In this document: positions 1 through 56,237 of the stretch, piece after piece
Layout: the number at the start of each line of letters is the position of its first letter
Position numbering within the stretch: the first letter of the stretch is position 1
Virus record (IMG/VR): IMGVR_UViG_3300032462_000007
Location: 1-56,237 of that record
Strand: one strand, 5' to 3'
Length of the DNA stretch: 56,237 nt
Source: a virus
Position numbers and translations under genes: made by a program
Notes under the pieces: model-generated
Told to the model about the DNA's origin: nothing
Database searches by the model: none
Seen by the model: only the letters and a program-made list of their open reading frames with translations

Positions 1-72
1 TTTTATTCTTGGGTTTTAATTATTTCTCTTGTAGGAATGATTTATTTACTTTCAACAAAATACACAGACTAA
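1..72 (+). CDS. C-terminal end of a small membrane protein (partial)
   Basis: The frame is open from the window edge to TAA at 70-72, giving 23 residues that are mostly hydrophobic (WVLIISLVGMIYLL) and end in a short polar tail. This looks like the last transmembrane helix of a membrane protein whose start lies outside the window. A terminator follows at once, so it is the last gene of its unit. Function cannot be assigned. Confidence 0.45.
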   Translation, partial: FYSWVLIISLVGMIYLLSTKYTD

Positions 73-76
73 AAAT

Positions 77-107
77 TCTTGAGGTGCTAGCAACGCCTCA
101 AGATTTT
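77..107 (+). terminator. intrinsic terminator
   Basis: TCTTGAGG (77-84) pairs with CCTCAAGA (96-103) around an 11-nt loop and is followed by TTTT. The A-run upstream of the stem could make it work in both directions. It closes the truncated operon at the window edge. Confidence 0.75.
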
Positions 108-108
108 A

Positions 109-196
109 GCCGCGCCCCCCAGCTTCCGATTCTTTTAAGATAGTTAAGAGATCCCTCTGGCTTTCCCTGAAAAATGTTAGACCACTGTGCTATGAT
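109..196 (+). promoter_or_regulatory. intergenic cassette with TGTCA-type promoter
   Basis: GCCGCGCCCC box at 109, a TTTTAAGATAGTTAAGAG element near 133, then TGTTAGACC at 175-183 and a -10 TATGAT at 191-196 preceded by TGC (extended -10). The 9-mer begins exactly 16 bp before the -10, as in nine other promoters of this arm. There is no -35 consensus. Confidence 0.6.
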
Positions 197-223
197 GAAA
201 TCATAACCTACTAAGGAGTTAAA

Positions 224-301
224 ATGCCAGACTTTGATGATGTCAATCCCTTCTATGATAATAATGACTACGACCTAACAGACCCGAACGAGGGGGAATG
301 A
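224..301 (+). CDS. 25-residue acidic microprotein
   Basis: ATG at 224 follows a strong ribosome binding site (AAGGAG, 213-218) with 5-nt spacing, downstream of a recognised promoter. The product is 25 residues, starts MPDFDDVNPFYDNND, is very acidic and aromatic, and has no recognisable domain. It is the only gene of its unit, since the next intergenic cassette begins one base after its stop. The RBS and promoter are the main reasons to believe it is translated. Confidence 0.5.
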   Translation: MPDFDDVNPFYDNNDYDLTDPNEGE

Positions 302-382
302 GCCGCGCCCCGATCTCGTTACTAATCCGTTATAAGAAACACCCATTATTTCCCCTAAATTGTCAGACCCTTCTGATAAGAT
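302..382 (+). promoter_or_regulatory. intergenic cassette with TGTCA-type promoter
   Basis: GCCGCGCCCC at 302, a CGTTATAAGAA element near 328, CCCCTAAAT, then TGTCAGACC at 361-369 and -10 TAAGAT at 377-382 with TGA just before it. An ATG lies exactly 6 nt after the -10, at 389, so the transcript may be leaderless. Confidence 0.65.
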
Positions 383-388
383 AATCTT

Positions 389-655
389 ATGTTGAAAGGA
401 ATTAAATTGAAATTATTACCTACTAAAAAGTCCCAACCGTATTTATCTAGAGGTGCTATGCAATTTCGTATCTATGAGATTGCTAAGATTGTAAATCTTG
501 ATTCAAAAGATGTAAGAAATTATTGTGAGTTAGTTGGCTTACCTTCAAAATCTGCTAGCAATAGTGTTTCTTATCTTGAGGGTTTAACTGTCATAGCAAG
601 GTTGAAAGAGTTAAAAAAAGATTTTGCACCTATTTATGTCAAGTCCCCCTTTTAA
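389..655 (+). CDS. IF-2 N-terminal-domain-like small protein
   Basis: An 88-residue protein. From residue 25 on (FRIYEIAKIVNLDSKDVRNY, later SKSASNSVS) it follows the IF2_N domain: R-(V/I)-x-E-(L/I)-A-K, a helix starting with SK, a K-S-A-S-(S/N) turn and a final leucine-rich helix. The host form I recall has ELAKELGVTSKEV and VKSASSTVE. In bacteria this subdomain sits at the N terminus of translation initiation factor IF-2 (and of some actinobacterial RNases E/G), so a free copy could mimic or compete with it; that is inference. ATG 389 would be leaderless. TTG 407 has an RBS (AAAGGA, 395-400) and gives 82 residues. Confidence 0.65.
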   Translation: MLKGIKLKLLPTKKSQPYLSRGAMQFRIYEIAKIVNLDSKDVRNYCELVGLPSKSASNSVSYLEGLTVIARLKELKKDFAPIYVKSPF

Positions 656-658
656 AAC

Positions 659-680
659 TGTCAGACCTATCTGATAGAAT
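659..680 (+). promoter_or_regulatory. TGTCA-type promoter
   Basis: TGTCAGACC at 659-667 and -10 TAGAAT at 675-680 with an extended TGA, in the standard 16-bp phase. The GCCGCG box is absent here, so the promoter core can occur without the rest of the cassette. It drives the Gp88-like gene at 714. Confidence 0.6.
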
Positions 681-713
681 AATCTTATACCTACAAAAGA
701 AAGTTAGCCAAGA

Positions 714-1436
714 ATGACTAAACTCAAACGCTCAAAAGACCGCAAGGTCGCCAACCTTGTAACGCCCAACGGCAAGCAGGCAAGTATCGCTAATTCCTTT
801 GGATTGCCCGCAGGTAAAGAATTCTCCTGCCCTAGTGCTACAAGCGTATGTGAAAAAATTTGCTATGCAGGGAAATTAGAAAAAGTCTTTCCAAGTGTTA
901 GAGAAACAATTACACACAATTGGGATTTGCTTAGAAATGCTAATCAAGATGAAATGTATTTATTGTTATCTGAAATGATTGCAGAATTTCTTGGTGATTG
1001 TGATAGGCGTAATGCTGAAAAGTTATTTCGTATTCATTGGGACGGTGACTTTTTTAACGAGGATTATACATTAGCGTGGAAAAGGGTTATTCTTGATTAC
1101 CCCGAAATTAAATTTTGGGTTTATACTCGGGTAGCAAACTCTGCACTAATTCTAAAAGACATTAGCAACTTATCGCTTTATTTTAGTACTGACTCTGAAA
1201 ATTCTGAAATAGGAAAGACTTTACTAAAAGATGAGGGCATAAAATTAGCCTACCTAGCAGAAACTTTTGCTATTGGAAAAGCACACCTAGCAGAAATTGT
1301 TAAAAAGACCGCTACCCGTTGCCCAGAAAATAATAAAGCCCTACCGCTTATTTCAACTAAGGGTAGTGCCTGTGCCGTATGTCGCTTATGTATTGACGGT
1401 AAAAATAGCGTTTTATTCTCGTCAAGTAAAAAATAA
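714..1436 (+). CDS. Gp88-like actinophage protein
   Basis: 240 residues resembling the 'gene product 88' family of actinobacteriophages. Visible features: a Cys-rich N-terminal stretch (SCPSATSVCEKICYAGK, about residues 38-54), a central FRIHWDGDFF motif near 104, KFWVYTRV near 131, and a C-terminal CAVCRLC cluster near 220. The early and late cysteines look able to bind metal or an Fe-S cluster, and the alternating strand/helix pattern fits a barrel, but no enzymatic role is established. It follows a TGTCA-type promoter and is followed by a small membrane protein. No clear RBS precedes ATG 714. Confidence 0.7.
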   Translation: MTKLKRSKDRKVANLVTPNGKQASIANSFGLPAGKEFSCPSATSVCEKICYAGKLEKVFPSVRETITHNWDLLRNANQDEMYLLLSEMIAEFLGDCDRRNAEKLFRIHWDGDFFNEDYTLAWKRVILDYPEIKFWVYTRVANSALILKDISNLSLYFSTDSENSEIGKTLLKDEGIKLAYLAETFAIGKAHLAEIVKKTATRCPENNKALPLISTKGSACAVCRLCIDGKNSVLFSSSKK

Positions 1437-1461
1437 TTAACTCACAACAAAAGGAAATTAA

Positions 1462-1608
1462 ATGGCTAACTTTGTTTTATTCATAATGGGATTTATTTTT
1501 ATAGGAATTCCAATTTTATTTATTGTAATGGGTGCAGGTGTCGCTATTCAAAATGTAAAGATTGAAGACGAATATTTAGATAGTGCAGGAATGATTGACG
1601 GAAAATAA
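1462..1608 (+). CDS. single-span membrane microprotein (48 aa)
   Basis: ATG 1462 lies 6 nt after AAAAGGAA, a good RBS, and gives 48 residues. Residues 3-28 form one hydrophobic helix (FVLFIMGFIFIGIPILFIVM), followed by an acidic tail ending SAGMIDGK. It is 25 nt downstream of the Gp88-like gene and probably shares its transcript; tRNA-Arg starts 9 nt after its stop. Likely an inner-membrane peptide of unknown role. Confidence 0.6.
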   Translation: MANFVLFIMGFIFIGIPILFIVMGAGVAIQNVKIEDEYLDSAGMIDGK

Positions 1609-1616
1609 ATTAATAT

Positions 1617-1690
1617 CCCCAATTAGCTCAGCTGGATAGAGCAACAAACTTCTAATTTGTAGGCCGCTGGTTCGAATCCAGCATTGGGGG
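1617..1690 (+). tRNA. tRNA-Arg (TCT)
   Basis: Full cloverleaf: acceptor CCCCAAT/ATTGGGG (1617-1623, 1683-1689), D-stem GCTC/GAGC, anticodon stem ACAAA/TTTGT with loop CTTCTAA (anticodon TCT, 1651-1653), T-arm GCTGG-TTCGAAT-CCAGC, discriminator G. CCA is not encoded. It reads AGA, a codon enriched in AT-rich genes such as these. Confidence 0.93.
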
Positions 1691-1776
1691 CCGCGCCCCG
1701 TTACCAAATTGTTATTTAAGAAGGTTAAGAGATCACCCTGATTTCCCCTAAAATTGTCACACCTCTGTGGTAAGAT
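1690..1776 (+). promoter_or_regulatory. intergenic cassette with TGTCA-type promoter
   Basis: The GCCGCGCCCC box begins at the last base of tRNA-Arg. It is followed by GTTACCAAATTG, TTATTTAAGAAGGTTAAGAG, CCCTGATTTCCCC, TGTCACACC (1755-1763) and -10 TAAGAT (1771-1776) with extended TGG. An ATG stands exactly 6 nt past the -10. Confidence 0.65.
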
Positions 1777-1782
1777 AAATCT

Positions 1783-1917
1783 ATGATGAAATTTGTTGCC
1801 ACCCCTGAACAACTTCGAGCAAGGCTTGAGTTGCGTAGGAGTAATGCGTCAGCAAAACACATAAATAAAAAGAAATACACAAGAACTCAAAAACACAAAT
1901 ACCTACAAGGAGAATAA
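1783..1917 (+). CDS. basic 44-residue microprotein, probably leaderless
   Basis: Two ATGs (1783, 1786) follow the -10 by 6 and 9 nt, so the transcript should have no leader. The 44 residues are rich in Arg, Lys and His (RARLELRRSN, INKKKYTRTQKHKY) with no acidic patch, compatible with nucleic-acid binding. The stop ends one base before the next ATG, whose RBS (AAGGAG) lies in this gene's last codons, so the pair is probably translationally coupled. Confidence 0.5.
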   Translation: MMKFVATPEQLRARLELRRSNASAKHINKKKYTRTQKHKYLQGE

Positions 1918-1918
1918 A

Positions 1919-2212
1919 ATGGGAATGATGAAAGCACTTGCTTATGGAGAATTAGACTTAACCCTTGAGACTCAACTGCAATTACACTTTGTTAGTAACT
2001 GCTACCCACCAGTACCACTACTAATGATTCCAGTTGCGGTGGACGCTATTTACGCATACAGCGATGAGGACTATTTCAGAATGGTTGAATTGCCTTCTGG
2101 TGTTGAATTTAGAAACGGTGAAAAAGAAGTTTCAGCCGCCCAGATCGTTGAGTCTCTTAGACTTGATGCTTTCGTAATGGGTGACGGCTATGACTATGAC
2201 GTTGAATTATAA
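1919..2212 (+). CDS. conserved actinophage protein of unknown function
   Basis: 97 residues. The segment HFVSNCYPPVPLLMIPVAVD (about residues 24-43) resembles a family seen repeatedly in actinophage early regions, where an N-C-Y-P-P core precedes a helix. No enzymatic motif is visible. ATG 1919 has a good RBS (AAGGAGAATAA). It is second in a two-gene unit and ends 3 nt before the next promoter motif. Confidence 0.6.
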   Translation: MGMMKALAYGELDLTLETQLQLHFVSNCYPPVPLLMIPVAVDAIYAYSDEDYFRMVELPSGVEFRNGEKEVSAAQIVESLRLDAFVMGDGYDYDVEL

Positions 2213-2215
2213 AAC

Positions 2216-2237
2216 TGTCACACCTCTATGCTAAGAT
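2216..2237 (+). promoter_or_regulatory. TGTCA-type promoter
   Basis: TGTCACACC at 2216-2224 and -10 TAAGAT at 2232-2237 with extended TGC, again 16 bp apart. It sits immediately after the preceding stop codon. The leader has the shared CCTAC(C/A)...AAGAAATGAG sequence before ATG 2267. Confidence 0.6.
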
Positions 2238-2266
2238 AAAATCCTACCTACAAGAAATGAGAAAAA

Positions 2267-2506
2267 ATGTTTACATTAAATAACCCAATGAAAGTGATGA
2301 GTGATCATTATTCCGTCACCTCACAGCCTTGCCCTTATTGCAAGGATACCAAGACAGTAGCGATTAGTTCTAAAAAATTATTTGATTATAGAAATGGTGG
2401 AAACGTTCAAGATGTCTTAAGTAATTTTGATGCAAGTATTCGTGAAAGATTTATTTCAGGTGTTTGCAACCCTTGTTGGAATAATTTTTTTGCAGATGAG
2501 GATTAA
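2267..2506 (+). CDS. zinc-ribbon-like small protein
   Basis: 79 residues with two cysteine pairs, CPYC near residue 23 and CNPC near residue 68, separated by an acidic helical segment. This is a typical four-cysteine zinc site, seen in small phage DNA- or protein-binding proteins; no more precise family is recognised. It has its own promoter, an RBS-like AAGAAATGAG, and is followed one base after its stop by the next gene. Confidence 0.55.
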   Translation: MFTLNNPMKVMSDHYSVTSQPCPYCKDTKTVAISSKKLFDYRNGGNVQDVLSNFDASIRERFISGVCNPCWNNFFADED

Positions 2507-2507
2507 A

Positions 2508-2780
2508 ATGCAAATAGAACTATTAGATATAAATTCAACTGGAAATTATTTAGTTGAAACTGCAAGTGGAACTGTCTACCTTTTAAATATGGACGAGAAG
2601 ACTGGTACACGATACCCTGATGAAGATGCAGGAGAACTTTGGGCTGACGGTGAGCCGTGGGTGTTTGACTATATATTTTGTGAGTTAAAAAATTCAATGA
2701 TGTTTGACATTCCAAAAGGTGAGGGTGAATACACTTGGCGTACATCTACTTATGTTACAAAGATAACACCTACAAGATAA
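2508..2780 (+). CDS. hypothetical protein, 90 aa
   Basis: Start ATG 2508 is chosen over the upstream in-frame start at 2427 because GAGGATTAAAATG gives an RBS and the longer form would overlap the preceding gene by 80 nt. The 90 residues form a beta-rich domain (LVETASGTVYLLNMDEKT) with an acidic patch and several tryptophans. No family recognised. Second gene of its unit; an intergenic cassette follows. Confidence 0.5.
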   Translation: MQIELLDINSTGNYLVETASGTVYLLNMDEKTGTRYPDEDAGELWADGEPWVFDYIFCELKNSMMFDIPKGEGEYTWRTSTYVTKITPTR

Positions 2781-2816
2781 GGGACGGAAGTAAACCCCCT
2801 CCAGATTCGGAAGCTG

Positions 2817-2903
2817 GCCGCGCCCCGTTACCAAATTGTCATTTAAGATAGTTAAGAAAAGCCCCTGAATAGTGCCAAAATTGTCAGACCCTTATGGTAT
2901 AGT
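2817..2903 (+). promoter_or_regulatory. intergenic cassette with TGTCA-type promoter
   Basis: GCCGCGCCCC (2817), GTTACCAAATTG, TCATTTAAGATAGTTAAGA, CCCCTGAATAGTGCCAAAAT, TGTCAGACC at 2882-2890 and -10 TATAGT at 2898-2903 with extended TGG. Leader CCTGCTAAGAAATGAG precedes ATG 2936. Confidence 0.65.
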
Positions 2904-2935
2904 AAAACTATAACCTGCTAAGAAATGAGATAATA

Positions 2936-3085
2936 ATGGAAACAAAGAAAAATCTAACAGATGTGCTAAGGGAATTTCACCCTGACGGTATGTTCAACGA
3001 ACAACAACTATGGGAAGCCATAGCAGAAGCAGACGGACACGAAAGAGACTACTACGAAGACGGAGATTTGGCGGAATGGCTATGA
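2936..3085 (+). CDS. acidic microprotein (49 aa)
   Basis: ATG 2936 follows the conserved leader AAGAAATGAG. The product has 49 residues, is acidic and helical (METKKNLTDVLREFHPDG, then EQQLWEAIAEADGHERDYY) and ends DGDLAEWL. Its stop overlaps the next start as ATGA, so the two genes are translationally coupled. No known domain. Confidence 0.55.
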   Translation: METKKNLTDVLREFHPDGMFNEQQLWEAIAEADGHERDYYEDGDLAEWL

Positions 3086-3309
3086 GAGTAGATGCTTTAA
3101 TAAAACAATTACAAGATAATTATAAAGATAGTGATGAATTAATTGTTACCTATTGGGATAAAGAATGGGTAGCGGCTTTTGTTAGAGATAAAGATTTAGT
3201 TGATGAAATTTATCAGTCGGTATTAGATGAATTTGAAGACTTTGAAACTACCTTTGGAAATCAGTTAATGAATTTTGTAGATGAGTTAGCAGGTAGATTT
3301 TATGAGTAA
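3082..3309 (+). CDS. acidic helical protein (75 aa)
   Basis: ATG 3082 overlaps the upstream stop (ATGA); ATG 3076 is an alternative two codons earlier. An in-frame start at 3010 would lie inside the previous gene and adds an implausible poly-Arg leader. The 75 residues contain a TYWDKEWVAAFVRD segment and many Asp/Glu (DEIYQSVLDEFEDFETTF). Unknown function. It overlaps the next start by 8 nt. Confidence 0.5.
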   Translation: MRVDALIKQLQDNYKDSDELIVTYWDKEWVAAFVRDKDLVDEIYQSVLDEFEDFETTFGNQLMNFVDELAGRFYE

Positions 3310-3439
3310 AGAGGGAGTTCACATAGAACTTAAAGAGGGAGACCTGTTTGCAGATGTAATAAATGAAGATTGGTTTGAAAATGCAAGCAATGAAGAAATG
3401 CAAAGAGTCTTAGATATTTTGATTGGGGCGGGCTACTAA
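3302..3439 (+). CDS. acidic microprotein (45 aa)
   Basis: ATG 3302 lies inside the end of the preceding gene (TATGAGTAAAG). The 45-residue product starts MSKEGVHIELKEGDLFAD and ends LIGAGY; it is acidic and probably helical. Third gene of a tightly coupled three-gene unit. The GCCGCG cassette begins 2 nt after its stop. Confidence 0.5.
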   Translation: MSKEGVHIELKEGDLFADVINEDWFENASNEEMQRVLDILIGAGY

Positions 3440-3441
3440 GA

Positions 3442-3538
3442 GCCGCGCCCCCCAGGAATAAAGCTTTTAAGAATGTGACGTAGATCACCTTGAATATTGG
3501 CGAATGGATTTGACATTTGCCCCAAAAAGTGCTAAGAT
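3442..3538 (+). promoter_or_regulatory. intergenic cassette with canonical sigma-70-type promoter
   Basis: GCCGCGCCCC at 3442 and a CTTTTAAGAATGTGACG element, but here the promoter is TTGACA (3510-3515), 17-bp spacer, TAAGAT (3533-3538) without the TGTCAGACC motif. It drives the 51-residue gene at 3587, which has the best RBS of the region. Confidence 0.75.
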
Positions 3539-3586
3539 AGTACTATAAATAAGGGAATAATCCCAAGAAAAGAAAAGGAAGCAATT

Positions 3587-3742
3587 ATGGCAAAATCAAC
3601 TGCCCCGACTGTTGGCTCACAGTTCGTAACCACTAAGTCAAAGGTAAAGGGAGAAGTTATGGAAGTTATCAAAAACTCAAATGGCTCTTTCCGTATCCGC
3701 CTTGACGTAAATGGTCAAGACCGTTGGACTACTGCTAAGTAG
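3587..3742 (+). CDS. small conserved actinophage protein (51 aa)
   Basis: ATG 3587 follows AAAAGGAAG. The 51 residues begin MAKSTAPTVGSQFVTTKSKV and end RIRLDVNGQDRWTTAK; I recognise the 'G-x-x-F-x-T-K...RLDVNG..RWTT' pattern from many actinophages, where it is a small beta-barrel-like protein of unknown role. It stands alone behind a consensus promoter and ahead of a structured terminator, so it is probably strongly expressed. Confidence 0.7.
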   Translation: MAKSTAPTVGSQFVTTKSKVKGEVMEVIKNSNGSFRIRLDVNGQDRWTTAK

Positions 3743-3754
3743 TTAAACAGACAT

Positions 3755-3832
3755 AATCTGGTGTCTAAGCCGTGTTCCTTTATAGGGTGTGTTGGACGAA
3801 GCACAAACGGCTAGGAGTCCCACCAGATTTTT
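3755..3832 (+). terminator. nested structured RNA / terminator
   Basis: AATCTGGTG (3755-3763) pairs with CACCAGATT (3821-3829), followed by a T-run to 3832. Inside, AGCCGT (3768-3773) pairs with ACGGCT (3807-3812), and GTGTT/AAGCAC form a small innermost hairpin. The 75-nt nested structure is much larger than a simple terminator and could be a stable RNA that also terminates transcription. Confidence 0.55.
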
Positions 3833-3853
3833 GTCAGACCCTTATGATAGAAT
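3832..3853 (+). promoter_or_regulatory. TGTCA-type promoter
   Basis: TGTCAGACC starts at 3832, inside the T-run of the preceding terminator, with -10 TAGAAT at 3848-3853 (extended TGA). The leader ACCTACTAACAAAGGAAA supplies the RBS for ATG 3887. Confidence 0.65.
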
Positions 3854-3886
3854 AAACTTAATAAACCTACTAACAAAGGAAATACA

Positions 3887-4366
3887 ATGGGATTAGACCA
3901 GTATCTAAAAGGTGAAATTTACATCTCACAAGACCGATACAAAGACGGGACTCATTCAGACAATCCTGAATACAAAATTATTTCATCATTATTTGGATTG
4001 AAAGATTTAGTAAGTAAAGATAGTCACGCTGGAATTGAAATTACATTTCCTGTCGGCTATTGGCGTAAGGCAAATCAAATTCATAATTGGTTTGTTCAAA
4101 ACATTCAAAACGGTAATGATAATTGTGGTAATTATTATGTGTCAAGAGAAAACTTAGAAACACTAAAAGGTTTATGTGTTGAAGTCTTATCTAAAAAAGA
4201 CTATGATACCGCTAAGGAACTATTGCCAAATGGTGAGGGTTTCTTCTTTGGGGGAACGGGCTTTGACGAATGGTATTTTGAAAGTGTTGAAAAGACTATC
4301 GAGATACTTTCAAGATGTTTAGAAATGCCTGCTGAAGTTAGTTTTGAATACCAATCAAGTTGGTAA
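3887..4366 (+). CDS. conserved phage protein starting MGLDQYL
   Basis: 159 residues. The start MGLDQYLKGEIYIS and the central GYWRKANQIHNWFV segment (about residues 64-77) belong to a family widespread in phages ('MGLDMYL...', Y-W-R-K-x-N-x-I-H-x-W-F). Its biochemical role is unknown to me. RBS AAAGGAAA. It lies between a TGTCA-type promoter and tRNA-Asp, 44 nt upstream of the tRNA. Confidence 0.7.
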   Translation: MGLDQYLKGEIYISQDRYKDGTHSDNPEYKIISSLFGLKDLVSKDSHAGIEITFPVGYWRKANQIHNWFVQNIQNGNDNCGNYYVSRENLETLKGLCVEVLSKKDYDTAKELLPNGEGFFFGGTGFDEWYFESVEKTIEILSRCLEMPAEVSFEYQSSW

Positions 4367-4410
4367 TAGCCCTTAAACAATCTGAGTAAATTGTAAAACT
4401 GCTCACACTT

Positions 4411-4484
4411 GGTGTAGTGGTGCAATTGGTTAGCATATCTCCCTGTCGAGGAGAGGGTTGCGAGTTCGAGCCTCGCCTACACCG
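4411..4484 (+). tRNA. tRNA-Asp (GTC)
   Basis: Acceptor GGTGTAG/CTACACC (4411-4417, 4477-4483), anticodon stem TCTCC/GGAGA with loop CTGTCGA (anticodon GTC), T-arm GCGAG-TTCGAGC-CTCGC, discriminator G, no encoded CCA. A well-formed cloverleaf. GC content is visibly higher than its surroundings. Confidence 0.93.
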
Positions 4485-4495
4485 CCAGCTTTTTG

Positions 4496-4571
4496 GCCGC
4501 GCCCCGTTACCCAACCGTTATTTAAGAAGGATCATAAATCCCCCTAAAATGTCAGACCTCTATGGTATGAT
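4496..4571 (+). promoter_or_regulatory. intergenic cassette with TGTCA-type promoter
   Basis: GCCGCGCCCC at 4496, GTTACCCAACCG, TTATTTAAGAAGG, CCCCCTAAAA, TGTCAGACC at 4550-4558, -10 TATGAT at 4566-4571 with extended TGG. It closes the tRNA-Asp unit and opens the DUF1281-like unit. Confidence 0.65.
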
Positions 4572-4604
4572 GAAATCATAACCTACTAATGAAAGAAGTA
4601 TAAA

Positions 4605-5360
4605 ATGCCTAATTGGGTGTATAACTCTTTAGCCGTATCTGGTGATAAAGAAGAATTAACAAAATTAGTTAATAAGATGAATAAGCCTTATGAGGCTAAT
4701 CATTGGCAGTATAACAAAATGGGAGAGTATGTAGAAGAAACTACAATTTATTCAAATCCCGTTTTTTCTTTTAGAAACATTATCTGTCCAACAAATTTAG
4801 ACTCTTACAACACCAAGCCAGAATTTAATAAGCCAACAGGGAATGTTGTGGCAGATTTAATGGAGGGAATTAGAACTGGTGAAGATTGGTATAATTGGAA
4901 CTTACGCAACTGGGGAACTAAATGGGACGTTTCAGTTGCAGACGATTTCGAGTATTCAGATACGTCAATGGAACAGCAATCTGAAACTGATTTAATTTAT
5001 TATTTCAATACTGCTTGGAGTCCTGTTGATAGTGGTATGCTAATTCTATTATCAGAAGAATTTCCAACTCTTGAAATGGAATACCATTGGGAAGAAGAAC
5101 AAGGTTGGGGTGGCGAAGCCGACATTTCTGACGGTGGCTTTATAGTCACTAAAGAATGGGACATTCCAGAATCACACGCAGATAATTTAGCGGTTCGTGA
5201 TTATTGCCATAACTGTGAGAGTATGGAAATCTTAGACCTTAAGACAGCAACAGAGAAAGAATTAAAAGGGTCGTTAGAAGATATTTATTCTGACTGCCCA
5301 CCATTTGCCGAGTACAAAGAAGTACTTGACAAATTACAACTGCCTACAGAAAAAGGATAA
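4605..5360 (+). CDS. DUF1281/Api92-like phage protein
   Basis: 251 residues. The opening MPNWVYNSLAVSGDKEEL and the later FNTAWSPVDSGMLILLSEEF with YHWEEEQGWGGEADISDGG follow the pattern of the Api92/DUF1281 family found in phages and plasmids: an N-terminal ferredoxin-like fold that opens with P-N-W, and a W-x-P-P/V motif. The function of the family is unknown. RBS GAAAGAAG. It is followed 5 nt later by a second gene in the same unit. Confidence 0.7.
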   Translation: MPNWVYNSLAVSGDKEELTKLVNKMNKPYEANHWQYNKMGEYVEETTIYSNPVFSFRNIICPTNLDSYNTKPEFNKPTGNVVADLMEGIRTGEDWYNWNLRNWGTKWDVSVADDFEYSDTSMEQQSETDLIYYFNTAWSPVDSGMLILLSEEFPTLEMEYHWEEEQGWGGEADISDGGFIVTKEWDIPESHADNLAVRDYCHNCESMEILDLKTATEKELKGSLEDIYSDCPPFAEYKEVLDKLQLPTEKG

Positions 5361-5365
5361 AAAAA

Positions 5366-5821
5366 ATGGAACTTTCAACAACAACAGTAGAACCAGAAAT
5401 TCTGGAGTATGTAGAAAATGCAAGTATTGTTTTAATAGATACGCCTTATGTTTATAGCACTACTAAGACAGAATTATTTACAGCAAACGAATTATCTTTT
5501 ATAGTCCGTGACCAAAAACGGGTAAATTTAGTTCTTGCTGGTCGTCATAAAGATACTGAATTACTCAAAGAATACCTCATAGAAAACTATGAGGAAATTG
5601 GGGAAGACCACGCTGTTGCTATTGCAGAAATAATGGAAATTGACTTAACAACAGAACACGAAGTAACTTTAAATCTCTCAATTACTGCAACCCTAACACT
5701 ACCAATGGGTAAGACACCAGATGACTATTCAACTTATGATTTTGATGTTGAATTATCTGCAAATGATTCTGAAATTGAAATTCAATACTTTGATTCAAAC
5801 ATAGATAGTATGGATTATTAA
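5366..5821 (+). CDS. hypothetical protein, 151 aa
   Basis: ATG 5366 follows AAAGGATAAAAAA. The protein is acidic, with an N-terminal alpha/beta region and a C-terminal beta-rich half (HEVTLNLSITATLTLPMGKT, then ELSANDSEIEIQYFD) of the kind seen in small phage proteins with a 'V-T-L/V-x-V-x-A-T' strand pair. No catalytic motif is visible. Co-transcribed with the DUF1281-like gene. Confidence 0.55.
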   Translation: MELSTTTVEPEILEYVENASIVLIDTPYVYSTTKTELFTANELSFIVRDQKRVNLVLAGRHKDTELLKEYLIENYEEIGEDHAVAIAEIMEIDLTTEHEVTLNLSITATLTLPMGKTPDDYSTYDFDVELSANDSEIEIQYFDSNIDSMDY

Positions 5822-5898
5822 AGTGTCCTTTAGTAGGTAGAGGAGATTCCTGGGTATGAATTAAAACTGCCCCCATAAAATTGATCCAGCTCTTTTGA

Positions 5899-5995
5899 GC
5901 CGCGCCCCCGTTACCCAATCGTTATTTAAGAAGATTGAGAAATCCCCCTAGATATATATAATAAACTTGACAAACACCCCAAAATATGATAAGAT
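5899..5995 (+). promoter_or_regulatory. intergenic cassette with canonical sigma-70-type promoter
   Basis: GCCGCGCCCCC at 5899, GTTACCCAATCG, TTATTTAAGAAGATTGAGA, then TTGACA (5967-5972), 17-bp spacer, TAAGAT (5990-5995). TGTCAGACC is absent. It drives the DUF932 gene. Confidence 0.75.
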
Positions 5996-6034
5996 AAACT
6001 TATTAAACAATCTACCTTATAGGAGAAAATAAAA

Positions 6035-7024
6035 ATGGCTGATAACATAGAAATTATAAATGGTGTTGGGTCTTTCTATTCCCTGCGTGAACCTGCTTGG
6101 CATGGTTTGGGCACAGTAGTAAATGATGAACACACTACAAAAGAAGTTTTAGGAATTGCAAATCTATCTAATTGGAATGTTAGATTAGAGGACATTGTTC
6201 TACCTAAAAACTACACAACAAGCAAATCTAATTACATGGTTGTTCGTGACCACCCAGAAACTGGACAGCCAGACGTGCTATCCATTGTTGGTGACCGCTA
6301 CCAAACTTTGCAGAATGAAGAATTGTTTGCTTTTGCAGATAACTTACTTGACGGGGCTCGTTGGGAAACAGCAGGTTCATTAAAGAATGGACGAGTTGTA
6401 TTTGGCTCTCTTGCTCTTGAGCGTGAGACCGTACTTGACCCAACAGGTGTTGCAGATGTAGTAAATACTTACTTACTTGTAAATACCTCACACGATGGCT
6501 CGGTTGCAGTTCAGGCAAGCATTACACCTGTTCGTGTTGTATGTTCAAATACTCTTAATCTTGCTCTGCAAGGCGTTAAGCAGTCTTTCAAAATGCGACA
6601 CACCTCAACACTTGACGGACGTATTCTAATGGCTCGTGAGGCTCTGGGGCTTGCAAACACCTACATGGACGAGTTTGACAAAATGGCACAAGAACTTATT
6701 GAACAAGAAATCACTAAGTCTACTTTTGCTAAGATTGTTGCAACTGCTTACCCAATGCCTAATTTGGAAACAAAAGGTGCTATGACAAAATGGGAGAACA
6801 AAATTGAATTGCTTGATGAGATTTTTTCATCAGATACAAATGCAATGATTAACAATACCGCTTGGGGTGCTTTCAATACCCTGACAGAACGCCTTGACTG
6901 GTATCGTCCTGCACGAGGTGGGAACAACGAGGGTATCCTCGCAAGTGCAAGTGGCTTCGACCCTGTAATAAATGCAGAAAAGAATAGACTGCTAAGCATT
7001 GTGCGACAGGTTGCTTTTGCATAA
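6035..7024 (+). CDS. DUF932 phage/plasmid-like protein
   Basis: 329 residues; a good match to the DUF932 family (also known as phage/plasmid-like protein TIGR03299). Landmarks: the N-terminal EPAWHGLGTVV near residue 17, SIVGDRYQTLQNEELFAFAD near 83, a VRVVCSNTLNLAL motif near 165 and a C-terminal GAFNTLTERLDW. Homologues are common in phages and conjugative elements and are thought to act in DNA metabolism, without proof. RBS TAGGAGAAAAT. It is the largest gene of the left arm and the only one of its unit. Confidence 0.85.
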   Translation: MADNIEIINGVGSFYSLREPAWHGLGTVVNDEHTTKEVLGIANLSNWNVRLEDIVLPKNYTTSKSNYMVVRDHPETGQPDVLSIVGDRYQTLQNEELFAFADNLLDGARWETAGSLKNGRVVFGSLALERETVLDPTGVADVVNTYLLVNTSHDGSVAVQASITPVRVVCSNTLNLALQGVKQSFKMRHTSTLDGRILMAREALGLANTYMDEFDKMAQELIEQEITKSTFAKIVATAYPMPNLETKGAMTKWENKIELLDEIFSSDTNAMINNTAWGAFNTLTERLDWYRPARGGNNEGILASASGFDPVINAEKNRLLSIVRQVAFA

Positions 7025-7101
7025 ATAAAAATATTCCACCTGAGCAAGTGGATACTAAAATAAACTACTCACTCCCCACTGACACGGGAGTCTAATCAAA
7101 A

Positions 7102-7145
7102 GGTGACTAAGCCCTGAGCATGGCAGTGGAAAAGGCTCACTTTTT
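7102..7145 (+). terminator. hairpin terminator after the DUF932 gene
   Basis: GTGA...AGCC (from 7103) pairs with GGCTCAC (7134-7140), followed by TTTTT (7141-7145). Two smaller hairpins precede it (CCAC/GTGG near 7037 and CTCCC/GGGAG near 7071). It shares a GTGnCTAAGCC core with the structured element at 3755. Confidence 0.6.
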
Positions 7146-7146
7146 G

Positions 7147-7295
7147 CACCGCGCCACTAATTATCTTATTAGTCATTTAAGAACAATTAAGAGCAGCTCT
7201 GGATTTCTCTGGATCAATCAATCTTATTAGATTAAAAATGTTTATTAAGTAATATGCCAAATGCCCTTGAAATTGTCAGACCCTTGTGGTAGGAT
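7147..7295 (+). promoter_or_regulatory. degenerate intergenic cassette with TGTCA-type promoter
   Basis: A weakened CACCGCGCC box, TCATTTAAGAACAATTAAGAG element, two CTCTGGAT copies, then CCCTTGAAAT, TGTCAGACC at 7274-7282 and -10 TAGGAT at 7290-7295 (extended TGG). The leader TCTACTAAGAAATGGA precedes ATG 7325. Confidence 0.6.
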
Positions 7296-7324
7296 ACAAG
7301 TATCTACTAAGAAATGGAAAATAT

Positions 7325-7588
7325 ATGACATCTTTAACTACAAGATTTGAAGTTGTATTTGACGAGGACTTTATTATAAAGTCTATGTTGGAAACAGGAG
7401 AATATGGAATTGGTGGCTACCCGATTTCCGAGGAGGCAATGATTGAGTTTGTAAAAAATATATCATTTGGACTTGACCACGAAGCAAATTTTGAGGACGA
7501 GTACCCTGGGCAATCCAAGTCCCTGTCTATAACGAATGACAATGGAGATTGTTATTTCTATTGGGCAAAAGATCAGCAGGTAAACTGA
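7325..7588 (+). CDS. hypothetical protein, 87 aa
   Basis: ATG 7325 is preferred to the in-frame GTG 7286, which overlaps the -10 hexamer. The product starts MTSLTTRFEVVFDEDFIIKS and includes ISNDNGD-like acidic turns near the end. No recognisable family. First gene of a run of eight closely packed small genes that continues to 9028. Confidence 0.5.
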   Translation: MTSLTTRFEVVFDEDFIIKSMLETGEYGIGGYPISEEAMIEFVKNISFGLDHEANFEDEYPGQSKSLSITNDNGDCYFYWAKDQQVN

Positions 7589-7590
7589 CA

Positions 7591-7746
7591 ATGAATAAAG
7601 AATTAGACTATTTATTTAATTCAGATGAAGATGACACCGTTAGTTTTGATTGGGGAACTCAACCAATATTAGTTGTTGGCAAAACCAAGAAGCAAATCTG
7701 GAATGAAAAGAAAAACAAATTTGAATGGAAAGAGGTAAAGAAGTGA
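7591..7746 (+). CDS. hypothetical protein, 51 aa
   Basis: ATG 7591 begins 2 nt after the previous stop; the longer in-frame form from 7549 would overlap that gene. The product is acidic at its N terminus (NSDEDDTVSFDWG) and basic at its C terminus (KTKKQIWNEKKNKFEWKEVKK). Function unknown. Its stop overlaps the next GTG start. Confidence 0.5.
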   Translation: MNKELDYLFNSDEDDTVSFDWGTQPILVVGKTKKQIWNEKKNKFEWKEVKK

Positions 7747-7877
7747 TTACAGTAAAATATGGGAAATATAAATATATGTGTGACTATGGACATGGCAGTG
7801 ATAGAGATGAAGATAGTTTGATTAGATATTTCTGTGGCAAGTGTATACAACTAACAATGAACAAGAAGGGGAAGTAA
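7743..7877 (+). CDS. Cys-containing microprotein (44 aa)
   Basis: GTG 7743 overlaps the previous stop (GTGA), as is common for coupled genes; ATG 7776 is an alternative. The 44 residues contain MCDYGHGSDRD and YFCGKCIQL, so a C-x2-C pair with an upstream Cys/His that could hold zinc. Ends KKGK; its stop overlaps the next ATG as TAATG. Confidence 0.5.
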   Translation: MITVKYGKYKYMCDYGHGSDRDEDSLIRYFCGKCIQLTMNKKGK

Positions 7878-8125
7878 TGGAACTAGTAACAGCATCAACC
7901 TATGACTTAGTTGCAACCTATCAAATTGAAGCAGAAGCAACATACTCTATGATAGTAGATTTTGATGAACTTAATGAATATATTGCTGCTTATAAATTAA
8001 ATATAAATGGTGAGGTAGATAGAATTCAGATTTATGAACATTTCCTGGAAAAATACGGGTATGAAGAATGTTCAGACTCACAAGACCTACGCAGAACTAT
8101 TGAAGAAGTAGAGGTATACCGATAA
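7877..8125 (+). CDS. hypothetical acidic protein, 82 aa
   Basis: ATG 7877 overlaps the previous stop and has RBS AAGGGGAAG; the upstream in-frame start at 7841 is inside the previous gene. The 82 residues are acidic and look mostly helical (MIVDFDELNEYIAAYKLN, then IYEHFLEKYGYEE). No family recognised. Its stop overlaps the next start (TAATG). Confidence 0.5.
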   Translation: MELVTASTYDLVATYQIEAEATYSMIVDFDELNEYIAAYKLNINGEVDRIQIYEHFLEKYGYEECSDSQDLRRTIEEVEVYR

Positions 8126-8316
8126 TGTATATGTATAACTACACAGTAGAGTTCGTATTAGAAAGTGCAGTCATTCTTACACACCTATCTTTTGATGAGC
8201 CAGATCAGCCTCACGATGTTGTAATCGAAGAAGCCCGTCAGAACTTGATTAAAGACTACAAGATTGACCCAGAAGTTTTATACCTACAAGACACAATTGT
8301 GCATGAGGAGAACTAA
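8125..8316 (+). CDS. hypothetical protein, 63 aa
   Basis: ATG 8125 is coupled to the preceding stop. The 63-residue product resembles its upstream neighbour in outline: an aromatic N-terminal strand (MYMYNYTVEFVLESAVILTH) and an acidic helical C-terminal part (DVVIEEARQNLIKDYKIDPE). It may be a small alpha/beta domain; function unknown. Stop overlaps the next ATG. Confidence 0.5.
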   Translation: MYMYNYTVEFVLESAVILTHLSFDEPDQPHDVVIEEARQNLIKDYKIDPEVLYLQDTIVHEEN

Positions 8317-8384
8317 TGACATTAGTACTGGAAGTTATGACCTGCAAGACTGAGAACTATCTAATGCCTCTGGAGGTAAGTTAA
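8316..8384 (+). CDS. 22-residue possible leader peptide
   Basis: TAATG overlap at 8314-8318, preceded by GAGGAG, gives a 22-residue ORF (MTLVLEVMTCKTENYLMPLE...). It ends immediately before GTG 8385 and contains the next gene's RBS (GGAGG, 8371-8375). It may be a coupling peptide rather than a functional protein. Confidence 0.35.
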   Translation: MTLVLEVMTCKTENYLMPLEVS

Positions 8385-8819
8385 GTGATTGATTTATCAG
8401 ATGTAGTTATTGACTATGTAATGGCTATTCCCACCTCCTGCCAGGCTCCAGAGTTCTATATTGGTCCGAATGGGTTCGAAGTATATGCAACCGTCTCTAA
8501 GGGCGACAGAGAAATCAACGTGGCTTGTAATGGAGAGATGTACTTAACCGTGCCCAACATTTATAGTGACGGACTATTAGTAGATACTGATAATATCATT
8601 AGATACCCTTCAGACCTCCATGAATATGGTATAGATGATGATATCCGATTGAACCAGTTTATTAAAACAGTTAGTAATGCTGGCTTTCAGGTATGCCACG
8701 AAAATCCTTGGTGGGAGATATTCTCTGATAATGACCCTGACGGTATCATATGTGAGACATTCTATGGTGCTATTGATCAGGCAACCGAATTACTATTCGA
8801 TGAGGAGTATTGGGCATGA
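8385..8819 (+). CDS. hypothetical protein, 144 aa
   Basis: GTG 8385 follows GGAGG by 9 nt. The 144-residue protein starts MIDLSDVVIDYVMAIPTSCQ, has a central LNQFIKTVSNAGFQVCHENP segment and an acidic C-terminal helix ending EEYWA. The alternation of short strands and helices suggests a compact alpha/beta fold; no known family. Codon use is less AT-biased than its neighbours in the first half. It overlaps the next gene by ATGA. Confidence 0.6.
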   Translation: MIDLSDVVIDYVMAIPTSCQAPEFYIGPNGFEVYATVSKGDREINVACNGEMYLTVPNIYSDGLLVDTDNIIRYPSDLHEYGIDDDIRLNQFIKTVSNAGFQVCHENPWWEIFSDNDPDGIICETFYGAIDQATELLFDEEYWA

Positions 8820-9028
8820 ACTTAAATCACTATGATGTCTTTGACCATATTCTACCAAATTGTTTAGAAGCTGGGGACATAATTAAATGGGAAGGGGAAG
8901 TCTATACAGTTAAGGACTTTGATATGCTATCTGATGGTTTTATGATATATGCCATAGATGAAATGGAAGAAGCAGTAGAACTACTAATACCCGATGATAC
9001 CGTACTTTCATTAATGGAAGAACAATAG
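8816..9028 (+). CDS. hypothetical protein, 70 aa
   Basis: ATG 8816 overlaps the upstream stop (ATGA) and has RBS GAGGAG. The product contains CLEAGDIIKWEGEVYTVKDF and AIDEMEEAVELLIPDDTVL, a pattern like small SH3-type barrels that bind DNA or protein in phages, but this is a fold guess only. Last gene of the 7325-9028 run. Confidence 0.5.
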   Translation: MNLNHYDVFDHILPNCLEAGDIIKWEGEVYTVKDFDMLSDGFMIYAIDEMEEAVELLIPDDTVLSLMEEQ

Positions 9029-9031
9029 GAT

Positions 9032-9060
9032 TTGACAATTCTGTCAAAATAGTGTAAAAT
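9032..9060 (+). promoter_or_regulatory. canonical sigma-70-type promoter
   Basis: TTGACA (9032-9037), 17-bp spacer, TAAAAT (9055-9060). The spacer includes TGTCAAAAT, overlapping an inverted repeat with the -35 (TTGACA...TGTCAA), a possible operator. It drives the 53-residue gene at 9088. Confidence 0.8.
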
Positions 9061-9087
9061 TGATACAAGACAACCTTCAGGAGAAAA

Positions 9088-9249
9088 ATGACAAGAGAAA
9101 CACTACGCAAGTTAAAGAAACAACGATACACCTCATTAGAAAAATGGGGAGAGACTGATCGTGTGGTTATCCGAGACGGCTTAGGTCATTTCGTATACAA
9201 CACCAACCTAACTTCATTACGCCGCAACAAGGTAATGCGTTCCCGCTAA
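9088..9249 (+). CDS. basic 53-residue protein
   Basis: ATG 9088 follows CAGGAGAAAA. The protein is strongly basic (MTRETLRKLKKQRYTSLEKW, then SLRRNKVMRSR) with a central VVIRDGLGHFVYNTNL hairpin-like stretch, compatible with DNA or RNA binding. It stands alone between a consensus promoter and a TGTCA-type promoter, so it may be abundant. No family recognised. Confidence 0.55.
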   Translation: MTRETLRKLKKQRYTSLEKWGETDRVVIRDGLGHFVYNTNLTSLRRNKVMRSR

Positions 9250-9290
9250 CCAGGCATACAGGTGGGCAGGGAGATCCTCTGCCCCCTAAA

Positions 9291-9312
9291 TGTCAGACCT
9301 CTATGATAGAAT
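9291..9312 (+). promoter_or_regulatory. TGTCA-type promoter
   Basis: CCCCCTAAA, TGTCAGACC (9291-9299), -10 TAGAAT (9307-9312), extended TGA. ATG 9322 lies 9 nt past the -10, so the leader would be at most a few bases. Confidence 0.65.
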
Positions 9313-9321
9313 GAGAGAACT

Positions 9322-9564
9322 ATGGGAAAATCACAAATAGAAAGCATTTCAAACAAAATCGTTGCACTTTTAGCAGACGGTAGAATAAGTCAGGCGGATT
9401 GGAGAATTTGGATACCAAAACGATTGACAGAACATAATAAAATGATAGTTGCAAATGCAAAGAACTTAGCAGACGGAATAAACGAGGCATTGGAAAATGA
9501 CGAAATTGAAATTAGTAAAGAACTCTTATTCGATTACCAGACAGGAAAACAAAATGGACAATAG
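9322..9564 (+). CDS. hypothetical protein, 80 aa
   Basis: ATG 9322 is 9 nt past the -10, with no room for an RBS, so the mRNA is near-leaderless. The 80 residues (MGKSQIESISNKIVALLADG, then SQADWRIWIPKRL) look helical. No family recognised. It overlaps the next gene by 11 nt. Confidence 0.5.
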   Translation: MGKSQIESISNKIVALLADGRISQADWRIWIPKRLTEHNKMIVANAKNLADGINEALENDEIEISKELLFDYQTGKQNGQ

Positions 9565-9832
9565 AGAAATGGGTAATGTTGAAAAAGCAGAAATCATTGT
9601 GCAATTTACTCAAGATGCTTTTAATGATGATTTGTATTCTGACTTTTTTGATTATAATGATTTAGGTGTACCACTTTCTATTGCTGTTCAGCAAGAAATG
9701 GTTATTCTAACTGATGCTGGAGAAGGAGTATTACAAGAAACTTGGAAAGAATTATGCACAATGTTTAATGCAGACCCAGAAAAAGAATATGAAAGTATTG
9801 ATGATTTAATGTTGCTAGAAGAATTAGAATAA
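9554..9832 (+). CDS. hypothetical acidic protein, 92 aa
   Basis: ATG 9554 has RBS AGGAAAAC; the longer frame from 9497 would lie inside the previous gene. The protein is acidic, contains a VPLSIAVQQEMVILTDAGEG segment and ends in an acidic helix. The 'S-x-A-x-x-x-x-x-L-x-L-T-x-x-G' stretch recurs in small phage proteins; function unknown. tRNA-Met starts 8 nt after its stop, so they are probably co-transcribed. Confidence 0.5.
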   Translation: MDNREMGNVEKAEIIVQFTQDAFNDDLYSDFFDYNDLGVPLSIAVQQEMVILTDAGEGVLQETWKELCTMFNADPEKEYESIDDLMLLEELE

Positions 9833-9840
9833 AATTCTTG

Positions 9841-9915
9841 GGGGTGGTAGCTCAGTTGGTTTAGAGCAAATGACTCATAATCATTCGGTCGTCAGTTCAA
9901 GTCTGACCCACCCCA
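9841..9915 (+). tRNA. tRNA-Met (CAT)
   Basis: Acceptor GGGGTGG/CCACCCC (9841-9847, 9908-9914), anticodon loop CTCATAA (anticodon CAT), T-arm GTCAG-TTCAAGT-CTGAC, discriminator A. Probably elongator Met; a tRNA-Ile2 that is lysidinylated at C34 cannot be excluded from sequence alone. It lacks the three G-C pairs in the anticodon stem that mark initiator tRNAs. Confidence 0.9.
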
Positions 9916-9932
9916 CCTACAATGCCAAAAAA

Positions 9933-10042
9933 GACCGCGCCCACATTTTAAACATTCAACATTATTAAGAATAAGCCATTTTTCCCCTGGATATTTTGGG
10001 GAATATTAGATATTTGACAAATAAAGACATAAGGAGTATAAT
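9933..10042 (+). promoter_or_regulatory. intergenic cassette with perfect promoter, leaderless
   Basis: Degenerate ACCGCGCCC box, TTATTAAGAATAAG element and a CCCCTGGATATTTTGGGG palindrome, then TTGACA (10014-10019), 17-bp spacer, TATAAT (10037-10042). ATG 10049 follows exactly 6 nt after the -10. Confidence 0.8.
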
Positions 10043-10048
10043 AGATAT

Positions 10049-10576
10049 ATGACCATTGTAATAGGGCTTATTCAAGAGGGTATTATATATATGGGATCAG
10101 ATAGAAGTATGAGTGATTTATATAGTATATCTTCTCCTATTACCCCGAAAATAAAAAAGAATGGTCAATTTTTAATTGGTTATGCATCTTCAAGAGGTAC
10201 TGGTCAAATAGCTCATTATATGGATTTTCCAAATGTTCTTAAAAAGGATGTTGATAAATATATGAGAACTGAATTTATATTTGCCCTTAAAAAAGAGATT
10301 GATAAATTTGGTTTAGATATATCAGATGATGATAAAGCTGCTGCAGATTTTCTGGTAGGAATTCATGGAAGACTATTTGATATCTCTACTAATGAATGGC
10401 AGGTAAATGAATATGATAAATATACTGCTATTGGAGCTGGTAGTTCATTTGCAATAGGTTCATTAGATACCTCAGAATCATGGAAAGATCCTGTTAAGAA
10501 AATAAAGAAAGCTTTAGATGTAGCTATTAATAACAATCCTAATTGTAAATATCCTATTGACATTTTACATTCATAG
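10049..10576 (+). CDS. proteasome beta / HslV-like Ntn-hydrolase
   Basis: 175 residues that start MTIVIGLIQEGIIYMGSDRS. If Met1 is removed, Thr becomes residue 1, Asp falls at position 17 (SDR) and Lys at 33 (PKIKK), exactly the catalytic Thr1/Asp17/Lys33 spacing of proteasome beta subunits and HslV. GAGSSFAIGSL (about 129-139) corresponds to the conserved Ser129 loop. Phage homologues of this kind are often called HslV-like; whether they assemble or cleave is unknown. There is no propeptide and no RBS: the ATG sits at the predicted transcription start. No HslU- or Mpa-like ATPase is present in the window. Confidence 0.75.
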   Translation: MTIVIGLIQEGIIYMGSDRSMSDLYSISSPITPKIKKNGQFLIGYASSRGTGQIAHYMDFPNVLKKDVDKYMRTEFIFALKKEIDKFGLDISDDDKAAADFLVGIHGRLFDISTNEWQVNEYDKYTAIGAGSSFAIGSLDTSESWKDPVKKIKKALDVAINNNPNCKYPIDILHS

Positions 10577-11185
10577 ACATATTACGAAGTAATCAAATAT
10601 ACCCTGGAAATATTTTGGGGATCAATTAAATATCCTATAACAAATCTCTATATAGTTATAGTAAATATCATTATCCTATATATACTATTAAGAAGATGTT
10701 TATATGCCCTGAAAATTTTGGCGGGTAGAAATAAAATATCCTTATACCATTTCTCCCATAACTACCATTAAGAAGATAACAAAATAGCCTGGATATTTAA
10801 AATATTTATAGGAAGATCAAATATCTTGCAGAATGTATATAGAATATAAAGATTTGATATATGTATTTGAAAGAATTACCTTAAAAACCCATTGGATAAA
10901 GGGGATTAAGAAGGATTTTTATATATTTCTGAATCTCCAAATATCTCCATTAAAATCCATTTATCTCCACTTATAAACAATAGATATCTTCATTCATTAA
11001 AATAGAGTATTTTCCTGTATCAAATCAGGGTATTCAAAGGGTATTACAGGGACATCTTCTATGTCATAAAAGCCCATATAGCTCATATCAGACACTTTCT
11101 GGTATATATGATATCCCAAGACAATGTATATATAGTTATAGTAGTTATGGTAAGAGTGTTATAATTTGCTATCCCCGAAATTTAC
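10577..11185. repeat. non-coding AT-rich region with degenerate palindromic repeats
   Basis: 609 bp without a convincing gene, between the 3' ends of the two convergent arms. It holds at least four degenerate copies of a unit: (A/C)ATTAAGAAGAT, about 12-20 nt, then a palindrome such as CCCTGGAAATATTTTGGGG (near 10603), CCCTGAAAATTTTGGCGGG (near 10708) and CCTGGATATTTAAAATATTT...AGG (near 10788). The same TTAAGAAG element occurs in the left-arm cassettes. TATATAGTTATAGTA occurs twice (near 10649 and 11128). Candidate roles: bidirectional termination, replication origin or regulator-binding array. Confidence 0.6.
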
Positions 11186-11542
11186 CTAGATATTTAAATA
11201 GAAGATAGCTCTCATCATTCTATCTTTATCATCCTTAAATATTCCAATTCCTCTATTGCAATTGTGACATAGGTGTCCTCTAAATTCTCCAGATATATGG
11301 TCATGATCAACAACCCAAACACTTGCATTTCCGCCAGTACCTTTTAGACTATCTTCATCTTTTAAACATATCGGACATATGTGTCCAGATTCAGGATATC
11401 CATATATGCTTCTAAGATGCTTTCTTTCCTTAGATAGTTTCTTAGCACATTGTTTGCATTCAGGTCTTAAATACTTCCCGCCAGAAGAGGGTGAGAAATA
11501 GGAGTGCTCAAGAGTCTCAAGGCACTTAGAACATTGTTTCAT
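11186..11542 (-). CDS. endonuclease VII-like HNH protein
   Basis: 118 residues. An N-terminal CSKC...CKQC zinc pair (residues 4-7 and 30-33) precedes the endonuclease VII-type core: CPICL near 56, VVDHDHISGEFRGHLCHNCN (about 74-93) and GIGIFKDD. D-H-D-H-x-x-G-x-x-R-G-x-L-C-x-x-C-N is the signature of the recombination endonuclease VII (beta-beta-alpha Me) family, which cleaves branched DNA; small copies like this may also be homing enzymes. RBS TAAGGATAAG. Its leader carries a hairpin (11563-11605). Confidence 0.85.
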   Translation of the reverse strand: MKQCSKCLETLEHSYFSPSSGGKYLRPECKQCAKKLSKERKHLRSIYGYPESGHICPICLKDEDSLKGTGGNASVWVVDHDHISGEFRGHLCHNCNRGIGIFKDDKDRMMRAIFYLNI

Positions 11543-11562
11543 GTCTTATCCTTATAAAGAAA

Positions 11563-11605
11563 TTCTGCCCTTGCACCACATCTTTCAGTGGGCAGAGGGG
11601 CAGAA
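11563..11605 (-). promoter_or_regulatory. 5' UTR hairpin upstream of endonuclease VII gene
   Basis: On the minus strand TTCTGCCC (11605-11598) can pair with GGGCAGAA (11570-11563); an internal second copy of TCTGCCC near 11591 offers an alternative partner, so two mutually exclusive hairpins are possible between promoter and gene. This could be an attenuator, or a partial terminator since TTTCTTT follows. Confidence 0.45.
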
Positions 11606-11617
11606 CAATACATCTTA

Positions 11618-11646
11618 ATTATACCAGCTTTAATCAACATTGTCAA
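11618..11646 (-). promoter_or_regulatory. perfect sigma-70-type promoter
   Basis: Minus strand: TTGACA (11646-11641), 17-bp spacer, TATAAT (11623-11618). It overlaps the last codons of the upstream microprotein gene and gives a leader of about 70 nt for the endonuclease VII-like gene. Confidence 0.8.
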
Positions 11647-11752
11647 TAGGCTCTTCAAGATCTGGATAGTATACCATTTCATCATTTGTTGCAAAACAAA
11701 TAGAGCAGGTAATTTGACCATCTAGATCTAATACAAAATCACAACTATGCAT
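11630..11752 (-). CDS. Cys-rich microprotein (40 aa)
   Basis: ATG 11752 after AGGATAAGAT gives 40 residues: MHSCDFVLDLDGQITCSICF followed by an acidic tail ending DNVD. The C-x12-C-x2-C pattern with His2 may bind zinc. The reading frame uses acidic codons like its neighbours, while the longer overlapping frame at 11539-11721 has no RBS or family. The downstream promoter is embedded in its 3' end. Confidence 0.5.
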   Translation of the reverse strand: MHSCDFVLDLDGQITCSICFATNDEMVYYPDLEEPIDNVD

Positions 11753-11963
11753 ATCTTATCCTATCTTATATAGATGCTTGTTTCAAGCAAAGGGTATACT
11801 ATTTCTGCCGATTTTTCGAGTTAAATAAAAGGCTTCCCACATTTACAATTTAAGAGATATTTATTTTTAATTGGAAATGAGCAATAGTGTTTTAAGCTAA
11901 AGGTATTGCTTAAATAGATAGCGACATAGTAATATGCATTAATTAGTTTATTAAACAATCCCA

Positions 11964-12311
11964 TCATGAGAAGGAGTCCCCACAAGCGCATGAGCCACCA
12001 GAATTTGGGTTGTCTATTGTGAAACCTTGCTTCTCAAGAGTGTCGTCATATTCGATCACAGAGCCGCTAAGATACGGTATACTCGTCCGATCTACGACCA
12101 AATCTACGTCATTTACTTTTGTGTTGAAGTCACCATCAAGGACTCTATCATCAAAGAATAGCTGGTAACGTAATCCAGAGCAACCTCCAGGTTGAACGGA
12201 TATGCGAAGGCTTAAGTCATCTCTACCCTCTTGGTCTAAAAATTGCTTAACTTTTGTAGCAGCAGTTTCTGTAATTAAAATGCTATTTTCTTGAATCGTC
12301 TCTGTTGTCAT
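11964..12311 (-). CDS. erpA: A-type Fe-S cluster carrier (ErpA/IscA/HesB family)
   Basis: 115 residues, full length for the family. The three cluster-binding cysteines are present: Cys44 in GGCSGLRYQL, and Cys108 and Cys110 in SCACGDSF. LSGSVIEYDD matches the conserved 'L-x-G-x-x-I-D/E-Y' strand, with the usual N-P-N and G-C-G-C-like end. Such proteins deliver [2Fe-2S]/[4Fe-4S] clusters to apo-targets. It is a single gene behind a perfect leaderless promoter, so strong independent expression is likely. A plausible client is the phage or host WhiB, but that is inference. Confidence 0.92.
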   Translation of the reverse strand: MTTETIQENSILITETAATKVKQFLDQEGRDDLSLRISVQPGGCSGLRYQLFFDDRVLDGDFNTKVNDVDLVVDRTSIPYLSGSVIEYDDTLEKQGFTIDNPNSGGSCACGDSFS

Positions 12312-12317
12312 ATTTTA

Positions 12318-12346
12318 ATTATACTCTCTATTGGTAAAATTGTCAA
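12318..12346 (-). promoter_or_regulatory. perfect leaderless promoter of the Fe-S carrier gene
   Basis: Minus strand: TTGACA (12346-12341), 17-bp spacer, TATAAT (12323-12318), then 6 nt and ATG 12311. This places the start codon at the predicted +1. Confidence 0.85.
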
Positions 12347-12567
12347 ATTATAAAAGTCAGTTTGCCAGGCCATTACCTGTGGGAATATGTGCAACTGACA
12401 AACACATATTGCTAAAAAAATAGGAGGTTCTTAGTAGTATAACTATTGACGAGATAATTACTTGCTAGGATTTATCCTACAAAACTGCAACAGCCCCTTT
12501 ATGAATTCAGTGTGTCACACCTATCCAATAGTCTCCCTCTGGAGACGTTCGTGTTGATCAGTTTTAG

Positions 12568-12640
12568 CTCTCAGAGCAAGATTCGAACTTGCGACAAATC
12601 GATTAACAGTCGATCACTCTACCAGCTGAGTTATCCGAGA
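12568..12640 (-). tRNA. tRNA-Asn (GTT)
   Basis: Read on the minus strand: acceptor TCTCGGA/TCTGAGA (one G-U pair), D-arm ACTC/GAGT, anticodon stem ATCGA/TCGAT with loop CTGTTAA (anticodon GTT), T-arm GCAAG-TTCGAAT-CTTGC, discriminator G. Only tRNA of the minus-strand arm seen here; it lies 7 nt from a microprotein gene. Confidence 0.92.
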
Positions 12641-12647
12641 TTGGCTA

Positions 12648-12773
12648 TCAAACCTTTGCATATCCAGTTTTTTTCTTATTCATAGATCCAGGCTTATTGT
12701 ACCCATTATTATTTGGTACATGGCTTTTACGGATTTCTAAGGCTTTAAGAACTTTTTCATGGTGCTTTCCCAC
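12648..12773 (-). CDS. basic microprotein (41 aa)
   Basis: GTG 12773 lies inside the end of the preceding gene, with AAAGGCGAT as RBS, and gives 41 basic residues (GKHHEKVLKALEIRKSHVP, then GYNKPGSMNKKKTGYAKV). The His/Lys-rich character suggests nucleic-acid binding. The frame has no stops through a region where the other frames do. Modest confidence because of the GTG start and short length. Confidence 0.4.
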   Translation of the reverse strand: MGKHHEKVLKALEIRKSHVPNNNGYNKPGSMNKKKTGYAKV

Positions 12774-12936
12774 TGGTATCGCCTTTCTTTTTTAGCCCCT
12801 CAAGTTCACTTTCAAAGGCCTTAATAGCTTGGTTTGCTTGAACTTTTAATAATGCCATCTGGGTTTCGTACTGGCTTGTAATTTGGCCAATTCTTAGTTG
12901 TAATTCTTGTATTACCATTTCTAGTGTTTCAGACAT
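12757..12936 (-). CDS. coiled-coil protein (59 aa)
   Basis: ATG 12936 is chosen because AAAGGGATAAAGAAA precedes it; the frame extends to 13026 but without an RBS. The 59 residues form one heptad-rich helix (MSETLEMVIQELQLRIGQIT, later ALLKVQANQAIKAFESELEG), so a coiled coil is expected. Similar short coiled-coil proteins occur near structural or lysis genes of phages; role unknown. Confidence 0.6.
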   Translation of the reverse strand: MSETLEMVIQELQLRIGQITSQYETQMALLKVQANQAIKAFESELEGLKKKGDTSGKAP

Positions 12937-13057
12937 TTTCTTTATCCCTTTCTTAGGATGTTGTCTCCGCTTTTTTGCATTAATAATATTATTTTGTAGA
13001 ATTACTAATAGTTTGAATACTAACATTCCTACTAATACTGCAGTAAATAGTTACATA

Positions 13058-13420
13058 TTATTTCCTAATACCTTCTAAAATTGCAAGCCTTTCATCATAC
13101 CTCGTCATTTCGAGGATTAACTCTTCTACTGCGTGACGCAAATTGTACTCAGTTTCTGGAACTTCAATCTTATCCTCTATTTTATCCAGTCTTTGGAATA
13201 TTGATTCTATGGATTTTGCCGCCCAAGTATTGATTGGCTTGTACGCTTTACCGTCTCTTAGGCCATGTTTATGACCTAAGTCGTAACCTTCATGAAACCT
13301 ATCCTCTAAATTGAGATTAGATTTTTCAAGTTTACTGTTGCGTTCTTTTAGACCTGCCTTGTAACCCATGTCATATTGTTCCTTGTTATGAGCAATTAAA
13401 TCTATATATGTTACTGTCAT
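13058..13420 (-). CDS. hypothetical protein with coiled-coil ends (120 aa)
   Basis: ATG 13420 is preferred (RBS AAAGGAAAC, 7-nt spacing) over the in-frame ATG 13465. The protein contains two G-Y-x-x-G repeats (YDMGYKAGLKE near 16 and HEGYDLGHKHGLRDGK near 43), like repeats in phage Essential-protein-Yae1-type helices, and a coiled coil at the C terminus (IFQRLDKIEDKI). Function unknown. Immediately upstream lie three tandem repeats. Confidence 0.55.
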   Translation of the reverse strand: MTVTYIDLIAHNKEQYDMGYKAGLKERNSKLEKSNLNLEDRFHEGYDLGHKHGLRDGKAYKPINTWAAKSIESIFQRLDKIEDKIEVPETEYNLRHAVEELILEMTRYDERLAILEGIRK

Positions 13421-13436
13421 TTTGTTTCCTTTGTTT

Positions 13437-13529
13437 GTAACTATTGTCCTATTAAGGGTTATCATTGTGTAACTATTTTGCTATTAAGGGTAGTTTTATG
13501 TAACTATTTTGGCATTAAGGCAATAATCT
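13437..13529. repeat. three tandem repeats of about 31 bp
   Basis: Copies start at 13437, 13469 and 13500, each beginning GTAACTATT(TT)G and continuing CTATTAAGG. They lie directly upstream of the minus-strand gene that starts at 13420, where a promoter or operator would be expected, so they may be binding sites for a regulator. Confidence 0.7.
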
Positions 13530-13573
13530 CATCTGCCATTTTTTCCCAATTCAATTCATGCCAGGATTCAAAA

Positions 13574-13816
13574 TCAATACCCTGTAGATGCTTCTAGACA
13601 ATATTCTTGATGCCAAGCTTCATAAGCCTGTTTTCTAAGGTCATTTTCCTTTTTCGTTTCTATTAGGAAATTTGAGAAAATATCTATCGCCCTTGATGAA
13701 GTTAGAATAGTTTCTCCAACTATCTTTTCAAGTCTAATAAGTCTTTTAATAAGAAACCATACTGCTACCACCAATGAAAATTGGGATAACAATATACATC
13801 CAATAACAATATTCAT
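13574..13816 (-). CDS. single-span membrane protein (80 aa)
   Basis: 80 residues with one transmembrane helix at residues 3-24 (IVIGCILLSQFSLVVAVWFL) and a cytoplasmic helical tail (ETKKENDLRKQAYEAWHQEY). The start ATG overlaps the upstream stop (TAATG), so it is coupled to the preceding gene. Close to the lysis genes, so a spanin/holin accessory is possible but unproven. Confidence 0.6.
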   Translation of the reverse strand: MNIVIGCILLSQFSLVVAVWFLIKRLIRLEKIVGETILTSSRAIDIFSNFLIETKKENDLRKQAYEAWHQEYCLEASTGY

Positions 13817-13989
13817 TATTTATTTGACTTATCTGCTTTGTACTTCCAAGATGCAATACTAAAATTAGGCTTTAAATCTTTCTTAATACCTTTTACAATT
13901 TCTTTTGCTTCCGCCTCAGTTTTCACATTGTAGTGAAAAGACCGTCTTGAACCCAAAGGTTCTATAACAATTACTTTTAATGAATCCAT
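13816..13989 (-). CDS. basic small protein (57 aa), leaderless
   Basis: ATG 13989 lies 6 nt after a -10 hexamer. The 57 residues start MDSLKVIVIEPLGSRRSFHY and contain EAEAKEIVKGIKKDL, a beta-alpha pattern with a basic C terminus (SWKYKADKSNK). No family recognised. It overlaps the next gene by one base and forms a two-gene unit with it. Confidence 0.6.
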   Translation of the reverse strand: MDSLKVIVIEPLGSRRSFHYNVKTEAEAKEIVKGIKKDLKPNFSIASWKYKADKSNK

Positions 13990-13995
13990 ATCTTA

Positions 13996-14024
13996 ATAAT
14001 ACCACTTTTCTATTAGGTTGTCAA
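13996..14024 (-). promoter_or_regulatory. leaderless promoter
   Basis: Minus strand: TTGACA (14024-14019), 17-bp spacer, TATTAT (14001-13996), 6 nt, ATG 13989. Confidence 0.8.
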
Positions 14025-14153
14025 GTTATAAAGGCAGTTTATTATCTTACCCAGGATATCTAATTAAACTATTAAATCAACAAGAGAACTTTATATTTGA
14101 CTTTACATATGTTATCTAAAGTCATGTGTTTTAGAGCTTCTCTACCTGTGTAT

Positions 14154-14744
14154 TTATGATTTAACAGGCAAAGTATATCTGGAGTAAACTACTCTTTCTG
14201 ACCAGATTTTTTCAATTCTTACATATCCACCAGGTTTGGGGGAATGAACAATTTGACCATCTCCTATAAATATTCCATTATGATATGCGTGTCCACCTTT
14301 AGTTAAGAAAAATACAAGATCTCCTGGGACTGCTTCCTCAGCAGATATTCTTGTCATTTTTTCTAATTGCTCACCTGTGGATCTTGGAATTAATATTCCT
14401 TGCTTCTTATAGACATATTTAGTATATCCAGAGCAGTCAAAACCTCTTGGTGTAGTTCCGCCCCATGAATATGGGGTTCCAATATAGGATTTTCCTGTTT
14501 TAACGATATCTTCACTTAAAGATATTCTTTTAAGAGACCTTGAAGAGTCTACTCTGGCTCTTGTAATTAAATATTTATCAATATCTAATTGTATGATGTC
14601 GGAAGAAATATATCCTTCCCTTTCTGTTGTACTATTAGCACTGTTAGGACTGTAGCCTACTGGTAGCTTTGAATCATTTGTTGTTAAAACAAACAATGCA
14701 AGAAGCGCAATAGGGGCAGTCCAAAACAAGGTTTTAGACTTCAT
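14154..14744 (-). CDS. NlpC/P60 cell-wall peptidase (endolysin component)
   Basis: ATG 14744 is chosen because it stands exactly at the predicted +1; an ATG 3 nt upstream and an in-frame start at 14762 overlap the promoter. The 196-residue protein has an N-terminal membrane anchor or signal sequence ([17 protein letters not shown]) and an NlpC/P60 domain with catalytic Cys104 (FDCSGYTKY), His155 ([10 protein letters not shown]) and a third polar His167 (IVHS). Such enzymes cut D-Glu/mDAP-type bonds of peptidoglycan. With the M23 peptidase it supplies two different peptidoglycan cuts. No separate cell-wall-binding domain is visible. Confidence 0.85.
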
Positions 14745-14750
14745 CATTAA

Positions 14751-14780
14751 ATAGTAGCACACTTAGTGGCTAAAAGTCAA
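14751..14780 (-). promoter_or_regulatory. leaderless promoter of NlpC/P60 gene
   Basis: Minus strand: TTGACT (14780-14775), 18-bp spacer, TACTAT (14756-14751), 6 nt, ATG 14744. Confidence 0.7.
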
Positions 14781-14809
14781 GTTATGTATGAATATTAAGA
14801 CAATAAAAA

Positions 14810-15322
14810 TTATTTACTTTTCTTTTTTATAATACGACTTTTACTTTTCTTTTTTATAGGAGACCTTTTTACTTTTTTTTTTACAACTGGAGCTACAACT
14901 TTTGCTTTTACTTTATTAACAACAGAAGCTGGCTTAGTTCCAAGTATCGTGGATGGATCCAGGTCTTTTCCTGAACCCCATCTAACATTGTCTCTCATTT
15001 CAAAATGAAGGTGAGGACCTGAAGAGTTTCCAGTGTTACCTGATTTTCCAATACTTTGTCCTTCTTTAACAACATCTCCTGGTTTTACCAGCTTTTTCGA
15101 TAAGTGTGCATAAATTACCCACCCACCATTTACTTTTTGTACCAGCTGAGTGCCATAAGCAGAACCCCAGTTAGCAGACTCAATTTTTCCATCAGTAACA
15201 GCAACAATGTCTGTTCCAGTTGGAACTGCAAAGTCAACTCCTGTGTGATATCCTTTTGACCACATTTTTCCAAGTTTTTTATAAGGTGTAGTGACCTTTC
15301 CATTTTTAATTGGTGAACCCAT
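14810..15322 (-). CDS. M23/LytM-type endopeptidase
   Basis: 170 residues. Zinc ligands His26 and Asp30 (HTGVDF) and His106 (HLHFE, 104-108) with His73 (YAHLS) give the complete LytM/M23 active site. The C-terminal 35 residues are Lys/Arg-rich low-complexity (KKKVKRSPIKKKSKSRIIKK), which could bind the anionic wall. There is no signal peptide, so it must leave through the holin. RBS AAAGGAATG. Preceded by a G/C-rich hairpin in its leader. Confidence 0.88.
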   Translation of the reverse strand: MGSPIKNGKVTTPYKKLGKMWSKGYHTGVDFAVPTGTDIVAVTDGKIESANWGSAYGTQLVQKVNGGWVIYAHLSKKLVKPGDVVKEGQSIGKSGNTGNSSGPHLHFEMRDNVRWGSGKDLDPSTILGTKPASVVNKVKAKVVAPVVKKKVKRSPIKKKSKSRIIKKKSK

Positions 15323-15350
15323 TTAAATCATTCCTTTTTTTTATAATGGA

Positions 15351-15374
15351 GGGGGGGGCCTTTTGAGCCCCCCC
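15351..15374. other. strong G/C hairpin between holin-like and M23 genes
   Basis: GGGGGGGC...GCCCCCCC with a short loop, striking in such AT-rich DNA. On the minus strand it is followed by A-rich, not T-rich, sequence, so it is not a standard terminator for the genes around it. It might set RNA stability or translation of the M23 gene, whose RBS is 20 nt downstream. Confidence 0.5.
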
Positions 15375-15395
15375 ACTCTCTTACTCTATTGTACC

Positions 15396-15707
15396 CTATT
15401 TAGATTTCTTGTCTACTGCAGCAAATGCTGAATTAATTTCATCAGAACTTAGCTTGCCATCATCAAGAAATGATCTGGCAATTTTTTCAAGCACTGTAGC
15501 AACTCCAAGAGTTCCTGCCATAATTACTGCTGTCGCTGTATCAATTCCAACAAGCGATCCTGCACCAATAATCGATAGTCCAGAAGCAGCAAATACTGCG
15601 ACTATTCTAAAAAATATATTTACTAAGCTCGTTGCCGATTTAGATCCAATTATATCTTCTCCCGTTACAGTATCAATATTGTTTATATTAATTTTACCTT
15701 TTGTCAT
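15396..15707 (-). CDS. holin-like membrane protein (103 aa)
   Basis: ATG 15707 has a strong RBS (GAGGAGGAAAC), so the in-frame start at 15770 is rejected. Two hydrophobic helices (about 29-52 and 56-74: FFRIVAVFAASGLSIIGAGS and TATAVIMAGTLGVATVLEKI) are followed by a charged tail (DDGKLSSDEIN). Size, topology and position next to peptidoglycan hydrolases fit an actinophage holin. It overlaps the preceding membrane gene by ATGA. Confidence 0.7.
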   Translation of the reverse strand: MTKGKININNIDTVTGEDIIGSKSATSLVNIFFRIVAVFAASGLSIIGAGSLVGIDTATAVIMAGTLGVATVLEKIARSFLDDGKLSSDEINSAFAAVDKKSK

Positions 15708-15892
15708 TTTGTTTCCTCCTCTTTGTTTTCTCTTATTCCCATTGAAAATAACCAGACGATTGTTGCCCAAAGTATTGCCCAGCCAACAACTACTTTTGCT
15801 GAGCCATCTAACACTGCCCAGGCAATAAACATTCCAAGTAAAGTAAAGGTTTGATTCAATATTTCAAGTGACCATTTTTTTATCCATTTCAT
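15704..15892 (-). CDS. small two-helix membrane protein, holin partner
   Basis: 62 residues with two hydrophobic segments (TFTLLGMFIAWAVL and VVVGWAILWATIVWLFSMGI) and a charged C terminus (RENKEEETK). RBS GGGGGAAATAAG. Adjacent pairs of small membrane proteins in actinophage lysis cassettes usually act as holin and antiholin or co-holin; which is which cannot be told from sequence. Confidence 0.65.
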   Translation of the reverse strand: MKWIKKWSLEILNQTFTLLGMFIAWAVLDGSAKVVVGWAILWATIVWLFSMGIRENKEEETK

Positions 15893-15893
15893 C

Positions 15894-17186
15894 TTATTTC
15901 CCCCTTATATTATTTTTTGTTGAAAGTCCAACGGCTATCTGTGCCACGATTACAGAAGCAACAACAACTTGCTGGGACTCTTTTCTTTTTTCTAGTGTCA
16001 TATCAACACCAATATTGGCAAGGGCTTTTATAGCTTTGCCTGGATCTGTAAAGACTGTTAGTAAAAGTTCTCCTGCGTCTTCAAATATTTCAATTGCATC
16101 AGCAACTTCAGCAGTAAGTATTACACCATTTTTCAACAGAACTGGTTGATCTGGCGGTAAATTTTCATAATCAAGTCCTGAATTTTCAAAATCCTCAAAA
16201 GAGATAGCATCCATTGAACCATATTTAGTCAAAAGTTCTTCAAGAGTTTGCTCTTTAGTTAGTTCATTATTTATGATATTATTATTAGATGAAGGAATTT
16301 CTATCTCAATTGGACCAGGAGTTATCGGGGTTGGAGTAGGTGAAGGCTCTGTCGGAAATTGTGAAGTTTGTGAGGGTTCTGGGCTTGGCTCTGATGGTTG
16401 GGGTGACGGCACTACTGTTGGCGCTGGTTCTGATTGTTGGGGTGACGGCACTACTGTTGGCGCTGGTTCTGATGATTGCTCTGTCTCAGGGATGGCAGTA
16501 GGAGTTGGAGTAGGCTCAATAGGGCAGGGAGACGGTTCATAGACTGTGCTACCATCCCAACACTGTATTGGAATAGCAGGAGGATCTGTAAAACTTGGAG
16601 ATGTTTGCTGAGGCTCCGCTTCTGTCGGTGTTCCACCGTTTACATCAAAGGCTGCTTCCATTGTTACGATAGGTCCGCCTTGTACATATCTAATGCCCCT
16701 TCTAATGTTGTTTGGTGTCCAACCAAGTGTTGTAATTTCTCCATGCCAAGATCCGTTGCTAAACTTATTAATAACCAGTCTAATTTGTGTTAGCTCACCA
16801 GTAGATTGTGGAAATGGGCGAACCGACCATTCAATACAAAATGAAGAATCGTTATATCCATACGAGGTATAAGCTCCTTCTCCGAAGGACACCCAGTCGT
16901 AACCAGCCAAGGACACAGATGGGGTTTCTGGATAGTCCCAGAATGTACCATCTGGCTGACCAAAAGTCATTGTTCCATTTGTACTATAATAAACTTGATT
17001 GTAATCAGTTTCACCCAATGTCAAACTAAATGGTAAATTCATTTGGAACGAACCATCGTCATCACCAGTTTGAGTAACCATGTTGCATGTGAGCGGGGTG
17101 CTTGCTTGCGTTGCTGGAACTACAAACAACAATATACTACCAAGTATCATTGGAATTAAAATTAGGTAGGAAGTTATTTTTTTCAA
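15894..17186 (-). CDS. secreted protein with Pro/Ser-rich linker
   Basis: 430 residues from a TTG start at 17186. N-terminal Sec signal (MKKITSYLILIPMILGSILL...ATQAS). Next comes a beta-rich domain, residues 30-185 (LPFSLTLGETDYNQVYYSTN, FGQPDGTFWDY, FCIEWSVRPF). Residues 190-300 are a P/S/T/E linker with two exact 13-residue repeats containing APTVVPSPQ. The C terminus is helical with a hydrophobic end (VVVASVIVAQIAVGL). The layout (signal, NIDO/adhesin-like domain, extended linker, possible anchor) suggests an exported surface or lysis-stage protein. It leads the operon containing both holin-like genes. Confidence 0.6.
   Translation of the reverse strand: MKKITSYLILIPMILGSILLFVVPATQASTPLTCNMVTQTGDDDGSFQMNLPFSLTLGETDYNQVYYSTNGTMTFGQPDGTFWDYPETPSVSLAGYDWVSFGEGAYTSYGYNDSSFCIEWSVRPFPQSTGELTQIRLVINKFSNGSWHGEITTLGWTPNNIRRGIRYVQGGPIVTMEAAFDVNGGTPTEAEPQQTSPSFTDPPAIPIQCWDGSTVYEPSPCPIEPTPTPTAIPETEQSSEPAPTVVPSPQQSEPAPTVVPSPQPSEPSPEPSQTSQFPTEPSPTPTPITPGPIEIEIPSSNNNIINNELTKEQTLEELLTKYGSMDAISFEDFENSGLDYENLPPDQPVLLKNGVILTAEVADAIEIFEDAGELLLTVFTDPGKAIKALANIGVDMTLEKRKESQQVVVASVIVAQIAVGLSTKNNIRGK
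16398..16475. repeat. 39-bp tandem duplication in the Pro-rich linker
   Basis: Two near-identical 39-bp units (starting 16398 and 16437) encode 13 residues each within the secreted protein. This is recent in-frame expansion of the linker and marks a length-variable site. Confidence 0.85.
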
Positions 17187-17195
17187 CTTGTTCTA

Positions 17196-17235
17196 TAGAC
17201 CCCTTGTTAGATTTATATCTAACAAGTCTATTATA
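17196..17235 (-). promoter_or_regulatory. -10 element and 5' hairpin of the secreted-protein gene
   Basis: Minus strand -10 TATAAT (17235-17230). The transcript then begins with CTTGTTAGAT (17226-17217), loop, ATCTAACAAG (17212-17203), a 10-bp perfect stem that extends through TAGAC/GTCTA. AAGGGG, the only RBS-like sequence before TTG 17186, sits in the 3' arm of this hairpin, so folding could block translation. Confidence 0.6.
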
Positions 17236-17259
17236 TCATTGGTAATTAATTCATCATGC

Positions 17260-17265
17260 TATTAT
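17260..17265 (+). promoter_or_regulatory. -10 element of a divergent leaderless gene
   Basis: TATTAT (17260-17265), 6 nt, ATG 17272 on the plus strand. It is back to back with the minus-strand -10 at 17230-17235, 24 bp apart, so one regulator could act on both. Confidence 0.45.
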
Positions 17266-17271
17266 TGATAA

Positions 17272-17445
17272 ATGGAAGATTTTTTAAAAGACTTGGATCA
17301 AGAATTAGACTCTAAGTTGAATTTAGAATTGATGGTAATGGAAATGACATCTTTGTCAAAGGAATTAAATATAGAATTACAAGATGTTCTTGAATGTGTT
17401 ACAGAGATTCTAAAAGAAGTTAAGGTTCAGAAGGATCCTGAATAG
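17272..17445 (+). CDS. acidic coiled-coil microprotein, divergent orientation
   Basis: 57 residues (MEDFLKDLDQELDSKLNLEL, then MTSLSKELNIELQDVLECV) form an acidic amphipathic helix or coiled coil. It is the only plus-strand gene in the right arm. Its ATG is exactly at the predicted +1 of a divergent promoter next to the lysis operon. Location and acidity would suit a small regulator; this is inference. Could be spurious because it is short. Confidence 0.45.
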   Translation: MEDFLKDLDQELDSKLNLELMVMEMTSLSKELNIELQDVLECVTEILKEVKVQKDPE

Positions 17446-17505
17446 TGGATAGTTTTATTACTTGTCCAGGTAACTTTCCATCCTAAGGAAACTTATACTA
17501 AAACT

Positions 17506-18042
17506 CTAAGCCTTTATTCCATAAAAATATAGGTCATGGGATACTTTGTTGTATTCAAATAAATACTCTGAGAAACTTATTTCCTTCATTACTTTTTCGA
17601 AGTCTTTTTCATTTAAATTTTTATAATATTCCCATCCCGCATTTATGGTAAAAGGTGAACATTCTGGGGCAGATCTTGAGGTTCCATGCTCCCCTCTTCC
17701 GTTTGAAGCGCATGTGAATGTAACCAAGCCTCCAGGTTTTGTAATTCTATGCATGTTTACAAAAGTTTCTTCCCAGTAAGGATTGTGCTCAAAGCATTCA
17801 GAAGATATAGAGGTGTCAAATGTATTGTCTGGTTCGTAAAATTTTTTTCCTTCACATACTACGTCAACCCCAGGACCATTTTCTAAATCTATTCCTACAT
17901 ACCTTTTTGAATTTGTAAACAGGTCTCTTACTGTTCCATTTATATTTAGAGACCCTATCTCCACAACAGAGGTGTTGTTAAAACTATCAGGAAACATAGA
18001 TTTTATTTTTATAAAATAGACTTTCTGTTCCAAATGAGCCAT
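17506..18042 (-). CDS. class I SAM-dependent methyltransferase
   Basis: 178 residues from ATG 18042, which lies 4 nt after the FtsZ stop; a TTG start at 18072 would overlap ftsZ. Motif I is VVEIGSLNING (about 25-35), the acidic residue after strand 2 is in YVGIDLENGPGVD, motif III is TFDTSISSECFEHN and the post-motif is ITKPGGLVTFT. This is the Methyltransf_11 layout of small-molecule, sugar or protein methylases; no DNA-methylase DPPY/NPPY motif. Coupling to ftsZ is notable, but the substrate is unknown. Confidence 0.78.
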   Translation of the reverse strand: MAHLEQKVYFIKIKSMFPDSFNNTSVVEIGSLNINGTVRDLFTNSKRYVGIDLENGPGVDVVCEGKKFYEPDNTFDTSISSECFEHNPYWEETFVNMHRITKPGGLVTFTCASNGRGEHGTSRSAPECSPFTINAGWEYYKNLNEKDFEKVMKEISFSEYLFEYNKVSHDLYFYGIKA

Positions 18043-18046
18043 TATG

Positions 18047-18979
18047 CTATCTGTCGAATCCAGTTGCGACAACTGTTACTAAGATTCCTTCACCAAGCGA
18101 CTCATCATCAACTGTTCCAAATATAATAGTTGCATCCTCATGTGCCTTATTTGATACAAGAGTTGCAATATGATTAACTTCTGATAATTTTATATCTGTT
18201 GAACCTGCAATTGAAATAAGAACTCCAGTAGCACCATTTAAATCTATCTCTAATATTGGACTTGTAATTGCTTGATTACCAGCTTTTTCAGCACGATCTT
18301 CGCCTTCTGCATAGCCAATACCCATAAACGCCGTACCAGCATCTTTCATAATCTTTCTAATATCAGCAAAGTCAATATTTATTTTTCCAGGGGTTGTTAC
18401 TAAATCTGATATACATGCTACAGCCTTTAACAAAACATTGTCAGCCTCTTTAAAAGCATCTTCCATAGTAATGTCTGGATCAAGCATAGCAATTAAATTC
18501 TCATTTGGTATAGTTATTAGAGTATCTACTTCATTTTTAAGATTAGCAATACCTTCAAGAGCAAAAGCCATTCTTACTTTCCCTTCAAATGAAAATGGTT
18601 TTGTAACAACTCCAATTGTAAGAGCTCCTGTAGATTTTGCACATTTTGCAACTACTGGTGCAGACCCTGTTCCAGTTCCGCCACCCATTCCCGCAGTAAC
18701 AAATACTACATCTGCGCCTTCAACAACTTCTTTTAATTGATCAACACTATCTTTTGCAGAAAGTCTTCCAATTTCAGGATTTGAACCAGCTCCAAGTCCA
18801 CCAGTTCTTTCTCTCCCAATGTCTATTTTTACATCAGCGAAACTTGGCATCAATGCTTGTATATCAGTATTGATAGCAATGAACTCAACTCCAGAAAGTC
18901 CTGCTTCAATCATACCGTTGACAGCATTAACACCGCCACCACCGCAGCCTATAACTTTTATATTTATTAATTTACTCAT
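18047..18979 (-). CDS. ftsZ: FtsZ cell-division GTPase lacking the C-terminal tail
   Basis: 310 residues, clearly bacterial FtsZ rather than PhuZ or TubZ. GTP-binding N terminus IGCGGGGVNAVNGMI with INTD at 36-39; tubulin signature GMGGGTGTGSAPV (97-109); T7 synergy loop NIDFADIR (201-208) with Asp203 and Asp206, which complete the GTPase site of the next subunit. The chain ends at VTVVATGFDR, the end of the globular domain; the disordered linker and conserved C-terminal peptide that bind SepF, FtsA and others in bacteria (usual length 370-450) are absent. It should co-polymerise or compete with host FtsZ but cannot be tethered. Leaderless -10 at 18987-18992. Confidence 0.95.
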   Translation of the reverse strand: MSKLINIKVIGCGGGGVNAVNGMIEAGLSGVEFIAINTDIQALMPSFADVKIDIGRERTGGLGAGSNPEIGRLSAKDSVDQLKEVVEGADVVFVTAGMGGGTGTGSAPVVAKCAKSTGALTIGVVTKPFSFEGKVRMAFALEGIANLKNEVDTLITIPNENLIAMLDPDITMEDAFKEADNVLLKAVACISDLVTTPGKINIDFADIRKIMKDAGTAFMGIGYAEGEDRAEKAGNQAITSPILEIDLNGATGVLISIAGSTDIKLSEVNHIATLVSNKAHEDATIIFGTVDDESLGEGILVTVVATGFDR

Positions 18980-18986
18980 ATATTCT

Positions 18987-18992
18987 ATTATA
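18987..18992 (-). promoter_or_regulatory. -10 element of ftsZ, near-leaderless
   Basis: Minus strand TATAAT (18992-18987), 7 nt before ATG 18979. No good -35 is seen (TTGAGA is 10 bp away, too close). No RBS precedes the start, which supports a leaderless mRNA. Confidence 0.6.
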
Positions 18993-18994
18993 CC

Positions 18995-19144
18995 TTAAGT
19001 CTTCTCAACGTCTTCTTTCAATCTGACCCACATTAACCGAGTCTCTTCAATCTTAACCATAGCATCGAGAACTGATAATTCCATTAATTCATCTACGTCC
19101 ATGCCCATAACTCCAGCATATTTTATCATCTTATTTAAAATCAT
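18995..19144 (-). CDS. helical microprotein upstream of ftsZ (49 aa)
   Basis: ATG 19144 gives MILNKMIKYAGVMGMDVDEL continuing to a helical MVKIEETRLMWVRLKEDV end, 49 residues. It begins 3 nt after the upstream stop and ends just before the ftsZ -10. No clear RBS; the second Met (codon 6) is an alternative start. No family recognised. Confidence 0.5.
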   Translation of the reverse strand: MILNKMIKYAGVMGMDVDELMELSVLDAMVKIEETRLMWVRLKEDVEKT

Positions 19145-19147
19145 ATA

Positions 19148-19339
19148 CTATACACTCTCCGCTATGATATAAAATGCTTCTGCAAATGCGGCATTCTCAG
19201 TAGCAAGATCCACTACATGAGAAGGATCTGGACCAGTTATTCTGGCAGATAAATATACTTTTAAAGATTCTGAATAAATCTTTACAAATTCATCTACTGT
19301 GTAGTATTTTGGCACCTTTTCTTGTGTTTTCATATTCAT
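19148..19339 (-). CDS. hypothetical protein, 63 aa
   Basis: ATG 19339 overlaps the HNH stop as ATGA and has GGA 5 nt upstream, so it is preferred to the in-frame ATG 19348. The protein begins MNMKTQEKVPKYYTVDEFVK and has a helix-rich remainder (ATENAAFAEAFYIIAESV). Function unknown. It is coupled to the HNH gene upstream. Confidence 0.5.
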   Translation of the reverse strand: MNMKTQEKVPKYYTVDEFVKIYSESLKVYLSARITGPDPSHVVDLATENAAFAEAFYIIAESV

Positions 19340-19986
19340 TTTTTCCATTCTATTAATAGTTTATTGTGTTTACTTCTATTACAGGCTCTACAAGCTGGGA
19401 CAAGGTTGCCAATTGAGTGCTGGCCACCCCTGCTTATTGGCACAACATGATCTGCCTCAACATTTTCTCCTGATCCACAGTAGAAACATGGTGAATTATA
19501 AAGCCTTACTAGTTCTTTCTTAGATATTTTGTATGTACCATTATTAAGTTTTTGTGCTCTGCGCTTGGCATTGTTATTTCTCATCTCATCAGCGTTGTTT
19601 AGGCGATACTGCTTGTAATAAGCCCTTTTGCTATCAACATTTTCTAAATGATATTGCTTGTTATAAATCTTTTTATTTTCAGCATGATCTAATCGATACT
19701 GTTTGAACTTATCAATATTTTCTAATCTGTATCGCTTCTTTTGCTCTTTTATCATATCAATATTTTCTATGTAATACCGCTTGTAATAAGCCCTTTTGCT
19801 ATCAATATTTTCTAAATAATATTGCTTGTCATAAATCTTTATGTTTTCGGCATTTTCCAAGTCGTATTGTTTTTTATAAATCTTTACACAACTTTTACAA
19901 GAGCTCTTAAGACCACTATTATTCCTTTTGTCTTTGTGAAAGCTATCAAAAGATTTTAAGACTTTGCATGTGCTACAAATTTTCAT
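19336..19986 (-). CDS. HNH endonuclease with repetitive linker
   Basis: 216 residues. N-terminal zinc pair CSTC...CKSC (residues 3-6 and 30-33), then residues 38-140 consist of about seven degenerate repeats of the type (Q/R)Y-x-L-E-N-x-(D/E)-x-x-x-x-Y-x-K, then the nuclease: CFYCGSGENVEADHVVPISR (about 170-189), GGQHSIGNLVPACRACN. H-V-V-P...N...CxxC is the HNH core. The repeats probably form a charged helical spacer that reads DNA. It has its own -10 inside the previous gene, typical of a free-standing homing endonuclease. Confidence 0.88.
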   Translation of the reverse strand: MKICSTCKVLKSFDSFHKDKRNNSGLKSSCKSCVKIYKKQYDLENAENIKIYDKQYYLENIDSKRAYYKRYYIENIDMIKEQKKRYRLENIDKFKQYRLDHAENKKIYNKQYHLENVDSKRAYYKQYRLNNADEMRNNNAKRRAQKLNNGTYKISKKELVRLYNSPCFYCGSGENVEADHVVPISRGGQHSIGNLVPACRACNRSKHNKLLIEWKK

Positions 19987-19990
19987 ATTT

Positions 19991-20188
19991 CTATTCTAAC
20001 ATTCCCCTTATGATGTCTATACACATTTTTATTTCGTATGTATGTGAGCCTACGGCATCTCTCGAATCTTTTAACCATTCAAGCTTGTGGATAACTGTTC
20101 TTAAAGTATTTTGTCTAATAAAATCAGTAGTATAAGTTAATTCTTTTACCTGATCTCGATAGTAGTAAATGTCATCACACATATTCAT
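19991..20188 (-). CDS. hypothetical protein, 65 aa
   Basis: 65 residues (MNMCDDIYYYRDQVKELTYT, then LRTVIHKLEWLKDSRDAVG), mainly helical and charged. It overlaps the end of the upstream gene by 14 nt, and ATG at codon 3 is an alternative start. No domain recognised. Its 3' end carries the -10 element of the HNH gene. Confidence 0.5.
   Translation of the reverse strand: MNMCDDIYYYRDQVKELTYTTDFIRQNTLRTVIHKLEWLKDSRDAVGSHTYEIKMCIDIIRGMLE
19993..19998 (-). promoter_or_regulatory. -10 element of the HNH gene, leaderless
   Basis: Minus strand TAGAAT (19998-19993), 6 nt, ATG 19986; it lies in the last codons of the upstream gene. -35 is weak. Confidence 0.5.
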
Positions 20189-20393
20189 CCGATATTGTCA
20201 TTTGATTGTGTGACACAGTTAGTTTATCCTCTTCATCCTCTTCATCATCTTCATAATCATCCCAAACCGCAGTATACATTTCTGCGTATGGGTTTGCAAC
20301 TTTTGATATCCAAGAAGATAAATTCATAGCCTGATCTGCTACCCAGCTAACCAATAGTCCTTTAGTTACTTCTCTTTCCTTTTTAAATTCCAT
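20175..20393 (-). CDS. hypothetical protein with acidic stretch (72 aa)
   Basis: ATG 20393 follows GAGAGGGGAATC. The first half is helical (KEREVTKGLLVSWVADQAMN); an acidic run (WDDYEDDEEDEEDK) follows near residue 45. Such acidic runs occur in small phage proteins that mimic DNA or bind basic host proteins; no evidence beyond composition. Overlaps both neighbours, so coupled. Confidence 0.5.
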   Translation of the reverse strand: MEFKKEREVTKGLLVSWVADQAMNLSSWISKVANPYAEMYTAVWDDYEDDEEDEEDKLTVSHNQMTISDEYV

Positions 20394-20682
20394 TTGATTC
20401 CCCTCTCATTCTGTCAATGGTATCTGTCAAGTTAACTCTAAATATAAACATTTTAACCTTATCAAAAATACTTGGTTTTACTACATTATATCTTACTATT
20501 AATTTTAGTTTGGCAAATCCCATTGGACATCCTGGAATAATTTCTATAAATGGCTCTCCAATTAACATCGGATCTAATTTAATAACATTTATTGCATATT
20601 CTGATATTAAAGTAATGTCTAAATCTTCTGCAATGTCATAGGAGGCTGTCTTATTTACAACTCTTAATTCTTGTTCATTCAT
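20383..20682 (-). CDS. hypothetical protein, 99 aa
   Basis: 99 residues starting MNEQELRVVNKTASYDIAED, with a beta-rich middle (LIGEPFIEIIPGCPMGFAKL) and a basic C-terminal part (FDKVKMFIFRVNLTDTIDR). ATG follows GGAGTTAGA and overlaps the upstream stop. No family recognised. Confidence 0.5.
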   Translation of the reverse strand: MNEQELRVVNKTASYDIAEDLDITLISEYAINVIKLDPMLIGEPFIEIIPGCPMGFAKLKLIVRYNVVKPSIFDKVKMFIFRVNLTDTIDRMRGESNGI

Positions 20683-20912
20683 TCTAACTCCAAGGCTTGT
20701 ATAGCTTTCATAATACAGATATTTGCACCATCACCATAACGGTGCTTGAACATCAATCCCCGATCTAACCAGTTCTGAACCCACAGAGGCTCTTCCCCTT
20801 GAACTACAAGATAGGTATTAATATCATTTTCATCAGTTCCGCCTTCGTGCCTACCAATATGAATTTCATGTAGCAGAATGTCATTTAATTTAACAGCTAT
20901 ATGTAGTGGCAT
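20679..20912 (-). CDS. conserved actinophage protein with HRYGDGA motif
   Basis: ATG 20912 has the RBS GGAGAAATAA, so the longer in-frame start at 20954 (no RBS) is rejected. The 77 residues contain IHIGRHEGGTDENDINTYLV and FKHRYGDGANICIMKAIQAL. The E-G-x-x-D-x-x-x-N-T-Y ... H-R-Y-G-D-G-A pattern is familiar from many actinophage early proteins of unknown function. It opens the 19148-20912 run of overlapping genes. Confidence 0.65.
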   Translation of the reverse strand: MPLHIAVKLNDILLHEIHIGRHEGGTDENDINTYLVVQGEEPLWVQNWLDRGLMFKHRYGDGANICIMKAIQALELE

Positions 20913-21138
20913 TTTATTTCTCCATCCATTCTTTTTTTCGGCATTAGTAGCCATTTACAACCATGTTCTACGCTACTCTGCAACCAGTTCCCTCACTACC
21001 CTCTATACCCCCCACCTTTTGTTCCCTCTTTATAGGCTTTCGCTGTTTCCTATACCTTTTAACGTATGAGTTATAGGTTTAGATAAGTTCCTTTAATGTC
21101 AGTCCGCCTTGAATTGCGTGGTGTCTCTTAATCACTTG
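20913..21138. other. non-coding gap
   Basis: No convincing gene, RNA or promoter is seen on either strand. A purine-rich minus-strand stretch (21000-21060) has an open frame but no usable start codon. Confidence 0.4.
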
Positions 21139-21210
21139 TCATTTCTGGTGCAGTTGTTCTACACGTTCCACTTGTGCTTCTAACTCACGGATTCTTTTCT
21201 TACTAAACAT
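21139..21210 (-). CDS. possible 23-residue helical peptide
   Basis: ATG 21210 gives MFSKKRIRELEAQVERVEQL plus three residues, a heptad-like charged helix. The RBS is weak (ACAGAAA). It follows the CxxC microprotein by 19 nt on the same strand. Short coiled-coil peptides like this are seen downstream of such zinc microproteins, but it may be spurious. Confidence 0.25.
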   Translation of the reverse strand: MFSKKRIRELEAQVERVEQLHQK

Positions 21211-21228
21211 TTTCTGTGTAGTGCATTT

Positions 21229-21396
21229 CTAATCTCTATCTAATAGTTTAATCGTTTGGCAAGGATATTCTTGATATCCACTTCTATGACAAATGACACA
21301 ATATCCATCTTCTTCTTTATGAAGATCATAGATATCACTTATTTTCTGGGATAGTTTTAATATCGTTCCCTCGAAATATTCAACTGTCTTAAACAT
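21229..21396 (-). CDS. zinc-binding microprotein (55 aa)
   Basis: ATG 21396 overlaps the upstream stop (TAATG). The 55 residues begin with a helix (MFKTVEYFEGTILKLSQKIS) and contain GYCVICHRSGYQEYPCQTIK: C-x2-C-x8-C with a following Thr. The 'C-x-x-C...Y-P-C-x-T-I' motif is common in small actinophage proteins of unknown role. Translationally coupled to the zinc-finger gene before it. Confidence 0.6.
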   Translation of the reverse strand: MFKTVEYFEGTILKLSQKISDIYDLHKEEDGYCVICHRSGYQEYPCQTIKLLDRD

Positions 21397-21518
21397 TAGC
21401 AGTATGCTCCAACTTGTCCTTTGTGCATCGTTCTAATATGATTAATTAAATCTAAGATATCTATAAAGCTTTCTTCACACATATAACATTCGTTAAATAC
21501 TTCTTTTTTGTCAGTCAT
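21396..21518 (-). CDS. C2H2 zinc-finger microprotein (40 aa)
   Basis: From ATG 21518 the product is 40 residues with a single C2H2 finger: CYMCEESFIDILDLINHIRT...H (C-x2-C-x12-H-x4-H) with the usual Phe and Leu of the core. ATG 21530 adds 4 residues but has no spaced RBS. Single C2H2 fingers in phages can bind nucleic acid or protein. Too short to be found by routine gene callers. Confidence 0.6.
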   Translation of the reverse strand: MTDKKEVFNECYMCEESFIDILDLINHIRTMHKGQVGAYC

Positions 21519-21519
21519 T

Positions 21520-21783
21520 TCAATACTCATCCTCTATGATATTTGGAGTATATTCGCCCAGCCAGGCACCAATACAATTATAACCTATATATTCAAGGGC
21601 TTCGTCTTCATCCATACCATCACGGTCAACAAGAACTTTTATCATGCCTGACAGGGAGTAGTTAGCCAGCCTTAACTGCCCACATCTCTGGGAGAATCCA
21701 ATAAAGGCTTCGTCAAACCCGTCTATAGTCAGGATTTCTTCATCCATAGAAGAGAATATCTCCTCTAATTGTTCCTTATTCAT
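21520..21783 (-). CDS. hypothetical acidic protein, 87 aa
   Basis: ATG 21783 follows AAGGAGTAAT. Acidic and helical (MNKEQLEEIFSSMDEEILTI), with GMDEDEALEYIGYNCIGAWL in the second half: the E-D-E-A-x-E-Y-I/F-x-x-N-x-x-G/C-A-x-x-G pattern is seen in small phage proteins of unknown function. It is coupled to the zinc-finger gene that follows (the stop and start almost touch). Confidence 0.6.
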   Translation of the reverse strand: MNKEQLEEIFSSMDEEILTIDGFDEAFIGFSQRCGQLRLANYSLSGMIKVLVDRDGMDEDEALEYIGYNCIGAWLGEYTPNIIEDEY

Positions 21784-21785
21784 TA

Positions 21786-21965
21786 TTACTCCTTATGACA
21801 TTTACATGCACATTTGTATAATTTGTTTGTTAATTCGCTATGAAATTGTTTCTTACATATTTTGTGACTTTCTTTTTTTTCTGTTACGCCACACCAACTA
21901 AATTTTACAGTTTCAACTATTCCATATGCTGGTATTGGTGCTGATACTTTTCTCTGTTTAGCCAC
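21786..21965 (-). CDS. Cys-rich small protein (59 aa)
   Basis: GTG 21965 (codon 14 of the longer frame starting at GTG 22004) is preferred because the longer form would overlap the FmdB-like gene by 47 nt. The 59 residues include SWCGVTEKKESHKICKKQF and KLYKCACKCHKE; the three C-terminal cysteines plus His, with two upstream Cys, suggest a zinc-binding fold. Start choice is uncertain. Confidence 0.45.
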   Translation of the reverse strand: MAKQRKVSAPIPAYGIVETVKFSWCGVTEKKESHKICKKQFHSELTNKLYKCACKCHKE

Positions 21966-22131
21966 CAGTTGTATAAAATCCTTTTCCTTTGAAGTGAATT
22001 CCACTTACATTAAATACTCTTTTAATTCTGCCACCACAGTCAGGACACGAATGTGGGTCAGGGTCTTTCATTCCTTTTACCAACTCTTTATCTTCTTCAC
22101 ACACTTTGCATGAATAGATGTAAACTGGCAT
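21958..22131 (-). CDS. FmdB-family zinc-ribbon protein
   Basis: 57 residues: MPVYIYSCKVCEEDKELVKG, then CPDCGGRIKRVF, ending FKGKGFYTTGG. Start with M-P-x-Y-x-Y-x-C-x-x-C, second C-x2-C-G-G and the end F-K-G-x-G-F-Y-x-T are the signature of the FmdB/CxxC_CxxC_SSSS putative regulatory zinc ribbon, common in actinobacteria and their phages. The gene has a perfect leaderless promoter and no RBS. Confidence 0.8.
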   Translation of the reverse strand: MPVYIYSCKVCEEDKELVKGMKDPDPHSCPDCGGRIKRVFNVSGIHFKGKGFYTTGG

Positions 22132-22137
22132 ATCTCT

Positions 22138-22166
22138 ATAATACCAGAATTTTAGCTATTTGTCAA
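22138..22166 (-). promoter_or_regulatory. leaderless promoter of the FmdB-like gene
   Basis: Minus strand: TTGACA (22166-22161), 17-bp spacer, TATTAT (22143-22138), 6 nt, ATG 22131. Confidence 0.85.
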
Positions 22167-22175
22167 TATATGGAA

Positions 22176-22197
22176 ATGCCCCCCTTTCGGGGGGCAT
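22176..22197 (-). terminator. terminator after ssb
   Basis: ATGCCCCCC/GGGGGGCAT with a GAAA tetraloop on the minus strand, 11 nt after the ssb stop; only a short T-run (TTT) follows. It separates the ssb operon from the FmdB promoter. Confidence 0.7.
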
Positions 22198-22207
22198 CCC
22201 TTAACTA

Positions 22208-22618
22208 TTAAGCCCAAACATCAGGCAGTTCGTTGTCAACAGAGACAATGTTGTTCACAACATTACTGGCCTTATTAAAAGTGCCAGCCTTGATTGATAA
22301 TGATTGTCCAATATCGCTTGCATCGATCTCAAAGGCATTTCCTCGAGTTCCGTCCTTGCGGTCAAATTCACGATACTTCAATTTGCCGTGAACAATTACC
22401 TTATTGCCCTTTGACAAGTTCTTAGAAACATTTTCTGCCAATGTTCTCCAGCATACAACATCATAGAAGGCTGTATCGCCATCAACCCATGTGCCGCTGG
22501 CATCTTGAAATCTTTCTGTACTTGCTAGCCGTAGCTTTGTTAGAACTTTGCCATTTCCCAGATCTTTTAGCTCGGGGTCTTTTACCAAATTTCCTATAAC
22601 TGTTATTTGTGTTGCCAT
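22208..22618 (-). CDS. ssb: single-stranded DNA-binding protein (bacterial SSB type)
   Basis: 136 residues. The N-terminal OB fold is clear: ITVIGNLVKDPELKDLGNGK, TAFYDVVCWRTLAENVSKNL, KGNKVIVHGKLKYREF. This matches bacterial SSB (G-N-L-x-x-D-P-E, W-x-x-x-A-E-N). The C-terminal part is short and ends ...NELPDVWA instead of the acidic D-D-D-I-P-F peptide, so recruitment of partner proteins through that tip is probably altered. The genome also has a second, unrelated SSB at 36629. RBS AGAGAAG. Confidence 0.9.
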   Translation of the reverse strand: MATQITVIGNLVKDPELKDLGNGKVLTKLRLASTERFQDASGTWVDGDTAFYDVVCWRTLAENVSKNLSKGNKVIVHGKLKYREFDRKDGTRGNAFEIDASDIGQSLSIKAGTFNKASNVVNNIVSVDNELPDVWA

Positions 22619-22636
22619 TTCTTTCTTCTCTTTTCT

Positions 22637-22882
22637 CTACTTGTTAGGGTAGGTTATGTCGAGAATTGGGTCGAACGTTACTTGTGCTCCCAATTTCTCC
22701 AGTATTTCTCTTATACCCATCATATATTTTATGCGAGTAAGTCTTTCTGCATCAGACAAATGTCTCCAATGACTTTCATAGAATTGAATACCAAGGAATT
22801 TATCATAGTCAACTATATCCATATGAAAATCTGCAGGTGGTTTTATTGAATGTACCGCCTTTTTCATATTCGATGTATACAT
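22637..22882 (-). CDS. conserved actinophage protein, 81 aa
   Basis: 81 residues with VHSIKPPADFHMDIVDYDKF, then HWRHLSDAERLTRIKYMMGI and GAQVTFDPILD. The pattern of a short 'P-P-D-F' strand followed by two helices and a basic loop is found in actinophage genes next to whiB and ssb. No biochemical role known. Its start overlaps the whiB stop (TAATG). Confidence 0.6.
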   Translation of the reverse strand: MYTSNMKKAVHSIKPPADFHMDIVDYDKFLGIQFYESHWRHLSDAERLTRIKYMMGIREILEKLGAQVTFDPILDITYPNK

Positions 22883-23163
22883 TATTCTTTTTCCATTGTC
22901 ATTCCAGACCAGATATCAAACCAGTCTGTTTTTTCTTTATGACTATTAAATTCTTTAGATATCTTTCCGCCCTCTAAATAAACGCCGCCCCACACACCCC
23001 ACTCAGAATTACTAACTCCGTAAGCGAGGCACTGTCTTTGTGCTGGACAACTTATACATAATAGGTCTACTTTCTTTGAGACTTCCTTGTCTTCTTCATA
23101 TTGATCAAAAAACAAGTTGGTATCCATATTAAGACAGGATGCTTTTTCATCGAACTTGTACAT
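22882..23163 (-). CDS. whiB: WhiB-family Fe-S transcriptional regulator
   Basis: 93 residues with the four cluster cysteines Cys10, Cys36, Cys39 and Cys45 (CISCPAQRQC) and the GVWGG turn at 56-60 that contacts sigma factor, followed by a basic C-terminal stretch. WhiB proteins bind [4Fe-4S], interact with region 4 of the principal sigma factor and occur only in actinobacteria and their phages. In phages they can block host WhiB functions. RBS AAGGAAGGG. It is a candidate for control of the phage promoters with non-consensus -35 regions. Confidence 0.93.
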   Translation of the reverse strand: MYKFDEKASCLNMDTNLFFDQYEEDKEVSKKVDLLCISCPAQRQCLAYGVSNSEWGVWGGVYLEGGKISKEFNSHKEKTDWFDIWSGMTMEKE

Positions 23164-23377
23164 CGCCCTTCCTTAATATAGAATCTGGAATATCCCAAGA
23201 CCCATTATGATTTTTAAACACAAGTTTCTTATGCCATTTAGAATTGACAAAAGCTGCATCATTCTTTAAACTAAAACTGTCATCTTCTTGAAGGAATATT
23301 ACATTCCAACCTTCCCATCCAAGAAAGGAGCTTTTACTTACTATTGACTCCATTTCTTGCAAATCAGATATTTTCAT
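23147..23377 (-). CDS. hypothetical protein, 76 aa
   Basis: 76 residues: MKISDLQEMESIVSKSSFLG, a central aromatic stretch GWEGWNVIFLQED and a basic second half (VNSKWHKKLVFKNHNGSWDI). It overlaps whiB by 17 nt. The 'L-x-W-x-G-W-x-x-x-F...D-G-x-F...G-x-W' layout recurs in actinophage whiB neighbourhoods; function unknown. Confidence 0.55.
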   Translation of the reverse strand: MKISDLQEMESIVSKSSFLGWEGWNVIFLQEDDSFSLKNDAAFVNSKWHKKLVFKNHNGSWDIPDSILRKGDVQVR

Positions 23378-23627
23378 TCATAGACCTTCCTGTACTAATG
23401 ATAACTGTTACAAATGTAATGATGAATTGAAATATGAACATTAAGACAAATCCTATTTGATTTGTTGCCAGTCCGTACCAGAGTATTGCTACTTGATTTA
23501 TTATCCAAAAGGATATCATCGCTGCAATTTTTGCTACACTTATTTTAAAGGTAACTGCAATAAACATTGATAGATAGAATAGTGCGTATGTTGCGAAGAT
23601 CACTAAAGACCATATTGTTAGACTCAT
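23364..23627 (-). CDS. three-helix membrane protein (87 aa)
   Basis: 87 residues with three hydrophobic segments (about 4-25, 31-50 and 55-78: TIWSLVIFATYALFYLSMFI, ISFWIINQVAILWYGL, IGFVLMFIFQFIITFVTVII). Short loops and a polar C terminus. An integral membrane protein of unknown role, overlapping the gene after it by 14 nt. Confidence 0.6.
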   Translation of the reverse strand: MSLTIWSLVIFATYALFYLSMFIAVTFKISVAKIAAMISFWIINQVAILWYGLATNQIGFVLMFIFQFIITFVTVIISTGRSMNENI

Positions 23628-23981
23628 TTAATATCTAAATATTCCTACTTCTACACCCTCTTGGTGCTTCATGTGCGTTGCAAATTTTGACAACGGCTCT
23701 TTTGGTAGACTGAAATATGCGTAGTATGTAATATGTTCAATATTTTGCCTTACCCATTGTTCAGTAGTTTTAGAGAAAGATAATTTAAAGCCTTTACCCT
23801 TTAAATAATCTTCTGAGGTATTACAAAATCCAGCAGTGAAGTTATTAATCTTATGTGGACCAAGACTCCATACCTGAATTTCACTATCCTCATTTGGTGT
23901 TGACAAAGCCACACCCATTGCTCTCATAAAAACTTCATAATCAGAGAACATCTTTGTTCCCTCAACTACAATAACCATCAT
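23628..23981 (-). CDS. hypothetical protein, 118 aa
   Basis: ATG 23981 (or 23978) is the first start downstream of the promoter; the in-frame ATG 24011 falls inside the -10. The protein begins MMVIVVEGTKMFSDYEVFMR and continues with a Rossmann-like beta-alpha alternation (DSEIQVWSLGPHKINNFTAG). This resembles small phage proteins with an N-terminal 'I-V-x-E-G' strand and D-Y-x-x-F-x-x-A-M, perhaps a SLOG-type nucleotide-binding fold; uncertain. Confidence 0.55.
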   Translation of the reverse strand: MMVIVVEGTKMFSDYEVFMRAMGVALSTPNEDSEIQVWSLGPHKINNFTAGFCNTSEDYLKGKGFKLSFSKTTEQWVRQNIEHITYYAYFSLPKEPLSKFATHMKHQEGVEVGIFRY

Positions 23982-24002
23982 AACTCTTTTCTCTCTATGT
24001 AT

Positions 24003-24031
24003 ATTATACATTCTTCTGTGACAAATGTCAA
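24003..24031 (-). promoter_or_regulatory. perfect sigma-70-type promoter
   Basis: Minus strand: TTGACA (24031-24026), 17-bp spacer, TATAAT (24008-24003). Transcription should begin near 23996, about 15 nt before ATG 23981. It probably drives the operon running from 23981 through whiB to ssb. Confidence 0.85.
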
Positions 24032-24037
24032 CTTACA

Positions 24038-24400
24038 TTAGCTATTTAGGCTATCGATTACTGATACCAAGGCAGTGACTTCTTTTTCTGAGAGACTAAA
24101 AACGTCTACCCTTTCGGCATCTTGATTAAGAATCTTCCCATCTTTATCTATATCTGCTTTGTATAGTATATTTTCTATAGACCAGTAGGCCTTATTATCT
24201 CTAATGGCAACCTTTACAGATCCATTATCTAAAATTTTAGATACCTGACTTTGTCTTGTGTATGCCCTAAATCCTACTGGGAATTCTTCTTCTTTATATT
24301 TTTGAATTAAGCATGTTATTAAAACGATTAAGTTTATTGCAAATAAATTGATTGCTATCAAGCACCCTGACATTTTTTGCAACGGAGAAAGACTTTCCAT
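24038..24400 (-). CDS. membrane-anchored conserved actinophage protein
   Basis: 120 residues; one transmembrane helix at about 12-33 (CLIAINLFAINLIVLITCLI), then a soluble part with SVKVAIRDNKAYWSIENILY, YKADIDKDGKILNQDAERVD and a final helix. The 'Y-x-A-D-(I/V)-D-x-x-G' strand with a preceding W is familiar from actinophage proteins of unknown function. RBS TTGGAGG, and a TATAAT box lies about 26 nt upstream. Confidence 0.6.
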   Translation of the reverse strand: MESLSPLQKMSGCLIAINLFAINLIVLITCLIQKYKEEEFPVGFRAYTRQSQVSKILDNGSVKVAIRDNKAYWSIENILYKADIDKDGKILNQDAERVDVFSLSEKEVTALVSVIDSLNS

Positions 24401-24436
24401 TTTTAGCCTCCAATAGTTCTATACATCTATTATATC

Positions 24437-24796
24437 TTATTTTTGATTGTAACGACTTAAAATTGCTTCAAGAAAAAATCTTTCATCATCAGTAAAGGTA
24501 AGAATATTCTCTTGTATATAATCAATTTGTTCCAGCGTTACTGAGACAGAAGTCTCTCCCTCGGTAAAATCAACCTCAACTATGTCTTGCATCCAAAGAC
24601 CTTTTGCTATTTCACCCAGAGCTTCGTAGTGTGAGTAATAAAATTCTGGATACATCTCTTTACACTGTGGAGTTATCTGATAAGTAAATGTGTCCGATAT
24701 TGAATCATATCCAAAAATTTCTAGAGCCCCTAATTTAATTAAATGTTCAATAGTTTCTGACAATTCTTCCTCATAAAATTCTTCATTGTATTCCAT
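24437..24796 (-). CDS. hypothetical acidic protein, 119 aa
   Basis: 119 residues, acidic and helical. It contains EETIEHLIKLGALEIFGYDS and DTFTYQITPQCKEMYPEFYY, a pattern like a winged-helix (a helix, then a short beta-hairpin reading D-T-F-x-Y-x-x-T). It overlaps the IMPDH gene stop by 14 nt and is therefore coupled to it. Possible small regulator; low certainty on function. Confidence 0.55.
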   Translation of the reverse strand: MEYNEEFYEEELSETIEHLIKLGALEIFGYDSISDTFTYQITPQCKEMYPEFYYSHYEALGEIAKGLWMQDIVEVDFTEGETSVSVTLEQIDYIQENILTFTDDERFFLEAILSRYNQK

Positions 24797-25811
24797 GTGG
24801 CATCGATTCTTTTACTGTCAATGGAGATACTCTAATATACATAGACTCTTGATATAAGTGAGACAAGGAGTCTACTCCAGAATAAGAACATCCACTTCCA
24901 AGACCACCCTTTATATCTTTAATGATATTAGCAACAGGACCTTTATGTGGAATCATTCCTGAAACTCCTTCTGCAACTGCAATATCTTTTGTTTTATTAG
25001 CTTCTTTGCTTGCCATACCTCTAAATGATTTATATTTTTTATTACCATTCATATATATAGACCCTGGAGATTCGTCTGTACCTGCCAGCATCGATCCAAG
25101 CATAACTGAGTCTGCTCCTGCTGCAAAAGCCTTGATCATATCTCCAGTATTGCGTATGCCACCATCAGCAACGATTCCAGCACTTAAGCTAAACTTATCT
25201 CTTGCCTGTCGGATGTTTATAATTGAAGACAGTGTTGGAACACCATGTCCTGACACAATCCTCGTTGTGCACATGCTGCCACCACCTATACCTACTCTAA
25301 TAGAGTCTGCGCCAGCATCGCTTAGTGCGAGATATCCTGCTACTGTAGAAACATTCCCAGACATGATAGATACACTATGTCCAACAACATCTTTTAGCCT
25401 TTTTGTTGCATCTATCACCATCTTACTATGACCATTAGCTGAATCAATTAGTAACAATGATGCCCCAGCATTTATAAGTTTTCTTACTTGCTCTTCAGTA
25501 AATGTAGATGAAATTGCTGCACCTACTGCAACAAGTCCTAATTCTGAAGCTTCTTCTACCATCGCAAGCTGTCTTTTAACAGACATAAATCTATGGATAA
25601 TTCCCATCCCTCCTGCGTATGCCATAGCAGATGCCATCTCAGTCTCACAAACGGTATCCATAGGGGACGCAATTACTGGAAAATCTAACCAGCAAGATCT
25701 TGCTACTAGCATTTTTAAATCAACAGAACTTCTACTAACAACTTCTGAATATTGAGGAACCATTAAGATATCATCAAAACAGATGTCATTATTTTCTAAG
25801 TATTCTTTCAA
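24783..25811 (-). CDS. guaB: IMP dehydrogenase lacking CBS domains
   Basis: 342 residues covering the full (beta/alpha)8 barrel. Active-site loop GIGGGSMCTTRIVSGHG (about 174-190) with catalytic Cys181; ASPMDTVCE near 48; NAD/IMP-binding DGGIRNTGDMIKAFAAGAD; flap YKSFRGMASKEA. These favour IMPDH (IMP to XMP, the committed step to GMP) over GMP reductase. The two CBS domains normally inserted after the second barrel strand (near residue 80) are missing, so adenine-nucleotide feedback is presumably absent. The gene follows terminase and overlaps the next small gene. Confidence 0.85.
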   Translation of the reverse strand: MKEYLENNDICFDDILMVPQYSEVVSRSSVDLKMLVARSCWLDFPVIASPMDTVCETEMASAMAYAGGMGIIHRFMSVKRQLAMVEEASELGLVAVGAAISSTFTEEQVRKLINAGASLLLIDSANGHSKMVIDATKRLKDVVGHSVSIMSGNVSTVAGYLALSDAGADSIRVGIGGGSMCTTRIVSGHGVPTLSSIINIRQARDKFSLSAGIVADGGIRNTGDMIKAFAAGADSVMLGSMLAGTDESPGSIYMNGNKKYKSFRGMASKEANKTKDIAVAEGVSGMIPHKGPVANIIKDIKGGLGSGCSYSGVDSLSHLYQESMYIRVSPLTVKESMPHGIQ

Positions 25812-25827
25812 GGCTTTGCCATTTCTA

Positions 25828-27606
25828 CTAAACTAGTTTAAAACTATCTAAAAACATTCTAATATCTTCTGTCATCTCAGGCTTAGATTTTACCACATTT
25901 TCATCCTTCTTGTCAAGCTTAGATGATGACCATGTATGTACATCTACTTCCTGGATTTTCTCTCTTCTTGTATGGCTGATTGCATTATACACTGCCCCAC
26001 ACATAGCGTCAGCTAAATCCTTAGATTTTTTACGAGGGTGATCAACTTTATTATTATTCATAATTCTCAACTCTTGAAGTTCTTCAAGTAATAAGTCTAT
26101 TTGTGGAAGAATAACTCTTTCTTCATATACAAGCATCGATAAATCTTCATAGTGTTTCTTAGCAACAGACAACGTCTCTGTATTAATTCCAACACTCTTA
26201 AGATCTCTTTGAATATCAAAAGAGTTCCATCTATCAAATGTTACAAGCCCTAAATTAAAGCCTTTTCTTTTTAAATCAATGATCCAGTTTTTTACCTCTG
26301 ATAAATCTACTGGACCTTCTTTACGAGGCTCCCAATAAACAATTGCATCTACTATAACAAATGGAACTATCTGTTCATAGTCATTAAAAGATTGTACCTT
26401 TACCCATTTGTCAACGTGCCCAATTGCAACTGCACACTTGTCATGCTTTTGTGCAAGGTCAGCGTGGACATAGTATACCGCTTCAGGATCTGGTGTGAAC
26501 GACTCTTCAAGTCTTTTTCCAACATCGATTGGGTTATGCTTTTGAAAAGCCTTTTGTAGTTTTTCTCTATTCTTAAAGAATGCATCTGAGGAAGTTGTTG
26601 CCATACATGCAAAACGCATGAGAGCATCTATTGGATCTGTAAAAAATGAAATCTTAAAATCTTCAATACTTCTTGTTGGATTCATATTCCATGTAGTTCT
26701 TCTTAGTGCAAATACTCCAGGGTATTTATATGATTCAATATTATCTTCTTCCCATTCAATCTCAAACTTATTAGAAGGATCCTCTTCAGATAGTGTTGGA
26801 TTAATTATAAACTCATGTTTTCTAACTATTGTTTCTTTTTCTGCAATTACTTCATCATACCTTTGCGAAATAAAGTCTCCCTTGAATCGAGGGAATGATA
26901 GCAAGATTACTTTTCCAAAATCTGGAAAACGAGAATCAACAGATCCTCTAAAGGCTTTATAAATATTATCAGCAGTCTTAGCATTATCATTTCCTGCAAT
27001 AGATTCCATAGCAAAACCAGAAATCTCATCAAGTACTGCCAGCATCAAGTTTAGTCCTTCTGCAGACTCTCTTTCTGAGTGACCAGAATAGACAGTAATA
27101 GATTTATCAAACTCAATAGTATCCATTTTTGAATCATACTTGCCCGCAAACCAGGGTGAGTTTACAATCTTTGAACGGAATCCTTTGAAGAAAACATTCT
27201 TGGCCTGTTTAGCATTGATTGCAACATTCATTAAGTCGATAGCATCATCTGTTGGCTTTCCAAAATATCTTGATGGATCTTTTAAACAAAGAAGTTTGTA
27301 AACAAGATAGGCAGTTCCTACTGTAGAAGTAAAATCTTTTCCTGATCCTTTTCCGCACATGAGGATAACCTCACTCTTGGTATATTTTCTATAATGTTCT
27401 GAAGCTTTTTCAGCTCCCATGAATCTTGCCAGATCTTTTTCTAAATAAATTTGACTCATACATTCGACAAGCACATATTGGTATTCAGAAAGTGGTGGTT
27501 GCTTTAGATAATGGTCTCCCATGACGAATGTTCTGACATCTACTGGAAATTCTGCAAATGGACTTTCGTCAAGTGCTTCCATGAAGTCACTAATATCAAT
27601 TGTCAA
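25828..27606 (-). CDS. terL: terminase large subunit
   Basis: 592 residues from TTG 27606 (RBS GGCGGAG; ATG at codon 9 is an alternative). ATPase: Walker A-like CGKGSGKD (84-91), Walker B LMLAVLDEIS (188-197) with Asp193-Glu194. The nuclease half begins YYVHADLAQKHDKCAVAIGH with a catalytic Asp, has WNSFDIQRDL near 475 and HPRKKSKDLADAM near 530, giving the usual RNase H-like acidic set. It packages DNA into the prohead with the portal. It overlaps the small-subunit candidate by 11 nt. Confidence 0.92.
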   Translation of the reverse strand: MTIDISDFMEALDESPFAEFPVDVRTFVMGDHYLKQPPLSEYQYVLVECMSQIYLEKDLARFMGAEKASEHYRKYTKSEVILMCGKGSGKDFTSTVGTAYLVYKLLCLKDPSRYFGKPTDDAIDLMNVAINAKQAKNVFFKGFRSKIVNSPWFAGKYDSKMDTIEFDKSITVYSGHSERESAEGLNLMLAVLDEISGFAMESIAGNDNAKTADNIYKAFRGSVDSRFPDFGKVILLSFPRFKGDFISQRYDEVIAEKETIVRKHEFIINPTLSEEDPSNKFEIEWEEDNIESYKYPGVFALRRTTWNMNPTRSIEDFKISFFTDPIDALMRFACMATTSSDAFFKNREKLQKAFQKHNPIDVGKRLEESFTPDPEAVYYVHADLAQKHDKCAVAIGHVDKWVKVQSFNDYEQIVPFVIVDAIVYWEPRKEGPVDLSEVKNWIIDLKRKGFNLGLVTFDRWNSFDIQRDLKSVGINTETLSVAKKHYEDLSMLVYEERVILPQIDLLLEELQELRIMNNNKVDHPRKKSKDLADAMCGAVYNAISHTRREKIQEVDVHTWSSSKLDKKDENVVKSKPEMTEDIRMFLDSFKLV

Positions 27607-28123
27607 TTACAACAACTCCGCCTTCATTTACTTGTGATAATTTTGCCAACACCTTTGGACGACAGGAATCACATGAAGATGTCACTTCCTTTAAAATAGA
27701 GATTAGAATTTCTTGCTTTCTCTCTGTCTCTAACAATTCATCAGCAAGTTCTTGATTATCTAAAAGACCTGCTTTTTGTAACATCTCAAGTCTCTTGCCC
27801 TCAATGTCTGCGATTAATTTAATAGACGTTGTCTTTGCTGTTAGATTTGCACTTGCATCTGCAGAGTCAATAACCTCATATGCTTTTTTAATCAGAGATG
27901 AGAAGTGTTGGTCTGCTCCTGCAAGGGCTTCTTTTGCTCTGGCATGGATTGCCTGATTGTTTGCAGCCATTACTCTCCAGTCAGTAAGGAGTTCGACAAC
28001 CCTTTGTCTTGGGAGACTCAATGTTTTTGCAATATCTGAGGTATCAGATCCTTTTAGGTACTCTGATGCAACCTTGTTTACAAGGTCTAAATGATTAACT
28101 AGTGCTACTTCCTCGTTTGACAC
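27596..28123 (-). CDS. terS: terminase small subunit candidate
   Basis: 175 residues from GTG 28123 (RBS AGAGG). An N-terminal helix-turn-helix (EYLKGSDTSDIAKTLSLPRQ, then RVVELLTDW, about 21-50) is followed by a long helical region and a C-terminal helix. The assignment rests on HTH plus position directly before terL. A GC-rich actinophage analogue has the same 'D-I-A-K-x-L-x-x-x-R-x-x-V' helix. Confidence 0.65.
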   Translation of the reverse strand: MSNEEVALVNHLDLVNKVASEYLKGSDTSDIAKTLSLPRQRVVELLTDWRVMAANNQAIHARAKEALAGADQHFSSLIKKAYEVIDSADASANLTAKTTSIKLIADIEGKRLEMLQKAGLLDNQELADELLETERKQEILISILKEVTSSCDSCRPKVLAKLSQVNEGGVVVIDN

Positions 28124-28388
28124 GCTTACCTCTTTTCTTTACTACCTTAATTCTATCAGATTCAAACGATCTTTGCGGTCCAGAAGCACCTTTGTGTAAC
28201 TCATAACAGTCTACCCACACCTTATCATTATTTGGATTTGTTGATAGCTGTATAAACTTAAAAGTCATTCCATGTTCTCCAACTACCTTTATCAAGTCTC
28301 CTTGCTCTACCAAATGACCAGAAGTAGTTATCATAGAACACTCTCTTATGTATGGATCTAATACCTTAGACCTGTTTCTTTTAATCAC
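28095..28388 (-). CDS. conserved protein upstream of terminase
   Basis: GTG 28388 overlaps the upstream stop and is preferred to the in-frame TTG 28427. The 97 residues contain GHLVEQGDLIKVVGEHGMTF, KVWVDCYELHKGA, QRSFESDRIKVV and a basic end KKRGKRVKRGSS. The 'G-D-L-I-K-I-x-G-E-H-G...F-x-F...W-V-D-C-F-E...R-S-F...K-R-G-K-R-V-K-R' pattern is a known actinophage family found next to terminase; function unknown. Confidence 0.7.
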   Translation of the reverse strand: MIKRNRSKVLDPYIRECSMITTSGHLVEQGDLIKVVGEHGMTFKFIQLSTNPNNDKVWVDCYELHKGASGPQRSFESDRIKVVKKRGKRVKRGSSTS

Positions 28389-28719
28389 TTTCTTTTTCCA
28401 AAATTCTATATAGGGTAAGATATCCAATTAGATCAAGCACAGTATCTTCTGTACCAAACTCTTTACCATTTTTAATACGATTTAGCTTATCATCAATTCT
28501 ACTACGAATCTGTTCTTTTGGACTTGCATTACTAAAAATACTTATTGGCTTATTGAAAGCACTACCATAAGAGATATTCTTACTAATTAAAAGATTTGCT
28601 ATTTCCAAACATTCTCTTAGAATACTATCTCCAGACGGTGCTTTCAAAGATAAGTCATAAAGGTCTTCAAAATCTTTTACCCAACCCTTTTTATAGTCTG
28701 GTAAATTATATTCTGCCAT
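28381..28719 (-). CDS. DUF1599-like nucleotide-modification-associated protein
   Basis: 112 residues. SKNISYGSAFNKPISIFSNA, then SRIDDKLNRIKNG and DTVLDLIGYLTLYRI follow the DUF1599/Nmad1 helical fold (K-x-x-x-Y-G...D-K-L-x-R...D-x-x-x-D-L-I-x-Y). The family is related to all-alpha NTP pyrophosphatases and is found in phages with modified nucleotides and in nucleotide-pool modules. Combined with MazG (32158) it suggests pool sanitation. It overlaps both neighbours. Confidence 0.7.
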   Translation of the reverse strand: MAEYNLPDYKKGWVKDFEDLYDLSLKAPSGDSILRECLEIANLLISKNISYGSAFNKPISIFSNASPKEQIRSRIDDKLNRIKNGKEFGTEDTVLDLIGYLTLYRILEKESD

Positions 28720-28871
28720 TACTTTCTCCTACTCTTTTTTAATTCAAATTTACCAAGATATACATAGATAGTTTCAGCAGACACTCCACACTCTTTTGCA
28801 ATGTCTTCTGGGGTTTTTTTATCTACCAAGTACCTTTTAGTTAACCAATTTTTATTGGTGTACATTTTCAT
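28719..28871 (-). CDS. small helix-turn-helix protein (50 aa)
   Basis: 50 residues (start ATG 28871 or 28865) with WLTKRYLVDKKTPEDIAKEC, then GVSAETIYVYLGKFELKK: a short HTH of the type Y-x-x-x-x-x-S/T-x-x-x-I-A-x-x-x-x-V-S-x-x-T-I-x-x-x-L, as found in resolvase-like and homing-enzyme-associated HTH. It could act as a regulator of the operon it heads. It overlaps the next gene by one base. Confidence 0.65.
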   Translation of the reverse strand: MKMYTNKNWLTKRYLVDKKTPEDIAKECGVSAETIYVYLGKFELKKSRRK

Positions 28872-28898
28872 TTTATAATAATCTCATCTATAAGTCAA
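28870..28898 (-). promoter_or_regulatory. promoter of the HTH / terminase operon
   Basis: Minus strand: TTGACT (28898-28893), 17-bp spacer, TAAAAT (28875-28870). It overlaps the end of the RuvC-like gene. ATG 28865 is 4 nt past the -10. Confidence 0.55.
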
Positions 28899-29475
28899 GT
28901 TTCGTTATCTTATTCCAGTTTTTTGTTGAATACCATCCAATAGCAATTGCATCTGCAACATCGTTATCGTCTACATCCGTCATGAACTCTATGTTAACAA
29001 GTCTAATAGTTCTATTTTTTCTGAACTCTCTTTCTTTTCCTTTATACCAGGACTCTGACTTTCCAGGGGTGTCTTTCCTTAGCACAAACTTTTCTTCTTT
29101 TGTTAACACTTTGTTTCCGATCCAGTTCTGCCAAGCAACTGGTGTACAAGGATAGATATTTTTAACACCATTTAAATATGCTGCACTAACAACTGCGCCT
29201 TGTGCAAGAGCCAGTTGCATAGACACCTTTGGAGAGTTTGCAAATATAGTGTTTTCAATAACCATAGCTTCAACATTAAAATCTTTTAATATTGGAGTAA
29301 GTTTTTTACAAGCATCTCCAGCTTTTTGATAGTGGTCGTTGCCAACAAAATTAACTTTTCCAAACTTTACTAAATTATCATTTTCAAATATTGCAAATGC
29401 AACTGAAGTTGAAGAGGCATCTACAGATATAAATCTTTTTGGCTTTCCAACATCTTTCCAACTAAGTTTGCTCAT
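28888..29475 (-). CDS. RuvC-like Holliday-junction resolvase
   Basis: ATG 29475 has RBS AGGGGG, so the TTG at 29481 is not used. 195 residues with an RNase H/RuvC layout: SVDASSTSVAFAIFENDN (catalytic Asp near 17), AMVIENTIFANSPKVS (Glu near 75) and DVDDNDVADAIAIGWY (paired acidic residues near 178-182). RuvC-type enzymes resolve branched DNA before packaging. It is downstream of the Cas4-like and RecA genes. The first 15 residues carry KLSWKDVGKPKRF, typical of the phage branch. Confidence 0.82.
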   Translation of the reverse strand: MSKLSWKDVGKPKRFISVDASSTSVAFAIFENDNLVKFGKVNFVGNDHYQKAGDACKKLTPILKDFNVEAMVIENTIFANSPKVSMQLALAQGAVVSAAYLNGVKNIYPCTPVAWQNWIGNKVLTKEEKFVLRKDTPGKSESWYKGKEREFRKNRTIRLVNIEFMTDVDDNDVADAIAIGWYSTKNWNKITKLDL

Positions 29476-29755
29476 AGTCAAAGAACCCCCTAATATCTTT
29501 CAGTGTTTGTTCTAACTTTCTTTTGCTCATCATACAAATATTGCAAAAACCAATGTCGTTATAGATACTAATTTCTATTCCGCAACCACCCGCACACTTT
29601 CTACTTCTACTGGCACGGGATTTTATTTGTAAAATTTTGTGTCTTTTGACAATCTTTTCTTTTGTAGCGTTTACTCTACAATCAGAGGAACAATAGATTT
29701 GATTCTTATTGTTACTTTGAAATTGGATGTCGCAAAATTTACAAAATTTAGTCAA
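29462..29755 (-). CDS. multi-zinc-finger protein (97 aa)
   Basis: TTG 29755 follows AAGGAAAGACC. Ten cysteines: FCKFCDIQFQ at 4-13, YCSSDC at 21-26, KCAGGCGIEI near 54, FCNICM near 70. First part (C-x2-C...Y-C-S-x-x-C-R) is like the FCS/HIT-type finger common in phage proteins near homing endonucleases. The nature of DNA or RNA binding is not known. Overlaps both neighbours. Confidence 0.65.
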   Translation of the reverse strand: MTKFCKFCDIQFQSNNKNQIYCSSDCRVNATKEKIVKRHKILQIKSRASRSRKCAGGCGIEISIYNDIGFCNICMMSKRKLEQTLKDIRGFFDYEQT

Positions 29756-30527
29756 GGTCTTTCCTTGGCTTTATTTTAATATCACCCTTTGGTTTTGCAT
29801 AACAGGCTGTCTGAAAATCACAACCCTTGCAGACCTTAGAATTTGAACGGTATGGATTCTCTGGGAGTAGTCCTTCGTCAGACGCTTTCTTAACTTCTCG
29901 CATCCAGTCAAAGAAATAGTTTATAAAATCTTTATAATGCTGACTAATTTTGATCGGGAACATAGAAATCTCATGACTATTTTTTGATTCATATAGAAGA
30001 AAAGCAAAGCCCTTCTTAAGAATCTTCATATAGATTAGAAGTTGTTCAACATGATATTTTCTTGGCTCACCCTTAACATTTAAATAATGAAATGAATCTT
30101 CATTTAATGTTTTAATTTCAGTAAGAATATCCATATCATTCCATCGAATAACTGCATCAGTTCTACCTGAGATTGGTGGATCATCGTGGGTCAATCTTTC
30201 TTCATTCGTAACCAGAATGCCAGCATGTTCCATAGCTTTTTCAATACGTCCATGCCTATCTGTACCACTATCCATATTTGCAACTGAGAACCAGTCTGTC
30301 TTAGACTCTGCCTCGTTGCCCTCAAACCAAAGATACCAAAATCTTGGACACTTTCCTGCACCATAGGTTAATGATGACGGGGTAAAACTATCTCTCTTTT
30401 TAAAAGAACCTTTTCTTTGTGCGGCATAACCTTCTTTAATCTTGTCAACAATTTCTTGACTATTGATTAAACTTTCCTCACTCTTCTTTGGTTTGTCTAC
30501 TAACTTGCTTATAAGGGTCTTAGCCAT
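29748..30527 (-). CDS. Cas4-like PD-(D/E)XK exonuclease
   Basis: 259 residues. Cys60 in KCPRFWYLW, catalytic Asp124 (GRTDAVI), Glu137-x-Lys139 (TEIKT), Gln in VEQLLIYM near 158, and a C-terminal Cys triad in VCKGCDFQTACY (about 233-244). Four Cys around the nuclease are the Fe-S site of Cas4/AddB-type enzymes. It probably resects DNA for RecA, encoded three genes downstream in genome order. No CRISPR array is seen in the window. Confidence 0.88.
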   Translation of the reverse strand: MAKTLISKLVDKPKKSEESLINSQEIVDKIKEGYAAQRKGSFKKRDSFTPSSLTYGAGKCPRFWYLWFEGNEAESKTDWFSVANMDSGTDRHGRIEKAMEHAGILVTNEERLTHDDPPISGRTDAVIRWNDMDILTEIKTLNEDSFHYLNVKGEPRKYHVEQLLIYMKILKKGFAFLLYESKNSHEISMFPIKISQHYKDFINYFFDWMREVKKASDEGLLPENPYRSNSKVCKGCDFQTACYAKPKGDIKIKPRKDLD

Positions 30528-30837
30528 GACTGTTCCTAACTGTATATTTTAAAGCGTCAGCCAACTTTTCGGTTGCCGCTGCTGCTGAATAGTAAATATT
30601 CTTTTTATCTCTTTCATCTTTCTTAACATTAGTATACCAGGCAGCAAGCATTGCAAATTTTGCAGAGTACGATTGTAGTCTTACAATCAACTCGATGCCA
30701 ACTGCTGCTGGAATATCTGGCTTAGAAATTAGCTTTGCAATAAGTGCAAGAGCATGAGTTAGCTCTTCGTCTTTCATATGCTCAGATATTTCATTAAAAC
30801 CATTCACCTGATTTAATAACTCAACTGTTGTTTCCAT
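30520..30837 (-). CDS. conserved actinophage helical protein (105 aa)
   Basis: 105 residues, all-helical: HALALIAKLISKPDIPAAVG, then IVRLQSYSAKFAMLAAWYTN and YYSAAAATEKLADALKY. The 'L-Q-x-x-x-x-K-x-x-x-x-A-x-W-Y' helix recurs in actinophages beside Cas4/RecA genes; function unknown. It overlaps the neighbours by 8 and 17 nt. Confidence 0.65.
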   Translation of the reverse strand: METTVELLNQVNGFNEISEHMKDEELTHALALIAKLISKPDIPAAVGIELIVRLQSYSAKFAMLAAWYTNVKKDERDKKNIYYSAAAATEKLADALKYTVRNSHG

Positions 30838-31120
30838 TATTCCTCAATTCTTCAAAGACTTCCCATTCAATTACAGCGAGTCTGACTTTTTTACTTCCCT
30901 CACCAATTACTAACATTAGTGCTGGATTCTTTGACCGATCTACTTTCAACGTGTCTGTCACAATCTTTGCCCAATTATCTTGGCTAATGGAAAAACTTTT
31001 AGAGTATTCCTTAACGTCTACTACGAACTCGTCATCGCTACCGTCAGCTTTGACAGCACCTCTTCCAGAGTTCTTGTGAGCCTTTAGCCCTGCTCTCTTT
31101 AATTCAGCACGTTCACTCAT
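30821..31120 (-). CDS. putative small PD-(D/E)XK-type protein (99 aa)
   Basis: 99 residues. NSGRGAVKADGSDDEFVVDV then KEYSKSFSISQDNWAKIVTD and PALMLVIG. The arrangement S-G-R-G-x-x-K-x-D-G...(D/E)-x-K-E-x-x-x-S-x-S...W-x-K resembles compact phage Holliday-junction resolvase-like nucleases of the PD-(D/E)XK fold (Asp27, Asp35, Lys37). Conserved next to recA. Assignment moderate. Confidence 0.55.
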   Translation of the reverse strand: MSERAELKRAGLKAHKNSGRGAVKADGSDDEFVVDVKEYSKSFSISQDNWAKIVTDTLKVDRSKNPALMLVIGEGSKKVRLAVIEWEVFEELRNNGNNS

Positions 31121-31147
31121 CAGTACCCCTTGACATTAATATTTACT

Positions 31148-32161
31148 TTAGACATTTACTTTTGCCTCTAACTCTACTATTCTTTTTGGATCTTCTCTAA
31201 GCCATTTAATAACGCTTTCTCTACCCTGGAGTTTTTCTTCTCCAATGGTATACCAGGCTCCGCCCTTTTTAATTGCTCCAACCAGCTCTGCGGTATCAAC
31301 TAAATCTGCTACCTTGTCTACGCCCATCTCTCCGTCTCCATCGAAATAGAAATCGTAAGAACCTGCAACAAATGCTGGACCAGTTTTATTAAAATCAATA
31401 TGCCAATTAACTACACGACCAATTTTAGATTCTATAATCTTATCTCCAGAAACAATCTTGCCTTTAATTGCCTGATTATCTGATTCGCTTGACCATAGTT
31501 TTATAATTGTGCTACTGAAGAACTTAACAGCATGACCACCAGTCGGCTGATGACTTGCAAACATTGCACCGATATTATTACGTTGCTGAGATATTAAGAT
31601 AAGAAGTGTTGGCTTCTCATTATTATTAGAATAGTTAAGCATCTTGACTGCATTTGTCATATCTCTTGCTTCAGCACCAATTTGTTTTGTATTTTCTAAT
31701 TGTTTTAATTCTTCAGAATCTTTTTCAAAGTAAATTGCAGGAAGTAGTGCAGATATGGAATCAACTATTAGAATATCAACTCCAGCTTTCATAAGTTGTA
31801 CACCAACATCAACCATTTCATTAATACTTCTGGCATTTGAATAAATTAATTGTTCAACATCTACCCCAAGTTTTCTTGCCCATTCTGGATCAAATGATGC
31901 CTCAGCATCAATCCAAGCACAAATCTTTCCCTCTTTTTGTGCATCGGCAATCATCTGCAAACAAAATGATGACTTGCCAGCAGACTTGTTTCCCCAAACA
32001 AGCACTTGTCGACCATAGGCCAGCCCACCTTTTAGAGCATTGTTTAAACTAATACTTGGAGTCTTTTGCTTAGTAATTTCGATAGTAGCTCCACTTGTAA
32101 TCTTCTTTCGTAATTTTGGATCAAGTTGAGATAAAAATTCATCAAGGTCTATCTTTGTCAT
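31148..32161 (-). CDS. recA: RecA recombinase
   Basis: 337 residues. Walker A GNKSAGKS (57-64), the acidic Glu after the next strand (WIDAEASFDPEWAR), Walker B DILIVDSISALLP near 128 and SQQRNNIGAMFASHQPTGGH covering loop L1/L2 near 190-210. N-terminal polymerisation helix is short and the C-terminal domain is truncated compared with bacterial RecA (about 350), as usual in phages. Performs strand exchange; with Cas4-like and RuvC-like proteins it makes a full recombination set. Confidence 0.92.
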   Translation of the reverse strand: MTKIDLDEFLSQLDPKLRKKITSGATIEITKQKTPSISLNNALKGGLAYGRQVLVWGNKSAGKSSFCLQMIADAQKEGKICAWIDAEASFDPEWARKLGVDVEQLIYSNARSINEMVDVGVQLMKAGVDILIVDSISALLPAIYFEKDSEELKQLENTKQIGAEARDMTNAVKMLNYSNNNEKPTLLILISQQRNNIGAMFASHQPTGGHAVKFFSSTIIKLWSSESDNQAIKGKIVSGDKIIESKIGRVVNWHIDFNKTGPAFVAGSYDFYFDGDGEMGVDKVADLVDTAELVGAIKKGGAWYTIGEEKLQGRESVIKWLREDPKRIVELEAKVNV

Positions 32162-32484
32162 GCTAAAACCCCATGCATCTTTGGACGTTCTATATTCTTT
32201 GAAACTTTTCTTTTCAAAGATTCTTCTAAAGATATATTTGTATATTTATCTCTAACTAAACCAGCATATAGGTCTAAGACTCTAATAACGATGTCGGCTA
32301 GTTCTTCCACTACCTGCTCGTCACCCTTCTCCTTGCGTATTGCCTCGAGTACCTCAGACACTTCTGAGTGCACCATCGCAAGCTGTTTTAGATAGAAAAT
32401 TGTTCCGTTATTATCATCCCAGAATCCCTTATCTCTTGCATTTGCGTGAATCACTGCCGCAAACTCGTCAATTACAATAGCCAT
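32158..32484 (-). CDS. MazG-like NTP pyrophosphohydrolase
   Basis: 108 residues. KQLAMVHSEVSEVLEAIRKE (about 31-50) and EELADIVIRVLDLYAGL (about 60-76) give the E-x-x-E...E-x-x-D metal-binding motif of MazG-type all-alpha pyrophosphatases. Phage MazG hydrolyses nucleoside triphosphates and may lower (p)ppGpp or clear non-canonical nucleotides. Its ATG overlaps dnaE-C by none and recA by 4 nt. Confidence 0.85.
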   Translation of the reverse strand: MAIVIDEFAAVIHANARDKGFWDDNNGTIFYLKQLAMVHSEVSEVLEAIRKEKGDEQVVEELADIVIRVLDLYAGLVRDKYTNISLEESLKRKVSKNIERPKMHGVLA

Positions 32485-34746
32485 TTATAATACCTCCATT
32501 AGTGTAGTAGTTCCTTCTTTTGTCTTTCCAAAATTAATCTTTGCCACGCTACCTGGCTGACACTTCATGTACCCAGTCGAGAACATTGTTGGAAATACCA
32601 TTGCAGCAATCATCTCTCTTGAACTATTAGCAACAATCATATTAGCCATTCTTTTTCCAGCCTTAGTAACCCTTGGAGTAAATGATAGCACAAAGTGCTC
32701 ATCATTTGCAAATGGGACTTGCTTATAGTTTAAAAACTTAATAAGAGGACTATCTTTATGCTCTTTTAATTCATCAACTGGAATTGCTTCAGAGATTCTA
32801 TTTGCACCTGCAAGAATTAAATATGTTCTTCCAGGCTCAATTTTAGTCTCTTCTTCATCAAATATTCCGACTACTCCAGTTGAGTCCATAATTTCTACTC
32901 TTGACCAACCTTTACCACGCTTAATATTTTTTGCAATGCCAAGAAGAACAAATACATTTTCTTCATCAAATTCTTCTATCAAACTTACATAAGCATAATA
33001 GTGTTGAGGAATGCTTGTATTCAATTCAGGTAGATTAAGATACTCATAAAGATTTTCTCTTACCCTTTCTTCATCCCTCGGATTATCTGCAAATGTTAAT
33101 GCGCCAATTGAATCAAGTGCTTCGACTGCTCTTGAACTAATTCCACTTGCCTTTTCATGAGAGAAGTCTTGGAACTCTTGCTTCGACTGAAACGGTCTAC
33201 CTGAAATAATCTTCTTGGCAACTCCGTCAGATAGCCACTTGATTGCAGCAAGGCCAAATCTAATGCCATTGCCCTCAATTTTGAAGTCTGAATCTGACTC
33301 ATTGATATGTGGAAGCTTTAACGAGATTCCCATGCGCTTTGCCTCAATTAAATATTCTGTACGGGTATCGCTATCTTTCTCACTCTTTAGAATTGAGAAT
33401 ATAAATTCGATTGGGTAGTATTGCTTAAGCCAAGCAGTCCAATAGGATAGCGTTGAGTATGCGACAGCGTGAGACTTGTTAAAGGAATATCCTGCATGAG
33501 CCTCGAAATCGTGCCATAACTTTGTTGCCCTAATTCCGATATGCTTTTCTGCATTGTTAATAAACTTATCTTTAAAGAGGTCAAACTCTTTGGCATCCTT
33601 TTTCTTTCCAATAATCTTACGAACCTTGTCCGCCTCAACCATTGTCATGCCACCGAGAATAACACACGCTTGCATTACTTGCTCCTGATACAAAACACAT
33701 CCATAGGTATCTTTCAAATAATCATTCATAGACGGATGAATATATTCCACCATCTCCTTGCCATGCTTACGGGCAATGTATGATTTTCCAATGGTATTCA
33801 TAGCACCTGGTCTAACAAGAGCATTGGATGCAACTAATTCATCAAAGTTATTAACCCTCAACTTAATCAAAAGATTTGTATAAGGCCTTGCCTCACACTG
33901 GAAGACACCCTTAGTACGCCCCTCAGACAGCATTTCAAATACTTTTCTGTCATTTAGGGGTATTGCCTTTAGATCAATATCTATTCCGTGACGTTCTTTA
34001 ATTGTTTTAATAGTCTGATCAATTACAGTCAATGTTTTTAGACCAAGAATATCAAGTTTAATAAGTCCAATTTCAGCAGCTTCTTCCATATCAACTGCGA
34101 CTACTGGAATTCTTTTCTTACTACCTGGGGCTACCCGTGTTTCAAGTGGTGCATATTTAAAAATTTCATCCTTTGCAGTAACAACTCCTGCAGCATGGAT
34201 TCCAGTTCCACGGATTCTTCCTCTAAGTTGCTCACCATATTTAACAATTTCAGGGTATTTCATTCTAAACCATTGTGCTCCTGCTGATCTTGTAAAGTCT
34301 TCCCAAGTGTCAACACTCTTCAAAACTTTATTCACATCATTAAGAGGGATGTTAAATGCTCTGGCAACATCTCTTACAACACCCTTTTCTTTAAATTCTA
34401 AGAATGTAGCAATAGATGCAACATTTTTATATTCCCGTTCAAGATATGACTTTACTTCTTCTCGCCTATCATCTGCAAAGTCAGTATCTATGTCTGGGAA
34501 GTCCTCGCGGCCATGATAAACCTCTAAGCCTACAGGATAGGTCTTTGGTTCTTCATCTGTTATCCCAATCAAGTATGCAACTGAAGAAGAAATCTTGTTA
34601 GATACCTTTTCTTTACCAACATGCTTCAGATATAGATCTTCAATTTTAAGATTATTTATTGCACATATCTCGTCAACTACCCACGAATCATCTAGAACAG
34701 ATCTCTTTGATTGACTCACTAAATCCTTCAGGTCTAAAATCGACAT
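32485..34746 (-). CDS. dnaE: DNA polymerase III alpha, C-terminal part of split DnaE
   Basis: 753 residues containing all three catalytic aspartates: FPDIDTDF (Asp85, Asp87) and KLDILGLKTLTVID (near 237). Then finger motifs VRPGAMNTIGKSYIARKHGK, GCVLYQEQVMQ, HAGYSFNKSHAVAYSTLSYW, and an OB domain near 600-700. Residues 1-79 have no counterpart in ordinary DnaE: the polymerase homology begins at Arg80 (REDFPDID). Its ATG has its own RBS (AAAGAAAGG) lying inside the HNH gene, so it is made as a separate chain that must pair with the N-terminal part (35290-36579). Confidence 0.9.
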   Translation of the reverse strand: MSILDLKDLVSQSKRSVLDDSWVVDEICAINNLKIEDLYLKHVGKEKVSNKISSSVAYLIGITDEEPKTYPVGLEVYHGREDFPDIDTDFADDRREEVKSYLEREYKNVASIATFLEFKEKGVVRDVARAFNIPLNDVNKVLKSVDTWEDFTRSAGAQWFRMKYPEIVKYGEQLRGRIRGTGIHAAGVVTAKDEIFKYAPLETRVAPGSKKRIPVVAVDMEEAAEIGLIKLDILGLKTLTVIDQTIKTIKERHGIDIDLKAIPLNDRKVFEMLSEGRTKGVFQCEARPYTNLLIKLRVNNFDELVASNALVRPGAMNTIGKSYIARKHGKEMVEYIHPSMNDYLKDTYGCVLYQEQVMQACVILGGMTMVEADKVRKIIGKKKDAKEFDLFKDKFINNAEKHIGIRATKLWHDFEAHAGYSFNKSHAVAYSTLSYWTAWLKQYYPIEFIFSILKSEKDSDTRTEYLIEAKRMGISLKLPHINESDSDFKIEGNGIRFGLAAIKWLSDGVAKKIISGRPFQSKQEFQDFSHEKASGISSRAVEALDSIGALTFADNPRDEERVRENLYEYLNLPELNTSIPQHYYAYVSLIEEFDEENVFVLLGIAKNIKRGKGWSRVEIMDSTGVVGIFDEEETKIEPGRTYLILAGANRISEAIPVDELKEHKDSPLIKFLNYKQVPFANDEHFVLSFTPRVTKAGKRMANMIVANSSREMIAAMVFPTMFSTGYMKCQPGSVAKINFGKTKEGTTTLMEVL

Positions 34747-35266
34747 GTCTTCTACCTTTCTTTAAGTTGCACCTCAGGCACATTGGCTGTATATTGTCAT
34801 AGGCGTTATGGCCCCCATTAATCAATGGAATTACATGGTCTACACTATCTGCAAAAACTTCTTCACAGGCAATGCATAGATACTTTGTTAATTGTAGTGC
34901 CGCTTCCCACTCTTTCACGCTTAGTATACCAGGATAACCCTTATTCCTACACTTTTGATTACTCCTGTGAGCGAGTAGCTGAACCCTATTCTTTTTCCTA
35001 TATATTGCTAGAGTCTCTTTTATTCTTTCGGGATTTCGATCACGCCATTCTTTATGCTTTTTTAAATAAACGGGGTCACCTCTTACTTTTTGCCAGCGAG
35101 CTTTCCCGTACTCACTCTTTTTTTCCTTGCTTCTAGTTGCTTCATATTTTTTTGACAGGACCTTCTTACACTCTTTACAATGACCCTGAACACCATTAGA
35201 TGTCTTAGAGCTTCTGTGATACTCTGAAAAATCTTTAGTAATTCCGCATAGGGGACATCTTTTCAT
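34688..35266 (-). CDS. HNH homing endonuclease inside dnaE
   Basis: 192 residues. N-terminal zinc pair CPLC...CKEC (4-7, 31-34), a basic helical middle (KEWRDRNPERIKETLAIYRK), then the HNH core CIACEEVFADSVDHVIPLIN (about 131-150), GGHNAYDNIQPMCLRCN. Same architecture as the HNH protein at 19336. It sits between the two dnaE parts, in the same orientation, with its own leaderless promoter, and overlaps the dnaE-C start by 59 nt. Expected to cut intron-less or intact dnaE alleles of related phages near the insertion point. Confidence 0.9.
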   Translation of the reverse strand: MKRCPLCGITKDFSEYHRSSKTSNGVQGHCKECKKVLSKKYEATRSKEKKSEYGKARWQKVRGDPVYLKKHKEWRDRNPERIKETLAIYRKKNRVQLLAHRSNQKCRNKGYPGILSVKEWEAALQLTKYLCIACEEVFADSVDHVIPLINGGHNAYDNIQPMCLRCNLKKGRRHVDFRPEGFSESIKEICSR

Positions 35267-35272
35267 AATTTA

Positions 35273-35301
35273 AGTATATCACACATTCATCAAATGGCCA
35301 A
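35273..35301 (-). promoter_or_regulatory. leaderless promoter of the dnaE-embedded HNH gene
   Basis: Minus strand: TTGGCC (35301-35296, in the last codons of dnaE-N), 17-bp spacer, TATACT (35278-35273), 6 nt, ATG 35266. Confidence 0.6.
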
Positions 35302-36579
35302 ATCAAAACCTGAAAAACTTTCCCACTTAGCCTGGTCACCACTTATAAATCTAAAGAAAAGCAATCCATATTCAATAGGATCAATATCTGTAATTCCAAG
35401 TGCATAGCATACCAAAGAACCTGCAGCACTACCTCGACCTGGACCAACCATAATGCCTTGCTCTTTTGCCCAACTAATCATATTATTAACAACTAAGAAA
35501 TATGGTGAAAAGTTTTTTGACTTAATAACACTAAGTTCTAAATCTAATCTATCTAAATATTCTTTATTTTCAGAGAATCCCTTTAGATTTATTCCTCTAT
35601 AAGCAAGTGCCATAAGTTCTTGATCTGGATCTTCAACATTTATTGGAAGAAGTTCGAGCCCACTATGAATTGTATATTCTTCAACCTTGTTTGCAATCTC
35701 AACAGTATTTTCATAGATATCTTCACGCTTGATTCCCTGATTTTGCATGGCAGTTTTAATTTCTTCATAAGACAATAGGTGAATATCAAATGTTCTAAAA
35801 CTCATCATTCTATCTTCCCCATATAAATAGTCAAGTCTTTTCATTGGGTCTTCAATCTTTGAAGCCTTTTCAAAAGTTGTATCTTTCTTAACCTTTGCAT
35901 GGGTATTAAGAAGTAGCATCATTTCCTGGATTACTTTTTGACTCTTGTCAGAGTGGTGGCAATCAGGTGTTACTACTGGCTTGACATCGTAGGTGTCAGC
36001 CATTTCTAATAATTCTTTATTTAGTTCCGCAGGATTATGTGGCATAAGCTCAACATAAAAGTCATCCCCAAAGTTTTCTTTGAACCAAGTCATTAGTTTT
36101 TTTGCAGCAGCATATTCTTTATGCTCAATTGCTTTAGCAAGAAGCCCACTCATACAGGCTGACAATACTATAATTCCCTCTTTATATTTTTCTAAAATTT
36201 CAAAGTCAATTCTTGGCTTTCTGTAATATCCTTCAGTCCAAGCTAACTCATTTAACTTATTTAAATTTTCCAAACCTTTATCATTTTTTGCAAGAAGAAC
36301 TATGTGGTTATAAACCATGTCTAATGGATCAGTTCTTTCAGATTTATCTCTTGTGTCAAATCTATCTGCTGTGATATAGCCTTCAATGCCCAATATAGGC
36401 TTTATTCCATTTGCTTTTGCAGCCCTATACATTGGTCTATGGCCCGACAGAACGCCGTGGTCTGTTACTGCAATAGCAGATAGTCCAATCTCAGAAGCAC
36501 GTTTTGCATATTCTTCTGGTGTCGCAACTCCATCCATTAGGGAGTAGTGAGTGTGTACATGAAGTGGAACGTAAGTCAT
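35290..36579 (-). CDS. dnaE: DNA polymerase III alpha, N-terminal part of split DnaE
   Basis: 429 residues. PHP domain: PLHVHTHYSLMDG at 4-16, AIAVTDHGVLSG near 36, and HHSD near 208. Palm start: VGPGRGSAAGSLVCYALGIT near 380. Polymerase homology ends at RFISGD (410-415); residues 416-429 (QAKWESFSGFDLAI) are unrelated. In intact DnaE seven residues separate RF(L/I) from PDID, and SGD here plus REDF of the C-terminal part make exactly seven, so the split point is between Asp415 and Arg80 of the partner. PHP metal ligands are largely kept, so proofreading-type activity is possible. Confidence 0.9.
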   Translation of the reverse strand: MTYVPLHVHTHYSLMDGVATPEEYAKRASEIGLSAIAVTDHGVLSGHRPMYRAAKANGIKPILGIEGYITADRFDTRDKSERTDPLDMVYNHIVLLAKNDKGLENLNKLNELAWTEGYYRKPRIDFEILEKYKEGIIVLSACMSGLLAKAIEHKEYAAAKKLMTWFKENFGDDFYVELMPHNPAELNKELLEMADTYDVKPVVTPDCHHSDKSQKVIQEMMLLLNTHAKVKKDTTFEKASKIEDPMKRLDYLYGEDRMMSFRTFDIHLLSYEEIKTAMQNQGIKREDIYENTVEIANKVEEYTIHSGLELLPINVEDPDQELMALAYRGINLKGFSENKEYLDRLDLELSVIKSKNFSPYFLVVNNMISWAKEQGIMVGPGRGSAAGSLVCYALGITDIDPIEYGLLFFRFISGDQAKWESFSGFDLAI

Positions 36580-36599
36580 TTTAACCTTTCAATTAAAAG

Positions 36600-36624
36600 A
36601 GTGGGGGAGTATTTCTCCCCCACT
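36600..36624 (-). terminator. intrinsic terminator between ssb-like gene and dnaE
   Basis: Minus strand AGTGGGGGAG (36624-36615), AAATA-type loop, CTCCCCCACT (36609-36600) followed by CTTTTAATT. It lies between the ssDNA-binding gene and dnaE-N and would reduce dnaE expression relative to the upstream gene. Confidence 0.8.
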
Positions 36625-36628
36625 GCAA

Positions 36629-37279
36629 TTACCAATCTACAGAAGTTGACACAGACGGATTGTCAAAACCAAGAAAGAACGATTCTTGTTCAGCATAAGG
36701 AATTTCTCTTACAACTGATTCAAGATTTGGAATCTCGTATTTTGACCAATCAAACTTTTCTGTGTCTTGCTTACCACCGATTAGAATATAGGTTGTCTCT
36801 GTTCCCTTGCCATTTCGCTTTAGCTTCCATGTCATATTTGAAAGAGCCTGTGAGTCTTGAACATATTCACGAATTGTGTCAAATGTTGCAGACTTTGCTA
36901 CGCCCATGCTCCATACTGCAATATACGGATCATTTACTCCGTCATCAGCCAGAACGTTAATATAGAAGCGTAGACGGGATCTCCATCCAGCTTTCATATC
37001 TTTTCTATGCATTTCACAACCAAAGCAGCGGCCTTCGCTCTCGGCAGAACATGCTGCCTTGCGCTTATAGTCCTTTGGATTTGAGTGTTCTGAAACTACA
37101 ATGGCAAGACCATTGTTTTCATCATAGCTTGGTGAGTCTGCATCAAGTTCGTTTACAAAACGAATTGACATACTTTGACTATCTTCTAACTTAAGCCACG
37201 TCATGCGTGGACCACTATTTTCGTACTTTGGCCTATCGAGCATTGCTTCGATATTTTTTAGCCCTTTTACAATTGCCAT
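36629..37279 (-). CDS. phage ssDNA-binding protein with zinc site
   Basis: 216 residues. The central part resembles gp32-like and actinophage ssDNA-binding proteins: LEDSQSMSIRFVNELDADSP (strand near 31-50), AACSAESEGRCFGCEMH with Cys77, Cys85, Cys88 and His91 or His65 as a zinc site, RLRFYINVLADDG near 100, and an acidic-poor C-terminal tail. The order ssb, dnaE parts, recA and primase/helicase matches a replication cluster. It has a consensus promoter and its own terminator, fitting high-level expression. A second SSB of bacterial type is at 22208. Confidence 0.72.
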   Translation of the reverse strand: MAIVKGLKNIEAMLDRPKYENSGPRMTWLKLEDSQSMSIRFVNELDADSPSYDENNGLAIVVSEHSNPKDYKRKAACSAESEGRCFGCEMHRKDMKAGWRSRLRFYINVLADDGVNDPYIAVWSMGVAKSATFDTIREYVQDSQALSNMTWKLKRNGKGTETTYILIGGKQDTEKFDWSKYEIPNLESVVREIPYAEQESFFLGFDNPSVSTSVDW

Positions 37280-37324
37280 ATTATTTCTCCCAATGTTTCG
37301 TCCTGTATGTGGACAGTTATTACT

Positions 37325-37353
37325 ATTATACCATTATGACTAATAGATGTCAA
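37325..37353 (-). promoter_or_regulatory. perfect promoter of the ssDNA-binding protein gene
   Basis: Minus strand: TTGACA (37353-37348), 17-bp spacer, TATAAT (37330-37325), followed by a leader of about 40 nt ending in RBS GGGAGAAATAAT. It begins just after the primase gene's stop. Confidence 0.88.
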
Positions 37354-37354
37354 A

Positions 37355-38308
37355 CTACTGTAAGACATTTGCTATCAAGTTATCAAATTGAGATGTAAAC
37401 TTTTTTAAATCATCTTCTGATAACTCTGATACGTCTTTTACTGATTCTGGAAGTTTTGCGTTTATTGCACTTGTTCCAAGAATGTTACATAGCTTTTTAG
37501 CCATCTCTATTCCCGCAGTATCGTTGTCTCCTAAAACTATTACATTGTTAAAATACTGTTTTAAGAGTTCCCTCTGTTTTCCCGACACAGAAGCTCCCAA
37601 AGTGGCTACAGCGTGTGCTCCTGCCTGTTCTAAGCGTATTGCATCGAATGCTGACTCAACAACAAATACCTTGTCAAACCTCTTTGCTCTAAATAGATTA
37701 AACATTGTTTTTGCTTTTGGTAGTCCAGGAGTATTCTTGAATTTCTTACCCTCTACAGACCTTCCAACAAATCCTAAACATATTCCATCTGGAGAATGAA
37801 CTGGTATTGTAACCATATCTTGATTTTCAGAATATCCAAGTAGATATTTTTGAACACTATCTTTTGTTATTCCCCGACCTAAATAATATTCTGCAGCCCT
37901 TCTTGAGGCAAGTGCCATCTGGTTTAGTCTCTGGATAACATCATTATCAAACTCTATAAATTCTGGCTTGGTATCAAGTTTTGATTCAAGACTTTCAAGA
38001 AAGTTTACATTCTCTGATTTAGAATCAACCATTCTTGCAGATTCAAAATATGATCTCTTGGTTACATACATAATAACTTCAATTAGTGAATGAGATTCTT
38101 GACATCCAAAGCAGTAGAATAATCCGCTTTCTTTTGATATTTCTGCAGCAGGAGATCTATAATTATTATGATAGGGACAAAAAATTATAAAGTCACTTTC
38201 TACTTCATAGACTACATCAATACCTGCGGTTAGCAGACTTCTTTTGATTTGATCTTCTGAGTAGAAGTAGCCATGACTGGCTTGTTTTTGTTTATTCCCA
38301 CTATACAT
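37355..38308 (-). CDS. DnaG-type DNA primase
   Basis: 317 residues. CHC2 zinc finger: Cys44-x2-His47 ... Cys66-x2-Cys69 (FCPYH, FYCFGCQ). Toprim domain: VFVVESAFDAIRLEQAG near 211 and VIVLGDNDTAGIEMAKKL near 255, including the D-x-D pair. Shorter than bacterial DnaG (about 600) because the C-terminal helicase-binding domain is missing. Makes RNA primers; its partner helicase is at 38574. The ssDNA-binding gene's promoter lies directly after its stop. Confidence 0.9.
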   Translation of the reverse strand: MYSGNKQKQASHGYFYSEDQIKRSLLTAGIDVVYEVESDFIIFCPYHNNYRSPAAEISKESGLFYCFGCQESHSLIEVIMYVTKRSYFESARMVDSKSENVNFLESLESKLDTKPEFIEFDNDVIQRLNQMALASRRAAEYYLGRGITKDSVQKYLLGYSENQDMVTIPVHSPDGICLGFVGRSVEGKKFKNTPGLPKAKTMFNLFRAKRFDKVFVVESAFDAIRLEQAGAHAVATLGASVSGKQRELLKQYFNNVIVLGDNDTAGIEMAKKLCNILGTSAINAKLPESVKDVSELSEDDLKKFTSQFDNLIANVLQ

Positions 38309-38541
38309 TCTGCCGTTCTCTTTCCTACATATATACCGTATATCGATATTTCAAAATCGAATGTCTTACCATTATAGCTTATTGTAAAGTCTGTGTCAAT
38401 ATCATATCTTGGGACATATCCATCAGATCTCATTCCCATAACAATCATAGAGTAGTACTGCTCTTTAAGTCTAACGATGTGAGAATCATCATAAATTTCA
38501 CCATCAAGGCTAAATCTTTTTATTGACTTATGAGCGTACAT
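38230..38541 (-). CDS. conserved actinophage protein between helicase and primase
   Basis: 103 residues: MYAHKSIKRFSLDGEIYDDS, then IVRLKEQYYSMIVMGMRSDG and YVPRYDIDTDFTISYNGKTF. The 'M-R-x-x-G-Y-V-P-R-x-D-I-D-x-D-F' motif is typical of a family located between dnaB and dnaG in several actinophages. It overlaps primase by 79 nt, an unusually long overlap. It has a -10 6 nt before the ATG. Confidence 0.7.
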   Translation of the reverse strand: MYAHKSIKRFSLDGEIYDDSHIVRLKEQYYSMIVMGMRSDGYVPRYDIDTDFTISYNGKTFDFEISIYGIYVGKRTAECIVGINKNKPVMATSTQKIKSKEVC

Positions 38542-38547
38542 ACTTTA

Positions 38548-38553
38548 ATTATA
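38548..38553 (-). promoter_or_regulatory. -10 element, leaderless
   Basis: Minus strand TATAAT (38553-38548), 6 nt, ATG 38541. -35 not clear. It splits the replication cluster into helicase and primase units. Confidence 0.55.
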
Positions 38554-38573
38554 TCAAAGTAATTAACTTGTTT

Positions 38574-39785
38574 TTACAAGTCCTTGTAAATAAATCTACC
38601 GCTATCGAAATCAATATCAATCATAAACTCTCCACAGAATCCATGTCGGTTCTTTCTAAATACACATTCAAGAATTGTACTGCCACCAGCACGTCCCAGG
38701 GCTAAGACCCAGTCAGCATCGTACGCTAACTGCTTAGACCAAGCGACCTGTCCAAGTGACGGAACGCTCTCCATATCTGTTGCATCACTTGGTGTTGCTG
38801 AGGCAATAGCTATGATTGGAACTTCTGATGAAACGGCTAACACTTTTAACTCTCTGGAGATATTCTTAATCTTTACAACTTCATTATCAGTTTGACTATT
38901 TGGTTGCATGAGTTGAATGTAATCAACAAAAACAACATCTGGAGAATATTGATCAATCTTTCCTCTAATTATAGAGGGAGAAACTTCTCCAAGACCATCG
39001 CTAGAAACTATATAAAACGGAGGCTTGTCTTTTAAGTGCTGATTAGCCCACACCTCGAATCCTTCAACATCAATTAATCCAGAACTCAATCTTCTATGAG
39101 AGAACATTCCATCTCCCATAATTGTATAAACACGATTACGAACTTCTTTTTCTGTCATTTCAAGAGAAATAACTAGCGGAACTTTTCCTGACTTCCACGC
39201 TTGAACGGCCATAAAAATAGCGAGCCAAGACTTACCAATAGCTGGATAGGCAAGTAGAATACCAAACTGGCCAGCAGTAATCCCAGCAGGAAGATAATTA
39301 TCGAAACCTGCAAGATTAGTTTTAATACCATGAATACCTTGTTCATTTAACTCCTTAATTAAAGTAAAGTGTGCAGAGGCATCTTCAATGTCTGTTGCAT
39401 CAATATCTCTTACATTTGCACTAAGTCTTTTCAAATCTGAAGTCTTTGATATAACAGTATTCAAAGCTTCAATTGGTTGATGATTATTTAATTGTTTAGC
39501 ACCTTCCATCAAAATATTCTTAAGATTATCTTCTAAATATTTAGTTCTAAGCTCTTCAAGATGATGCTTTGTAGTTCCAACTTCACCCTCTGGTGAAAAA
39601 TCTCTAAACTTTTCTACCAATAACGATTGTGTTGGAACTGTTGAATTTTGCTCATAATAATTTTTAACAAAGTCCCAAACATCTTTATGTGTTCTAAATA
39701 GCGCATCAGGATTTGCTTGAAATAAAACATGTATCTGCTTATCTTTTAAAACAGCAGAAATTACCCTTGCTTCTAAATCTAACAC
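38574..39785 (-). CDS. dnaB: replicative DnaB-like helicase
   Basis: 403 residues. RecA-like core with Walker A AYPAIGKS (179-186), an LVISLEM motif near 204, Walker B VVFVDYIQLM (about 284-293), VIAIASATPSD near 330 and ECVFRKNRHG near 380 with the arginine finger. The N-terminal 120 residues are helical and match the DnaB N-terminal domain loosely. It unwinds DNA ahead of the split polymerase. Adjacent small gene 39785-40093 may be a loader or accessory. Confidence 0.9.
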   Translation of the reverse strand: MLDLEARVISAVLKDKQIHVLFQANPDALFRTHKDVWDFVKNYYEQNSTVPTQSLLVEKFRDFSPEGEVGTTKHHLEELRTKYLEDNLKNILMEGAKQLNNHQPIEALNTVISKTSDLKRLSANVRDIDATDIEDASAHFTLIKELNEQGIHGIKTNLAGFDNYLPAGITAGQFGILLAYPAIGKSWLAIFMAVQAWKSGKVPLVISLEMTEKEVRNRVYTIMGDGMFSHRRLSSGLIDVEGFEVWANQHLKDKPPFYIVSSDGLGEVSPSIIRGKIDQYSPDVVFVDYIQLMQPNSQTDNEVVKIKNISRELKVLAVSSEVPIIAIASATPSDATDMESVPSLGQVAWSKQLAYDADWVLALGRAGGSTILECVFRKNRHGFCGEFMIDIDFDSGRFIYKDL

Positions 39786-40093
39786 TATTTATCCAACCAT
39801 TCTTTTGCCTGTGACCTTAGGAGCTCTCTTGTTCTATCATCATTTTCTTTAATTGTTTTTGCATCATACACCTTGTCAGCATTATTTGTAAACCACTTCC
39901 AATTTGGATGTGCAGAAACCCTAACGTAATACTCGAGTAAATCGTAGCACTTCTCCATGCCATAAGATTCGATTAGTGAGTCTGAAGCCCACTGCTGAAT
40001 ATGAAGATTTATATTCTCGTCATCTAAGTTTCTTTTTTTTATCAAACTCTTATATCTGGATATTAGTGCAAAACGATATTTCTTATCGGCCAC
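39785..40093 (-). CDS. hypothetical helical protein, possible helicase accessory
   Basis: 102 residues, helical with many charges: KYRFALISRYKSLIKKRNLD, then SYGMEKCYDLLEYYVRVSAH and WKWFTNNADKVYDA. The motif 'Y-x-x-x-Y...W-x-x-F-x-x-N-x-D-x-V/L' is found in phage proteins preceding dnaB. Start overlaps the upstream stop and the end overlaps dnaB by 1 nt. Helicase-loader role is a guess from position. Confidence 0.55.
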   Translation of the reverse strand: MADKKYRFALISRYKSLIKKRNLDDENINLHIQQWASDSLIESYGMEKCYDLLEYYVRVSAHPNWKWFTNNADKVYDAKTIKENDDRTRELLRSQAKEWLDK

Positions 40094-40296
40094 TAGTCTT
40101 CTAGTTCTTTTTTGGCTTCTTCTACTTTCTGAATAACTTTATTTTCTACAAATTCATAAACTCTATCAAGAGCTTGATCTGTATTTTCTCCACTACGAAC
40201 AAAATCTGTAATTCCTATATCAATCCTAAGACTTTGGAAATTTCCTAAATTAAGTGTGTAACCGAGCGTTACTGAAACATTTGTTGTTTCTGACAT
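40093..40296 (-). CDS. small conserved protein (67 aa)
   Basis: 67 residues starting MSETTNVSVTLGYTLNLGNF, then SLRIDIGITDFVRSGENTDQ, with a helical charged end EEAKKELED. The pattern 'S-V-T-x-x-Y-T-x-N-L-G-N-F-x-S-x-x-x-x-x-G-I-x-D' resembles a common phage family of small beta proteins. RBS AGGAGACC. First gene of the replication cluster after the HTH gene. Confidence 0.6.
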   Translation of the reverse strand: MSETTNVSVTLGYTLNLGNFQSLRIDIGITDFVRSGENTDQALDRVYEFVENKVIQKVEEAKKELED

Positions 40297-40305
40297 TTTG
40301 GTCTC

Positions 40306-40818
40306 CTACCATGTCTGTTCTTGCCAAGTGGGGATGAAACGTCCATCCGATGTCCTTGTATATAGCATTATAGCATCTCCTATCCGAGAACGCAAGTCCT
40401 GTTCTGTTAATACTTTGTATGAGGTAATTTTTCCATCAATTCTTGGCTTTCCCATATGAATTGTTGTCATGATTTCCCTAATTTCAAATAGATGATCTTC
40501 AGAATAATAAGCATTTATCTGGAATCCTCTTTTTCCACCAAGACTATCCCCTATTGATTCAGGAAATACGCCCCTGGCGACCCATCTTTGAAATTGAACT
40601 CTTGACCTATTTAAGATTTTTGCTGTATTGGCTACGGTATAGCACCTTCTTCTATGCTTTTTAAAATCGGAATACAACATAGTTTGACTTTTACCTTGAA
40701 TAATATTATAAAAACTAACAATATTGCTGGCTTTATTAATGTGAATAACTCTTACAAGGTCTTTATTTAAAAAGAATAACTTTTTACAAGGGACTATCTT
40801 GTCCTGCGGTTGTGACAT
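40306..40818 (-). CDS. MerR-like helix-turn-helix protein
   Basis: 170 residues. The middle (CYTVANTAKILNRSRVQFQR, then WVARGVFPESIGDSLGGKRG, about 60-100) is a MerR/excisionase-type HTH: Y-T-V-x-x-x-A-x-x-L-x-x-S/R...R-W-x-x-x-G-x-F-P. YYSEDHLFEIRE then continues. Such proteins stand between tail and replication genes in several actinophages and may be regulators. The N-terminal 50 residues form a beta-rich domain of unknown role. Confidence 0.72.
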   Translation of the reverse strand: MSQPQDKIVPCKKLFFLNKDLVRVIHINKASNIVSFYNIIQGKSQTMLYSDFKKHRRRCYTVANTAKILNRSRVQFQRWVARGVFPESIGDSLGGKRGFQINAYYSEDHLFEIREIMTTIHMGKPRIDGKITSYKVLTEQDLRSRIGDAIMLYTRTSDGRFIPTWQEQTW

Positions 40819-40827
40819 TTTACCTGC

Positions 40828-41262
40828 CTAAGAACTAATTTTTTCGCCAATGGCTATAATTGAAACTTCAGCGTCAACTGACCCACTTGTTGAAGAAGAA
40901 TAAACGTTTACGCTACAAGAGCCTTGAGTAATATTGCTTAAAACACAATATAGGTTTGTAACACCAGAAACAGAGGTTACTGATGAAATTACTATTGGAG
41001 TAGTTTTAAAAATTCCATCGTAGTTAAATGATCCTGCCAGGTTTGAAGTTGTAGAAAGATTTGCATTTGCAAGCTTTATAGTTTCAGCATGAAATACTAA
41101 ATTTGATGTTAAAACTTGTGAAGCAGTTGCACGACCTACATATTTAATCTTTGACAGACTATTTCCTATCAAACTTGAAACACGATTAATTTCTTGCACC
41201 ATTCTAAAAAGATAAGATATATCTAAAGGTTGACCCCTATCGGGCGTTTCTAATTGTGGCAT
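40828..41262 (-). CDS. minor tail protein, small
   Basis: 144 residues. An N-terminal helix (LDISYLFRMVQEINRVSSLI) is followed by a beta-rich domain with Ser/Thr-rich strands (TSSNLAGSFNYDG, SSSTSGSVDAEVS). It lies at the distal end of the tail gene cluster, as tail tip or fibre-associated proteins often do. RBS TAGGAGAAC. No enzyme motif. Confidence 0.6.
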   Translation of the reverse strand: MPQLETPDRGQPLDISYLFRMVQEINRVSSLIGNSLSKIKYVGRATASQVLTSNLVFHAETIKLANANLSTTSNLAGSFNYDGIFKTTPIVISSVTSVSGVTNLYCVLSNITQGSCSVNVYSSSTSGSVDAEVSIIAIGEKISS

Positions 41263-41283
41263 TTGTTCTCCTACCTAATTATA

Positions 41284-41883
41284 TCAGATTAGTGACATTG
41301 TTCCAGTATCTAATATTTTAAATAAACTGTAGGCAGCCCCAGGAACTGCTTCAGGTATTGGGTCTGGTAAAACGAAGTCGACTGGGGCTCCTAAAAATTC
41401 ATCAAGTCTATTTTGAAAATCAATTTCTTCTTCATACGACTCATGATGTGGAATATTTTTTATAGGAGAAAGTACAACAACTCTTAAAGAGGTTTCTCCA
41501 TCCTTTTTCATAATACTAATTGCGTCTATAGCTACTCTATCATGATAATAAAAATCTTCTCCGCTCCACTTGGCAAAAACATCTGCATAGTGTACCTCTT
41601 GACTATGATCATGATCAAGTGCTGCCGAAGCAAGAGAGTCAGCATAGTTATAAACTTCTGGAGTATCCCATGCAAGATTTATAAAGGCCTCTGTTCCCGA
41701 AACTGGTGAAACTGTATACACTGATGGTAATGGTCGAAATTGACCAATACTTTTTATTTCATATAATTGTGACCATGCTGACCACTGGTTTTTATCAACA
41801 GATATAATTCTAAATTGAAAAAAATGATCCCCATTAGAATCTGGTGGAGGTAAATTATCCAAGGGAATTCTTATTTCTGCCAT
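41284..41883 (-). CDS. minor tail protein
   Basis: 199 residues. It begins with a fibronectin-like strand set (FRIISVDKNQWSAWSQLYEI), then a domain with VVVLSPIKNIPHHESYEEEI and ends SLFKILDTGTMSLI. The 'F-R-I-x-S-x-D-x-x-x-x-S-x-W-S' segment is characteristic of tail proteins in related phages. Start overlaps the previous stop. Confidence 0.6.
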   Translation of the reverse strand: MAEIRIPLDNLPPPDSNGDHFFQFRIISVDKNQWSAWSQLYEIKSIGQFRPLPSVYTVSPVSGTEAFINLAWDTPEVYNYADSLASAALDHDHSQEVHYADVFAKWSGEDFYYHDRVAIDAISIMKKDGETSLRVVVLSPIKNIPHHESYEEEIDFQNRLDEFLGAPVDFVLPDPIPEAVPGAAYSLFKILDTGTMSLI

Positions 41884-43028
41884 TATAAAATTCCTAATCC
41901 AAGTCTGTACTCAACATAGCTTGTTGAATTCTCTTTCTTCAAAATTGGATTACTATCTAATGTTTTCATATATTCTGCGGCTACCAAAGAATATAGTGGA
42001 TTATAACTCGAAACATTCTCAAACCTCAATCCATCATAAATAACAAAATGCTCTGCAGTATTTTCATTTAAATCATCATGAAGACAGGTGTATATTCTTA
42101 TAGCATTTATTGCACTCCATGAGAAATTTTCATTGGTAGTGAAGTCAGAAATTCTTTTTGTGACCACTTGATACCTCATGTCGTCTATATCTGTGTCCTG
42201 TATAGCAATGTTTAAATAAGCTTTAGGTGGAGAGTCGCTAACATTATTTAGAAACTCTATCCTAATCTTTACATGGTCTGGTGCTTGCGCTTCGACTCCC
42301 TCCCTTGCCTTACTAACTATTGAGAATGCTAACTTGATCTCGTCTGTTGGTAGATTTTTTCCCAAGTTTAAATTTATAGAATTATTTTCAGCGTAATAGG
42401 ACGCACTGCTTGAAGTGTCAATCAAAGAACTACTTGCAGAAACTCCCGAAACTATTGACGTGCTTCCAGAAACCATCATTCCTCTGCTCAAATATCTTGG
42501 CTGCTCGCCTCTTAACACTCTTTCTGAATATTGAAAAATTGGAGAATTGTTATTTATGAAAAGAATATCGAAGAAGTTGCTTTGACTGACATCAATATTG
42601 CCAACAATAACTTGATCAATTGGAATTGGACCTATATATAAAACAGTTGAAGAGTCGTTCTCGTTGTTAGAATATGCCCAAGGCTCTGTATTGCTAAAGG
42701 TTGAAATTACTTTACTGTCAAAAGTTCCCGCTATCTCATTCTTATTCGCTGGAAATAGTCCAATTTCAGTAATTTGATACCTTTGTTCAAGGGGAAGTTC
42801 TGCCTTGAAAACAATTTTTTCTTGACCGTCTTCTTTCAAAAGACCCTTTGATAAAATTGGGACCCTTGCTACTTCAAAATTTAGAGATTTTGCATCGTCT
42901 GTAAACGTGGCTGAAGAAGACGTTGGATAGGCTCTTCCACCAACCCCAACTGCAATATGGCTTGCAAATTCTGGAGCCTGGTTTAAAAGGTATTTTGCTA
43001 TAATATTTTTTCCATTAGTTGTAATCAT
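41883..43028 (-). CDS. minor tail protein / tail-tip component
   Basis: 381 residues. The start MITTNGKNIIAKYLLNQAPE continues with HIAVGVGGRAYPTS and RYQITEIGLFPANKNE (near 82), a pattern common to tail-tip proteins: A-V-G-x-G, then Y-x-I-T-E-I-G-L-F/Y. The second half is Ser-rich and beta, including a domain with LNLGKNLPTDEIKLAFS. It probably binds the host surface or connects fibres. Overlaps the next gene by 4 nt. Confidence 0.65.
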   Translation of the reverse strand: MITTNGKNIIAKYLLNQAPEFASHIAVGVGGRAYPTSSSATFTDDAKSLNFEVARVPILSKGLLKEDGQEKIVFKAELPLEQRYQITEIGLFPANKNEIAGTFDSKVISTFSNTEPWAYSNNENDSSTVLYIGPIPIDQVIVGNIDVSQSNFFDILFINNNSPIFQYSERVLRGEQPRYLSRGMMVSGSTSIVSGVSASSSLIDTSSSASYYAENNSINLNLGKNLPTDEIKLAFSIVSKAREGVEAQAPDHVKIRIEFLNNVSDSPPKAYLNIAIQDTDIDDMRYQVVTKRISDFTTNENFSWSAINAIRIYTCLHDDLNENTAEHFVIYDGLRFENVSSYNPLYSLVAAEYMKTLDSNPILKKENSTSYVEYRLGLGIL

Positions 43029-43867
43029 GATTCCACCTTATACATTGTACCAGTTTTGTCTATCAATATTTCTACCTGTTGACTCTGTTCTAAATTAATA
43101 AGCTCTAAAACAAGGTCTCCGTTGGTATCAATATAGTAATATCCCTTTTCTCGAGTAACTAATACATCATTCTCGTCAAGATATTGATATGTTGAATTTA
43201 AGCCTTCTAAAATAATATAGTCTTCCTGCGGAATTTTGTCTTGAATTTTAACAGGGAAAATGCTGGATAAAGTATTAAACTTATCCATTGTAGTAAGTTG
43301 CTTTGTAATGTCATACCTTTTTCTTATGTCAGAAAGGTTTGATACTATCGAATACTTTTGATCAATACCCTCAATTGTGTCATGCCTTTCAATTATTGAA
43401 AGCTCTACAGCAGAAAGATTTTCAAAAAGTAACTCTGCAATCTGCTGTGCATCATACTGTGGGACTAATGAAGAAATGTCTGTAATGTTTCTTGTTGGTG
43501 TTTTTACTATAACCACTTCAGGAGTTGTTGCCGCTACTGGCATTGGAATTGGATCCATCGCTGGGTTTACAGTTTCGTATGGTCCTGAAACCTCCTTAGG
43601 ATTTCCTCCACCACCTTTGTCTATGTCAGTCGTTGGTTTAGATGTCGGTGCAGCCATAGCATCTGGCTTACGGGCAGGTGGTGCGTCATGAGCATCTCTA
43701 ACTGGTTTTTTTATTTGTGCAGCTTTAGCATCCCTGGCTCTTTGTTCTGCTGAGTCTGTTAATGAAGGAGTTTTAGCTTTTGCCACTCTTGCCCTTTCTT
43801 GAGCAGAATCGCTTAATGCAACTGGTTTAGGGGTAGCAGTACCACCACCTGATCTTTTTGCTTGCAT
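43025..43867 (-). CDS. tail-associated protein with disordered N terminus
   Basis: 280 residues. The first 100 are Ala/Pro/Lys-rich and probably disordered, with two repeats of (L)SDSAQERARVAKAK / LTDSAEQRARDAKAA. The C-terminal part is ordered (DEYIILEGLNSTYQYLDEND-type acidic strands, then ELINLEQSQQVEILIDKTGT). Position in the tail operon, RBS GGAGG. No known domain. Confidence 0.55.
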   Translation of the reverse strand: MQAKRSGGGTATPKPVALSDSAQERARVAKAKTPSLTDSAEQRARDAKAAQIKKPVRDAHDAPPARKPDAMAAPTSKPTTDIDKGGGGNPKEVSGPYETVNPAMDPIPMPVAATTPEVVIVKTPTRNITDISSLVPQYDAQQIAELLFENLSAVELSIIERHDTIEGIDQKYSIVSNLSDIRKRYDITKQLTTMDKFNTLSSIFPVKIQDKIPQEDYIILEGLNSTYQYLDENDVLVTREKGYYYIDTNGDLVLELINLEQSQQVEILIDKTGTMYKVES

Positions 43868-43868
43868 A

Positions 43869-46800
43869 CTAAACCTCCATTAACCTTAATTGACTTTTTA
43901 CATTTGAAGAAGATCTTCCATATGTGGCAGATATTACAACAAATTTCTTATTCTCATCTACCATTTTAACACCTTCTGGTAAATCAAAATTAATTTTTAC
44001 CAAATCTCCAAGTTGGATATGTTGTGTTCCAAATGTGTCAACTTCAAATACTTTTCTTGGTCTAATAGTTTTATCTAAAATCCATTTCATGATATCTTTT
44101 GCAGAATCTTCATTTTGGATATATATAGAATTTATAGAGAAAGATTTGTTTCCATGAATTGCCCTGCTATTTTTTACACTATTATAAACTTTTTCAGACC
44201 TTCCTGGAGATGTGATTAAACTATTGCTAATTACTGGATCTGAAAAGTTTGACAACTCTTTAAAATAATCATCAACTGTTAGAACATTTGAGATATTTTG
44301 CGTGAAGGTTATTCCTTGAATCATGATTCTATTAGTTGAACTTTCACTCAGGTCTATTGCTTTATCCGTTGTATTAAAGATTAAGAACTCAGCTCCATAC
44401 GACCCTGGCAAGAATCCTGATATTGCGTAAGACTTTTCGCTACTAAATGGTGGAACAATTTTTGCAATTATTGCTGGGTAGGCTTGATCATATTTAATAT
44501 TAAAGTATGCACACTCTCTCATAATAGTTCCAAATTCTTCAAAGTAATATTCAATTCTTGGAGAAGTTTCTGTAGAAATGCTGGACATATATGTTGATTG
44601 AACTATTGATGGAAGAGAATATTTTCTCAAGGATTCCGAAATAGATAGATCTATGCCAGTTCCTGCAGTTAAAGACTGAGTATTTGCTGCCTTGTTTTTT
44701 AAAGCATATATATTTTCAAACATACATTTTGACGATGCTCTTGTAAATAGGCAAACTTTTAAACCTCCTGCTGGCATATTCAAGGGCTTGTCATCGGTGA
44801 CAGTTCCAATTAACTTATTATTTAAATATAAGAAAAAGTTTATCTTTTTATCTAATATTTCTGCCTCTATGGCAAGATCGTATACTGGAATTTCTTGAGA
44901 CACAAGTCTATCTGATCCAGCAAATTTCCCTTCGTCAACAAGAATTCTTGCAAGAGATCCCCAAAGTTTTTTTGGAACAGCCATATTTATCTTTTCAGCA
45001 GGTTGAACAGAGTATGGAGTTTTTTCAACTTTATAAAAAATAATATTTTCAAGAACTTGTACAGATCCTAACAAATTAACTGAGGCACTACTATAATAAG
45101 ATAATATATCAGATGAGAGTGCTGCAATTTCCAAATAATATCCAGAATTTGTATCAGGATCTACCATATACCCTATCCCACCAGATCCTCCAGAAAGCTC
45201 TGTAAGGTTTGCATTTGAATTAGCAACATCTATATTAAGTCCTTTAAAATAGGTTGTTGAATTTAGTGCACTTTGAGTACTATCGTCTTTCTTTGTCCCG
45301 ATTATTCTCAATCTTGTGCCAACATGCTTGTAATCGCTATCCAAATCTTTATAGACATAGTTTAATAGGTCTATGGAGTCTGATCCAGATAGTGGGGTTC
45401 CTACCATCTGCTTTACTGGAGTTGGCCCTGAAAGTACTAGTGCTGATAGTTGAATTCCGCCAACATCCGTATCCTTTACAGTAGAAAAATTATATTCAGA
45501 CCTTGCAGACTGCTTCATCCAATTTACAATTTTACTGCTTACCAAAGTCTGATTTTTAGAAACTAGGTCGTCTCCAAGTGGGTACGCTGAAGCAGAGACA
45601 GATGCAGAAATAGATGCATATTCTATAAGCTCTGTTGAAGTTGTGCTAAAAAGTTTGCTAGAGTCCATTCTAAAAGATCGTTTTATTTCAGGAGTTTTCC
45701 AATAGTCGTCCAGACCATGAGGATGAGTAGCTATGCTCGTTCCAAACTGCCCCCTACCGTGAGACTTTACTTCACCATTTTTATACCTAACATTTTCTTC
45801 CAGATTATCAAAATTAGATCCAGATGCGTTTTCATAATACGGCTCTGTATAAATTCTTAATTTTCCAGTCATAGTCATTTTTCCATTAAATACAAGTTGA
45901 GAAAAATATTTCTGATACTCACTATTATCTGTTATCCAGACAATATTATTTGTTGCAGATGCAGTTTTAACATCTACAACATATTCATGAGCATCATATC
46001 TTATGATTTCTCCATTGGAAAATAGATACCCTTGGAATCTTGGAAGCCAAAATGCACTATCTCCAACATCGATTACATTATTTTTAATCTGATAGTTTTC
46101 TACATATGGTGCAAGATTGTTAAGATTTGTTGCTAAAGGAACTGCTCCAAGTGCATATCCGACATTTGCAGCTGGTTGATTTATAGTTCTTGACTCTGCC
46201 TGTTGTCCGAGCTCCCATAAAATAGAACTTTTATAGCCATAAGTTCTTTCACTTAAATCTAAACTTGCCTGTTCTAATCTGGACACTTCTCTTTGGATAT
46301 ACCTTGTAGTGTAATTAATTTGACCATCATTGATAATTTTAGTTTCAAATCCCGAAATTCCTTCAATATTTGGAACAAATCCATCAGTCTTTTGGCCATA
46401 TAGCGTTGTCAATCTTTCAGTAATTGAAGAGTTATCATCTCTTACTGAAATATTTGGCATTAGATATTCTTTTGGCATGATTACGAAGTTGTTATATTCA
46501 TCAAAGAACATGGCTGTTTGAGTTGCTTGTGCGAGTCTTTGCAAAACTTCTGCAACTGAAACGTCTGGCTCAACAAAGAAAAATGGAACTACTGGATCAT
46601 TTGCAGTATTAATATTTTTAAATATATAATTACTAAACCCAATACCGTCTAATAGTAATGCAGTTGCCATTGTTAATGTGCAGTTCTGTAAAAATATTGG
46701 AGTTGCATTGTTTGATTCTAAAAGGAAGAAGGCATCTCTTAAATTTAATGAAACATCTTGTATGCCACTAGTCGCTACTGCTGCATTTTCTGAATAAAAA

Positions 46801-48359
46801 GTTTTTAATGGAACGAACTTGTCATATCCATTTACATCTAAAATTGATTCATAGAATTCAATTTTGACCTGTGGCTTTAAATTATTTGCAATAATACTTC
46901 CAGTCTTAGTAGAACTATTAAAAGTATTAAGCTCTGTAAAGGCTCCGTCATGATTAGAAAGATTTATTGATCCAGTAGACGCTACAAGTCCACCAACAGG
47001 TAAGCCATAGTCTGTGGCAGAAATATTCTTATTTATTTCATAATCTAACGTGTAGTCTGTTAAATCAGTCTTCAATCTAGGAGATATTTCAATTAAATCA
47101 AATGGTGTATTCGGGGCATACATTGTTTCAACAACAACTCTAATTCCCTTTATAAAAATAAAGTCTCTATAAGTGTTTGTTCCTTCAACAACAAAATAAT
47201 CAGGATCTACTATTTTTTTAATTAGACCAATTCTTTTTGTATCATCATCTTCTAATAAAGAAAACCCATAATCTGCAATAGAAGTTACCCAGTCTGACTT
47301 TCCTGAACTCCAGATATACAAGGTTCCAGGATTAGACGTGGAGCTTCCAACGACATAGGCATGTCCATCTTTAACTCCATTAGCATTATAGGTGCTGGTA
47401 TCTGGTAGTTGTTCTACTGTGTCCAAATATTGAAATAGATGAAAATTTGTTCTATATTCTTCTGGTATTTTAATTCCATAATAGATTTCTACATGCCCAT
47501 TCCAAAGCACTACTCTGGAACCATCTTTTCTTCTTGACGTTTCATTAAAAGATATTGCATCATTCCAGTTATTGCTGGAGTCTAAATATTGAATCTTCCA
47601 TCTTTTTGGTACTGAAGATTTCTTTATATCTTGTAGGGGCTCGTCATACAATATATTCCCAGTTCTAACTCTTTCAGATACCAGGATCTCTCCATTTACA
47701 CCAACTGCTGATGGATCTGCTAAATTAGTCTGCATCTTTATAACTATTCTATTAGTTGCCACTTCATTTTTATAAACAACAAATGGAACACAATCGTTTA
47801 TCTTGTAAGAAGGATCTGCAGTTGTAAAAAGTGTTGCCACCTTGCTTGAAATTCCAAATTCTTCACCATTTTCTTTTCTATAAGAATTCCAATATTTAAA
47901 TTTGTCAAATCTTGAAGAGAAGTAATATCTTGGTCTTGCTCCAGATCTAATACTATCTACAAACTTTTTATTCTCAATAGCAGGTTCATCAAAGAATAGC
48001 ATCTTATTAATACCAGACCTCGGTCTAAATGGTTTAATGCAATCTTTTAAAGAATAATATAACTCTCTACTTGTTTCTTTTGTAATAAAAGTTAGTGGCT
48101 CATCTTCATCCTCTGTTCTATACTGAGAAATTATATTAGAATCCATTGCATCTGTATAAACATTTGCATTATCTTGGGAGTCATATTCTGGATAGAGTGT
48201 TCTGTATACCACGCTGGAGCTTTCTGGCCTCCATCTATAATTACCACAATTATCAAGATTAAGAAGGTCATTTTGATTCCATTCAACAATTACTAATGAA
48301 TCGATATCAATACTATTATTTGTTTCAAGATAATTTATTAAATCATTGTCTGAGAACAT
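43869..48359 (-). CDS. large minor tail protein with LamG-like domain
   Basis: 1,496 residues from ATG 48359, which overlaps the upstream stop (TAATG); the in-frame 48392 start is inside the previous gene. Multi-domain and beta-rich. Segments: a tail-hub-like N-terminal part, 'APLNTPFDLIEISPRLKTDL'-type region near 440, an Ile/Gly-rich domain at 650, and a concanavalin/LamG-like domain near 1120-1230 (PVYDLAIEAEILDKKINFFL, then SKCMFENIYAL), which binds carbohydrates in tail proteins. The C-terminal part contains LGDLVKINFDLPEGVKM. Likely a central tail-tip component. Confidence 0.7.
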   Translation of the reverse strand: MFSDNDLINYLETNNSIDIDSLVIVEWNQNDLLNLDNCGNYRWRPESSSVVYRTLYPEYDSQDNANVYTDAMDSNIISQYRTEDEDEPLTFITKETSRELYYSLKDCIKPFRPRSGINKMLFFDEPAIENKKFVDSIRSGARPRYYFSSRFDKFKYWNSYRKENGEEFGISSKVATLFTTADPSYKINDCVPFVVYKNEVATNRIVIKMQTNLADPSAVGVNGEILVSERVRTGNILYDEPLQDIKKSSVPKRWKIQYLDSSNNWNDAISFNETSRRKDGSRVVLWNGHVEIYYGIKIPEEYRTNFHLFQYLDTVEQLPDTSTYNANGVKDGHAYVVGSSTSNPGTLYIWSSGKSDWVTSIADYGFSLLEDDDTKRIGLIKKIVDPDYFVVEGTNTYRDFIFIKGIRVVVETMYAPNTPFDLIEISPRLKTDLTDYTLDYEINKNISATDYGLPVGGLVASTGSINLSNHDGAFTELNTFNSSTKTGSIIANNLKPQVKIEFYESILDVNGYDKFVPLKTFYSENAAVATSGIQDVSLNLRDAFFLLESNNATPIFLQNCTLTMATALLLDGIGFSNYIFKNINTANDPVVPFFFVEPDVSVAEVLQRLAQATQTAMFFDEYNNFVIMPKEYLMPNISVRDDNSSITERLTTLYGQKTDGFVPNIEGISGFETKIINDGQINYTTRYIQREVSRLEQASLDLSERTYGYKSSILWELGQQAESRTINQPAANVGYALGAVPLATNLNNLAPYVENYQIKNNVIDVGDSAFWLPRFQGYLFSNGEIIRYDAHEYVVDVKTASATNNIVWITDNSEYQKYFSQLVFNGKMTMTGKLRIYTEPYYENASGSNFDNLEENVRYKNGEVKSHGRGQFGTSIATHPHGLDDYWKTPEIKRSFRMDSSKLFSTTSTELIEYASISASVSASAYPLGDDLVSKNQTLVSSKIVNWMKQSARSEYNFSTVKDTDVGGIQLSALVLSGPTPVKQMVGTPLSGSDSIDLLNYVYKDLDSDYKHVGTRLRIIGTKKDDSTQSALNSTTYFKGLNIDVANSNANLTELSGGSGGIGYMVDPDTNSGYYLEIAALSSDILSYYSSASVNLLGSVQVLENIIFYKVEKTPYSVQPAEKINMAVPKKLWGSLARILVDEGKFAGSDRLVSQEIPVYDLAIEAEILDKKINFFLYLNNKLIGTVTDDKPLNMPAGGLKVCLFTRASSKCMFENIYALKNKAANTQSLTAGTGIDLSISESLRKYSLPSIVQSTYMSSISTETSPRIEYYFEEFGTIMRECAYFNIKYDQAYPAIIAKIVPPFSSEKSYAISGFLPGSYGAEFLIFNTTDKAIDLSESSTNRIMIQGITFTQNISNVLTVDDYFKELSNFSDPVISNSLITSPGRSEKVYNSVKNSRAIHGNKSFSINSIYIQNEDSAKDIMKWILDKTIRPRKVFEVDTFGTQHIQLGDLVKINFDLPEGVKMVDENKKFVVISATYGRSSSNVKSQLRLMEV

Positions 48360-48946
48360 TAGACTTCCTCGAGAGCAATAGAAATATCCCAAAGGTCGTG
48401 GTTAGTCCCACCTCTTTTAACTATGTTGTAGCTAAAATTTGAAAAGAACACTTCTAAAATGTCTGAATACTTATCTAAGTTTTGATATATTTCATCAGCA
48501 AAGGTTTGTGGCTTATCGTATGATAAAAATACATAGAATGATCCAGGATTTGCAGTGTACCACTCCAGCAACTCTGCTCCACCAGCCCCACCGTCTGCTG
48601 TATATTCGGACAGTCCAGTAACTGTGGCAACTCCGTTGTCACCAAATTCTGGATCTCCATCATAAGACCTGGAGGGTAATAAATTATATGCAAAAGATAC
48701 ATCTATCTTGTCTGCAATATGATAAGAACGCATATGACCATTGACCATTCTCTTTCTATTCTCAAGTCTATTGGCACTAAAAGAAATATCGCTTCTATTG
48801 TGGTCAGAAAGGATTATGAAGTCTTCTCTTTCTATTCCCGAAATTTGTGGAACACCATTTAAAATTCCACCAGAATTGTTGGAAAAAATCATTGCTTGTG
48901 GTCTTATCCACTTTTTTCTGCTATTTAAATATGCACTACTGACCAT
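48359..48946 (-). CDS. distal tail-like protein
   Basis: 195 residues directly downstream of the tape-measure gene. N-terminal MVSSAYLNSRKKWIRPQAMI, then SDISFSANRLENRKRMVNGH near 55, and C-terminal FFSNFSYNIVKRGG, DLWDISIALEEV. The position between tape measure and the large tail protein, and the R-M-V-N-G/D core, fit a Dit/baseplate hub protein. Its stop and start couplings are TAATG on both sides. Confidence 0.65.
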   Translation of the reverse strand: MVSSAYLNSRKKWIRPQAMIFSNNSGGILNGVPQISGIEREDFIILSDHNRSDISFSANRLENRKRMVNGHMRSYHIADKIDVSFAYNLLPSRSYDGDPEFGDNGVATVTGLSEYTADGGAGGAELLEWYTANPGSFYVFLSYDKPQTFADEIYQNLDKYSDILEVFFSNFSYNIVKRGGTNHDLWDISIALEEV

Positions 48947-51900
48947 TAGTAATTATAACTCCTTAAATTTCCTCTTGTTTGATTTGAAAGCTTTGCCATA
49001 ACAACGTTTGCAATTTCATCTGGAGAAGCATTTGTTCCAGACACATTTACATTTACGCTATATGTATTATTATACATTGGTGAGGACGTGGCAACGACAC
49101 TTGAATTATTGACTGGTATACTTGAAGATCCTCGTTCTGGAATAGAATATCTTGGAGAACCCATTCCATCCAGGAAGTTGTTAGTTGGAACCTTTGATCC
49201 TGAACCAATTCCAGGGAAGGCCTGATTATTTAGTGCTTCTAGGAATGGCATATTGTTTTTTGCTACCGATTTTCTTATAACAAATTCACCTGGAGTAAGC
49301 ATCGCTGGAACCTTGTCAGTCATGCCTACGCCTGGCACAGTGCTACCGTAAGCCATTTTTAGCGTTGGAGGTGATTCATTTGATCCTTTATATGCAACGC
49401 CTCCATAAGCCATTTTCATCATTTTTCCACCATACTGCCTATATTGATTATGGTCAACTCCAGATACGTTTTTAAAATCAGCCATCAATGATTTTAGCAT
49501 TTCTTTTTGAGCACTTGTTAAGTTTTTTTGAGCCCTTATAGCTTCTATGGTTTGCTTTTGTTGAAGCAAGTATATTCTTAGTTCTGTTGCAGCTCTTGCA
49601 TCAGCCAACTTTAGTCTTTGCTCTTCAATAATATATAATCTATCTTCAACTACCTCTATTTGTTCATTAAGAGTTTTATTTCTTCCCAATATTTGCTCTC
49701 TTGTTAACATTTCATTATTAATTGATATTGCTAAAGATTTTATTTCTGACTGCATCTTTTCTTCCAATGCTGCTCTTGTATCTTCAAGTTGATATTGTGC
49801 AGATTTATATTGCATATCATTTGCCGCACTTGCTGCTGCTGCTATATCTCCAGATGCTAGGGCGGTTGCAAGGCTTAGTCTAGATTCATCTTGACTTAAT
49901 ATTCTATCATTTGTATTAGCAACCTTATCTAATGCCTTAAATCTTTCATCATAAACTTTATTTATAGAGTCTTCTTTTTCAGAAAGTTCCTCAAGACCTC
50001 TATTATTTAATGCTAACTGTCTTTGCTTTACTCTTATAACTTTATTTTCATTTTCGGCATTTTGTTCTAATGCTTTTGTTTGGCTGTTTAGACTTGCAAT
50101 TGTTTTTTCTTCTGAACTCATTGATAGGTATGCAAAAGCTCTGTCAGCAATCAATCTTTTTTCTGCAGACTTTGTTAATTCATCTAAAATTCTTTTTCCT
50201 TCTTTTCTAATTTTAGAAGTTTTTGATTCTGTCATTGCAATTGCTTCTAGATATCTTACTTGATCTATTAATAAAATTGCTTCCATTTTTGAAGTTCCAA
50301 TAATTTCCATAGTTACTTGCAAGTATTTTTGTTTTTCTTTTGTAAACTTAATAAATTCTTCTACATATTCTTTAAGAGTTTGAGTTTTAGATCCGCCTTT
50401 GTCTTCGTTAGGATCGTCACCTTGCGTATCTATTGCCTTATTATATTCAGTCTTGAAAGCTTTGGCGGCATCTACTTCTGCTTGTTCTATAGCCTGTAAA
50501 ACTGCTTTATTCGCTCCACCTTCACCACCAGCATACTGTTCTTGCGCTGCTAAAACTTTTGTTTGATATGTTGTTGTGTAAACTAGCAGTAAATCTTTTC
50601 TTGTTTTATCATCTAATTTTAAAAATCCGTTAAGTTCTTCACCCATAAGATCATATCCAATAGTATCAAAAACTACTTGTTTTGTAATTGGAGTTTCAAG
50701 AGCATGTATTCTTGTTGCAGCAGAATATAAAGAGTCTATTTCTTCTTGACCAATTGTTGAAATATCTATAGTTGTTGTAATTGCTGAAAAACTTTCAATA
50801 AATGATAATTTATCTTTTAATTCATCCAGCTTATCTAAGTCAATATTATCAAAGTTTACTATTTTTCCTAATGCAATTCCTCCATATTGTGATATTTCTC
50901 CAGCAAGAATTGATGCAAGTATTTTTGTAGAAGCTGCAACGTTGTCAGAACCAATTGCATCTTCTAAGTCTTTTGACATTTGTTTTGCAAGTTCTTCACT
51001 AGCTCCAGAATCTATTAATGTTTTCACATATATATCTTTATATTTATTTAAATTTTCTTTTAATGCATTTAATGCTATTGAATTTTTTGCTTCAAGATCT
51101 GCTTTAATTTGTGCCTGCTCCTGTTCGCTTGCAGTAGGAACCATGGGACCTGCCTCTGTTGCTTGTGCCTGCTCCTGTTCGCTTGCAGTAGGAACCATGG
51201 GACCTGCCTCTGTTGCTCTTGTTGGATCAATTGGTTGCGTTGGGTCTAATTGACTATTTGTTTGTTGGAAGCGCCTTAAAGCATCTCCAGATTCCTTTGC
51301 AGCTTTTAAAAGATCTTCGGTTGAATTAAATCCAGAAGTTTTTGCCAATATTATCATTGACCTTGTACTTATTTTATCGGACTCTTCATTTAATATAGAA
51401 ACCTGTCTATTATATTCTTTTAAATCAATAGTTCCTTCTTGGAATGCAAGACTTATAAGGGCTCTTGCGTTTGCTTCTTTTTTATAATTTTCAACTGTTA
51501 TTTCTGAATTTTGTGATAAAATTTGTTCATCTATAAATCCTTTTCGTCCACTACCAAATAATCCCTGTAAAATCTTTTCTCCAAAATTTAATTCATTATA
51601 AACTTTTTGAGCATCTGCTTTAAGCTGAGCTAAATCTAGCTTAGCAGAGATTTCTGCATTAATTTCTACAGCATTTGTTAATAAATTTTTTCCTCCTACT
51701 CCAATTAATGAAGTCAACTCTCCAACAACTTGAACTCCAAACCTTTCGTCTCCAATGGCTTTACCAACTTCTGAAGCAATAGCTGCCGCCTCTTCTGGAC
51801 TAATTATTCCAGCAATTATTGAAGATGTTAATTGATTTCTTAAAGCTTTTACAGCATCCCCTCCAGAAGATTTTACATTTTTAATATCATCTACCATTGT

Positions 51901-54900
51901 TTTTCCAGCACTTGATTGAACAAATCCCGTTCCAGCCTGTTGATCCTCTTGCGATATAGTTGAGCCTGAAGCTTTTTCAATTGAAGATGTTAATAATTTT
52001 TGAGAATTTGTTTGTCTTCCAAAGAATTTCGCCATCTCATTAGTTTTATCAGCACTTCCATACATTGCTTTTGTAAATTCTGAAGATGCTTTTTTTGCCT
52101 TTTTTAAATCTTGATTTAAAGCATTTAATAAAAATCCTGTAGTAAGTAAACCCTGTACAGCAATACCAATTGGACCCCCTATCATTGCAAATTTTGAAAA
52201 TGTGGACACAGAGGTTGCAATTTTAGGAATTAACTTTCCCATTCCTTTTGAAGTTAATTGAGTATTTTTTGAAGCCACTACTAATGTTTTTGAAAATTTA
52301 TTAAATGCTGCTACTGCAGCTAGACTTGCTGCAGCTCCAGCTGCTTCTTTTCCAAATGCACTTTCTACTCCAGCTTTTTTTGCAATGAATTCTCCACCAG
52401 CATATCCACCAATTCCTACACCTATTTGTTTAACATTAAAACCACGCTTAAGAGCCCCTGGTCCTTTTTCTACTTTAACACCAGATGCTTTCATATCTGT
52501 AATAAATCTAGAAGCTCCACCTTTAATTGAATTTCCTGCAGAGTCTACTGTGGATACCATTCTTTGCATTGCCATTGTATGCATTGCTCCTGCTTTTGCA
52601 TATGCTGTATTGTTTGCAGATATTTTTGCAAATGTTGTTGATAGTTTTTGTGCCCCATCATTTAATGCTAAGTTAAGTTTTACAATAGCTCTTGATGGTG
52701 TCATAGATGTATCTGTTCTTAATGCTTGACCAGTTGCGGAGCTACTTGCTCTTTGATATGGATCTCTTTGTCCCATCATAATATTTGCTCTTGTATATGG
52801 AAGACCAGGAAGTGTTGGTTTTAAATATTTTACATTCTGAACTATTCTTTGAATATTTTCTTTAGCAAAATATTGCATACCTGCAACTCCGCCAGAATTT
52901 AATTTTTCACCATTATTAATTTGTTTAAGCAAATCCATATTTCCTTGTGTTGCTTGTTTGTTTACAACAAATTCTCCAGGGGTAAGCATTGCTGGAACGG
53001 TATCGGTATTTCCAACTCCAGGAACAATGGTTCCATTATTTGCTCTTAAAACATTTCCTGGTGAAACAATTTTTCCTCCAAGATTTACTCCAGTGGAGTT
53101 GCTCCAGGAATTTAAATAATCTTCGTTTGCCTTCTTTTTAATAGCCTTTTCTAAAATTGCCGCCTCTCCAACTGGATCTGATAGCTTCATTTTTTTAGGA
53201 TTCAAACCAGATATTTTAAACATTGCAGCTAGAACAAGTTTTTCAGCTTTTGTTGGATTAGAGGTTGTCATTAAAGTTTCAATAATTTTTTTACTTTCAC
53301 CAGTTGTTGAAGATGTTACTTTTCTTGTTATACTTGCTATAGAATGTAATGTTTGTGGAGAAAGTAGTACTTCATCCATGCTGAAATTTGATCCTGATGT
53401 TGGAGTGGTAAAGGGTAGAGCTTTGCCCATATCAATTCCAGCAGTACCCTTTTTAGAATTAACAAGTATTCTAGCAACCTGTGCTACTTCTCTACTTCCA
53501 GTTCCAAGATCATTTAGCCCTGCTGAAATTTGAAAAGCGTCTTCCCTATTTCTTGTAGTTGATCTAACTGATCCTGTTGAAAAAGATTTTGGATTTTTTG
53601 CAAGCAATTCGGCATCTGCTGGACTTAATGCTCTAAATAGTTGGTTTCCCTTTCCTACATTTCCTTTTTGGGTAAACTGTTCTAGTATAGATCTAGACGT
53701 GCTATTACCTTGATGTGCAAATCTTGGATTCATCCAATATTCTTGTAAGGATGACATTTCTCTTTGATTTGCCATAGGAGTTTTTATTTTACCAGTAGGT
53801 AAAACTTTTTTTAATAAGCTTGAAAATATTTCTCCTCCAAAATTATATCCTGGTATTATTCCACCATTATTTCTTTTTACAGTTTCTGTCTGTAGAACGG
53901 GAAGTTTAGTTTTTAAATCACTTGATACTCCAGTTATTCTAGATGTTCTTTTACCTAAAAGCGTTTCTTGTTCTTTTTTCATTAATTCCATAGCATAGCC
54001 AGGGCTTCTATGATAAGCAGTAGGTATTCTGCTTCCAAATGCTTCCATTAAATTTAAAGCAGGAGTTCCAGCTGGTACTTTTTCATTTATTAATAATTGT
54101 TTAACCATTTTTTCTGGAAAACGGCTATTAAATGTTGCCTTACCTTCTTTATAAAATTTTAAGTAATATGAAAGTACTTCTTCAAATGTCATTTCACTTC
54201 CAGGATTTCCCCTTGTTAAAGCATTACTCCATGAAGACTGTGCAAGCAATCTTCTATAATCATCAGATCCAGGAACTAGTTTTCTTCTTTTTGCTTCTTT
54301 AATTCCTTTTCTAACTAAAGCTATATTTGTTTTATATCCTGCAAGACTATCTATACTTGATGTAAAAGCACTTGTTAATCTATTGCTTGATCCAGCTATA
54401 AACGGATTGAAATCTAAATTTCTATTACCTGTATAAGAGCCAAAACTTTTAAAATTTAAAATCATATCATGAAGTTCATCATAATTTCCAGATCTAAGTG
54501 CTCTAACAATTTTTGCTTGTTGTGCAACTGGAAGCTCATCGCTCATATTGCTTCCTACAGTAGTTGCTCTAGTAAGACTTTGTTGTTTTTGTGTAGGTTT
54601 AAACTGTGAATTTAAAGAATTTAACATAGTAAAGTCTGGATCACTTACTGTATTTTGTTTAGTTACACCATTCCACCCATGCTGTAGATCTCCCTCTCTT
54701 ATTTTTTTTGGTCCACCAGTTCTAAGATACTCATTTAAAGTTTTAAAATTTAATTTTCTTTGTTGGCTTGGAAGTCTTGTTCTTGTTCTTCTAAGAGATT
54801 TTATTGCGTTACTACCAACTTGTGAAAGAAGTTCTCCTCCAGGATTTAAATATTGAACTCCTGGAACTTTTCCACCCTTGTTTGCAAATAATGTATCTAT

Positions 54901-56237
54901 CACGTCTTGTAATGGTTTTGGTGTAGAGGTGTGTGCAAAAAGACTATTATCTTTTCTTGATCCTGCCAGCCTTCCTACTTCTACACTCTGACCATTCGGA
55001 GACCTAAATTTTAGAACTTGAGCAGTAGTTGATCTTCTTTTTGAGCTTGTGTGGGCCCCCATGCTTCGAGAAAAAAGTTTCCAAACTTCCAAAGCCTCTG
55101 AGTTTCCTCCTAGTTCTTTTCTAATGATGTCATCAGAGACTTGCCAAAATGGGTTTGCCTTATCCCCTAACCTTGATCCTTTAGATATAGTTTTAAAATA
55201 TTCTGAGTGAATGCTGTTTGATAATTTAGCAGCCGTTTTTTCATCAATAATAGGATTTCCTGTTCTTGTCAATGCATCAAGAAACTGTTGTGTAGAACTT
55301 CTGTTCTTTCCATTACTTGCTAGAAATGCAGATTTCATTAATTCAGTAGGAAGCGACCCAGTAGAAAGTAGTCCGTTAATCCTTTCTCTTGAAATAACTC
55401 CATTTTTTACAAGATCTGGAAATTTTTTCAAAACTTCTGGATCAGTTATATCTCCTATATATAGCCCCCCCGTTCCTTTGGGGACGTATCCATCACCTTC
55501 GCCTCTGAAATTTGGATGAACGACCTTCATCTGTTCTTTATTTAATTTTCCAGGAACTATTTTATTAATTTGACTAGTAGCGTTTGGACTATTTTTAGCT
55601 CTACTTATACTTGAGTTTCTTTTTAGCAAGGCCTGGACTTTAGGATTTGCGGTAGTACTTTTTAAGAAGTCGTCAAGACTCCCCATGCCACCTCTTTTTA
55701 TTAGGTCAAGAATTAACCTTGCCTGGGAAACAACTGCTCCTCTATTTAAATGCTGAATTCCTTTTGCCATTCCTCCAGAATTAAATGACTGTGATTTTCC
55801 ATTATTATTAATTTGATGTAGAAGTCCTAAATTATTTTGAGTAGCTTCTTTATTTACAACAAATTCTCCAGGGGTAAGCATTGCTGGAACGGTGTCCGTA
55901 TTTCCAACTCCAGGAACAGTAGTTCCACCTGACATAAATATTGGTCCACCAGAATTTCTTCTTAATGCTCTAACTATTAAATTACCAGGATTAATTCTTT
56001 TTGCTCCACCAGCCACTCCAGCCGTTGCCCCAGCCGCTGCAGTAGCTCCTGCGGCACCTGCAGCACCTGCAACTGCAAATGATGGCAGGCCTGCAGCAGC
56101 TCTTTGAGTAGCAATCATTGCAGAATAGGCTCTTGTCAAGTTTCCTACAGCCACTGCTGCCGCATTTGCTGATCCAGCTTGTTGGACAAGCGTGGTATTT
56201 AAAACTTGTGTGGCTCCAGATAGTTGTTGTGCGGCCA
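48946..56237 (-). CDS. tape-measure protein (5' end outside window)
   Basis: More than 2,430 residues; the frame stays open to the window edge past GTG 56154, so the start lies outside. Modules are separated by linkers: three copies of VPGVGNTDTVPAMLTPGEFV-like sequence (about 55,840-55,925, 52,940-53,035 and 49,215-49,345) and GG-VPG-type variants. A region near residues 815-940 (LFRALSPADAELL, SVRSTTRNREDAF, FSMDEVLLSP) resembles an ADP-ribosyltransferase fold. A hydrophobic segment (AMIGGPIGIAVQGLL) lies near 1335, and the last 700 residues are coiled coil. At 1.5 Angstrom per residue the tail would be roughly 360 nm, so siphovirus-like. Numbers count from 56154. Confidence 0.88.
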   Translation of the reverse strand, partial: AAQQLSGATQVLNTTLVQQAGSANAAAVAVGNLTRAYSAMIATQRAAAGLPSFAVAGAAGAAGATAAAGATAGVAGGAKRINPGNLIVRALRRNSGGPIFMSGGTTVPGVGNTDTVPAMLTPGEFVVNKEATQNNLGLLHQINNNGKSQSFNSGGMAKGIQHLNRGAVVSQARLILDLIKRGGMGSLDDFLKSTTANPKVQALLKRNSSISRAKNSPNATSQINKIVPGKLNKEQMKVVHPNFRGEGDGYVPKGTGGLYIGDITDPEVLKKFPDLVKNGVISRERINGLLSTGSLPTELMKSAFLASNGKNRSSTQQFLDALTRTGNPIIDEKTAAKLSNSIHSEYFKTISKGSRLGDKANPFWQVSDDIIRKELGGNSEALEVWKLFSRSMGAHTSSKRRSTTAQVLKFRSPNGQSVEVGRLAGSRKDNSLFAHTSTPKPLQDVIDTLFANKGGKVPGVQYLNPGGELLSQVGSNAIKSLRRTRTRLPSQQRKLNFKTLNEYLRTGGPKKIREGDLQHGWNGVTKQNTVSDPDFTMLNSLNSQFKPTQKQQSLTRATTVGSNMSDELPVAQQAKIVRALRSGNYDELHDMILNFKSFGSYTGNRNLDFNPFIAGSSNRLTSAFTSSIDSLAGYKTNIALVRKGIKEAKRRKLVPGSDDYRRLLAQSSWSNALTRGNPGSEMTFEEVLSYYLKFYKEGKATFNSRFPEKMVKQLLINEKVPAGTPALNLMEAFGSRIPTAYHRSPGYAMELMKKEQETLLGKRTSRITGVSSDLKTKLPVLQTETVKRNNGGIIPGYNFGGEIFSSLLKKVLPTGKIKTPMANQREMSSLQEYWMNPRFAHQGNSTSRSILEQFTQKGNVGKGNQLFRALSPADAELLAKNPKSFSTGSVRSTTRNREDAFQISAGLNDLGTGSREVAQVARILVNSKKGTAGIDMGKALPFTTPTSGSNFSMDEVLLSPQTLHSIASITRKVTSSTTGESKKIIETLMTTSNPTKAEKLVLAAMFKISGLNPKKMKLSDPVGEAAILEKAIKKKANEDYLNSWSNSTGVNLGGKIVSPGNVLRANNGTIVPGVGNTDTVPAMLTPGEFVVNKQATQGNMDLLKQINNGEKLNSGGVAGMQYFAKENIQRIVQNVKYLKPTLPGLPYTRANIMMGQRDPYQRASSSATGQALRTDTSMTPSRAIVKLNLALNDGAQKLSTTFAKISANNTAYAKAGAMHTMAMQRMVSTVDSAGNSIKGGASRFITDMKASGVKVEKGPGALKRGFNVKQIGVGIGGYAGGEFIAKKAGVESAFGKEAAGAAASLAAVAAFNKFSKTLVVASKNTQLTSKGMGKLIPKIATSVSTFSKFAMIGGPIGIAVQGLLTTGFLLNALNQDLKKAKKASSEFTKAMYGSADKTNEMAKFFGRQTNSQKLLTSSIEKASGSTISQEDQQAGTGFVQSSAGKTMVDDIKNVKSSGGDAVKALRNQLTSSIIAGIISPEEAAAIASEVGKAIGDERFGVQVVGELTSLIGVGGKNLLTNAVEINAEISAKLDLAQLKADAQKVYNELNFGEKILQGLFGSGRKGFIDEQILSQNSEITVENYKKEANARALISLAFQEGTIDLKEYNRQVSILNEESDKISTRSMIILAKTSGFNSTEDLLKAAKESGDALRRFQQTNSQLDPTQPIDPTRATEAGPMVPTASEQEQAQATEAGPMVPTASEQEQAQIKADLEAKNSIALNALKENLNKYKDIYVKTLIDSGASEELAKQMSKDLEDAIGSDNVAASTKILASILAGEISQYGGIALGKIVNFDNIDLDKLDELKDKLSFIESFSAITTTIDISTIGQEEIDSLYSAATRIHALETPITKQVVFDTIGYDLMGEELNGFLKLDDKTRKDLLLVYTTTYQTKVLAAQEQYAGGEGGANKAVLQAIEQAEVDAAKAFKTEYNKAIDTQGDDPNEDKGGSKTQTLKEYVEEFIKFTKEKQKYLQVTMEIIGTSKMEAILLIDQVRYLEAIAMTESKTSKIRKEGKRILDELTKSAEKRLIADRAFAYLSMSSEEKTIASLNSQTKALEQNAENENKVIRVKQRQLALNNRGLEELSEKEDSINKVYDERFKALDKVANTNDRILSQDESRLSLATALASGDIAAAASAANDMQYKSAQYQLEDTRAALEEKMQSEIKSLAISINNEMLTREQILGRNKTLNEQIEVVEDRLYIIEEQRLKLADARAATELRIYLLQQKQTIEAIRAQKNLTSAQKEMLKSLMADFKNVSGVDHNQYRQYGGKMMKMAYGGVAYKGSNESPPTLKMAYGSTVPGVGMTDKVPAMLTPGEFVIRKSVAKNNMPFLEALNNQAFPGIGSGSKVPTNNFLDGMGSPRYSIPERGSSSIPVNNSSVVATSSPMYNNTYSVNVNVSGTNASPDEIANVVMAKLSNQTRGNLRSYNY
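51111..51218. repeat. 54-bp perfect tandem duplication in the tape-measure gene
   Basis: Two 54-bp units (51111-51164 and 51165-51218) encode the same 18 residues (ATEAGPMVPTASEQEQAQ). In-frame and recent; it would change the linker by 18 residues. Confidence 0.9.

Follow-up and report, generated by a model that had tools for sequence, protein, structure and literature searches.

A proteasome-like protein with a predicted N-terminal threonine nucleophile in a phage of actinobacteria

A virus record from an actinobacterial phage carries the gene of a small proteasome-like protein, whose conserved catalytic residues and predicted fold point to an N-terminal-threonine hydrolase. The gene lies at positions 10049..10576 (+) of the window, that is, the whole stretch of DNA analysed here, a 56,237-base virus record with a GC content of 36% that also holds terminase, primase, DnaB, Pol III alpha and tail genes. 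Its intact ORF starts with ATG and codes for a protein of 175 aa, which we class as group I and AAH-like. Taken as a whole, the data are best explained by a leaderless-expressed, self-assembling, ATPase-free and BPH-like N-terminal-threonine hydrolase of this group, an explanation that we hold to be probable, with some reserve. Its grounds are the gene itself, the conserved catalytic residues, the predicted fold, purifying selection, the actinophage context, the promoter sequence and the lack of an AAA or AAA_2 partner. Proteasome homologs have been known in phages since 2021, when Fuchs, Alva and Lupas reported 22 new homologs of the proteasome, with PPH and AAH among those present in phages (PMC8665760). 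In this regard, the new elements are the occurrence in actinophages, a predicted leaderless expression, an Ala129 variant and the fact that no encoded unfoldase was found. The literature searched held no phage proteasome homolog with a tested function, and nothing relevant on phage proteasome-like enzymes besides PMC8665760 and one jumbo-phage annotation.

Promoter and start of the gene

The gene is preceded by a perfect -35 box (TTGACA, 10014..10019, +) and, after a 17-nt spacer, by a perfect -10 box (TATAAT, 10037..10042, +) that ends 6 nt before the ATG. The transcription start expected from such a TTGACA-N17-TATAAT unit is the A of the ATG itself, and the mRNA is, judging from this arrangement, probably leaderless. 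Perfect promoter units followed after 5-8 nt by an ATG or GTG occur twice in the window and not once in 40 first-order simulations. The second unit, also a perfect TTGACA-N17-TATAAT-N6-ATG, belongs to a gene starting at 12311 on the minus strand (11964-12311), which encodes an A-type Fe-S carrier of the ErpA/IscA-like type (PF01521, E 2.4e-16). Boxes located about 10-12 bp upstream are taken as a sign of leaderless genes, which make up on average 19% of the genes in Actinobacteria (PMC3160421). In this line, a TANNNT box is found 6-7 nt before the ATG in 12/12 genes of the window clade and exactly 6 nt before it in 59/59 genes of a related clade of ~115-kb records. In a group of contigs with 45% identity the box precedes the ATG in only 1/4 genes, and a Shine-Dalgarno-like AAAGGAAAGAA replaces it in at least one of them (L050).

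A predicted leaderless mRNA that starts at the ATG could not encode a propeptide, whose absence had already been claimed from the sequence alone and is borne out here. The in-frame open stretch upstream of the ATG spans just 8 codons with no start codon among them, and the promoter adjoins the ATG, which rules out a missed propeptide or upstream start. A few close relatives do show in-frame start-type codons 12-18 codons upstream, beyond the predicted transcription start. Since among proteasome homologs propeptides are confined to 20S beta and HslV (PMC8665760), such an absence is the normal situation for any other homolog. The product begins with MTIVIGL, and its ORF, compared with those of nine relatives, shows dN/dS values of 0.16-0.25, which indicates purifying selection.

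Active site, fold and nearest homologs

The sequence-only reading had proposed a proteasome-beta-like enzyme with exact Thr1/Asp17/Lys33 spacing. The first part is upheld by the sequence profile and the predicted fold, and the spacing is correct once the Met is removed and is largely kept across 76 distinct proteins. The window protein contains the Thr/Ser1-Asp17-Lys33 triad of the proteasome-like Ntn-hydrolase family: the codon of the catalytic Thr (mature Thr1) is found at 10052..10054 (+), where the 76 distinct relatives have Thr in 67 cases and Ser in 9; that of Asp18 (mature Asp17), at 10100..10102 (+), is invariant (76/76); and that of Lys34 (mature Lys33), at 10148..10150 (+), aligns with Lys in 68/76, falls beside an alignment gap in 7 and is replaced by Arg in 1. 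Moreover, Gly44 (10178..10180, +), a position held by G or A in nearly all relatives, would correspond by motif to the oxyanion-hole Gly (Gly47 of the proteasome, Gly45 of HslV). The 76 distinct relatives, the profile and the fold rule out a chance resemblance of the Thr/Asp/Lys pattern.

The claim of a Ser129-like loop stands only in part. The G-x-G loop is present, here as G-A-G (10433..10441, +), with G129 and G131 conserved in 76/76, but the Ser itself is absent. At residue 130 (mature 129), 68 of the distinct proteins have Ser and 7 have Cys, and Ala occurs in the window copy only, which has a GCT codon where 9/9 close relatives compared have TCT. In the yeast 20S proteasome, the amine of Thr1 receives a proton by way of Ser129 and Asp166 (PMC4792962), so that Ala in place of this Ser may, by analogy, weaken the predicted activity of the window copy. 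The uniqueness of this Ala, a single base away from the codon of the relatives, would also suit a weakened or degenerating enzyme, a reading that we find unlikely because Thr1, Asp17, Lys33 and the ORF are intact, dN/dS is low, the promoter is perfect, and Ala129 may be an assembly or sequencing variant.

Sequence profiles and the predicted structure place the protein among proteasome homologs. Its residues 1-174 match PHROG 1040, 'peptidase HslV family' (E 7.9e-16), a whole-protein match of which the family label is only a name, as no HslU partner was found. The Pfam model PF00227 gives E 0.051 and 13.7 bits, under its curated cut-off of 22.4, and the same model matches 32/44 relatives at E up to 0.1, with a best value of 1.2e-9. 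Searching the PDB with a profile of the 44 relatives retrieved BPH (1.4e-11), HslV (5.9e-10) and 20S beta (4.3e-7). An AlphaFold2 monomer prediction, with an input alignment of 44 proteins, yielded a model of high confidence (pLDDT 93.1, pTM 0.90) with a beta-sheet core and flanking helices, and 1000/1000 chains compared with it by Foldseek and VIA-align 2 reached Z 8 or more. With rows at most 1 Z apart counted as tied, the matches include BPH (20.3), the 20S beta of S. acidocaldarius (19.9), HslV (19.7) and the M. tuberculosis proteasome (19.5 and lower). The alignment with BPH covers 166 residues, and the aligned range, for BPH as for HslV, begins with residue 2 of the model against residue 1 of the known structure, which suits an enzyme that loses its Met.

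Among the described families, the window protein fits AAH better than PPH, a label given by likeness to the published description. AAH are group I homologs with no propeptide and a full helix set, found in alphaproteobacteria, actinobacteria and phages, and the length, helices and distribution of the window family agree with this description. Both share a leaderless N-terminal Thr, the Thr/Asp/Lys triad, a compact group I length, a presence in many phages, and Rhizobium-type and Streptomyces relatives. PPH, with ~140 residues and no helix H2, are ruled out by a protein of 175 aa in which helices 49-57 and 65-86 precede the next strand, so that the second helix is present.

BPH is the top solved fold (tied within 1 Z), and shares with the phage protein an acidic loop before the same strand, Thr/Ser variants of the nucleophile and the lack of a known ATPase partner. 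The two differ in that identity is 18%, BPH is encoded by a cellular gene and builds 14-mers, and the phage protein has Ala at 129. BPH has an elongated acidic pore loop, assembles into 14-mers and binds epoxomicin, and no ATPase is known for it (PMC5777263). It showed no protease activity on the model substrates tried (PMC5777263), which leaves protease function unproven even for the best-studied relative. The candidate equivalent of the pore loop comprises residues 87-99 of the window protein (FGLDISDDDKAAA; 10307..10345, +), which link the second helix region to the strand that follows, and carries a net negative charge in 41/44 relatives. It is the least certain stretch of the model, and 14/163 13-mers of the protein, mostly overlapping it, are equally acidic, an unexceptional charge that gives the loop little weight as an argument.

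HslV resembles the window protein in fold and catalytic residues, whereas identity is 14-20%, HslV mostly has a propeptide, and no HslU was found in the phage records; none of the NCBIfam HslV equivalog models was among the matches at E up to 0.1. The bacterial 20S beta subunit, PrcB, likewise shares the fold and the triad, whereas the window protein has no propeptide and no alpha subunit accompanies it. Its score against TIGR03690 (bacterial 20S beta) is 14.3 bits, far under the cut-off of 191.9.

Host, relatives and genomic neighbourhood

The window contains a WhiB-like gene region (22981..23148, -; PF02467, E 6e-13), a marker of actinobacterial hosts that is also present in three long relatives (73-102 kb) and on 20/23 of the other contigs bearing the proteasome-like gene. 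The marker was found in 0/12 gene-bearing phage records of non-actinobacterial hosts and, among 14 control genomes, in Corynebacterium glutamicum only. Moreover, the Pol III alpha of the window has 52% identity to that of Streptomyces phages. Both the WhiB distribution and this similarity indicate that the phage infects an actinobacterium, in agreement with the earlier proposal. Cellular AAH are most abundant in Actinobacteria, and the 2021 survey reported none in phages specific to Actinobacteria (PMC8665760), whereas the window and most of the carrier contigs tested bear WhiB. This gap is now filled by two or more well-supported clades whose contigs bear WhiB.

The closest relatives are twelve proteins from IMG/VR contigs (80-84%), and a profile search recovered 124 related stretches, of which 80 were kept. 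Ten matches came from bacterial genomes, mostly of Bacillota and Mycoplasmatota, plus Mesorhizobium, and relatives are also borne by plasmids of Rhizobium, Sinorhizobium, Bacillus and Streptomyces. The 33 phage records listed as matches include phages of Moorella, Psychrobacter, Vibrio, Aeromonas, Tenacibaculum and Geobacillus, among others, and none is an actinophage, although Mycobacterium, Streptomyces and Gordonia phages account for hundreds of records in that collection. In the tree, the window clade joins the contigs of 45% identity (100/99), with a looser grouping with L053, while two Streptomyces plasmid homologs sit with the Moorella phage protein, apart from the actinophage clades. 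Judged from these two plasmid copies, a recent capture from an actinobacterial genome is disfavoured.

Two phage homologs deserve a separate mention. The annotated start of the homolog in Moorella phage MTATph1 (L014:6001-6558) is at 6043, 14 codons past a conserved Met-Thr at 6001; it would remove the catalytic Thr and is probably a mis-annotation. Aeromonas phage 2L372X (L022:2001-2963) has two adjacent 'peptidase HslV family' genes, which makes a mixed ring possible.

No cognate ATPase had been noticed in the window, and a search with PF00004 (AAA) and PF07724 (AAA_2) bears this out: both are absent from 18 uncultivated carrier records, namely the window, five relatives and twelve other large ones, several of them of 95-116 kb but fragmentary, whereas 14/14 control genomes were positive. 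HslU-type PF07724 was found in 0/23 phage records, most of which may be incomplete, against 14/14 controls. Some non-actinobacterial phage records do carry AAA proteins, which are all encoded outside the gene flanks that were read. A phage-encoded unfoldase is thus disfavoured by AAA and AAA_2 searches of the uncultivated carriers, though an ATPase may lie beyond the record ends, belong to another AAA family or be supplied by the host.

These results bear on the possibility that the protein replaces HslV and partners a host or phage AAA+ unfoldase such as HslU, ClpX or another, which the fold Z to HslV and the PHROG name would favour. We consider it unlikely given the missing AAA/AAA_2 genes of the uncultivated carriers, the lack of any listed HslV in Actinobacteria (PMC8665760 Table 1) and the fact that no AAA+ partners co-occurring with the new proteasome homologs were found (PMC8665760).

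An operon partner is also ruled out as a common feature, since conserved neighbours differ from clade to clade: unknown small genes in the window clade, and subtilase, thioredoxin and transmembrane protein genes in the ~115-kb clade. In a record of the latter (L055:5154-6329), the proteasome-like gene is followed by those of an apparently secreted subtilase (PF00082, E 1.1e-14) and of a thioredoxin, and WhiB is found 1-2 kb upstream of it in the records of this clade checked.

Possible mode of action

For the threonine hydrolase that we favour, the following course of events can be proposed. A host-type promoter belonging to the gene itself would drive a leaderless transcript that presumably begins at the ATG, and the host methionine aminopeptidase would cut Met1 from the product to expose Thr1. 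The hydroxyl of this residue, activated by Lys33 and Asp17, would then attack amide bonds. Like those of BPH and HslV, its subunits probably assemble on their own into closed homo-oligomeric (double) rings, with the active sites facing inward and an acidic loop at the pore; this ring formation is proposed by homology from a monomer model. With no dedicated AAA+ unfoldase, such an assembly would act independently of ATP during infection, on protein substrates that are small, unfolded or specific.

A related idea is that the protein is no ring protease but, like connectase, works as a monomer or small oligomer, in the role of a specific amidase or peptide ligase. Connectase, where a proteasome-type active site serves a ligase (PMC8665760), offers a precedent, and the failure of BPH in the protease assays tried (PMC5777263) fits as well. 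Nevertheless, connectase is marked by two helices inserted between strands 3 and 4 and by the loss of the first helix pair, whereas the model has no such insertion and retains its first helices, and the nearest homologs in both sequence and fold are the ring-forming BPH and HslV, so that we regard this option as rather improbable. A more specific scenario, for which we see only a slim chance, is an actinophage ATPase-free, leaderless-expressed proteasome-like ring (or ligase) that would process specific host or phage proteins at takeover, a viral counterpart of the host 20S proteasome, possibly in mixed assemblies.

The suggestion of the sequence-only reading that the protein enters PrcB rings and so replaces or poisons the host 20S proteasome, or is fed by the host Mpa/ARC, appears very improbable: an actinobacterial host and the fact that the fold matches include 20S beta chains of Mycobacterium and Rhodococcus, with Z up to ~19.5, speak for it, but identity to PrcB is only 16-17%, the best sequence-profile matches are the self-assembling BPH and HslV and not PrcB, the family also occurs in phages of Bacillota, Bacteroidota and gammaproteobacteria, and the proteasome is not universal in actinobacteria, with Corynebacterium glutamicum outside the PF00227 positives of the control set. 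As Table 1 of PMC8665760 gives no 20S beta for either Firmicutes or Bacteroidetes, poisoning of PrcB is unlikely as a function of the family. Family distribution and the BPH/HslV profiles therefore weigh against both ring replacement or poisoning and Mpa/ARC feeding, while the remaining suggestion, that the protein acts alone, survives. The small size of the protein and its start at the nucleophile make assembly, inhibitor labelling and substrates directly testable in laboratory strains.

Other genes of the window are also of interest. An FtsZ homolog (18047-18979, -) with GTPase and FtsZ_C domains (E 2e-46 and 1.5e-30) is present in the three long relatives of the window and absent from the ~115-kb clade. 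The Pol III alpha gene is split (32485-36579, -): its PHP part (35290-36576) and its finger part (32485-34743) are separated by a third ORF (34688-35266), an arrangement that may represent either an inserted element or a split gene.
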